Below are positions 1 through 37,890 of a stretch of 37,890 bases of DNA, in pieces. Every line of letters starts with the position of its first letter. Position 1 is the stretch's first letter. Below the pieces are notes generated by a model. It saw only the letters and a list, made by a program, of their open reading frames with translations. It was not told where the DNA came from and did no database searches. This DNA is from Chthoniobacter flavus (GTDB taxonomy: Bacteria; Verrucomicrobiota; Verrucomicrobiia; Chthoniobacterales; Terrimicrobiaceae), in assembly GCA_945903555.1 (NCBI GenBank), contig CAMDOJ010000002.1, positions 1 through 37,890 of the forward strand. Direction: 5' to 3'. The position numbers and the translations under genes were made by a program.

Positions 1-3
1 ACT

Positions 4-1404
4 TTGCGTGACTTTACCTTCGAAAATGCATCCTCAGTTTCCCATTCTACCATGGAGGTGAATTTCAAATCTCTTGCTGGTGCCGCATCCTTGAGCGCCA
101 TTTTCAAAAAAGAAGGCTACGCCCCGATTCAAGGGGAGGCAAAATTTCCCGTTACGCTTAAGAAGGATGAGAATGGCAAATTTACGATCGTGGATGCTAA
201 TGCTCCCATCGAAGCTTGGGTCGATTTCCCCCAAATCGACCTAGAAACCCTACGCCCCCTTTTCCCTGCGCTTCGAGGGTTGAGCGGATCACTCTCGGGC
301 AACATGAAAGTCTCAAATACTTTTGCCAACCCCTCCATAAATGGATCAACAAATCTGATGGAGGCGGGATTTTATCTCGGCTCAATTCCTTCTCGCATTG
401 AAAAAATTAATACACAGGCGACCATTGATGCGGGCATCCTTCGAATTGACAAATGTGTTGGCGAGGTCGCGCCTGGTCGATTCGAGATCAGTGGGGCTTG
501 TCAGTTCCCCCAATCTTGGCAGCCAAAATGGGACCTCGCCCTCGAAGGATTAAAAATTCCGCTGAAAATGAATCCCTCTGCCGTTCTTTTAACGAATATG
601 CGCCTGCGCTCGGCTGGGGACCTCATCCACTCAGTCCTAAACGGCACTCTGGCCTTCGTGGACTCTCGGATTAACGATGATCTTCATCTCGTTCCACAGT
701 CTATCTCCGCGCTACAGCAACCCCAGCGTATGGAATCCCTCGCCACTCTGTTGCCTGCTTTTCTCTCCCCAAGCGCAGAAGACACAATAGATATCGCTAT
801 TTCCACTTTTGAACCGATCCGGGTCGGCAAGCTGCCGATCGCGGGCGAATTGGCCTGTGACCTGAAACTCCGTGGTTCACTGATGGCACCCGTACCGACC
901 GGACGCTTGATTCTTTCAAACATACCAGTCGTATTGCCTGCGGGTCGCTTGCTGATGACCCAGGGAACGATGGAGTTTCTCTCTGATGAACCATGGAACC
1001 CCATCTTGTTGGCAAAGGCTTCGGGATGGATTGACCACCAATTTGTAGAGGCATTCGCCTTCGGCAGATTCAACGAGGGAAGGTGGACCCTCCGATCGCA
1101 TGACGACCACCTTTCCCCTCAAGATTTGACCCTTCTTCTCGAACTAGGAGCCTTGCCATACACAAACGAGGGCGTTACCCAACTTAGTCTTGCGACCAAT
1201 TTCAGGGCCTACGTTTTACAGACCAGTTGGGATAAGTTTTCTGATTTGGTCAGTGGGGCTGGTGTTTTCTTCACTTCGCTTCAATATCCACTCACACAAT
1301 GGGGAAGCGATCGTCCATTGAGCGAAAGCCTCAACTTCGCCACGGACACCACTGCTCTTCCACTCAAGGGTTTTGACTTGGGATTTGAATGGGGGTTCCG
1401 TTAA
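4..1404 (+). CDS. TamB/DUF490-like translocation and assembly module protein, C-terminal part (probably truncated by window start)
   Basis: 466-aa ORF open at the window edge; beta-rich AsmA/TamB-like sequence ending in an aromatic C-terminus (FDLGFEWGFR) typical of TamB C-terminal domains. Confidence 0.7.
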   Translation: MRDFTFENASSVSHSTMEVNFKSLAGAASLSAIFKKEGYAPIQGEAKFPVTLKKDENGKFTIVDANAPIEAWVDFPQIDLETLRPLFPALRGLSGSLSGNMKVSNTFANPSINGSTNLMEAGFYLGSIPSRIEKINTQATIDAGILRIDKCVGEVAPGRFEISGACQFPQSWQPKWDLALEGLKIPLKMNPSAVLLTNMRLRSAGDLIHSVLNGTLAFVDSRINDDLHLVPQSISALQQPQRMESLATLLPAFLSPSAEDTIDIAISTFEPIRVGKLPIAGELACDLKLRGSLMAPVPTGRLILSNIPVVLPAGRLLMTQGTMEFLSDEPWNPILLAKASGWIDHQFVEAFAFGRFNEGRWTLRSHDDHLSPQDLTLLLELGALPYTNEGVTQLSLATNFRAYVLQTSWDKFSDLVSGAGVFFTSLQYPLTQWGSDRPLSESLNFATDTTALPLKGFDLGFEWGFR

Positions 1405-1414
1405 AAAACTCCAC

Positions 1415-1780
1415 ATGCTCAAAGTCTATACCTACAAGCCCTGCTCGACTTGCCGAAATGCGACAAACTGGTTGCGCTCACAAAGCATCGATTTTCACGA
1501 ACTCCCTATTCGTGAGACTCCTCCGACAGGGGCAGAATTGCAGGCCGTATTGATTGCCAGCCAAAGCCAAGTCCGCTCAATCCTCAATACCTCCGGACAA
1601 GATTATCGGTCCCTTGGTCTCAAGGATAAACTCGACGGAATGGACACGGGCACCATTTTCTCCCTTCTCGCCAAAAACGGCAACCTCATCAAGCGCCCGT
1701 TCGCCATCGATGCGGAACGGGGTATTTTTTTGGCGGGCTTTCGGGAAGAAAAATGGAAGCAGGCCTTCGTGGGGCGGTGA
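1415..1780 (+). CDS. ArsC/Spx-family thioredoxin-fold protein (arsenate reductase-like)
   Basis: MLKVYTYKPCSTCRNATNWLRSQSIDFHELPIRETPP: N-terminal CxxC in ArsC/Spx context; ATG at 1415 chosen over the upstream ORF start at 1373. Confidence 0.85.
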   Translation: MLKVYTYKPCSTCRNATNWLRSQSIDFHELPIRETPPTGAELQAVLIASQSQVRSILNTSGQDYRSLGLKDKLDGMDTGTIFSLLAKNGNLIKRPFAIDAERGIFLAGFREEKWKQAFVGR

Positions 1781-1799
1781 GGGGTGGCTCCTTTAAAAA

Positions 1800-2921
1800 T
1801 CAGCGAATGAGCCCCCAACGCTTGCTGAAGGGCCAGTACACAACAAGTCCGCGTCCAGCCACATTGCGCTCAGGAACGATTCCCCAATCCCGACTGTCGC
1901 GGGAATGATAGCTATTATCTCCAAGGGCGAAGTAGCTATTCACTGGAACCGTGAATGTATCTTCAGTTGTGCCAAGATAGCGGAAGGGCGGACCGCCGCG
2001 CCCGCCATTGGAGTAACCTTGATAATCATTCTTCAAGCTCATCACTCTTTGAAACACAAAGTTCGTTGAGACATTTCCATTGATGTAGAGGAGAGGGGGG
2101 GCGATCCGAAGTGTTTGGCCCGGCATCCCGACTAGGCGTTTGATGTAGTGCTGGGAACCCATCGCCGGATCCAACCCCGACTCGATATCTCGAATACCAG
2201 TGGTTTTAAATACGAAAACATCGCCGCTTGCGGGCTTAACAAAATTGTAGCTCACTTTATCCACAAAAACTTGGTCGCCCGTATCCATATGCCCACGGGC
2301 AATCACTTCGCCAGCGGCAAACTGACGTCCGGGTACCACGCGGAAATAGCGCATTAGCGGATCGCGAGGAACAAATAGCGAGTAAGTGGTGTGACGGCAA
2401 ATGATCTGCGTGAAAGTGAAAAAGTTCACATACGTTTTCTCAGTCAGAGAGACGACGACATCCTCTTCCTTGGCGCGAAGGTCAAAAGAATGTCGACCTT
2501 GGACAAAAAACTGAAATGCGCGAATGAGGGGATTCGGAGGTGGAGTATCTGTCGGAACCCCAACGATACCGTAGAGGGTGGGTTGCATCGAACCGGTCGG
2601 AATGCGAAAGGGCTGGATCAAGAACGCCTTCACCCCAGCGGCAATCACGATAGCCACAAGGAAAACCTCGATATTCTCGCGTAAAGAAGCGTTCTTGGGG
2701 TGGGGGAGACATTTCCCGACCAGATCATCGAGGCGAGTGGTCGCGACGGAAACAGCTTCGCGACTGCGCGCTCGAATGGCAGATCGAAGATCCAAGATGC
2801 CTGACTCAATCTCGGAAACCTTTACCGGCTGAAGAATGTCTTTTTTGTAAGCAAGGAACTTCTTGGCGCCATGGATGTAGTTTTTGGCATCCTTTATATA
2901 GCGAGGAGTGAGTAAAAACAT
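1800..2921 (-). CDS. lepB: Signal peptidase I
   Basis: IPTGSMQPTL (catalytic Ser box), HYIKRLVGMPG (Lys box), FALGDNSYHSRDSRDWG (GDN/SRD box); hydrophobic segment before the Ser box. Confidence 0.93.
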   Translation of the reverse strand: MFLLTPRYIKDAKNYIHGAKKFLAYKKDILQPVKVSEIESGILDLRSAIRARSREAVSVATTRLDDLVGKCLPHPKNASLRENIEVFLVAIVIAAGVKAFLIQPFRIPTGSMQPTLYGIVGVPTDTPPPNPLIRAFQFFVQGRHSFDLRAKEEDVVVSLTEKTYVNFFTFTQIICRHTTYSLFVPRDPLMRYFRVVPGRQFAAGEVIARGHMDTGDQVFVDKVSYNFVKPASGDVFVFKTTGIRDIESGLDPAMGSQHYIKRLVGMPGQTLRIAPPLLYINGNVSTNFVFQRVMSLKNDYQGYSNGGRGGPPFRYLGTTEDTFTVPVNSYFALGDNSYHSRDSRDWGIVPERNVAGRGLVVYWPFSKRWGLIR

Positions 2922-2953
2922 AATGATCGGTTGAGATTTGGGGCGTGGGGGGC

Positions 2954-4759
<1,806 letters not shown>

Positions 4760-4859
4760 GAAAGGTGGGGAATATCGGGCACATCTAGGTCGCGGTCAAT
4801 GCTGTGTTCCGCATTTGCGTTGGAATCCCTTCCACCCTTTGCCTAGAATCCATTTTAGA

Positions 4860-5402
4860 ATGAACGATTCCGAACTTCACGAACCACAAGAAACCCAGCC
4901 ACGATTCCGTTTCAACGTGCAGGCATTCCAATTATTTGGGCTCGCCCTTATCGCTCTTGCGTTGCCGTTCACGATCCTGATTCTGGGACTCTTGGACTTC
5001 CGTAAAAATAGTAAGCAGAGCGGCCCTTCGACCACACAAGAAACCACCCCAACGATCACCGAGGCGCCAGGTCTCCGCGCGGCATTAGATTCCATTGCCG
5101 AATCCAAATTGACCGTGCCCGTCTTAGATGACGGAATTCGGCGGTTTAGTTTTGTCCTTAAGAAGCCCGATAGCTCAACGGTCGAGTCGGCACTTAGATC
5201 CGCTCTGGATGGAGTCGGCGCTTTTGGCGTCGACACCTCAAAAAATCATGCCGAAAAGTTTATAGCGCGTATTTCCATAGAAAAGGCCCTCGAGTTTGAT
5301 CGGACTCTCGCTGATCTTGGACCATCAGCGAAACCATCGGCATCCATCGATAGCCACGAAACATCTTCGATAAACTACGAAATTACGCTTCTGCGAGAAT
5401 AG
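4860..5402 (+). CDS. Hypothetical single-pass membrane protein
   Basis: ATG at 4860 in frame with the 4725 ORF; one N-terminal hydrophobic helix (FGLALIALALPFTILILGLL) followed by a soluble domain; divergent from lepA. Confidence 0.6.
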   Translation: MNDSELHEPQETQPRFRFNVQAFQLFGLALIALALPFTILILGLLDFRKNSKQSGPSTTQETTPTITEAPGLRAALDSIAESKLTVPVLDDGIRRFSFVLKKPDSSTVESALRSALDGVGAFGVDTSKNHAEKFIARISIEKALEFDRTLADLGPSAKPSASIDSHETSSINYEITLLRE

Positions 5403-5658
5403 GACTTCCTTTTCGCCTCCTTCATGGCTTGTCACATCTTGATGACTTTGCTTCCCAGCACTAAAATAACTCAAAAGCCTAGCAACGAATAATATATAAA
5501 TCAAGATTGCGCTATGCGATCAGACTATCCCACCTACTTTCATTATGTATTACATGTATTATGTGATGTTATTGATATGTCCATTTGCTGGAGGGTTTAG
5601 ATGGTTTGTGAATAAGTTACGAGCAACTTGGCGAATGCCTAGACTATCTCAATACCCG

Positions 5659-5719
5659 CTCCGTTCGAACGGAGTTTGTTCACAATCGATCGATTATACC
5701 AAAAGCAGCTTGCTTTTGG
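5659..5719. repeat. Cluster of three consecutive perfect inverted repeats
   Basis: CTCCGTTCGAACGGAG (5659-5674), AATCGATCGATT (5684-5695), CCAAAAGCA-GCT-TGCTTTTGG (5699-5719). Confidence 0.75.
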
Positions 5720-5747
5720 ATTTTAGGAGAGGGACACAGCGCGTCCC
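5696..5747 (+). repeat. Dispersed two-hairpin repeat, copy 1
   Basis: ATACCAAAAGCAGCTTGCTTTTGGATTTTAGGAGAGGGACACAGCGCGTCCC; 47/52 identical by eye to the minus strand at 37289-37340. Confidence 0.8.
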
Positions 5748-6046
5748 GCCTGTGTGCTTTGGCATGCTCCTTGGTTCCAATGGTAATGGGTGGCGAGCAA
5801 GTAGACCAGTCTCCACACGGCCGAGACGGTCATGCCCCCTTCTTCTTGCGGTTTTTAAAGTCTAATTTCAAAGAGACAATGGTATTTAGAAGGCCTCAAT
5901 AATCTCAGAAATGTGCGACTTTAGAGAACGATGGTTTCCGAGTAAAAAATTCTCATAAAGAACACGCATGAAATAGAAAGAGATTCCAGCGTATCTATTA
6001 AAAACGCCACCGAAACTGCTTCAACTCGAAAACCTGCCAGGCGAAT

Positions 6047-7102
6047 TTAAACTTCAGCCGAGTGCTCTTCTGCAGAATCGACAGAAAGAGGTATCAAAAC
6101 GTTCTGCGCGATGTATTCAATGATTACATTAACGCCTGATGTCGTCTCTGCGGAAATCGGCACAACTGTGACTTTGGGAAAGCGCATTTGGAAAACTTTC
6201 AGATTCTCCTCCGCTTCGGGCAGATCCATCTTATTTGATATGATACAAAAAGGCTTAGCTGCTAAGGTAGGATCATACAGACGCAACTCTTTACGTAAAG
6301 ACTGGTAGTCATCAATGGGGCTTCGCCCCTCGCTGCCGGCCATATCAAGAACAAAGAAAAGAGACTTACAGCGAACGATATGCCGCAAAAATTCATGCCC
6401 TAGCCCACGATTTTCATGTGCACCATCGATCAAACCAGGGATATCCGCTACGGTAGCACGATGATATTCAGGGAGATCTACAACGCCGACAATGGGATGT
6501 AGTGTTGTGAAAGGATATGGTGCTGCTTTAGGTCTGGCTGCGGAGATCTTTTGAAGAAGGGTTGATTTGCCAGCATTGGGATACCCGACTAAGCCGATAT
6601 CTGCAATCGTGCGAAGCTCGAAAAGATACCATGATTCCTCACCTGGATATCCCTTAGTGACCTGACGGGGCACTCGGTTCGTGGACGATTTAAAGTGGGT
6701 GTTCCCCTTGCCTCCATCGCCGCCTTTACAGATGACAAATTCCTGACCGGGTTCGGAAAGATCGGCAATAGGTTCCTCTTCGACTTCGTCATGGGAGGTA
6801 TGACCCGCGCGGTGGACAATAGTTCCGATGGGAACTTTAATTCGGGTGGGTTCGGAACTGCGCCCCATTTTGTCCTTACCTTTCCCATGTCCACCCCGCT
6901 TTGAGCGAATCAGGGGTTCAAAAAAAAGCGCAACCAAACTATCCACATCATGGTCAGCGACCAGAATGATATCCCCGCCCCGCCCTCCATCACCACCGTC
7001 CGGTCCTCCACGAGGGACGAATTTTTCGCGGCGAAAGCTGCAACAGCCATTCCCTCCATCACCGGCCTTGGCGTGCACCCTTATCTGATCGACAAACTTC
7101 AT
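6047..7102 (-). CDS. obgE: Obg-family GTPase
   Basis: MKFVDQIRVHAKAGDGGNGCCSFRREKFVPRGGPDGGDGGRGG Obg fold; GYPNAGKSTLL P-loop; DIPGLIDGAHENRGLGHEFLRH; NKMDLP. Confidence 0.98.
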   Translation of the reverse strand: MKFVDQIRVHAKAGDGGNGCCSFRREKFVPRGGPDGGDGGRGGDIILVADHDVDSLVALFFEPLIRSKRGGHGKGKDKMGRSSEPTRIKVPIGTIVHRAGHTSHDEVEEEPIADLSEPGQEFVICKGGDGGKGNTHFKSSTNRVPRQVTKGYPGEESWYLFELRTIADIGLVGYPNAGKSTLLQKISAARPKAAPYPFTTLHPIVGVVDLPEYHRATVADIPGLIDGAHENRGLGHEFLRHIVRCKSLFFVLDMAGSEGRSPIDDYQSLRKELRLYDPTLAAKPFCIISNKMDLPEAEENLKVFQMRFPKVTVVPISAETTSGVNVIIEYIAQNVLIPLSVDSAEEHSAEV

Positions 7103-7227
7103 TGAGGGAAGGTGGCGGAGTTAGCCTGTCAAGTCGATGTGAAATTGCCACATCAACGAAAAGAGGCCCCATTTTGACCTGCTTGATTTGGTGGAAAAAA
7201 TCCCAGCGCAGTGCTACAATTGTAATT

Positions 7228-8577
7228 ATGAGCACTAACCCATCTGTGCAGGAATTGCGTTCACTCGATCAGCAATATCACCTTCATCCGTTCACGCATC
7301 ATTTGGACATGCACGAAACGGGCACCCATTTGATCAAGTCTGGTGATGGTTGCTTCCTCGTGGATGAGGATGACCGCCGCTTGCTCGATGGCCTGGCGGG
7401 ATTGTGGTGCGTGAATGTGGGGTACAATTGCTCGGCTATCACGAGTGCCGTTACAAATCAAATGCGGAACTTGCCTTATTACCCCTCTTTTTTTAATAGC
7501 ACGACAGAACCTCCGATTCGAGTAGCGGAATTTCTTGCAAAAAAAGCTCCCCCACGAATCAACCACACTGTTTTTTCGAATTCGGGATCTGAGGCTAATG
7601 AAAGCGCACTCAAAATCATTCGTTCTTATCACAAGCTTCGAGGACAGCCCGGAAAGTTCAAAATCCTATCAAGGACTTTTGCTTATCATGGGGTCACCAT
7701 GGCGACGACAAGCATGACGGGATTACCCTCGTGCTACGATCCGTTCAATCTTCCGCTACCTGGCTTCATTCATGTGCCTGGCCCCCATCCTTACGGCGTG
7801 AATTCGCCATTGGACCCCGAGGCTTTTGGAAAGTGGTGCCTAGAGGAGACGGCCCGCATCATTCGTGAAGAAGGCGCGGATACTATCGCAGCCATGTTTG
7901 TTGAACCTGTGCAGGGAGCTGGTGGTGTTATTCCCCCACCCACAGGGTATCTCCAAGGTTTGCGTGAGCTTTTGAGAGCCAACAATATTCTTTTTGTGGC
8001 CGATGAGGTGATTACGGCTTTTGGGCGCGTGGGTGATTGGTTCGCTAGCGGTCTATGGAATCTGGATCCCGATTTGATCACCCTCGCCAAGGGCATCACC
8101 AGCGGTTACCTGCCTCTTGGGGCCACGATGGTGAGCGATGAGATTACGGATGTCATTCATAGCGGTGGCTACTTTGCTCATGGATTCACCTATAGTGGAC
8201 ATCCGACGAGTGCCGCAGCGGCGTTGGCAAATCTACAAACGATTGAGAGTTTGGGTCTGGTGGAACGCGTTCGCTCTGATGTTGGGCCCTATTTTCAGGA
8301 AAAACTCCACAGCTTCGCCGAGCATCCTGCTGTCGCAGAAATCCGCGGTATCGGCCTTATCGGTGCGATGGAACTTGTTCCTCGTGGCGGAAGATCGGCT
8401 CTGACCCCCGCTAGCGCACTGGGGGTTCGTGCCTCTGGACTCATTCGGAAGGAAGGGACAATTGTTCGGGGTATCCGCGATCTTATCGCAGTGGCGCCTC
8501 CTCTCATCATCACGCATGAAGAGATTGATCAACTCTTTGAATCGATCAGTGCCGGCCTTGAAAAACTCTGGGATTAA
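7228..8577 (+). CDS. Class-III pyridoxal-phosphate aminotransferase (omega-aminotransferase type)
   Basis: GLAGLWCVNVGYN, NSGSEANESALKIIR, FVEPVQGAGGVIPPP, LFVADEVITAFGRVG, LITLAKGITSGYLPLGA. ATG at 7228 preferred over the upstream ORF start. Confidence 0.93.
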   Translation: MSTNPSVQELRSLDQQYHLHPFTHHLDMHETGTHLIKSGDGCFLVDEDDRRLLDGLAGLWCVNVGYNCSAITSAVTNQMRNLPYYPSFFNSTTEPPIRVAEFLAKKAPPRINHTVFSNSGSEANESALKIIRSYHKLRGQPGKFKILSRTFAYHGVTMATTSMTGLPSCYDPFNLPLPGFIHVPGPHPYGVNSPLDPEAFGKWCLEETARIIREEGADTIAAMFVEPVQGAGGVIPPPTGYLQGLRELLRANNILFVADEVITAFGRVGDWFASGLWNLDPDLITLAKGITSGYLPLGATMVSDEITDVIHSGGYFAHGFTYSGHPTSAAAALANLQTIESLGLVERVRSDVGPYFQEKLHSFAEHPAVAEIRGIGLIGAMELVPRGGRSALTPASALGVRASGLIRKEGTIVRGIRDLIAVAPPLIITHEEIDQLFESISAGLEKLWD

Positions 8578-8583
8578 CAAACC

Positions 8584-8832
8584 TCAATTCAGGGTACCCT
8601 TGGGAAGTGTGATCTCATAGACGGTTGCACCCCCCTTGCCAGCCCCATCATGTGCTTCGAGACCCAGTTCCTGATAAGCGCGATCAAGTGCTTCGGGGTC
8701 ATTTCGAATTTGCGGGAATAGTCTTTTTAGGCGTTCTTTCACCCAACGTTTTGCGATGCGCTGATCGAGTGGATGAGTTGGTGCTTCACCGCGGAGACTG
8801 TTCCGGAAAAAGTCTAGAAACCCTGAACTCAT
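8584..8832 (-). CDS. Small conserved-looking hypothetical protein
   Basis: MSSGFLDFFRNSLRGEAPTHPLDQRIAKRWVKERLKRLFPQIRNDPEALDRAYQELGLEAHDG; start codon overlaps the upstream gene's stop (ATGA). Confidence 0.6.
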   Translation of the reverse strand: MSSGFLDFFRNSLRGEAPTHPLDQRIAKRWVKERLKRLFPQIRNDPEALDRAYQELGLEAHDGAGKGGATVYEITLPKGTLN

Positions 8833-9500
8833 AACCTCTGGGCAAAAAATAGAATATTCACGGTCAGAAAAAGTGCATTCACGCACAGAAGAACGACACC
8901 CTCGGGTGAGCATCGGGTCAATTTCAAACCAGTATCCTCAGGGTAAATTCGAGCTAGAAAAAAGCCAGCTATGGCAAGTGTCACGAAGGCAATCACCGCT
9001 TGCATAAAAGCCCCTCCCCCACCCCACGGATTCCAAAGCCACCAAAGTCGTGTCTTGCTAAGAAAAATTAATCCATTCGCCAGCGTGAAACAAAAAAATC
9101 CTGATGAGATCGCTGCCAAGGCATTCCGTTCAAAAGTGGAAAAAATCTGCGCTGCTGATTTTTGAGCTAAGGTCAGTAAAGCTAGCGCCAACAATGGCGG
9201 GAGAAGTGGAAACGTCCCACCCAGTTTGAGCCCCTCGGGCCCACAGAATCTCATCGGGCCAAGTGGCCAACCGGTGAAAATCGTAAGGGCAATGAGTGCT
9301 GAAAAAGCGACTAACACGATCCCCGCACAGGCGCGCGCCTTGGCCAATCCAGATAGTGAGACAAGGCCACCATAAGCCAAGGTCGAGAGGAGCAAAACCC
9401 AGATAGCATCCCACCAAGGGAAAGTGCCGGCCTCGAGCAAGAGGAGATAGCCCGCTAAGAGTGTCCAAATGGCAACAAGTATAGAATTGGCTTTTTTCAT
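8829..9500 (-). CDS. Polytopic membrane protein, possibly CruF/DUF422 (COG2324)-like
   Basis: Multiple hydrophobic helices; TGWPLGPMRFCGPEGLKLGGTFPLLPPLLAL resembles the DUF422/CruF 'TGFPFG...G.PL..PL' region; weak similarity by eye only. Confidence 0.5.
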   Translation of the reverse strand: MKKANSILVAIWTLLAGYLLLLEAGTFPWWDAIWVLLLSTLAYGGLVSLSGLAKARACAGIVLVAFSALIALTIFTGWPLGPMRFCGPEGLKLGGTFPLLPPLLALALLTLAQKSAAQIFSTFERNALAAISSGFFCFTLANGLIFLSKTRLWWLWNPWGGGGAFMQAVIAFVTLAIAGFFLARIYPEDTGLKLTRCSPEGVVLLCVNALFLTVNILFFAQRL

Positions 9501-9501
9501 A

Positions 9502-10077
9502 TCAAGGGCTCTCTGCCTCGACCAGTGCAGCACGGCGCACCTCACGGCGCTTAAAGATCCGATATGTGACTAAATAGCTGATCAACGCAGATGGAGCAGA
9601 CAGGAATAAGGAACCTAAAAGCATGGGAAGGACGATGTCCAAAAATGTTTTCCATTCCATTAAATCACTAAATTGAAAACTTTTCGCGCCCGTCATATTA
9701 GGAGCAATATTTAAGAGGTTGAGAATCCATGAACCAATCTGGTATTCGATCTCGAGTATTACTGGCCATAGTGGCGTGCACACATCGTGTAGTGTCACAG
9801 TGATGACAGCGGCGATGGGATTGCACCGCAGGATGTAGGCTACCCCCAAACAAATCAGGGTCTTCAAACCAAAAAAGGGAGTGAATCCGACAAAGATACC
9901 AATCGCGACCCCTCCGGCTAACGAGTTTGCCGAGCCATGCAGTTCAAGCAATTTCAAGCCCAAAGACCTAAAGTGGTTAATTAGTTTTCGAAACACGTTC
10001 CTTGGAATATCATCCAAAAACCACTCCCCAAACAACAAAAACGAATGAACACATTTAATGTGCCATGCTCGAGGCAA
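9502..10077 (-). CDS. DUF2062 domain membrane protein
   Basis: HGSANSLAGGVAIGIFVGFTPFFGLKTLICLGVAYILRCNPIAAV pattern typical of DUF2062; start codon uncertain. Confidence 0.75.
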   Translation of the reverse strand: MPRAWHIKCVHSFLLFGEWFLDDIPRNVFRKLINHFRSLGLKLLELHGSANSLAGGVAIGIFVGFTPFFGLKTLICLGVAYILRCNPIAAVITVTLHDVCTPLWPVILEIEYQIGSWILNLLNIAPNMTGAKSFQFSDLMEWKTFLDIVLPMLLGSLFLSAPSALISYLVTYRIFKRREVRRAALVEAESP

Positions 10078-11398
10078 GGTGAGTCAGTTCCATGTAGTCA
10101 ATCTTGGCATCATTGATGGGAATGCTATCGGGCCACGGAAAAAAGCAATCGGGTATCGCAAATCTTTCGACACGTTCCGCAAGAAATCCCCTTAAATAAT
10201 CCTCGTCCAAGACCCCAGCAACAAAAGCCGCTGGACGCATTCCATAGTGAGGATGAAAGATCCCCACGACAGCCACGCGAGTTACACTAGGGACGTCGCT
10301 AAGAATCGCCTCAATCTTTTCTGGGTGGATATTTTCCCCACCCGATATGATCATTCTATCTCGCCGTCCAATAAGGATTAATTCGTTATTTTCATTAAAG
10401 GTTCCGACATCACCGGTTGATGCCCAACCGGCTGCATCCGTGATGGATTCAAGCTGTCCCGAAGTGTTTAAAATACCTGTCGCTAGGATTCCTCCCCTCA
10501 CCTGCACCTCTCCCGACGCGGAAAGGCGAAGCTCCCTACTTGGTAAGGGCTTTCCAACGTGAATCGGAGTCGGGCATGTTGTGAGTTTTTCTGTGGTCGT
10601 AATCTGCGAGGCCGTTTCCGTCATTCCATATGTCAGATGAAGAGAAACCCCATATTCGATAGTGCGTTGCACTAAGCTGGCTGAAATCGGTCCCCCTCCA
10701 GCTAGCACCGCATGGAGACGGTGCAACGGCGCTCGGGCGAGAAGAAGGCGTTCTAATTGGAGTGCAACGACGGATAAGTGCGTGATGGCATCATTCGAAA
10801 TCTGGGATTCGAGGGGCAAAGAAGCATCTGGTATCACGACGGTGGAGCCCGAAGCAAGGCACCGAATGAGAACCGAAATCCCGCTCACATGGTGCAGAGG
10901 AAGTGACAATAACCACCCGCAACCGGGCGCCAATGGGATCCGTTCTTCAGCCCCGATGGCATTCACAAAATGGGCATCCCATCGATGAGCAACTGCTTTT
11001 GCATCGCCGGTTGAACCCGACGTGAAGATCAATGTTCCGACGCCTTCTAATTCCCAATGTGGGGAATCCATTTTTTCAAAATTTGATTCGCGATTAATAC
11101 CCTGCGCGCAAACATGGGCGGCCCGACGCAAGATTTCTATACGCGGCAAACGTGGGCTTAATGGAACCACCGGACGACCAGAAAGGTAGCCTGCAAGGAG
11201 CATGGCGACATGATCGAAACTGGTCGGCATCACCGTAACAAGGGGCGAAGATCCCCAGTTGGGAGCATTCCTGATCACTACCCTCAAAAAATCTGGCAAT
11301 TCGCGATAACGTATTTTCCGTCCGCTGGAGAGATCGTGCAAGGCTACCGAATCCCCAAAGCTATTGGCGGATTCCTCAATCAAGAAAAGTGGATTCAT
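10055..11398 (-). CDS. menE: o-succinylbenzoate-CoA ligase (MenE)
   Basis: AMP-forming ligase motifs TLIFTSGSTGDAKAVAHRW, LTYGMTETASQ, STGDVG, GRRDRMIISGGENIHPEKIE; located in men cluster. Confidence 0.93.
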   Translation of the reverse strand: MNPLFLIEESANSFGDSVALHDLSSGRKIRYRELPDFLRVVIRNAPNWGSSPLVTVMPTSFDHVAMLLAGYLSGRPVVPLSPRLPRIEILRRAAHVCAQGINRESNFEKMDSPHWELEGVGTLIFTSGSTGDAKAVAHRWDAHFVNAIGAEERIPLAPGCGWLLSLPLHHVSGISVLIRCLASGSTVVIPDASLPLESQISNDAITHLSVVALQLERLLLARAPLHRLHAVLAGGGPISASLVQRTIEYGVSLHLTYGMTETASQITTTEKLTTCPTPIHVGKPLPSRELRLSASGEVQVRGGILATGILNTSGQLESITDAAGWASTGDVGTFNENNELILIGRRDRMIISGGENIHPEKIEAILSDVPSVTRVAVVGIFHPHYGMRPAAFVAGVLDEDYLRGFLAERVERFAIPDCFFPWPDSIPINDAKIDYMELTHLASSMAH

Positions 11399-12317
11399 CG
11401 ACAGAAGGAAGTTCGGTAGAGCTACAAAAGGTATAACTATTTAGAGGAAGTCGGGTCGTCAGTAGGTCATTCTGAATATGCGAATAAGTGTCGAGACCAG
11501 CAGCGCCAATTCGCTCTAATGAAGCAGCAAATCGCCCCAGAGCATAAATCCCGACTCCGGACTCGTAGCAGGCACTCACGACAGAGTTCATCCCCAGCGA
11601 TGCTCCCGCTTGAGCGAAACGGGAGCAGGTCTCAAATCCTCCCATCAAAGTTGGCTTGAGCACTAAAGCCACCGCACCTTGATAACGGCCCAATTCGTCG
11701 GCCCCGATCTCCCTTAATGTTTCATCAAGGGCAATCGGGACTGGGCAACGCGCTATCAAATGCGGGAGTGATTCGCTCTTTCGCAAGGGTTCCTCCAAAT
11801 ACTCGACCGGCAAGCCGACCAAATCTTGAGCAACCTGCATGCAGGTGTCAAAGTTCCAAGATCGGTTGGAATCGAGGCGAAAAGTACACGCAGAGACATC
11901 ACGAATCACTGATAGCAAATGCGGTATCGCGTCCAATGGAACGTGCGTGGTCTTGATTTTCAAGCAACGGCAACCCTCCGCCAAGGCCAGCTTGGCTTGA
12001 TCGAGGATCTCGGAAACCGTTCCTTGAAGAAGTGCATTGATGGGCACTTCGTTGTGAAGCACTGGCCAGTTCCGAAAACCATCTGCAGAAGCCATTACGC
12101 CATCCATAGCGCACTGCAATGAGGGTAAATTACCTGGGATGGGATCGAATTGAGTATGATTCGAAAGATATCGAACCAGATCATCGACCGTCTCCATGCT
12201 CCACCCAGGAAGTGGAGCCGCATCGCCCCAAGTTCCTTTCCAAGATAACAATATTCCGCGCCGAACGTTTCCATTAGTCAGAGGGAGTTCGTAGCGATGG
12301 AACGATAGCGGGATCAA
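11376..12317 (-). CDS. menC: o-succinylbenzoate synthase (MenC)
   Basis: Enolase-superfamily features: CLKIKT, FRLDSNRSW, YLEEPL, IALDETL, LVLKPTLMGGF; located between menE and menA. Confidence 0.92.
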   Translation of the reverse strand: MIPLSFHRYELPLTNGNVRRGILLSWKGTWGDAAPLPGWSMETVDDLVRYLSNHTQFDPIPGNLPSLQCAMDGVMASADGFRNWPVLHNEVPINALLQGTVSEILDQAKLALAEGCRCLKIKTTHVPLDAIPHLLSVIRDVSACTFRLDSNRSWNFDTCMQVAQDLVGLPVEYLEEPLRKSESLPHLIARCPVPIALDETLREIGADELGRYQGAVALVLKPTLMGGFETCSRFAQAGASLGMNSVVSACYESGVGIYALGRFAASLERIGAAGLDTYSHIQNDLLTTRLPLNSYTFCSSTELPSVDESTFLD

Positions 12318-13213
12318 AATAGAAGAAAAAGCGATAGGATTAAAGCCATCAAAAGACTCAATCCACCAGTACGCGGAAACAGACCATTGATCAAACGCAT
12401 GTCTCGAATTTGATACACAGGCACCAGAACAGCTAATCCTCCAAGGATGCAGACCGCCATGCTCGCACTCAATGCAGTCAATGAAAGATGACCATCGCGA
12501 AAGAGCAGGAGGGTGAAAATGAAGGGGGCGTAAAGGCCAAGGGCGATCTCTGCACGCACAAAAGCTAACCCAAAACGAACAGCGAGGGTTTTTTTGTTCA
12601 CCACAATATCGGATTCGCGATCCCGAAGATTATTCAGTGCGATGAGAACCACTGAGTATGACCCCGGAATGCACCCCAATATAAGAGCAGGGAAGGAAAT
12701 ACCATGCGCCTGCACATAGTAGGTTCCCATCGTCGCAACGGGGCCAAAAAACACAAAAGTGAAAACATCTCCGAGTCCCATATACGCAAGAGGAAAAGGT
12801 CCCGCCGTATAAATAATCCCACAAAAAATGGAGATGATACCGATCCAAAAAACAGGCCAACCCGCCTCATAAATCAAATAGAGACCGGCTAAGCCCGCTG
12901 CAAAAAAAGCGATAAGCATAGCGAGAAATACACTTCGCGGAGAAAGGAGGCCTGATGAGGTGACACGCACGGGACCAAGTCGATCTTCAGTATCCGCCCC
13001 TTTTTTTGCATCCCAATAATCATTTGCGAGATTGGTGCCAATTTGAATACCGATAGCACCGAGTAAAGCGGCGATGGCACACGGAAGATGGCTTTTACCC
13101 AGCGAGTAAGCGAGTGCTGTTCCCAGCATCACAGGCGCAAGGGCAGCGAAGAGTGTCTTCGGGCGTATGGCTAAGAGCCAAAGCCTCGTTTGCCTGAGAA
13201 GGCCTTCACTCAC
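12314..13213 (-). CDS. menA: 1,4-dihydroxy-2-naphthoate polyprenyltransferase (MenA)
   Basis: UbiA-family motif [23 protein letters not shown] and NNLRDRESD; polytopic. Confidence 0.95.
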
Positions 13214-14034
13214 GGACGTTTGGGAAATTTACCGAAATCCGGTTTTCTTTTTTCCACAAAGGCATTCCGTCCTTCCTGCCCTTCTTCAGTCATGTAGTAA
13301 AGCAAGGTTGCGTTGCCAGCGAGTTCCTGCAGACCGGCCTGTCCATCGCAGTCGGCATTGAGAGCCGCCTTCAAGCAACGAATCGCCAGAGGGGACTTTT
13401 CAAGGATCTCACGACACCATTGTACCGTTTCGATTTCGAGCTGTTCGTAGGGGACGACTTTGTTCACAAGTCCCATATCGAGGGCTTGGGTGGCATCATA
13501 GGTGCGGCAAAGAAACCAAATTTCACGGGCTTTCTTTTGCCCTACAATACGGGCGAGATAACTGGCTCCGAACCCCCCGTCGAAGGAACCGACTCGTGGT
13601 CCGGTCTGCCCAAACTTGGCGTTGTCTGCGGCGATCGTCAGATCACACATGACATGTAAAACATGCCCGCCACCGACCGCCCAACCGGCAACCATAGCAA
13701 TGATCGGTTTGGGACAAGTGCGAATTTCCCTCTGAAAATCCAAGACATTCAATCGTTCGACTCCAGCTCCATCAGAGTAACCAGCATCCCCACGAATCTT
13801 CTGGTCTCCGCCAGAACAAAAAGCCAACTCGCCTTCCCCAGTGAGAATCACGACGCCGATGGATGAGTCGTCGCGAGCATCCTGAAGGGCATTTCGCATC
13901 TCCTGGACCGTGAGCGGTCGGAAGGCATTGCGGCATTCGGGACGGTTGATGGTGATTTTTGCGATGCCCTCCGCTTTTTCATAGCGGATGTCTTCAAATT
14001 GCAGTGCGGGTTTCCACTCGAGAGCCAACTTCAT
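13210..14034 (-). CDS. menB: 1,4-dihydroxy-2-naphthoyl-CoA synthase (MenB)
   Basis: Crotonase fold: [63 protein letters not shown]. Confidence 0.97.
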
Positions 14035-14080
14035 AGTTCATCAGATTTATCACGACCGGCGTGTCTTCCAATGCCGAAAT

Positions 14081-14896
14081 TCAAGGACTTGATCGCTGGA
14101 GGAATTCGATAACGCATTTGGCCGCTTCCGATGGATTTTCTATAAGGATCTGGTGACCCACGGCATTGAGAATTTTAAGTTCCGATAAGGAGACTGTGTC
14201 CGTAAGTCGCCTTGAGATGGGAACATATTTCTCATCAGCGGACCCCGTCAAAAATAAGGCCCGCCCGGTGTAGCCTTCCAGTTTATTCCAAAGGGATGGA
14301 AGGACGCCGGACCCCCATTGATCTAGAGAATCTGCCATAGCGCAGGGATTTTGTTTCAGCCTCGACTCGATAAAGGAATTCTTCAGTTCCATGTTTCTTG
14401 CAGGAGAGTTGAATATAGGAAGATTCCACCAGTCGCCCAGAAATGAACGAAAAGCGGAGTCCGATTTGATTCCTCTCAATTGATCGGCCAAAATGGAGTC
14501 CGAAACTTTTCGTTGGGCGCGTTCACTTGGAATCTCGAGGCCTGCTGTGGTGGAAATCCCAATAAATACTGGGAACTTTTGGGGATTAGAAAGAACGCAT
14601 TGAAGACCCAGACGACCACCGAGAGAATAACCGATCAACGTGACCTCATCCGCGATTTCCGACTCGAGGAGTGAAGCGATTTGAGTTTCAAAAGAATCCA
14701 CAGACATCGGCGGGCTTGAGCCATGACCAGGCAGGTCGGGAGCAAGAATGCAGAGATTGGGATTGAAAGTGAGGGCTGCGCGGGCAAATGCATCCCAATC
14801 GAAGCCTGTTCCCATGAAACCATGGATGCATAGCCAAACAGGAGAACCTAGGCTTCCCCAGCGATGAAGTTTTAGCGGGGCCATTTGAAATCCCAT
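14081..14896 (-). CDS. menH: Alpha/beta hydrolase, 2-succinyl-6-hydroxy-2,4-cyclohexadiene-1-carboxylate synthase (MenH)
   Basis: LCIHGFMGTGFDW, APDLPGHGSS, LIGYSLGGRLGLQ nucleophile elbow; overlaps menD end. Alternative start MAPLKLH at 14884. Confidence 0.9.
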   Translation of the reverse strand: MGFQMAPLKLHRWGSLGSPVWLCIHGFMGTGFDWDAFARAALTFNPNLCILAPDLPGHGSSPPMSVDSFETQIASLLESEIADEVTLIGYSLGGRLGLQCVLSNPQKFPVFIGISTTAGLEIPSERAQRKVSDSILADQLRGIKSDSAFRSFLGDWWNLPIFNSPARNMELKNSFIESRLKQNPCAMADSLDQWGSGVLPSLWNKLEGYTGRALFLTGSADEKYVPISRRLTDTVSLSELKILNAVGHQILIENPSEAAKCVIEFLQRSSP

Positions 14897-16569
14897 TCGC
14901 GAATCTGATCGGCGATGGAATTATGCAATTTCGCATTCTCATCACGATCCGTCACACATTCCACGATTTTCGGTCCGTTAGTAACTGATGAAAGACAATC
15001 CTTCAGCGAGGAAACAGTTGTTGGGTTATGGTATTCGATGCCGAACTGGGCGGCGGCATGAGCGAAACCAAAAGGATGAGGAGTCTCCCAAAATCTTTCT
15101 CGTGTATCCGCATCAACTGTAAGAGGCAGAAAACGAAAGATCCCTCCCCCATGGTTGTTAATGATCAGGAGAGTCACTGGTTGACCCAAGAGAAGCGAAA
15201 TAGAATTCAAATCATGCAATGCCGCAAGATCCCCAATGAGAGCTAAAACGGGGCGATTTGAAGCCATGGCGATACCCGCGATGGTGGCGATATTTCCATC
15301 AATCCCACTGGCTCCGCGATTGCCGAAAACAGGGATCAACTTGTCCCCAAGCGACTCAGCAGAAGAATCAAAATCCCGTATAGGCATGGAGTTCGCAAGA
15401 AATAGCGTGTGGTTGAGCGAGAATGCAACGCGAGCAGTCAGTCGCGAGATTTCGGGTTCAGAGAGTCTATCGCTCGCACCGAGTTGCTCCTGAAGAACAA
15501 GCGCACAACGCGTGTCAATGGACTTCCAAGCAATAGACCAATCCTGAGAAGCGGGTGCTAGATGCGGAAACGATCTGCAAAACTCCAATATGCCCATGCG
15601 GATCAAGTTGGGATTTTGACTCCACGGATCAAGGGGCATTGGCGATTCCCGCACTTGAATATAATCACCTGCTCGGCACGCGCTCAGCCATTTTCCAATC
15701 CGCTTGGAGACAAGCGCACCCCCGAAATGAATAACCCGATGGGGGGATGGAACATCGTTTTGCTGTAAAATCCAATCTCCATGTCGAATCACTCCAGGCA
15801 TCAACCGAGCCCCAGATAAGGCATCACAAAAGACCGGCCAGCCGAGTCGGGACGCCCATGCAATGATCTCAGGAACATCCTTCTGCTCTCCGGCGGAAAG
15901 CCTGCCAATAACGACAACTCCATACTCGGTGGAAAAAAATGCGCCCAAGGAAAGCGGTGATTGGGCGATTGTGATTTGTGGAAATTGCGGGGGATCAATG
16001 GGGGTCGGTGCTTTATCCTCATTTTTTTCAAGAAGAGGTTCACGAATGGGGACATTCACATGCACAGGACCGGGGGTGTCCCCTGTGGCAACAATGACCG
16101 CCTCGGAAATAGCCTTAATGAGGGACTCCTTCGATGTGGAGGGGTCGTCTGGACAAGGCAGATCATTTGACAAACGTACAAAGGTTCCGAAGATTCCAGG
16201 TTGGAGAATCGTCTGGTTCGCACCGGTGCCGCGAAGTTCCGGCGGTCTATCCGCAGTAATAAAAATAACAGGCACTCCGGAATGGGAAGCCTCGACACAA
16301 GCGGGAAGAAGGTTAGCAACAGCAGACCCACTGGTCGTAATGCAAACGGAGGGAAGTCCCGTTACCATCGCATGCCCTAGTGCGGCAAAGGACATCCCCC
16401 TTTCATCATAATGCACGGTCACCGTGATATCATTGGTTTCTGCAAGAGCCGCAATAAGTGGGGAGGACCTTGCTCCGGGGCTCATGAAATAATGACGAAC
16501 GCCCATATGGCATAACGTATCAATCACGATGCGACCTGATTCGCGATTGGTGAGTGTGGTCCGACTCAT
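14872..16569 (-). CDS. menD: 2-succinyl-5-enolpyruvyl-6-hydroxy-3-cyclohexene-1-carboxylate synthase (MenD)
   Basis: ThDP enzyme: FMSPGARSSPLIAAL, HYDERGMSFAALG, ITADRPPELRGTGANQTI, FGNRGASGIDGN, ALIGDLAALHDLN. Confidence 0.97.
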   Translation of the reverse strand: MSRTTLTNRESGRIVIDTLCHMGVRHYFMSPGARSSPLIAALAETNDITVTVHYDERGMSFAALGHAMVTGLPSVCITTSGSAVANLLPACVEASHSGVPVIFITADRPPELRGTGANQTILQPGIFGTFVRLSNDLPCPDDPSTSKESLIKAISEAVIVATGDTPGPVHVNVPIREPLLEKNEDKAPTPIDPPQFPQITIAQSPLSLGAFFSTEYGVVVIGRLSAGEQKDVPEIIAWASRLGWPVFCDALSGARLMPGVIRHGDWILQQNDVPSPHRVIHFGGALVSKRIGKWLSACRAGDYIQVRESPMPLDPWSQNPNLIRMGILEFCRSFPHLAPASQDWSIAWKSIDTRCALVLQEQLGASDRLSEPEISRLTARVAFSLNHTLFLANSMPIRDFDSSAESLGDKLIPVFGNRGASGIDGNIATIAGIAMASNRPVLALIGDLAALHDLNSISLLLGQPVTLLIINNHGGGIFRFLPLTVDADTRERFWETPHPFGFAHAAAQFGIEYHNPTTVSSLKDCLSSVTNGPKIVECVTDRDENAKLHNSIADQIREWDFKWPR

Positions 16570-17894
16570 GGCGCTAGGATATGGAGGACGCCCGAAATTT
16601 TATCCTCGAGTTCAGACCACTCACGTTCCGCGTCCGAGCCCTTAACAATTCCGGCTCCAGCAAAGACATTAAGTCGCATCTCAATCAAATGCATGGATCG
16701 AATCGCCACGCAGAACTCAGCATCCTCACGGGAAATCCAGCCCAGCGGACCAGCATACCAACCGCGATCAAAGAGCTCATTTTCTTCGATGAAGGACCGG
16801 GCCGCTTTCGTGGGCGACCCGCATGTGGCTGGCGTGGGATGCAATCCCTCAAGTATCTCACCATCGGATAAGTCGGCCGCAAGTTGGCCACGCAAATGGG
16901 TCTGCAAATGCTGAACCCGAGCGAGCTTAAGAACGGCAGGCAATTCATCATGAGAAAAATCCACGCAAAGCTCACGGAAGGCTCTAGCTAACTCATCTAC
17001 TACGAGACGATGTTCGAGTCGTTCTTTTGAGAAATCCCTTAATTGGGATTCCAATCGCGCATCTTCCGCTGGGTCGAGACTGCGGGGACGCGTGCCGGCA
17101 ATGGCCTCGCTTTCCACATTGCGGCCGACTCGACGGTAGAGTTGTTCGGGACTCGCGCCTAAAAATGCACCGGAGTCTTTTGTTGGCTCAAAACAAAAGT
17201 GAAAACAAGCCGGAGTCTCACCCATAATCAATCCCAAGAGCGCATAGGGAGTGATTTTTTCCGCCAACTCAAAGGTGGATTGGCGAGCGAGAACGACCTT
17301 GTCCAATAAGCCAGAGGATATTTGTTGAAGAGCGAGATGCACAGCCTCGGACCATTGTGAAAAAGGGGGTTGGTCACTTCGGGTCAAGACGCCTGGTTTT
17401 CTCAGCTTGGCCATGCGATCAAGTCCAGCAATCCATGCAGCCACATCGGAAGTTTCCAGATCATCCCGTGTGAAGTGAATTGCGAGCTTGGTCGACGATC
17501 CCGCTCGAGTGACTTCTGCCTTAGGAATAAAATAGAAATCACCGGGAAACGGCCAGTGATTCGCGGGGGAGGATTGGGCAAAGCGAGCCCCCCCAAAAAG
17601 TCGAATGCCGGAATCCGAATTGGCGAGCAACTCGGAAAGCTCGGACACGCTGCCCGATGCCACTTGACCAAATGCCAATATTGGAAGCCCGCCACTCCTC
17701 GATCTCCAAAATATTTTAGGAAAAAGGGGAGCGGATTCCAACCAACGCGGACTTAATGAAAAATCCTCATTCATATGCCACTCGCGGCGCAAAATACCGT
17801 CTGTGCGGTCAAAATCGGCTGCGGTTGGCCCTAACAAATCGGGCCACTCTCCAGCACGCATGGGAATCGGAGGATGCAAAAAAACGGGATTCAT
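16566..17894 (-). CDS. menF: Isochorismate synthase (MenF/EntC type)
   Basis: Chorismate-binding motifs KVVLARQ, FLGASPEQLYRR, AIAGTRPR, VQHLQTHLRGQL, LHPTPATCGSPTKAA. Confidence 0.95.
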   Translation of the reverse strand: MNPVFLHPPIPMRAGEWPDLLGPTAADFDRTDGILRREWHMNEDFSLSPRWLESAPLFPKIFWRSRSGGLPILAFGQVASGSVSELSELLANSDSGIRLFGGARFAQSSPANHWPFPGDFYFIPKAEVTRAGSSTKLAIHFTRDDLETSDVAAWIAGLDRMAKLRKPGVLTRSDQPPFSQWSEAVHLALQQISSGLLDKVVLARQSTFELAEKITPYALLGLIMGETPACFHFCFEPTKDSGAFLGASPEQLYRRVGRNVESEAIAGTRPRSLDPAEDARLESQLRDFSKERLEHRLVVDELARAFRELCVDFSHDELPAVLKLARVQHLQTHLRGQLAADLSDGEILEGLHPTPATCGSPTKAARSFIEENELFDRGWYAGPLGWISREDAEFCVAIRSMHLIEMRLNVFAGAGIVKGSDAEREWSELEDKISGVLHILAP

Positions 17895-17914
17895 TCTTAA
17901 TGATATTACGATAG

Positions 17915-17924
17915 GAGACGTCTC
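17915..17924. promoter_or_regulatory. 10-bp perfect palindrome GAGACGTCTC in the menF / thioesterase divergent promoter region
   Basis: Sequence read directly; sits in the 82-bp gap between divergent starts at 17894 (-) and 17977 (+), with TAATAT near menF on the minus strand. Confidence 0.35.
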
Positions 17925-17976
17925 AAAGGTGTGGAATCATTTTAGAAAGTGAATAAAAGATATTACTATCCACTCT

Positions 17977-18402
17977 ATGACAAGCCCTGCCGCATATAGA
18001 CTCATCCGACGGATCCAATTTGCTGACACCGATGCGGCTGGAGTCGCGCACTTTTCCCGTCTGCTCATGATGGTCGAGGAAGCCGAGCATGAATTTTTGC
18101 GCTCCCTACAAATTCCCATTCTGACGGAATCCTCAGCTTGGCCATGTGTGGCTCTTGATGTGAACTATCTTTGCAAGTGTGAATTTGGAGATCTGATCGC
18201 CATCGAATTACACGTGGCCAGCATCGGCCGTACTTCAATCACGTACGAGTTTCATGCTTTTCAGTCGCAAGCATCGGATCAATCTAAGGTCTTCTGTGGT
18301 AAAATGGTCAAATGCCATATCCTTCCCGGTAAGTCAGGGGCCACACCGATCCCGGAGTCGATTCGTGATATATTGAGGGCGTTTTTGCCTCACGTAATCT
18401 GA
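17977..18402 (+). CDS. Hot-dog thioesterase (4-HBT family), candidate DHNA-CoA thioesterase
   Basis: RRIQFADTDAAGVAHFSRLLMMVEEAEHEFLR is the 4HBT motif; divergent from menF. Confidence 0.85.
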   Translation: MTSPAAYRLIRRIQFADTDAAGVAHFSRLLMMVEEAEHEFLRSLQIPILTESSAWPCVALDVNYLCKCEFGDLIAIELHVASIGRTSITYEFHAFQSQASDQSKVFCGKMVKCHILPGKSGATPIPESIRDILRAFLPHVI

Positions 18403-18441
18403 TTTTATCCCACTTTGGAGGGAAGTGAAAATAGAGGCGAA

Positions 18442-19164
18442 TCAGATGGGCTTTTTGCTAAATTCCCCTCGCATGAGGTAATGTTTATAGCGCTCGATAA
18501 TACTGGCCACGTATTGCTTCGTGAGAGGGAAATCCATGACGTCCCTGAGGTCTTCGGCGCTGAAGTCGGCAATGTCTCCAGAACTTTTTTCCCACCGTCT
18601 AACGCGAGTTCGCCCCGCATTATATTCAGATAAGGCGAAAGGAATAGGATCATCCTTGTGCGCCCAATGCTTGATGGCCCGCCCGAGATACCAAGTGCCA
18701 ACCTCAATATTCGTTTTCGGATCGAATAAATCCGTAGGCACAAATGTTTCTACTTTTTCTGCATTGACCCAATCTGCCGCTGCCACCTCAGTGATTTGCA
18801 TGAGTCCGCGCTCGCCGTGGCTTCCTTCCACTTGAGACTGAAACCGGGTCTCACGCCAAATCACAGCTTTCACCAGTGATGGGTTAACGCCGTGTCGTGA
18901 CCCAGCTTGCGCGATCAGAGAATCATAGCGGGCGAAACGCTCGCTGAAAATCCACTCTTGGACCACATAGTCCCGCATCGCACTCGAGCGAATATAGAAG
19001 TATCCGGCCACGAGCAACAGGCTGGCGGCAAAAAATAGGGCAACGAACGCCCCAACCCGAGCAAATCTAATCATAAACTGAATACTACCCTGCCTGATGC
19101 GGGAAATCAATTGCTTGATTGTTTTGCCGTTTTGCTCTTTTCGGCATGCCCGTTCTTCATGCAA
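18442..19164 (-). CDS. Lytic transglycosylase, SLT domain
   Basis: NPSLVKAVIWRETRFQSQVEGSHGERGLMQI...IEVGTWYLGRAIKHW...FALSEYNAGRTRV; N-terminal TM. Alternative start MIRFARVG at 19074. Confidence 0.9.
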   Translation of the reverse strand: MHEERACRKEQNGKTIKQLISRIRQGSIQFMIRFARVGAFVALFFAASLLLVAGYFYIRSSAMRDYVVQEWIFSERFARYDSLIAQAGSRHGVNPSLVKAVIWRETRFQSQVEGSHGERGLMQITEVAAADWVNAEKVETFVPTDLFDPKTNIEVGTWYLGRAIKHWAHKDDPIPFALSEYNAGRTRVRRWEKSSGDIADFSAEDLRDVMDFPLTKQYVASIIERYKHYLMRGEFSKKPI

Positions 19165-19173
19165 GTTGAATAG

Positions 19174-20466
19174 ATGCTCAATTACATCTGGCTCGCCCTC
19201 GTGATCACGGCCGTTCTTCTAGGTGGTTTTAACGGTCACTTACAGGAAGTGACGACGGCGGCATTTGATGCCTGCAAGAATGCCGTCATGACAATAGCTC
19301 TTCCACTTGCAGGCGTGATGGCTCTGTGGTTGGGATTGATGAAGATCGCCGAGAAGTCGGGGTTGGTGAATTTGCTAGCACGGGCTCTACGTCCCCTCCT
19401 CTCTTGGCTCTTTCCAGATGTGCCAGCGAATCACCCCGCCATGGGATCGATGGTTATGAACATGGCGGCAAATATGCTCGGCCTGAGCAATGCCGCAACC
19501 CCACTTGGACTTAGGGCGATGCAGGATCTTGAAAAACTCAATACCCGTTCCGGCACGGCGACAAATGCCATGTGCACGTTTCTGGCCATCAACACGAGTT
19601 CCATTCAACTCATACCGGCAACGACAGTAGCTCTCCTTGCCGCAGCCGGATCGAAAAATCCCACCGCGATTATCGGAACTGCATTTATTGCCACCTGTTG
19701 CTCAACATTGGCGGGGATTCTCGCAGTGAAGGCACTCGAGCGTTTGCCTATTTACGCCCTGCCAGCAGCGGATACTGCCATTCCCAACATCGCGATTGAG
19801 AATGTTACTAGCGAAGAGAAATTCGCCTCTCCAAAGTGGTGGGGAAATCTCACCCTCTTTTTGTTCGCAGCCTGTTTTCTTTGGTTCGCATGGAGCTTCA
19901 TTGCCACATCTCACGAATCCAAAAGTCTTCTTGTGAGTGTGGTGGAGGCTATTTCCTATTTGGCCATCCCGTTTCTTATCGCCTTTTTCCCTTTGTATGC
20001 GTCCCTGTGCCGAATCCCAGTCTATGAGGAATTTATTGAAGGGGCGAAGGAGGGCTTTCAAGTCTCGATTCGCATCATTCCCTATCTCGTGGCTATTATC
20101 TCCGCCGTCGCCATGTTTCGAGCCGCAGGCGGCATCGACATCATGGCAAAAGCTCTGGGACCACTCCTGGCTGCAATCCATCTTCCCGCAGAGCTTTTTC
20201 CTCTTGTTCTCATGCGCCCGTTGAGCGGCAGCGGCTCCAATGCCCTCTTTGCAGAACTACTACAAAGCCATGGCCCAGACAGTCTCCTCGCAAAAATGGG
20301 AGCGACGATCCTTGGTAGCACGGAAACGACATTCTACGTGATCGCAGTCTATTTCGGTTCAGTAGCTGTGAGACGAAGCCGCCACGCAGTCCCCGCCGGA
20401 CTCATTGCGGACATAGTTGGTGTGATCGCCTCGATTATCATCTGCCGCCTTGTTTTCGCTGCCTGA
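19174..20466 (+). CDS. Nucleoside-recognition/Gate-domain membrane protein, SpmA-SpmB fusion
   Basis: N-half SpmA-like (MGSMVMNMAANMLGLSNAATPLGLRAMQDLE), C-half SpmB-like (EEFIEGAKEGFQVSIRIIPYLVAI...MRPLSGSGSNALFAELL...TETTFYVIAVYFGSV). Confidence 0.9.
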   Translation: MLNYIWLALVITAVLLGGFNGHLQEVTTAAFDACKNAVMTIALPLAGVMALWLGLMKIAEKSGLVNLLARALRPLLSWLFPDVPANHPAMGSMVMNMAANMLGLSNAATPLGLRAMQDLEKLNTRSGTATNAMCTFLAINTSSIQLIPATTVALLAAAGSKNPTAIIGTAFIATCCSTLAGILAVKALERLPIYALPAADTAIPNIAIENVTSEEKFASPKWWGNLTLFLFAACFLWFAWSFIATSHESKSLLVSVVEAISYLAIPFLIAFFPLYASLCRIPVYEEFIEGAKEGFQVSIRIIPYLVAIISAVAMFRAAGGIDIMAKALGPLLAAIHLPAELFPLVLMRPLSGSGSNALFAELLQSHGPDSLLAKMGATILGSTETTFYVIAVYFGSVAVRRSRHAVPAGLIADIVGVIASIIICRLVFAA

Positions 20467-20559
20467 CATCATACCAGTGAGTGCAAAAAAACGCAGATTA
20501 CCGAATTTACGATGAAATTAGTTTGCTAATAGGGATAGTCATGATGAGGATGAACGCAT

Positions 20560-21048
20560 ATGTCATTTTCTACACCGAAACTTCCAGCTGTAGGCATCGT
20601 TGCCAATCTTTCTGATGAAGATCGTGATACGCTTAGTTCCTACGGAACGTTTCACCTAGCTCAAGTCGGAGCTGTCCTCATTGAGCAAGGCCAATCCCAA
20701 GGCAAACTTTTCTTCACTTTGTCAGGGTTGTTTCATGCGCGACGCGCCGATGATGGAAATGATATCCTTCTTGGCAAAATCGAATCAGGCGAATGGGTGG
20801 GAGAAATAGATCTCTTTGATCCCTTGAGCGCCGTTTGCACTGTGGCGGCCGTCGAGCCATCGCAATACTGGGCGATCACCCGCGAGGACTTGGAAGATTT
20901 TCTGAATAATTACAACTCGGCAGGAATCATGCTCATGATCGGTCTGGCCACCACCCTCAGTCAGCGAATCCGTGGAATCACAGCCAAACTCGCCGAGCAA
21001 GCGGACATCAATAAGTTTCGCGATATGACAGTGGAATTCGCGGAGTAG
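20560..21048 (+). CDS. Cyclic nucleotide-binding (CRP-like cNMP) domain protein without a DNA-binding domain
   Basis: LAQVGAVLIEQGQSQGKLFFTLSGLFHARRADDGNDILLGKIESGEWVGEIDLFD matches the cNMP-binding beta-roll; no HTH seen. Confidence 0.85.
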   Translation: MSFSTPKLPAVGIVANLSDEDRDTLSSYGTFHLAQVGAVLIEQGQSQGKLFFTLSGLFHARRADDGNDILLGKIESGEWVGEIDLFDPLSAVCTVAAVEPSQYWAITREDLEDFLNNYNSAGIMLMIGLATTLSQRIRGITAKLAEQADINKFRDMTVEFAE

Positions 21049-21058
21049 AACTCCGCGA
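21038..21058. terminator. Perfect hairpin overlapping the stop codon of the cNMP-domain gene, between convergent genes
   Basis: TCGCGGAGT-AGA-ACTCCGCGA, 9-bp perfect stem; no strong T-tract on either side. Confidence 0.4.
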
Positions 21059-21083
21059 GCGAGATCCATATTTCAACTTTGAA

Positions 21084-22568
21084 TTATTGATCTTCGCGCC
21101 GATCGTCGGCGCGTTCTTCGAAACGGGTGTATTCTTCAAGGAAGGTGAGATTAATATCACCCGTTGGACCGTTACGCTGTTTAGCAATGATGAGTGTAGC
21201 CTTACCTGCCGCATCTTTTTTGGATTCTTCGTCCTCGGCGTAATATTTTTCACGGACAAGCAAGCCGACTACGTCCGCATCTTGCTCGATTGTCCCAGAC
21301 TCACGGAGATCGCTGAGTCGCGGACGGCCCTTTCCATCACCAGTGCGCTGTTCGGGATTTCGGTTTAGCTGAGCGAGTACGATGACCGGAATTTTCAACT
21401 CCTTGGCGAGGGCTTTGATGCCGTAGGAAATTTCTTGGATTTCGATCTGCCTGTTGTCTTGTCCCCTTTTCGAGTTCGAGCGGAGAAGTTGAAGATAATC
21501 AATCACGATGAGTTCAATCTTCTCACGGTTACGAAGACGTCGTGCCTTCGCCCTCAATTCCAAAATACTGAGACCAGGAGTGTCATCGACAAAGATTTTT
21601 GCCTTAGAGAGAACTCCGGCGGTGACGCTGATACTTGTCATCTCATGCTTGCCGAAAAATCCCTCACGAATTTTCTGTCCGTTCACACGGGCACGCGAGC
21701 AAAGTAAGCGCTGCACGAGTTGTTGGGAACTCATTTCCAAGCTGAATACAGCCACTGGCTTGTTCGCGTCTATCGCGACATGCTCTGCGATGTTCATCGC
21801 GAATGCTGTCTTGCCCATGGAGGGCCGGGCCGCAATAACAAACATTTCTCCTTCGTGAAGACCATTGGTCATCCGATCCAGTGAGGCAAACCCAGTAGGA
21901 AGACCAGTAATACTGCCGCGCGTGGTGACAAGCTTCTCAATACCATCAATCGCTTGATCGACCATTTCCTTGAGCGTCGGCATAGTTGAACGGAAACGCT
22001 CTTCGCCGATCGACAGGACCCGAGCTTCGACTTCATCGAGTAGGATTTTCACATCGCCCTGCTCTTCATATGATCTCGCCACATATTCGGTACAAGTGCT
22101 GATGACTTGCCGAAGAAGGAACTTTTCGCGAATGATCTCGCGGTAGTAGTCCGCATTGGCCGCCGTGGGAACAAAGGTAAAAAGCTCTGTGACAATCCCA
22201 GCACCACCAACCTCATCCAGCATCCGACGATCTTCCAGAATTTGTGTGAGCGCTATCAGGTCAATCGGGCGACCGGTATTCCGCATCTCCACCAGAACTT
22301 CAAATATCTTTTGATGGGATGGAAGGTGGAAGTGCTTAGCCTCCATCTGCGAAATACAATCATCGAGAACCGTCGAAGAGTGCAAAATGGATCCGAGCAG
22401 CCCCTTTTCTGCATCGATGCTTTGAGGAAGCGCACGGTGGACATCTGGGAGATAAGCACTGGCACGCTGGTTGTAATCGACGGGCTTTTTCTTTCGCCCC
22501 CTTCCATCACCAGTCACATTCGCGGATGAATTGTTGCCTGCGGACGGCTCAGAGGCTGGTGAAGGCAT
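21084..22568 (-). CDS. dnaB: Replicative DNA helicase
   Basis: LPQSIDAEKGLLGSIL, ARPSMGKTAFAMNIA Walker A, FSLEMSSQQLVQRLL, IVIDYLQLL, LSDLRESGTIEQDADVV. Confidence 0.98.
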   Translation of the reverse strand: MPSPASEPSAGNNSSANVTGDGRGRKKKPVDYNQRASAYLPDVHRALPQSIDAEKGLLGSILHSSTVLDDCISQMEAKHFHLPSHQKIFEVLVEMRNTGRPIDLIALTQILEDRRMLDEVGGAGIVTELFTFVPTAANADYYREIIREKFLLRQVISTCTEYVARSYEEQGDVKILLDEVEARVLSIGEERFRSTMPTLKEMVDQAIDGIEKLVTTRGSITGLPTGFASLDRMTNGLHEGEMFVIAARPSMGKTAFAMNIAEHVAIDANKPVAVFSLEMSSQQLVQRLLCSRARVNGQKIREGFFGKHEMTSISVTAGVLSKAKIFVDDTPGLSILELRAKARRLRNREKIELIVIDYLQLLRSNSKRGQDNRQIEIQEISYGIKALAKELKIPVIVLAQLNRNPEQRTGDGKGRPRLSDLRESGTIEQDADVVGLLVREKYYAEDEESKKDAAGKATLIIAKQRNGPTGDINLTFLEEYTRFEERADDRREDQ

Positions 22569-22639
22569 GGAAATAATGAAAGAAAAAGATAAAGATTAAA
22601 ACCGAGACTGGGGAGAACTCAAAAAAGGTAACGCGAATT

Positions 22640-22688
22640 TTTAAAAAGAAAAACGGGAAAGTCATCTCAAGTTGAGAAAACTTTCCCG
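22640..22688 (-). terminator. Intrinsic terminator downstream of rplI
   Basis: CGGGAAAGT (22654-22662) pairs with ACTTTCCCG (22680-22688); minus-strand stem is followed by a TTTTTCTTTTT run. Confidence 0.8.
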
Positions 22689-22704
22689 CAATATCGAGTG
22701 AAAA

Positions 22705-23244
22705 TTATTCTCTGTTGGTGACTTTGCGGCGGGTCTTACGTTCGCCAGAATCATCGCCGAGGTCAGCGGCTTCAGCTCTAGCTGGGACATTCACGTTCAC
22801 TTGCACTTTGAGTGTTGCCGTTACATCGCCATGCACTTTGACGCTCACCGTGTGGGCACCACCTTCTTTGATGGCTTTTTCAAGAACAACGGCGTGCTTG
22901 GGAAGATCATCCAACTTGAGATCTTGAACAAGGCGATCATGAATGTCTTTGGCTGTAACTGATCCGAAAGCTTTGCCTGAAACGCCAGCCTCGAGTATGA
23001 AAACGGGCGAGAGTTTGTTGATCTTGGATGCAATCTCTTCAGCGGCAGTGACCTCACGGGCCTCACGCTCGGCACGTTTGGCCTTGAGGTGATTGATTTG
23101 GCGGGTTGAGCCAGAGGTGATTTCAAGTGCCTTGCCTTGTGGCAGCAAGAAATTGCGAGCAAAGCCACGGCGGACTTTAACGATATCTGCTTCGGCGCCA
23201 AGGTTCGGAATGTTCGCGGTAAGAATAACTTCAGTGTAGGCCAT
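22705..23244 (-). CDS. rplI: 50S ribosomal protein L9
   Basis: EVILTANIPNLGAEADIVKVRRGFARNFLLPQGKALEIT; GKAFGSVTAKDI. Confidence 0.97.
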   Translation of the reverse strand: MAYTEVILTANIPNLGAEADIVKVRRGFARNFLLPQGKALEITSGSTRQINHLKAKRAEREAREVTAAEEIASKINKLSPVFILEAGVSGKAFGSVTAKDIHDRLVQDLKLDDLPKHAVVLEKAIKEGGAHTVSVKVHGDVTATLKVQVNVNVPARAEAADLGDDSGERKTRRKVTNRE

Positions 23245-23330
23245 AAAATGATTTAAATAAACGGGAGCGAAATCATATCGGGCATGAGGGTAATGTCAAT
23301 ACAAGCATTTCGGGATTTTTTGAGTTCCCA

Positions 23331-25472
23331 TCAGAGTGCACGTAACCGCTGAACCAGTGCCGAATATCGCTGAACGGATTTTCTATTACGGACGGCTGTT
23401 TCCAGAGCTTTTTTTTGTCCAATGAGAACGACCATGTTCTTCCCACGAGTGACGCCAGTATAAATGAGATTGCGCTGCAACAAGAGGAACTGCTGCATGG
23501 CGAGAGGCATGACCACTACGGGAAACTCGGATCCCTGACTCTTGTGGATTGTGATCGCGTAGGCGAGCGAGACCTCATCGAGTTCATGGAAATCATAAAT
23601 AACGCTTCGACCATCAAAGATGATTCGGATTTCGCGCTCAGCGGCGTCGATGCTTTCAACAAATCCGATATCACCATTGAAGACGTCCTTATCGTAGTTA
23701 TTTCGGGTCTGGATAACTTTGTCACGCGGACGGAAGTGCCAGCCAAATTTCTCAACCTCCGCATCACCACAGCGCGGGGGATTCAAGCGTTCCTGGAGAT
23801 GCTTGTTCATTTGGATTGCGCCAAGAGAACCTCGGTTCATCGGACAAAGAACTTGAATATCACGAATGGGATCGACTCCCAGTTTACGTGGGATACGTGT
23901 AGCAACGACATCGAGCAGACTGGAGGTGATTTGCTCTGCCTCTTCACGCTCAATGAAGAAAAAGTCGGAGTCCACGATCGTCTCTGGCATTTCCCCGCTA
24001 TTGATCCGATGGGCATTCACAATGATCCGACTGGAAGAGGATTGACGAAAGATTTCAGTGAGTCGAACGACCGGTATCACGCCGCTTTCCATCAAATCTC
24101 CAAGCACCCTTCCCGCACCAACACTCGGAAGTTGATCCACATCTCCGACAAGGATCAAGTGCGCGCGCTCAGGCAATGCTTGCAGAAGTTTGCTCATGAG
24201 ATGGGCATCGACCATGGAGGATTCATCTGCAACGAGCAGATCGCAGTCGAGAGGTTGCGAGGCATTGCAGGTGAAATGACCGCTCTGATACTCGAGAAGG
24301 CGGTGAATCGTCTTAGCTTCGACGCCCGTGCTCTCGCTTAAACGCTTCGCAGCTCGCCCAGTCGGAGCACAAAGCAGGCACTTCACTTTTTTGGCCAAAA
24401 GCACCGAAAGAATCGAATGCATGAGAGTCGTTTTCCCCACACCAGGACCGCCCGTGATAATCAGTACACGGGCTGCGAGCGAGCGCAGGAGGGCCTCAGT
24501 CTGGGTCGGCGCAAGCTGGCGACCCACTTTATCCTTGAGCCACGCGAGTGCTTTTTCGACATCAATAGATGGATAGTTCGATGGTTTACGCGACAAAGAT
24601 GTCATCACCGATGCAATGATCTGTTCCGCATGGCGCATGGTTGGAAGGTAAATGAGATCTTGTTCGGTCATACGATCCTCGACGACGCCCCCCTCTTCCA
24701 GCATGACCTTCAATGCGCGCTCGAGAATCCCCTCGTCCATGTCGAGAAGTTGACGGGCATTGGGCAAAAGCAACTCGCGAGGTAAAGCGCAGTGCCCCTG
24801 ATTCTGGGCCTCGAGTAGCGTGTGGAGGATTCCGGCGCTAGCACGCATGATGGAATCCGCTGGGATGCCGATCTTCGCAGCGATGGTATCTGCGGTTTTA
24901 AATCCGATGCCCGAGATATCGCGGGCGAGTAGATAGGGATTGGCCCGCACTTTATCCACCGACTCATCGCCATAGGTCTTGTAAATCCGGACCGCTCGAC
25001 TCGTGCTGACGCCATTAGAGTGAAGAAAGACCATGATCTCACGAACAATCTTTTGCTCTGCCCAAGCAGATTTGATGAGCTTGCGGCGTTCACGGCCAAT
25101 GCCTCGCACTTCCTCCAAGCGGGCGGAATATTGATCAATGATCTTAAATACTTCTCCACCGAACTTGCCCACAAGCTTCTTCGCGTAAACCGGCCCGATG
25201 CCCTTGATAAGGCCACTCCCCAGGTATTTCTCAATCCCCTCGTCAGACGATGGCTCACTGCACTGGATGAACTCGGCTTTGAGTTGCATACCATGATCCC
25301 TATCCTGCACCCAGGCCCCATCAGCCGTGATCCACTCACCGGCATTGACCGATGGGAGACTGCCAACCACGGTCACCAGATCACGATGTTCCTTGGCCTT
25401 CACCCGAAGCACGCAATAGCCAGTCTCCTCATTGTGATAGGTGACTCGCTCAATGAGGCCGGATACAGTCAT
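23331..25472 (-). CDS. recD2: RecD2-type ATP-dependent DNA helicase
   Basis: N-terminal OB/HhH region GSGLIKGIGPVYAKKLVGKFG; IITGGPGVGKTTLM Walker A; APTGRAAKRLSESTG; VGDVDQLPSVGAG; LAYAITIHKSQGSEFPVV; YTGVTRGK. Confidence 0.96.
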   Translation of the reverse strand: MTVSGLIERVTYHNEETGYCVLRVKAKEHRDLVTVVGSLPSVNAGEWITADGAWVQDRDHGMQLKAEFIQCSEPSSDEGIEKYLGSGLIKGIGPVYAKKLVGKFGGEVFKIIDQYSARLEEVRGIGRERRKLIKSAWAEQKIVREIMVFLHSNGVSTSRAVRIYKTYGDESVDKVRANPYLLARDISGIGFKTADTIAAKIGIPADSIMRASAGILHTLLEAQNQGHCALPRELLLPNARQLLDMDEGILERALKVMLEEGGVVEDRMTEQDLIYLPTMRHAEQIIASVMTSLSRKPSNYPSIDVEKALAWLKDKVGRQLAPTQTEALLRSLAARVLIITGGPGVGKTTLMHSILSVLLAKKVKCLLCAPTGRAAKRLSESTGVEAKTIHRLLEYQSGHFTCNASQPLDCDLLVADESSMVDAHLMSKLLQALPERAHLILVGDVDQLPSVGAGRVLGDLMESGVIPVVRLTEIFRQSSSSRIIVNAHRINSGEMPETIVDSDFFFIEREEAEQITSSLLDVVATRIPRKLGVDPIRDIQVLCPMNRGSLGAIQMNKHLQERLNPPRCGDAEVEKFGWHFRPRDKVIQTRNNYDKDVFNGDIGFVESIDAAEREIRIIFDGRSVIYDFHELDEVSLAYAITIHKSQGSEFPVVVMPLAMQQFLLLQRNLIYTGVTRGKNMVVLIGQKKALETAVRNRKSVQRYSALVQRLRAL

Positions 25473-25541
25473 GAAAAGTGAGGAAAAGTAAAACGCACTC
25501 GTGTATCGCTGGGACTCGCTCGCAATCGTCGAAGTCCCTAA

Positions 25542-26360
25542 CTACTCTGATTGAGGCGAATCTATGATTGCGACCTCGCCCGGAGATTTCCCGAAGACAA
25601 ACAATCGGCTAGGTATCACCTGCTCCAACCACCCAAGATAAGGAGGCAGGACGCGGTGGCCATTTTTCCACTCGGACTCGACCATAATAAAATCGGGTAC
25701 GGCATCTTGAATAATGTCACAGAGAATAAAACCAGTATTAGACTGCACTCTGCGCAAGTCGATATCGGGCGTGATTTCACTGAGCACATCACGCATTTCC
25801 TCAAGCGGGCATTCTTGGTCGGCCGCATTCGAAAAAGCGCGACGCGCTCGAGCGAAAGGACTGTCCGCCGCAAGTATGGAAATCGAAGAAGGCTTCAGTG
25901 ACCGAAGAGCCGGAATGGCCGAGCGCCACCGAGGGGAGTGCGCCTCGACAAGCAGGCAAGCCGTCACATTCTCGATCGGTTCATTCTGTGGATTCGGAAT
26001 GAGAAGCAGATCACAAGGGGTACGGGTGAACAACTCACGCACAATACCGCCCGTAAAATTTCGCGACTCACTCGAGCCGGGCATGGCACCTACAATCAGC
26101 AAATCAAAAAACTCGCTAACCGTGGCATCCATCAAAGCGGTGGCGGGCTTCTCCCCGTCACACCAGTAAATATCGATCTCCTCGCGCCCTAAGCCAACAA
26201 AGGCATCTCGAATCCACGTGACCTTATCATCCGACCGCGCGCCGGCGTGCAGGACGCTCAACCTAGCACCAAAGAGCCGCGCTACACGATCCGCCTCCGC
26301 AATGAAAACTTCAAAGCGAGGAGAAAAAGTAGATGCAACAGCGAAATGCAATTCCGACAT
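25542..26360 (-). CDS. Tandem universal-stress-protein (UspA)-like protein
   Basis: FFDLLIVGAMPGSSESRNFTGGIVRELFTRTPCDLLLIPNP typical of USP; second degenerate half follows. Start MSELHF at 26360 chosen. Confidence 0.75.
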   Translation of the reverse strand: MSELHFAVASTFSPRFEVFIAEADRVARLFGARLSVLHAGARSDDKVTWIRDAFVGLGREEIDIYWCDGEKPATALMDATVSEFFDLLIVGAMPGSSESRNFTGGIVRELFTRTPCDLLLIPNPQNEPIENVTACLLVEAHSPRWRSAIPALRSLKPSSISILAADSPFARARRAFSNAADQECPLEEMRDVLSEITPDIDLRRVQSNTGFILCDIIQDAVPDFIMVESEWKNGHRVLPPYLGWLEQVIPSRLFVFGKSPGEVAIIDSPQSE

Positions 26361-26405
26361 GCCTTCAATTTCCACCTAAGTCACCGTGAGCGCGAGAGGA
26401 ATCCA

Positions 26406-26813
26406 TTATTTTTTAGAGAGTTTGATGATGTGATCAAATTCGGCCTTGGTGATTGGCATCACACTCAGTCGGGATTGACGTAGAAGCGCAATATTGGCAA
26501 GCCCTGGGTCGGCTTTAATTTCGTCAAGTGAAACCGCTCGGGCCAATGGCGCGATGGGCTTAAAGTCCACACACGACCAATCACCCTCAGAAGCAGTCGT
26601 ATCTTGGTAAGCCGGGCGAGTCACTTCAGCTATTCCGACGACGGCTTTCCCAGTGACGCTGTGGTAGTAGAGGGCGCGGTCGCCGATCGCCATGGCGCGG
26701 AGATTATTTCGTGCTTGAAAATTTCTTACCCCAGTCCAAGCCGTCACCCCATCGAGGACAAACTGATCCCACGCGTAGGCGGCAGGTTCTTGCTTTACGA
26801 GCCAATAGTTCAT
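26406..26813 (-). CDS. EVE domain protein
   Basis: MNYWLVKQEPAAYAWDQFVLDGVTAWTGVRNFQARNNLRAMAIGDRALYYHS matches the EVE/PUA-like family start. Confidence 0.95.
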   Translation of the reverse strand: MNYWLVKQEPAAYAWDQFVLDGVTAWTGVRNFQARNNLRAMAIGDRALYYHSVTGKAVVGIAEVTRPAYQDTTASEGDWSCVDFKPIAPLARAVSLDEIKADPGLANIALLRQSRLSVMPITKAEFDHIIKLSKK

Positions 26814-26864
26814 TCCTGCTTTGCTAAATGGAAAAACGCAGAATATCAAAGGGCTTTGCTAAAA

Positions 26865-27500
26865 ATGTCTAAAAAAGGAATATTTATTACGTTTGAGGGA
26901 TCGGAGGGATGTGGGAAGTCAACCCAGATCGGACTCCTCGCCGCCCACCTTCGCGCTGCCGGCCACGACCCATTGCTCCTGCGGGAACCTGGCGGCACAC
27001 CATCAGGGGAGATGATCCGCCATCTCCTTCAGCATGCCCCCGAGGGCGAGAACCTCACACCAGAAGCGGAGCTTCTCCTCTTCGCCGCAAGCCGCGCGCA
27101 ACTCGTGCGCGAAGTGATCGTCCCTGCGTTGACTGCGGGTCGGATCGTTATTTGCGACCGCTTTCTCGACTCGACAACCGTCTATCAAGGAGTTGGTAGA
27201 AAAATATCGCCCCGCCATACGGAGATGATCAATGCCTTTGCCGTCGATGCGTGCTTGCCAGATGTGACATTCCTTCTCGATCTCGATCGCGCCACTTCCC
27301 TCGAACGAATGAAGGCTGGACAACGAACACTCGACCGCATCGAGCGCGAAAGCGAAGAATTCTTCGAAGCTGTCCGCAATGGGTATCTGAATTTGGTGGC
27401 ACTCAACCCGAACCGCATCCTTCTTCTCGATTCCTCCAAACCAAAAGAGTTCACACTTGAGGAAATTAAAAGCGCCGTTGAATCACTTTTGATCAAATAA
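26865..27500 (+). CDS. tmk: Thymidylate kinase
   Basis: GIFITFEGSEGCGKSTQIGLLAAHL, LLREPGGTPSGE, DRFLDSTTVYQGVGR; ATG at 26865. Confidence 0.97.
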   Translation: MSKKGIFITFEGSEGCGKSTQIGLLAAHLRAAGHDPLLLREPGGTPSGEMIRHLLQHAPEGENLTPEAELLLFAASRAQLVREVIVPALTAGRIVICDRFLDSTTVYQGVGRKISPRHTEMINAFAVDACLPDVTFLLDLDRATSLERMKAGQRTLDRIERESEEFFEAVRNGYLNLVALNPNRILLLDSSKPKEFTLEEIKSAVESLLIK

Positions 27501-27547
27501 AATTATCAGTTGATGAAATTTGCATAAAATTCAGCTTGATTTGATGC

Positions 27548-27559
27548 AGTATTGATACT
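27548..27559. promoter_or_regulatory. Possible antitoxin operator AGTAT-TG-ATACT upstream of the vapB-like gene
   Basis: 5-bp arms with a 2-bp spacer, ending 15 bp before the ATG at 27575. Confidence 0.3.
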
Positions 27560-27574
27560 ACGTTCTTGTTCATT

Positions 27575-27805
27575 ATGAGAATCAGCGTTGAAGTTTCAGA
27601 AGATATTTTAAAAGAAGTCATGGCGATGACCGGCGAAAAAAGCAAGGGTGCTTCTTTGGCTCGAGCCGTTATGGAATTTGTGAAAAGACGGAAGGCCCGC
27701 GAATTCGGAAAGTTGATGAGAGAAGGCGCATTCGACTATGACGTCGACTCGTCGAACAACGAAAAAAATCAAGACTCTCCCATCCCTCCTTTGGGATCCT
27801 ATTAA
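27575..27805 (+). CDS. vapB: VapB-type ribbon-helix-helix antitoxin
   Basis: MRISVEVSEDILKEVMAMTGEKSKGASLARAVMEFVKRRKAREFGKLMREGAFDYDVD; directly upstream of a PIN toxin. Confidence 0.85.
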   Translation: MRISVEVSEDILKEVMAMTGEKSKGASLARAVMEFVKRRKAREFGKLMREGAFDYDVDSSNNEKNQDSPIPPLGSY

Positions 27806-27808
27806 AAA

Positions 27809-28231
27809 ATGGTACTCGTTGACTCATCCGTGTGGATTGAATCGTTGCGACGAACGGGGCGATTGGAAATCAAGGTCGCCCTTGAAGCGCTTCTTGAGGC
27901 TTACGAGGCTCAGTTCTGCCCTCCTATTCGCTTGGAAGTCCTTGGAGGAGCTAGAAAAGAAGACCGTCGCCGCTTGGGCCATTATTTTTCTGTGATCCCA
28001 TATCGGAATTGCAATCAAGATGACTGGGAGCGCGCTATCGCCTTGGCTTGGAAATTACGTGACTCCGGCTTGAGTATGCCGTGGTTGGATGTCCTCATAG
28101 CCTCGATTGCCATTCACAATGGAATAAGACTATTTACCATCGATGCCCACTTTGAGAAAATAGCTGCTATCTCGGGGCTTATGCTCTACCGCCCAGGCTA
28201 TGGGGGAATGTTTCAGCCCGAGGATGTCTAA
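27809..28231 (+). CDS. vapC: VapC-type PIN-domain ribonuclease toxin
   Basis: MVLVDSSVWIESLRR start; PWLDVLIASIAIHNGIRLFTIDAHFEKIA PIN core acidic residues. Confidence 0.92.
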   Translation: MVLVDSSVWIESLRRTGRLEIKVALEALLEAYEAQFCPPIRLEVLGGARKEDRRRLGHYFSVIPYRNCNQDDWERAIALAWKLRDSGLSMPWLDVLIASIAIHNGIRLFTIDAHFEKIAAISGLMLYRPGYGGMFQPEDV

Positions 28232-28354
28232 TATTTCTCTTAACATCGAGCGAGTTTTTGAGTTAAAACAAGCGAGATTGAATCAGATAACGAACGAATT
28301 GCCCTTCAATGCAAGTTCCGTTCGCAACTAAAACGCAGGATTTTTTTTAACGAT

Positions 28355-29833
28355 ATGCAAAACATAACACCTCAAGGAGACATCGGTCTCATTGGATTGG
28401 CCGTGATGGGTCAGAACCTTGTCCTCAATATGAACGACCATGGATATACGGTCGTTGTTTATAATCGCACCACATCCAAAGTGGACGAGTTTCTGGTCAA
28501 TGAAGCCAAAGGAACCAAGGTTCAAGGTGCCCATTCGATCGAGGAACTGGTGGCGAAACTCAAGCGCCCACGTCGAGTGATGATGCTGGTGAAGGCCGGT
28601 AAGCCGGTGGATGATTTTATCGCTCAGTTGGTGCCCCACTTGGAGCCCGGCGACATCATTATCGACGGAGGCAACTCCCTTTTCGATGATACCAATCGCC
28701 GTCAAAAAGAACTCGAAAGCAAAGGCCTGCTCTTCATCGGCACGGGTGTTTCCGGTGGCGAAGAAGGTGCCCGTCGCGGCCCGAGCATTATGCCAGGGGG
28801 ATCACCCGCTGCATGGCCCCACGTTAAAGAGATTTTTCAATCCATTTCAGCCAAAGTCGACGATGGCGCACCTTGTTGCGACTGGGTCGGCGAAGAGGGT
28901 GCGGGGCATTTCGTGAAGATGGTGCACAATGGCATCGAGTATGGTGACATGCAGCTCATCTGCGAGGCCTACAACATTCTCAAAAATGGGCTCGGCCTCA
29001 CCGAAGATGAAATGCACGACGTCTTCGCTGAGTGGAATAAAGGCGAACTCGACAGCTACCTCATCGAGATCACCCGCGATATCCTCGCAAAGAAGGACGC
29101 CGACGGTTCACCCCTCGTGAACAACATCCTCGACACCGCAGGCCAAAAAGGCACCGGAAAATGGACAGTCATTAACTCTTTGGACTTGGGCGTTCCCATC
29201 ACGCTCATGGCCGAAGCCGTTTACGCCCGCTGCGTATCAGCGCTGAAATCCGAGCGCGTCAAAGCTTCGAAGAAGCTCAAAGGCCCCAAACCTGCCATTG
29301 CAGGAGCGAAGGATCCCGTCAAACGCAAGGCTCTCATTAATGACATCCGTGATGCGCTCTATGCGTCCAAAATTATCAGCTACACACAAGGCTACATGCT
29401 CATGCGGTCGGCAGCAGAGGAATACGGTTGGAAGCTCAACTGGGGTGGCATCGCCCTCATGTGGCGCGGCGGTTGCATCATCCGCTCACGCTTCCTCGGA
29501 AAAATTAAAGAGGCCTTCGATAAGAATCCGAAACTTGGCAACATTTTGCTTGACGAATATTTCCGTAGCGAGATCAAGCGAAGCCAGAAAGGCTGGCGCA
29601 ATGTCGTGGCACAGGCCGCCAAGCGCGGCATTCCAGTACCCGCATTCAGCACGGCGCTCTCGTTCTATGACAGCTACCGTTCCGCAGTGCTTCCAGCCAA
29701 CTTGCTCCAAGCCCAGAGGGATTTCTTCGGCGCGCACACTTACGAACGCACGGACAAACCACGAGGCGAATTCTTCCATACGAATTGGACCGGCCAAGGC
29801 GGAACGACTGCCTCGACCACTTATACAGTGTAA
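28355..29833 (+). CDS. gnd: 6-phosphogluconate dehydrogenase, decarboxylating
   Basis: [77 protein letters not shown]. Confidence 0.98.
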
Positions 29834-29890
29834 TCCTTGAGCACCTCAGAAACCTAATGCCATATCGCTAGGTGGCCGTTAGAATCAATT

Positions 29891-29923
29891 AAATGCCCTC
29901 GATATCCATCGAGGGCATTTTGC
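29891..29923 (+). terminator. Intrinsic terminator after gnd
   Basis: AAATGCCCTCGAT-ATCC-ATCGAGGGCATTT perfect stem, then TTG. Confidence 0.85.
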
Positions 29924-30106
29924 TTGATTGCCATAAGCGAGTCTCTCCTTCTTCCCAGAAAACGCGCTTATTTCCTGCACGGATGGAAACCACCTGCCGC
30001 TTTTTTAGAATAAATGGATTGCAGGGCTCGGGTAATTTCCTGCACTTTAATCCCCTCGCCTAACTCGGCATGTTGCCGTCGGCTTGGACCAAACTTCTCT
30101 AAGGGC

Positions 30107-32548
30107 ATGAAAAAAGACCAACACCTCGCTTTCGATCAAGAAATTCTCAATCAACTCAAATTCGGTCTCGCACGGGACAAAGTCACCGCCTCCAAACGAG
30201 ATTGGTGGATCGCGACATCGAAGGCCGTTCAGAACGTCGTGATCGAGCGCATGATCAAGACCCTCACAACCCACACGGAGGGCAATGTGCGTCGTGTTTA
30301 TTATTTCTCGATGGAGTTTTTGATGGGTCGCTTGTTCGTCAACAGCATGATCAGCGCCGGCGTGATGAAGGAAATGGGCGAGGCCCTTTCCACATTAGGT
30401 CACAATATTGAAGAACTCCGCGAAGAGGAATATGACATGGGCCTCGGTAACGGTGGCCTCGGTCGCCTTGCCGCCTGCTTCCTTGACTCTCTCGCCACAC
30501 TCGACCTTCCTGCTGTCGGTTACGGCATCCACTATCAATACGGACTCTTCAAGCAGGAATTCCGCAATGGTCATCAAATCGAGCACCCAGATGCATGGAT
30601 GGTCTATGGCACACCATGGGAAATCGTTCGCCCCGAGCACACCACCGAAGTGCCAATTTACGGCCATGTCGAAAATGTCTGCGACGATAAGGGCATCTCC
30701 CGTCCCCAATGGGTCGGCACTCGCAAAATTCTCGGCGTGCCCTACGACATTCCGATCCCCGGCTTCGGCACGGAAACCGTCAACTTCCTCCGCCTGTGGG
30801 AATCCCGCGCCACCGAGGAATTTGATTTTGAAGCCTTCAACAGCGGTGGATACGAGCAAGCCGTTTATCAGAAAAACATGGCCGAAACGGTCAGTAAGGT
30901 TCTTTATCCGAATGATAAAACCGAGGTCGGCAAAGAACTCCGACTCGTTCAGCAATACTTCTTTGTCGCCTGCTCGCTCAGCGACATCATCCGCCGCTTT
31001 CACAAGAGCAATACCGATTGGGAGACCTTTCCAGAGAAAGTCGCCATTCAGCTCAACGACACCCACCCCGCCATCGCGATCGTCGAACTCATGCGTCTCC
31101 TGCAGGACGAACACGACCTTTCCTGGGAGAAATCTTGGTCGATCGTTACCCGCACCTTCGCCTACACCAACCACACTCTCCTTCCCGAAGCATTGGAGAA
31201 ATGGAGCGTTGGCCTCTTCCGCAAGGTTCTCCCCCGCCACTTGCAAATCATTTTTCAAATCAACAAGCACTTCCTTGATCTTGTCGAAGAGAAATGGCCT
31301 GGGGACGCTGGCAAGAAGCGCACCCTCTCGCTCATTGAGGAAGGTGACGTGCAAATGGTCCGCATGGCCCACCTCTCGGTGGTAGGAAGCCATTCCGTGA
31401 ACGGCGTTGCCGCCCTTCACACCAAGCTCCTCAAATCCGAACTCTTCCCCGAATTCGATGCCTTGTATCCGAAAAAATTCAACAACAAGACGAACGGGAT
31501 CACCCCGCGCCGTTGGTTGGTGGCCTGCAACCCCCAACTCTCCGACCTCATCACCTCCCGTATTGGAAGCGGATGGGAACGCCACCTCGACAAACTTCGC
31601 GAACTCGAACCCTTCGCTAATGATGCCCAGTTCCGTGAGGAATTCATGGCGGTCAAACACAAGAACAAGGAACTCCTCGCCAAGATCATCCAAAAAGAGT
31701 GCGGCATTGAGGTCAATCCCTCGGCCCTCTTCGACGTCCAAATCAAGCGCCTCCACGAATACAAGCGTCAGCACTTGAATTTGCTCCACATTCTGGCCCT
31801 ATACCGCCGCATTCTCCAGAATCCGGAGAAGTCTTTCACCCCACGCGTCTTCATCTTCGCTGCCAAAGCCGCACCAGGATACGATACCGCCAAGCTCATC
31901 ATCAAAGCCATCAATGCCGCAGCTTCGAAGATCAACAACGACCCACGCGTCAAAGACCTGATCAAAGTCGCCTTCCTGCCGAACTACCGAGTTTCGCTGG
32001 CGCAACGCATCGTTCCCGCAGCCGACCTCTCGGAGCAAATCTCCACAGCAGGCAAAGAAGCCTCGGGCACGGGCAACATGAAGCTCGCCCTCAACGGCGC
32101 GGTCACCATCGGCACACTCGATGGTGCCAACGTCGAGATCCATGAAGAAGTCGGCGATGAGAACATCTTCATCTTCGGCAATACCGTCGAGCAGGTCACC
32201 GAGCTCCTCGCGAAAGGCTACAATCCATCCGAATACTACCACAGCAATCCTGAGTTGCGCGCTGTGCTCGATTGGTTGGGCTCTGGCTACTTCACTGAGA
32301 ACGAAGGTCAAGACATCCTCGCCCCACTACGTGACAACCTGATCTACCACGATCCCTTCCTCTGCCTCGCTGACTTCCAAGCCTACTGCAACGCTCAAGA
32401 TCTCGTCTCCGAGGCCTTCATCGACAAGACTCGGTGGGCAAAAATGGCAATCATGAATACCGCCCGCGTCGGCAAGTTCTCCAGCGACCGGACGATCTCC
32501 GAATACGCCAAGGACATCTGGAAACTCCAACCCGTTCACATCAAGTAA
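30107..32548 (+). CDS. glgP: Glycogen/starch/maltodextrin phosphorylase (GT35)
   Basis: [105 protein letters not shown]. Confidence 0.98.
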
Positions 32549-32570
32549 ACGAAAAGCCAAAGCCACTTCG

Positions 32571-32606
32571 AGACGCCGCATACTAACGTGTGCGGCGTCT
32601 TTTTTT
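32571..32606 (+). terminator. Intrinsic terminator after glgP
   Basis: AGACGCCGCA ... TGCGGCGTCT perfect 10-bp stem, followed by TTTTTT. Confidence 0.9.
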
Positions 32607-32765
32607 CTGGGGTCAGCAAACTGCCCGCAGCCAAATTAAACCACGGGAAACTCGGATCTCACGGAGTGCGCAATGTAGAGAAATCTTTGGAAAATGTCCC
32701 GCAATCATCGCGACGCCACCCCGAAGGGAAACGCCCTCAATTTGAAAGGTAGGAAACTCCAAATG

Positions 32766-33404
32766 TCACAATTCGACCTCCTCAATTTCTTCCGGGCGCG
32801 CCCACTCTTCGAAAACTTTTTCGAAGTGGGTGACGAGTTGTGAATAGATGTTTGAGGTGATGCGTGTGAAGTGGCGCAGGCTCTCGCGTTCGGCGAATTC
32901 GGCGTTCATCTCATTGTAGCCTGTGGCGATATTACCGAATAAACCCTTGAGCCTGCCCTCTTCGAACTGGCGCACCAACTCGCCCAGAGAGAGGGGAAAT
33001 CGAGACTCGGTGATAGGCAGCGTGAACTGGCCCTCGTATTCATCCTCGATGCGGTAGGAGATGCCTGATGGCCTTGGACAGGCTCGAAGGCTGATCACAT
33101 CGCTTGTCGTAGATTGCAGCCAGATGCGGGCGATCTCCACTTCACCGGGTAGGTAGCCTGGAAGATACTCGCCGCCCATGAATGAGGGGTGGATGCGCCC
33201 AAAACTGCGCCGATCTTCCGTGCCGAGTTCATCCTGAAGCAGCGTTGCATTCAATTTTTCCAGATGCCCGGCATTCCAATAATCGATCACCATCTGGCGA
33301 CGCTTCTCGCCTTTGATATTCTTAAGGATGGCCTTCAGCGGGTCCGAATCATCCCAATAAGATTTTGGCCTGAATATGTAGCGGATTCCTCTGAACTTTT
33401 TCAT
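32766..33404 (-). CDS. Uncharacterised 212-aa protein
   Basis: MKKFRGIRYIFRPKSYWDD...HPSFMGGEYLPGYLPGEVEIARIWLQSTTSDVISLRA...; GGGAGG Shine-Dalgarno before the ATG at 33404; 4-bp ATGA overlap with the upstream ORF. Confidence 0.85.
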   Translation of the reverse strand: MKKFRGIRYIFRPKSYWDDSDPLKAILKNIKGEKRRQMVIDYWNAGHLEKLNATLLQDELGTEDRRSFGRIHPSFMGGEYLPGYLPGEVEIARIWLQSTTSDVISLRACPRPSGISYRIEDEYEGQFTLPITESRFPLSLGELVRQFEEGRLKGLFGNIATGYNEMNAEFAERESLRHFTRITSNIYSQLVTHFEKVFEEWARPEEIEEVEL

Positions 33405-33619
33405 AGGCAGCCTCCCTTCAACGCGCGACGCAGGAGTTGATCGCGCAGTTTGCGGGCCTGCTCGACGCTCGGGGTGCCGAGGCTCAGACGCACCCGGCGC
33501 TTGGTGTAGTCCGGCAGGTGGACGGTGTAGTGGCACCACCAGGTGCCGTGGTTGTTCCAGAGGTGGTGGTCTGGATTGTGCGCGAGAACGCGGATGGATG
33601 GTGTTTCGAGTGTGTTCAT
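33401..33619 (-). CDS. 72-aa protein resembling the arm-type DNA-binding domain of tyrosine integrases
   Basis: GTWWCHYTVHLPDYTKRRVRLSLGTPSVEQARKLRDQLLRRAL resembles integrase arm-binding domains; AAAAGGAG SD before ATG at 33619. Confidence 0.7.
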   Translation of the reverse strand: MNTLETPSIRVLAHNPDHHLWNNHGTWWCHYTVHLPDYTKRRVRLSLGTPSVEQARKLRDQLLRRALKGGCL

Positions 33620-33641
33620 GGTGTGTCTCCTTTTGGGTTTC

Positions 33642-33764
33642 TCACCAGGAATCTCGGGCAATAAAGTCCGAGGAGATTTTGTTGTTCGGGTTCGTCACCC
33701 GCACATCGCTTAGCGTTTCCGCCTTCGCAAACCACCGTGGGATTTCTCCTTCCCCGGTTGGCAC
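33642..33764 (-). CDS. Possible 40-aa small ORF (GTG start) or 3' remnant of a truncated gene
   Basis: Hand translation: M(V)PTGEGEIPRWFAKAETLSDVRVTNPNNKISSDFIARDSW*; ends 22 bp before the 72-aa ORF; below the ORF-track cutoff. Confidence 0.35.
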   Translation of the reverse strand: MPTGEGEIPRWFAKAETLSDVRVTNPNNKISSDFIARDSW

Positions 33765-33966
33765 CCTGACCCGCCTAATGCGGCCACAGGAATTCCTAAT
33801 GCTTTAACTTTTATGCTGAAAAACGGGAACGAATCCAAGCCTGAAATGTGTCATAAAATCCACTCAGCCTGGATCAGCATGAAGAGGTTTTTAACGCAAA
33901 TGCATTGGACTACCTTCCCGTGATTTGCTGATGAATGAATAGTTCCCTTTCAAAGAACAATAGGTA

Positions 33967-36900
33967 TCAGCGGAATTTTTTCGGGAGGAGCTGATTTTTG
34001 CGGAGGGTGACGGGGGTAGCGGAGTTGCGAGGTGCGGCATAGCCCCAGTCGAAGTCTTCATAATTGTCATTGGTGTCGGTAGCCCCAGCGTTCGCACGGA
34101 AGATGGCATCGTAGCGTTCCGGAGAAATGGCTGGGGAGGACCCTTCGTAGGCGTTCGCCGACCCGTAGCCAACGAGGTCGCTGAGTTGAGATAATCCAAG
34201 GGGTGAGGAGATGTTTAGGATGGCGGAGTTTCGCATGAGGGCGACTTTGCCTTGTTTGACAGCGAGGTCGAAGTATCCGGAGGCGTCAGCTTTTGGAAGA
34301 TCGTATTCGAACCGACCGCCGGCAAGCGCCACCAAATAGTAGCCTTTTGCGGGGATGGAACCTTTGAGCGAAATAGCTATCCACCGAGATCCGGATCCGC
34401 CGGCAAGCTGGAGAGTCCATCCATCTAAACGAACGGGTGTCGCATCCGGGTTGTGAAGTTCGATGTAGTCGTGGCTGTAGTCCGACCACCTACGTCCTCC
34501 TCCGGCGTAGATCTGGCTAATCACAACGCGGGTGAGTTGTGTTGTGATGGTGAAGACTGTTGAACTCGTGGTGCTCGTCGTCGCGGTGGCTACTCTTATT
34601 GGTCCAGTAGTGGCTCCAAGGGGGATTGTGGCGCTGATTTGAGTGGCTGAGATGATTTTCCAGACGGAGGCAGTGATGCCGTTAAATTGAACTCCTGTGA
34701 CGCTGGAGAGGTTTGTTCCATTGATCAAAACGCTCGTTCCGACGGATCCGCTCGGTGGAGCGAAAGAGGAAATGGTGGGGGCAGGAAGTGCGGCGAGGAC
34801 GCTCACTGTGGCGGACGCCGAAGTGCCTATCGCACCTTGATTGTCGGTGGCGCGGGCAGTGAGGATATAATTGCCGGCAGCGGTGGGTTTCCACACAATT
34901 GAATACGGAGCTGCGGTAGCGGCGCCAAGTGGGGTTGTGCCGTTGAAGAATTCCACCTTGGAGATGACTCCGACAGCGCCATTTGATGTGAGGTCATCCG
35001 CGTTAGCTGCGAGGGTGAATTGAGCTCCGAGGGTGATGCTGGCTCCGTTGGTGGGTGAGTTGAGACTCACGGTGGGAGCTGGATTCAATGGCGTCGGTGT
35101 GGGGGATGGCGTTGGTGTGGGAGGCGGCGTGATTGTGCCCGAGACACCGGTAATAACGAGTGCGTAGGGTTGCGAGTTTGTAGTGAGTTGGCCTTCCATG
35201 GAAACAGTGGCCGTGTAGGTGCCTGACCTATTTGGATTGGATAAGTAAACTTGTTCTGTGTTGTCGACCCGGTTTTTGCCTGGGGTCGCTGACGCTGACA
35301 TGGCGGCGGCACTCCAGGTCCCCACGAATGGCATGACATAGGGAAAATAAGTGGTGGCTCCATCCGGGCCTGTGATTTTCAAATCTAAATCGTGAACAAC
35401 GTTGGGAGTCCTGCTGTCGGCGGCGGTTTGTGGCGTTCCGGCGGGATCTGTCCAGGAAAGGGTGGCTCGTATGGGGCTGACTCCATCCCACGTGAATGTG
35501 GTCGTTGTCGTTTTAAGTGTGGATGTGATGGCATTCTGAATGATCCGGGGTGCCGTGGGGTTGGCCTTATGCGCGAGAACGATATCCGCAGCGGCTTTCA
35601 GATTAATCAATCCCCAGCCGAACTTGTAGTCGGGACCAGGGTTCCCGAGGTCGTCTGCCGTATGGATGAGGAGCGCTTTGAGAAGGCTGGCGCGGGGGCG
35701 TTGACCGAATGAGTTCGCATAGAGTTGCTGTAGGAGGGCAGCTGAGCCGGCGGCATTGGGCGTTGCCATACTGGTGCCGCTGTAGGTTCCATCGTAGGCG
35801 GAGTCACTGGTTGCAGTGCTGGAGTAAACACTCACTCCATTGGCAACAAGGTCTGGCTTGATGCGTCCGTCGTCAGTGGGCCCCCAGCTTGAGAATGAGC
35901 TCATCGATCCGGATGAGGGATTGCGAACGCCGGCCACGACGGCATCATTCACCGCTCCGATGGTGAGAATGTTTTTTGCGAGCGAATTGAAGGTGATGGA
36001 CTGGTAACCGCCGAGTCCGGTAAGGGAGTCTTGCTCATTGCCTGCGGCCCAAAGCGGGAGGTAATAGGGCATAGCCCAGACGAGGGCATCCACCGTCTGA
36101 GCTTCCTTCTCGTAGCGGCCCATGTCATCGGAGTTCGCGCCGTATCCGTAGGAGTGGTTTGAAAGTGATACGGAAGCGAGGGCAGTCGCCGTGGCTGCGC
36201 CGGTCGCAGTCATTTCAGCGTAATCGTTATCCCAATCGTAGGAATCGATCGTGGATTTTGGTGCCATCCCTTTGGCGTTCGCATCGACTCCGCTGGATGC
36301 GATGGTGCCGGCCACATGTGTCGAATGGTCGTCCAGCGGGGATGTGGCATTCTTTTTTGTGACGCGCCCGGTCAATTCCCTATGAGTGGTTCGGATCGAG
36401 CCAGCATCCCAGACACCGACTTTTACACCGGCGCCATCGAGTCCGTAGGGTGAGGCCTGAAGAAGGTTCGCTCCTGTGGAGATGGCCGCGTTTCGGTTGT
36501 TGGTGGTGCGGTAGAGCGGTTGGTCGCCACGAAAATCGTGGAGGACGGAGACCTTTCCGCCGCCTGCATCGATGCGCACAGGGATTCCGAGTTGGTCAGC
36601 CTTTTCTAGGACACTATCCATGCGGGCCTCCTCGATTTGAGACATTCGAGCTACGACTTTCTCGCGCTCCTGGGGGTTACTCATGTCGGTGCTTTGGAGG
36701 AGTTGAACGACCTCGTTGCTTGTCGGATTCGGATCATTCGCAGGAGCGCTCGATTCTGAGCGGTCCTGGGGAGAATAGGAGGCTTTGTTTTGAGTTGGGT
36801 TTGAGGCGAGCGCATCCGAATCCGTCGAGCGAATTGGGGACGTAGCTTTTATAGCTGACGGTTGAGCGCTCGATTGAGAGGAGTTCAAAGCGTCGTGCGC

Positions 36901-37056
36901 ATTGTCATTCACTGTAACGGGCGCGATCCCGCTAGGGTCAACGATTGGCTGTTTAAAGGTAGAGGCGCTTTGGGAACTGGAGGATTGGTCAGCAAAATAA
37001 AATCTGCTCAATGCGATGCAGGAAACACTCAGGCAGGTAATAATTGTTTTTTTCAT
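33967..37056 (-). CDS. Secreted S8 (subtilisin-like) peptidase with Ig-like, IPT/TIG and lamin-tail domains
   Basis: Signal peptide; catalytic D (VGVWDAG), H (DDHSTHVAGTIAS), S (GTSMATPNAAG); Pro/Thr linker PPPTPTPSPTPTP; Ig-like; IPT (PTISSFAPPSGSVGTSVLINGTNL); LTD (VVISQIYAGGG...DYIELHNPDATPVRLDGWTLQ). Confidence 0.92.
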   Translation of the reverse strand: MKKTIITCLSVSCIALSRFYFADQSSSSQSASTFKQPIVDPSGIAPVTVNDNAHDALNSSQSSAQPSAIKATSPIRSTDSDALASNPTQNKASYSPQDRSESSAPANDPNPTSNEVVQLLQSTDMSNPQEREKVVARMSQIEEARMDSVLEKADQLGIPVRIDAGGGKVSVLHDFRGDQPLYRTTNNRNAAISTGANLLQASPYGLDGAGVKVGVWDAGSIRTTHRELTGRVTKKNATSPLDDHSTHVAGTIASSGVDANAKGMAPKSTIDSYDWDNDYAEMTATGAATATALASVSLSNHSYGYGANSDDMGRYEKEAQTVDALVWAMPYYLPLWAAGNEQDSLTGLGGYQSITFNSLAKNILTIGAVNDAVVAGVRNPSSGSMSSFSSWGPTDDGRIKPDLVANGVSVYSSTATSDSAYDGTYSGTSMATPNAAGSAALLQQLYANSFGQRPRASLLKALLIHTADDLGNPGPDYKFGWGLINLKAAADIVLAHKANPTAPRIIQNAITSTLKTTTTTFTWDGVSPIRATLSWTDPAGTPQTAADSRTPNVVHDLDLKITGPDGATTYFPYVMPFVGTWSAAAMSASATPGKNRVDNTEQVYLSNPNRSGTYTATVSMEGQLTTNSQPYALVITGVSGTITPPPTPTPSPTPTPLNPAPTVSLNSPTNGASITLGAQFTLAANADDLTSNGAVGVISKVEFFNGTTPLGAATAAPYSIVWKPTAAGNYILTARATDNQGAIGTSASATVSVLAALPAPTISSFAPPSGSVGTSVLINGTNLSSVTGVQFNGITASVWKIISATQISATIPLGATTGPIRVATATTSTTSSTVFTITTQLTRVVISQIYAGGGRRWSDYSHDYIELHNPDATPVRLDGWTLQLAGGSGSRWIAISLKGSIPAKGYYLVALAGGRFEYDLPKADASGYFDLAVKQGKVALMRNSAILNISSPLGLSQLSDLVGYGSANAYEGSSPAISPERYDAIFRANAGATDTNDNYEDFDWGYAAPRNSATPVTLRKNQLLPKKFR

Positions 37057-37175
37057 TGTTCAAGGTGGGTTGGGACATACATAGCATCAGACGTGCCAAA
37101 TCTTGGAACCGCGCCGGGATCCTAATCGGGAGCGAAGCGCTTGAATCCGGCATACATGAGGGACGACGGAAAATG

Positions 37176-37198
37176 CTGAAACCGGAGACCTGAAACCG
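37176..37198. repeat. Short direct repeat CTGAAACCG x2
   Basis: CTGAAACCG at 37176-37184 and 37190-37198. Confidence 0.6.
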
Positions 37199-37249
37199 AA
37201 GCGAGGCGATGATGCCGACGAGGACGTCAGCGTTCCGGCCGAGAACTTT

Positions 37250-37273
37250 TCTCCGTGTCTTTGTGTCTCCGTG
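37250..37273. repeat. Degenerate 8-bp tandem repeat TCTCCGTG-TCTTTGTG-TCTCCGTG
   Basis: Read directly from sequence; three consecutive 8-mers, the outer two identical. Confidence 0.7.
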
Positions 37274-37288
37274 AGAGGCTTGCGCCGA

Positions 37289-37340
37289 GAGACGCGCTGT
37301 GCCCCTCTTCTAAAATCTAAAAGCAAGTTGCTTTTGGTAT
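37289..37340 (-). repeat. Dispersed two-hairpin repeat, copy 2 (inverted relative to copy 1)
   Basis: Minus strand ATACCAAAAGCAACTTGCTTTTAGATTTTAGAAGAGGGGCACAGCGCGTCTC; 5 transitions versus copy 1. Confidence 0.8.
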
Positions 37341-37525
37341 CAGAGGCTCATCAATACTGAGGCACACAGCAAGCGAGATGAAAAGTCATTCCCAGATCGG
37401 GATCAGAAACTGGCCAAATGGCTAGGCTGACAGTGGTGGCTGCATGTTTTACAAATTTTAATTCACTAACCCCCTTTTAAATGAAATCTGCATACCTAAT
37501 GAGTAGGTTTTTTCTTCTGCTGGCA

Positions 37526-37563
37526 TCGTCTGAGATGGGGCTGTGCAAATCGGGCTCAGACGA
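37526..37563. repeat. 9-bp perfect inverted repeat TCGTCTGAG...CTCAGACGA upstream of the fucosidase gene
   Basis: Arms at 37526-37534 and 37555-37563, 20-nt loop; ends 81 bp before the ATG at 37645. Confidence 0.5.
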
Positions 37564-37644
37564 CTTTATGTCGGACCCCATGAGGATACCAACACCGGCG
37601 GCAAGCGATCTTTTCTAAGCAATAATTCCGAAGTCAAAAACCTT

Positions 37645-37890
37645 ATGATCAAATTGTCCTTCAAATTCCTCCTTTACTCAGTCTTCGCGATAGCCCCCCT
37701 TGTTGCGAACGAACCAGTAAAACACTACGAGTCAACGTGGAATTCCTTATCGAATCGGAAAACGCCGCAGTGGCTTCGGGAGGGAAAGTTTGGTATTTAT
37801 ACTCATTGGGGGGTGTATTCCGTTCCAGCTCAAGGGCCGAATGGGACTTGGTATTCGTACTCCATTTACAATTCACCGAATGGGCCTGAG
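37645..37890 (+). CDS. Alpha-L-fucosidase (GH29), N-terminal part, truncated by window end
   Basis: Hand translation: MIKLSFKFLLYSVFAIAPLVANEPVKHYESTWNSLSNRKTPQWLREGKFGIYTHWGVYSVPAQGPNGTWYSYSIYNSPNGPE; signal peptide plus the GH29 'P.W...KFGI..HWG.YSVPA' signature; absent from the ORF track. Confidence 0.85.
   Translation, partial: MIKLSFKFLLYSVFAIAPLVANEPVKHYESTWNSLSNRKTPQWLREGKFGIYTHWGVYSVPAQGPNGTWYSYSIYNSPNGPE

Follow-up and report, generated by a model that had tools for sequence, protein, structure and literature searches.

A probable SAM-I/IV riboswitch operon encoding a putative DNA-binding regulator and a second unannotated protein

Introduction

Two small genes on the minus strand of the window (the whole stretch of 37,890 nucleotides analysed here) make up an operon that is preceded by an RNA switch of the SAM-sensing kind. 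The reading that we prefer, and to which we give a probability of about 0.7, is that this operon lies under a SAM-I/IV riboswitch and is expressed when SAM is low, its products being a probable DNA-binding regulator of 72 amino acids and a second protein of 212. The architecture of the aptamer, its covariation, the complementary switch elements, the conservation of both proteins and the repeated linkage were all computed directly. In the open-access literature we found no published account of the linkage between this RNA, the 72-aa gene and the 212-aa gene.

The locus and its leader

How is the locus arranged? A sequence-only reading of this DNA had reported two minus-strand open reading frames with an ATGA overlap, a Shine–Dalgarno (SD) sequence before each, and a position for the pair between the glgP terminator and a protease gene. 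All of this is correct (table 1); the protease gene on the other flank is subtilase-like and ends at 33967. While that reading recovered the genes, it overlooked the most informative part of the locus, a structured SAM-I/IV leader (33643–33803) in the roughly 185 nt that lie 5' of the 72-aa gene. An HTH-XRE match at 33872–33951 (E = 0.62) was taken as chance.

Purifying selection acts on both reading frames. Among relatives that have both genes G025 is the closest, its 212-aa protein being 87% identical to that of the window; between the two, the 212-aa ORF has dN 0.072 and dS 0.414; for the 72-aa ORF, compared with six relatives, dN is 0.13–0.17 and dS 0.35–0.78.

Table 1. Features of the locus, with window coordinates.
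Feature	Position	Strand	Basis or remark
SAM-I/IV riboswitch aptamer (P1, unbroken P2, P3, putative P4, P5, pseudoknot)	33661–33803	(-)	Rfam RF01725, covariation and model R1 match
Pseudoknot strand AGGAGA, P3 loop	33745–33750	(-)	pairs with TCTCCT at 33671–33676
3' pseudoknot strand TCTCCT	33671–33676	(-)	alternative partner possible: SD AGGAGA (33626–33631)
Apparent scar of lost terminator, TTTATTG	33659–33665	(-)	comparison of window with L036
Anti-P1 element GATTCCTGGTG	33643–33653	(-)	11-bp complement (with G-U) of P1 5' strand CATTAGGAATT
CACCA, start-codon-side arm of sequestering hairpin	33619–33623	(-)	pairs with TGGTG of anti-P1 element
Putative promoter: TTGGAT (33833–33838), 17 nt, CATAAA (33810–33815)	33810–33838	(-)	sequence, and TTG / TATAxAAGT pattern in relatives
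Conserved 10-bp promoter-upstream element TTATGACACA, candidate operator	33847–33856	(-)	
SD of 72-aa gene, AAAAGGAGA	33626–33634	(-)	read from sequence
72-aa ORF	33401–33619	(-)	stand-alone integrase-arm/DUF6538-like protein
SD of 212-aa gene, GGGAGG	33411–33416	(-)	read from sequence
212-aa ORF	32766–33404	(-)	undescribed family; ATGA overlap with 72-aa gene
glgP terminator	32570–32601	(+)	boundary of neighbouring gene

The aptamer

To which class does the leader belong? In a search of 1.5 kb the Rfam model RF01725 matches the window at 33671–33807 with 37.1 bits (E = 5.7e-4), below its curated cut-off of 41.1, whereas leaders of the same gene in relatives score 45.6 (L018/L115), 42.1 (L008/L096) and 42.1 bits (L020). 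The family assignment is therefore one for the leader set and not for the window copy by itself. SAM-I/IV RNAs are set apart from SAM-I and SAM-IV by an unbroken P2, a P5 that follows P1, and a pseudoknot between the P3 loop and the 3' tail (PMC2864571, PMC6890682). P1, a P2 without internal loop and P3 with its conserved core are all present in the leaders; P5 contributes two base pairs after P1, paired in 96.1% of cells, and a P4 hairpin between P3 and P1, which stands outside the counted structure, is visible in individual leaders. The P3 loop, xGGAGA, is complementary to TCTCCx' in the 3' tail across the leaders (90.9% of cells paired); its fixed columns offer little extra covariation, and the flanking pair exchanges among A-U, U-A and C-G.

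In an alignment of 38 leaders 94.9% of cells are paired and 13 pairs have changed on both sides, most of the compensatory changes falling in P2. The covariation score of 0.395 drops to 0.135 in shuffles and to no more than 0.08 once the helices are slid. A covariance model built in this analysis, model R1, matches the window aptamer. The window RNA thus counts as a slightly divergent representative of an established class of riboswitches.

Is SAM the ligand? Measured against the nucleotides that lie within 5 Å of SAM in SAM-I (PMC6890682), the contact positions are kept in the leaders with the exception of position 45. The window has A there and retains the positions read, while 11 of 55 leaders carry U or G, and in those 11 affinity for the ligand could differ; a further copy in the window's own genome, C190, is of the U45 type. 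On this pattern of conservation SAM is the probable ligand of the window aptamer. The genes that follow related RNAs support the same ligand, since the RNA stands directly 5' of metK in two G065 contigs, RNA plus 72-aa gene precedes metK in G079 (the two genes overlapping by 4 nt), and RNA plus 72-aa gene leads MoxR–vWA–MetK-like operons in some relatives.

Switch elements

If P1 forms upon binding of the ligand, with what might its strands pair otherwise? The 5' strand of P1 (CATCAGGAA...) is complementary to a conserved element, TTCCTGGTG, just 5' of the start codon. In the window leader the match extends over 11 bp, between 33643–33653 and 33791–33801, and the pairing appears in the minimum-free-energy fold. 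Of 68 leaders, 63 show complementarity of at least 7 bp between P1 and anti-P1; shuffled controls averaged 8 and peaked at 14. Compensatory pairs include CATCAGG/CCTGATG, CATCACGA/TCGTGATG (L190), CATTACGA/TCGTAATG (L200) and CATCAAG/CTTGGTG (L085, L090, L093). On the start-codon side, pairing of at least 5 bp is present in 53 of 55 leaders.

An intrinsic terminator is found in 42 of 55 leaders, and in many of them a second anti-P1 copy lies inside it. The window leader has none. The leader of the relative G019 holds 37 extra nt, a hairpin with a U-run, between two copies of TTTATTG, from which it appears that the window terminator was lost by deletion between these 7-bp repeats. With the 37 nt and their terminator missing, the window would retain the translational layer alone, if the assembly is right.

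Promoter and candidate operator

The promoter in table 1 is a putative one, since a sigma-70 scanner returned nothing. Upstream of it, TTATGACACA recurs with at most one mismatch in 80% of 66 leaders, compared with 0.9% of random pieces, and in most leaders the site lies at -51 to -55 or at -63/-64 from the aptamer. These two [TC]TATGACACA positions are one helical turn apart, and in three leaders the orientation is reversed. The extended pattern TATGACACA-N8-TTG occurs 30 times in 50 genomes, nearly always at SAM-I/IV leaders, against 3 times for a control read backwards; it is absent from the five congeneric genomes without a 72-aa gene.

Autoregulation by the 72-aa protein would account for this distribution, but inheritance of the promoter from a common ancestor would look much alike. 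The TATGACACA site also precedes the RNA–212-aa unit of G031, a genome where a search at E<=1e-3 detected no 72-aa gene, and the site may be read by a factor other than the 72-aa protein.

The 72-aa protein

What is the first product of the operon? It had been proposed to be the arm-type domain of an integrase. Its Pfam matches are indeed to two N-terminal integrase domains, Arm-DNA-bind_3 (E = 0.0016, 19.0 bits) and DUF6538 (E = 0.0028, 17.7 bits), against a cut-off of 27. Of 20 family members 13 match DUF6538 at E<=0.01, the best at 7.3e-6. The resemblance thus holds, and it is weak throughout, every score lying below the cut-off. An AlphaFold2 model built from a two-sequence input (pTM 0.50) has a beta-beta-beta-alpha core with block pLDDT of about 75–85, and the predicted secondary structure runs E19–23, E26–34, E40–46, H52–67. 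Foldseek gave no significant match for the model, and profile matches of the family to WRAP designs in the PDB were repeat artefacts in which each repeat added some 3 bits.

The family consists of stand-alone ORFs of roughly 60–110 aa, in which a catalytic domain is absent. In a phylum-wide sample it was found in 93 of 390 genomes and 46 of 198 genera (55 of 213 genomes of the order), with 1–5 copies per genome, so that the expectation of multiple copies in some genomes was borne out. A gene conserved on its own in 93 of 390 genomes is not the domesticated or decayed integrase fragment that the sequence-only reading had also considered. The amino-acid sequence is highly conserved from family to family; in the examined genomes of genus g47, tentatively Akkermansia-like, it is identical while the upstream DNA varies. 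There the gene is fixed, single-copy and at one conserved place beside a ribosomal L28-like gene, and it is one of many 72-aa genes that lack the SAM-I/IV RNA, several f8 copies among them; Rfam returned no riboswitch for the leader of a g47-type copy, L202. In many f17 genomes the gene is monocistronic under the riboswitch with a convergent neighbour downstream, so that the riboswitch transcript yields no other protein and the 72-aa protein itself is what is regulated. It most probably acts in SAM/methionine homeostasis as a short DNA-binding regulator with a beta-beta-beta-alpha fold, both the DNA binding and the regulatory role being predicted.

Several features of other copies deserve mention. 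The leaders of L202, L205 and L206 (Akkermansia-like) carry the inverted repeats CTTCAAC...GTTGAAG and GAGGTG...CACCTC, match no Rfam family and are candidate structured RNAs. Extra 72-aa-like copies without riboswitch, in f8 genomes and one viral contig (L056 5896, L064 5887, L085 6073, L091 3948, L178 3004), have GGACAGCGGATGTCC-like inverted repeats around ATG just upstream. Several 72-aa proteins (for example L051, L066, L202) end in -AA, the count in the order set being 21 of 66; such C-termini resemble ClpXP degrons, which may mean rapid turnover.

The 212-aa protein

The second product had been said to belong to no nameable family, and we found no usable match for it in Pfam, NCBIfam, PHROGs, PADLOC or the PDB; PDB matches at E>=0.28 were ignored. 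A single-sequence AlphaFold prediction reached pLDDT 39 and the model was not used. The gene is present in 10 of 213 genomes of the order, to which the phylum sample adds G335, G386 and a stop-containing fragment in G557. In the window, G025, G082, G031, G096 and twice in G386 it lies behind the RNA, in some cases with the 72-aa gene between them and in others without, and an RNA lies near a shorter homologue in G123; the copies in G002, G091 and G335 are not preceded by the RNA. On account of this recurrence behind the riboswitch we assign the 212-aa protein to the low-SAM response, of which it would be an effector. In G002 (L177 2465–4588, reverse-complement) the homologue, without riboswitch, has an ARPP-1 (PF20208) gene and a gene for a secreted repeat protein as neighbours.

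Linkage and synteny

How tightly are the RNA and the two genes linked? Aptamers stand directly 5' of the 72-aa gene in 68 of 86 cases within the order and 32 of 45 elsewhere, counts that are inflated because model R1 was trained on leaders 5' of 72-aa genes and its matches are biased toward such genes. The independent Rfam model gave 7 matches in the family, all 7 at 72-aa loci. The RNA without a 72-aa gene precedes metK (L143, L144), a ThiS operon (L135, L136) and the 212-aa gene (L139, L148), and each of these three kinds of target turns up elsewhere behind RNA plus 72-aa gene (L056, L078, window). In most genomes the 72-aa gene either stands alone in its transcription unit or heads a different operon. 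The pair itself was found again in G025, G082 and the distant G386, as co-occurrence would have it. Of the two-component module that had been suggested, the coupling of the genes stands; an obligate partnership does not, each gene being found without the other.

The locus is polymorphic for presence and absence, as the comparison of its flanks brought out. We located glgP in 14 other genomes of the genus, and among those with downstream sequence none has the cassette after it. The protease flank of G019 aligns to the window up to 33819, keeping the promoter element, while the aptamer and genes are missing. Neither family matched plasmid or phage records, the PADLOC protein models did not match the pair, and viral contigs gave one match for the 72-aa family and none for the 212-aa family. 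Neither a defensive role nor mobility by phage gained support from these searches.

Other operons were seen behind related RNAs. In L051 6141–10880 and L068 5751–10531 (reverse-complement orientation) a SAM-I/IV RNA and 72-aa gene lead an operon for a MoxR-like AAA protein that scores above the PF20030 cut-off, together with a vWA/DUF2201-like protein and a divergent MetK-like one (TIGR01034, 157.8 of 309.4 bits), possibly an undescribed MetK-containing relative of the MoxR–vWA systems. Outside the class, in f29 and f34 (L237, L240–L244), the RNA precedes an unrelated family of about 150 aa (MIIYPNVPKEVRNWAYCERKI-type) without Pfam match, another unannotated riboswitch target. G021 (L146 1–3000) has two SAM-I/IV aptamers in neighbouring transcription units, the one before an 87-aa ORF and the next before a 72-aa gene.

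Proposed mechanism and alternatives

How might the switch work? When SAM is plentiful the aptamer would fold, P1 would form and TTCCTGGTG would be freed; its TGGTG arm could then pair with CACCA next to the AUG and block translation, and in most relatives the terminator would stop transcription as well. When SAM is scarce, the 5' strand of P1 would pair with TTCCTGGTG, and in relatives also with the terminator copy. The 72-aa protein would then be made, and with it the 212-aa protein through stop–start coupling at ATGA. The 72-aa protein might in turn act on its own promoter by binding to the conserved TTATGACACA site. The direction of switching, off with SAM and on upon its loss, is presumed by analogy with established switches of the SAM-I class.

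A more far-reaching reading joins these elements: the 72-aa protein as a new class of stand-alone arm-fold transcription factor that acts as a regulator under SAM starvation in much of the phylum and controls itself through TTATGACACA at helically phased positions 5' of the -35 box, a SAM-I/IV gate with two copies of the switch sequence, and the 212-aa protein as an enzyme or binding protein of a new kind in SAM metabolism. In its entirety we regard this as tentative, with the odds against it.

Might the RNA be a look-alike that keeps a SAM-like architecture and senses a different ligand? Position 45 varies, the window scores below the Rfam cut-off, and the targets are unusual in being small proteins instead of methionine biosynthesis genes; however, the remaining contact positions are conserved and related RNAs precede metK in the two G065 contigs, so that we consider a different ligand unlikely. 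It is quite unlikely, too, that the 72-aa ORF is only a translated leader, coupling the downstream gene to the riboswitch and yielding a product inactive in trans. The ATGA overlap in the window and the 4-nt overlap with metK in G079 would suit such a leader, as would the targets that occur both with the ORF (L056, L078, window) and without it (L143, L136, L139). Against this stand the monocistronic f17 genes with their convergent neighbours, a protein conserved across families and unchanged in g47 despite varying upstream DNA, and a dN/dS well below 1.

The varied downstream genes, the 1–5 copies per genome, the G019 flank that keeps the promoter element without the cassette and the restriction of the 212-aa gene to 10 of 213 genomes could also be explained if RNA and 72-aa gene were a small mobile or selfish cassette of integrase origin that a complete recombinase mobilises in trans and that inserts before host genes. 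We think this quite unlikely as well: plasmid and phage records gave no match and viral contigs a single one, the gene is fixed in one copy at one place in genus g47, and inspection, short of a systematic search, brought up no terminal repeats. Small overlapping genes with a patchy distribution are likewise what a defence or toxin–antitoxin module would offer, and among the operons behind related leaders are MoxR ones with a match to the bpMoxR of proposed conflict systems (PMC7159879); but with no PADLOC match, two genes that are not obligate partners and a metabolite riboswitch in control, such a module is highly improbable.

What follows if the riboswitch-controlled operon is the right reading? 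The analysis connects a known riboswitch class with two protein families that lack annotation, and about one in four of the genomes sampled in the phylum carries one of these families. Since the riboswitch would govern a probable DNA-binding regulator and not an enzyme or transporter, control by SAM would widen from single operons to a regulon. SAM depletion offers a direct experimental handle on both uncharacterised proteins. The repetition of anti-P1 in the terminator and in the start-codon hairpin makes two-layer control testable, the window being a natural variant without one layer.

Comparison with known systems

The riboswitch class is known; what is new are its targets, a leader design with a repeated anti-P1 element, and the regulatory arrangement. 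The leaders share with RF01725 (the SAM-I-IV-variant of Weinberg et al. 2010, PMC2864571) P1, the unbroken P2, P3, P5, the conserved core and the P3-loop/3'-tail pseudoknot, with a P4 hairpin visible in individual leaders. They depart from the standard in the sub-threshold score of the window copy, in the variability of position 45, in their targets, which are unannotated small proteins, and in the many relatives that have the anti-P1 sequence in both terminator and start-codon hairpin.

With DUF6538 (PF20172) and Arm-DNA-bind_3 (PF13356) the 72-aa protein has in common some 45–50 matched residues and the predicted beta-beta-beta-alpha order. Unlike them it stands alone, without a catalytic domain and below the curated cut-offs, and its family has an invariant core of its own (N15, H18, W21, N23, G25, H34, T39, K40, R42, L47, T49, A55, R59).

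Some of the operons led by RNA and 72-aa gene resemble the MoxR–vWA ternary systems (PF20030; PMC7159879) in their MoxR-like and vWA-like proteins. They differ in a divergent MetK-like third member, MetK receiving no mention in the text of that paper, and no such operon lies in the window. To the methionine regulators of the MetJ and SahR type (PMC4239095) the likeness is one of proposed role only, that of a transcription regulator of SAM/methionine homeostasis. Whereas those regulators bind the metabolite themselves, the 72-aa regulator would instead be made by way of a SAM riboswitch.
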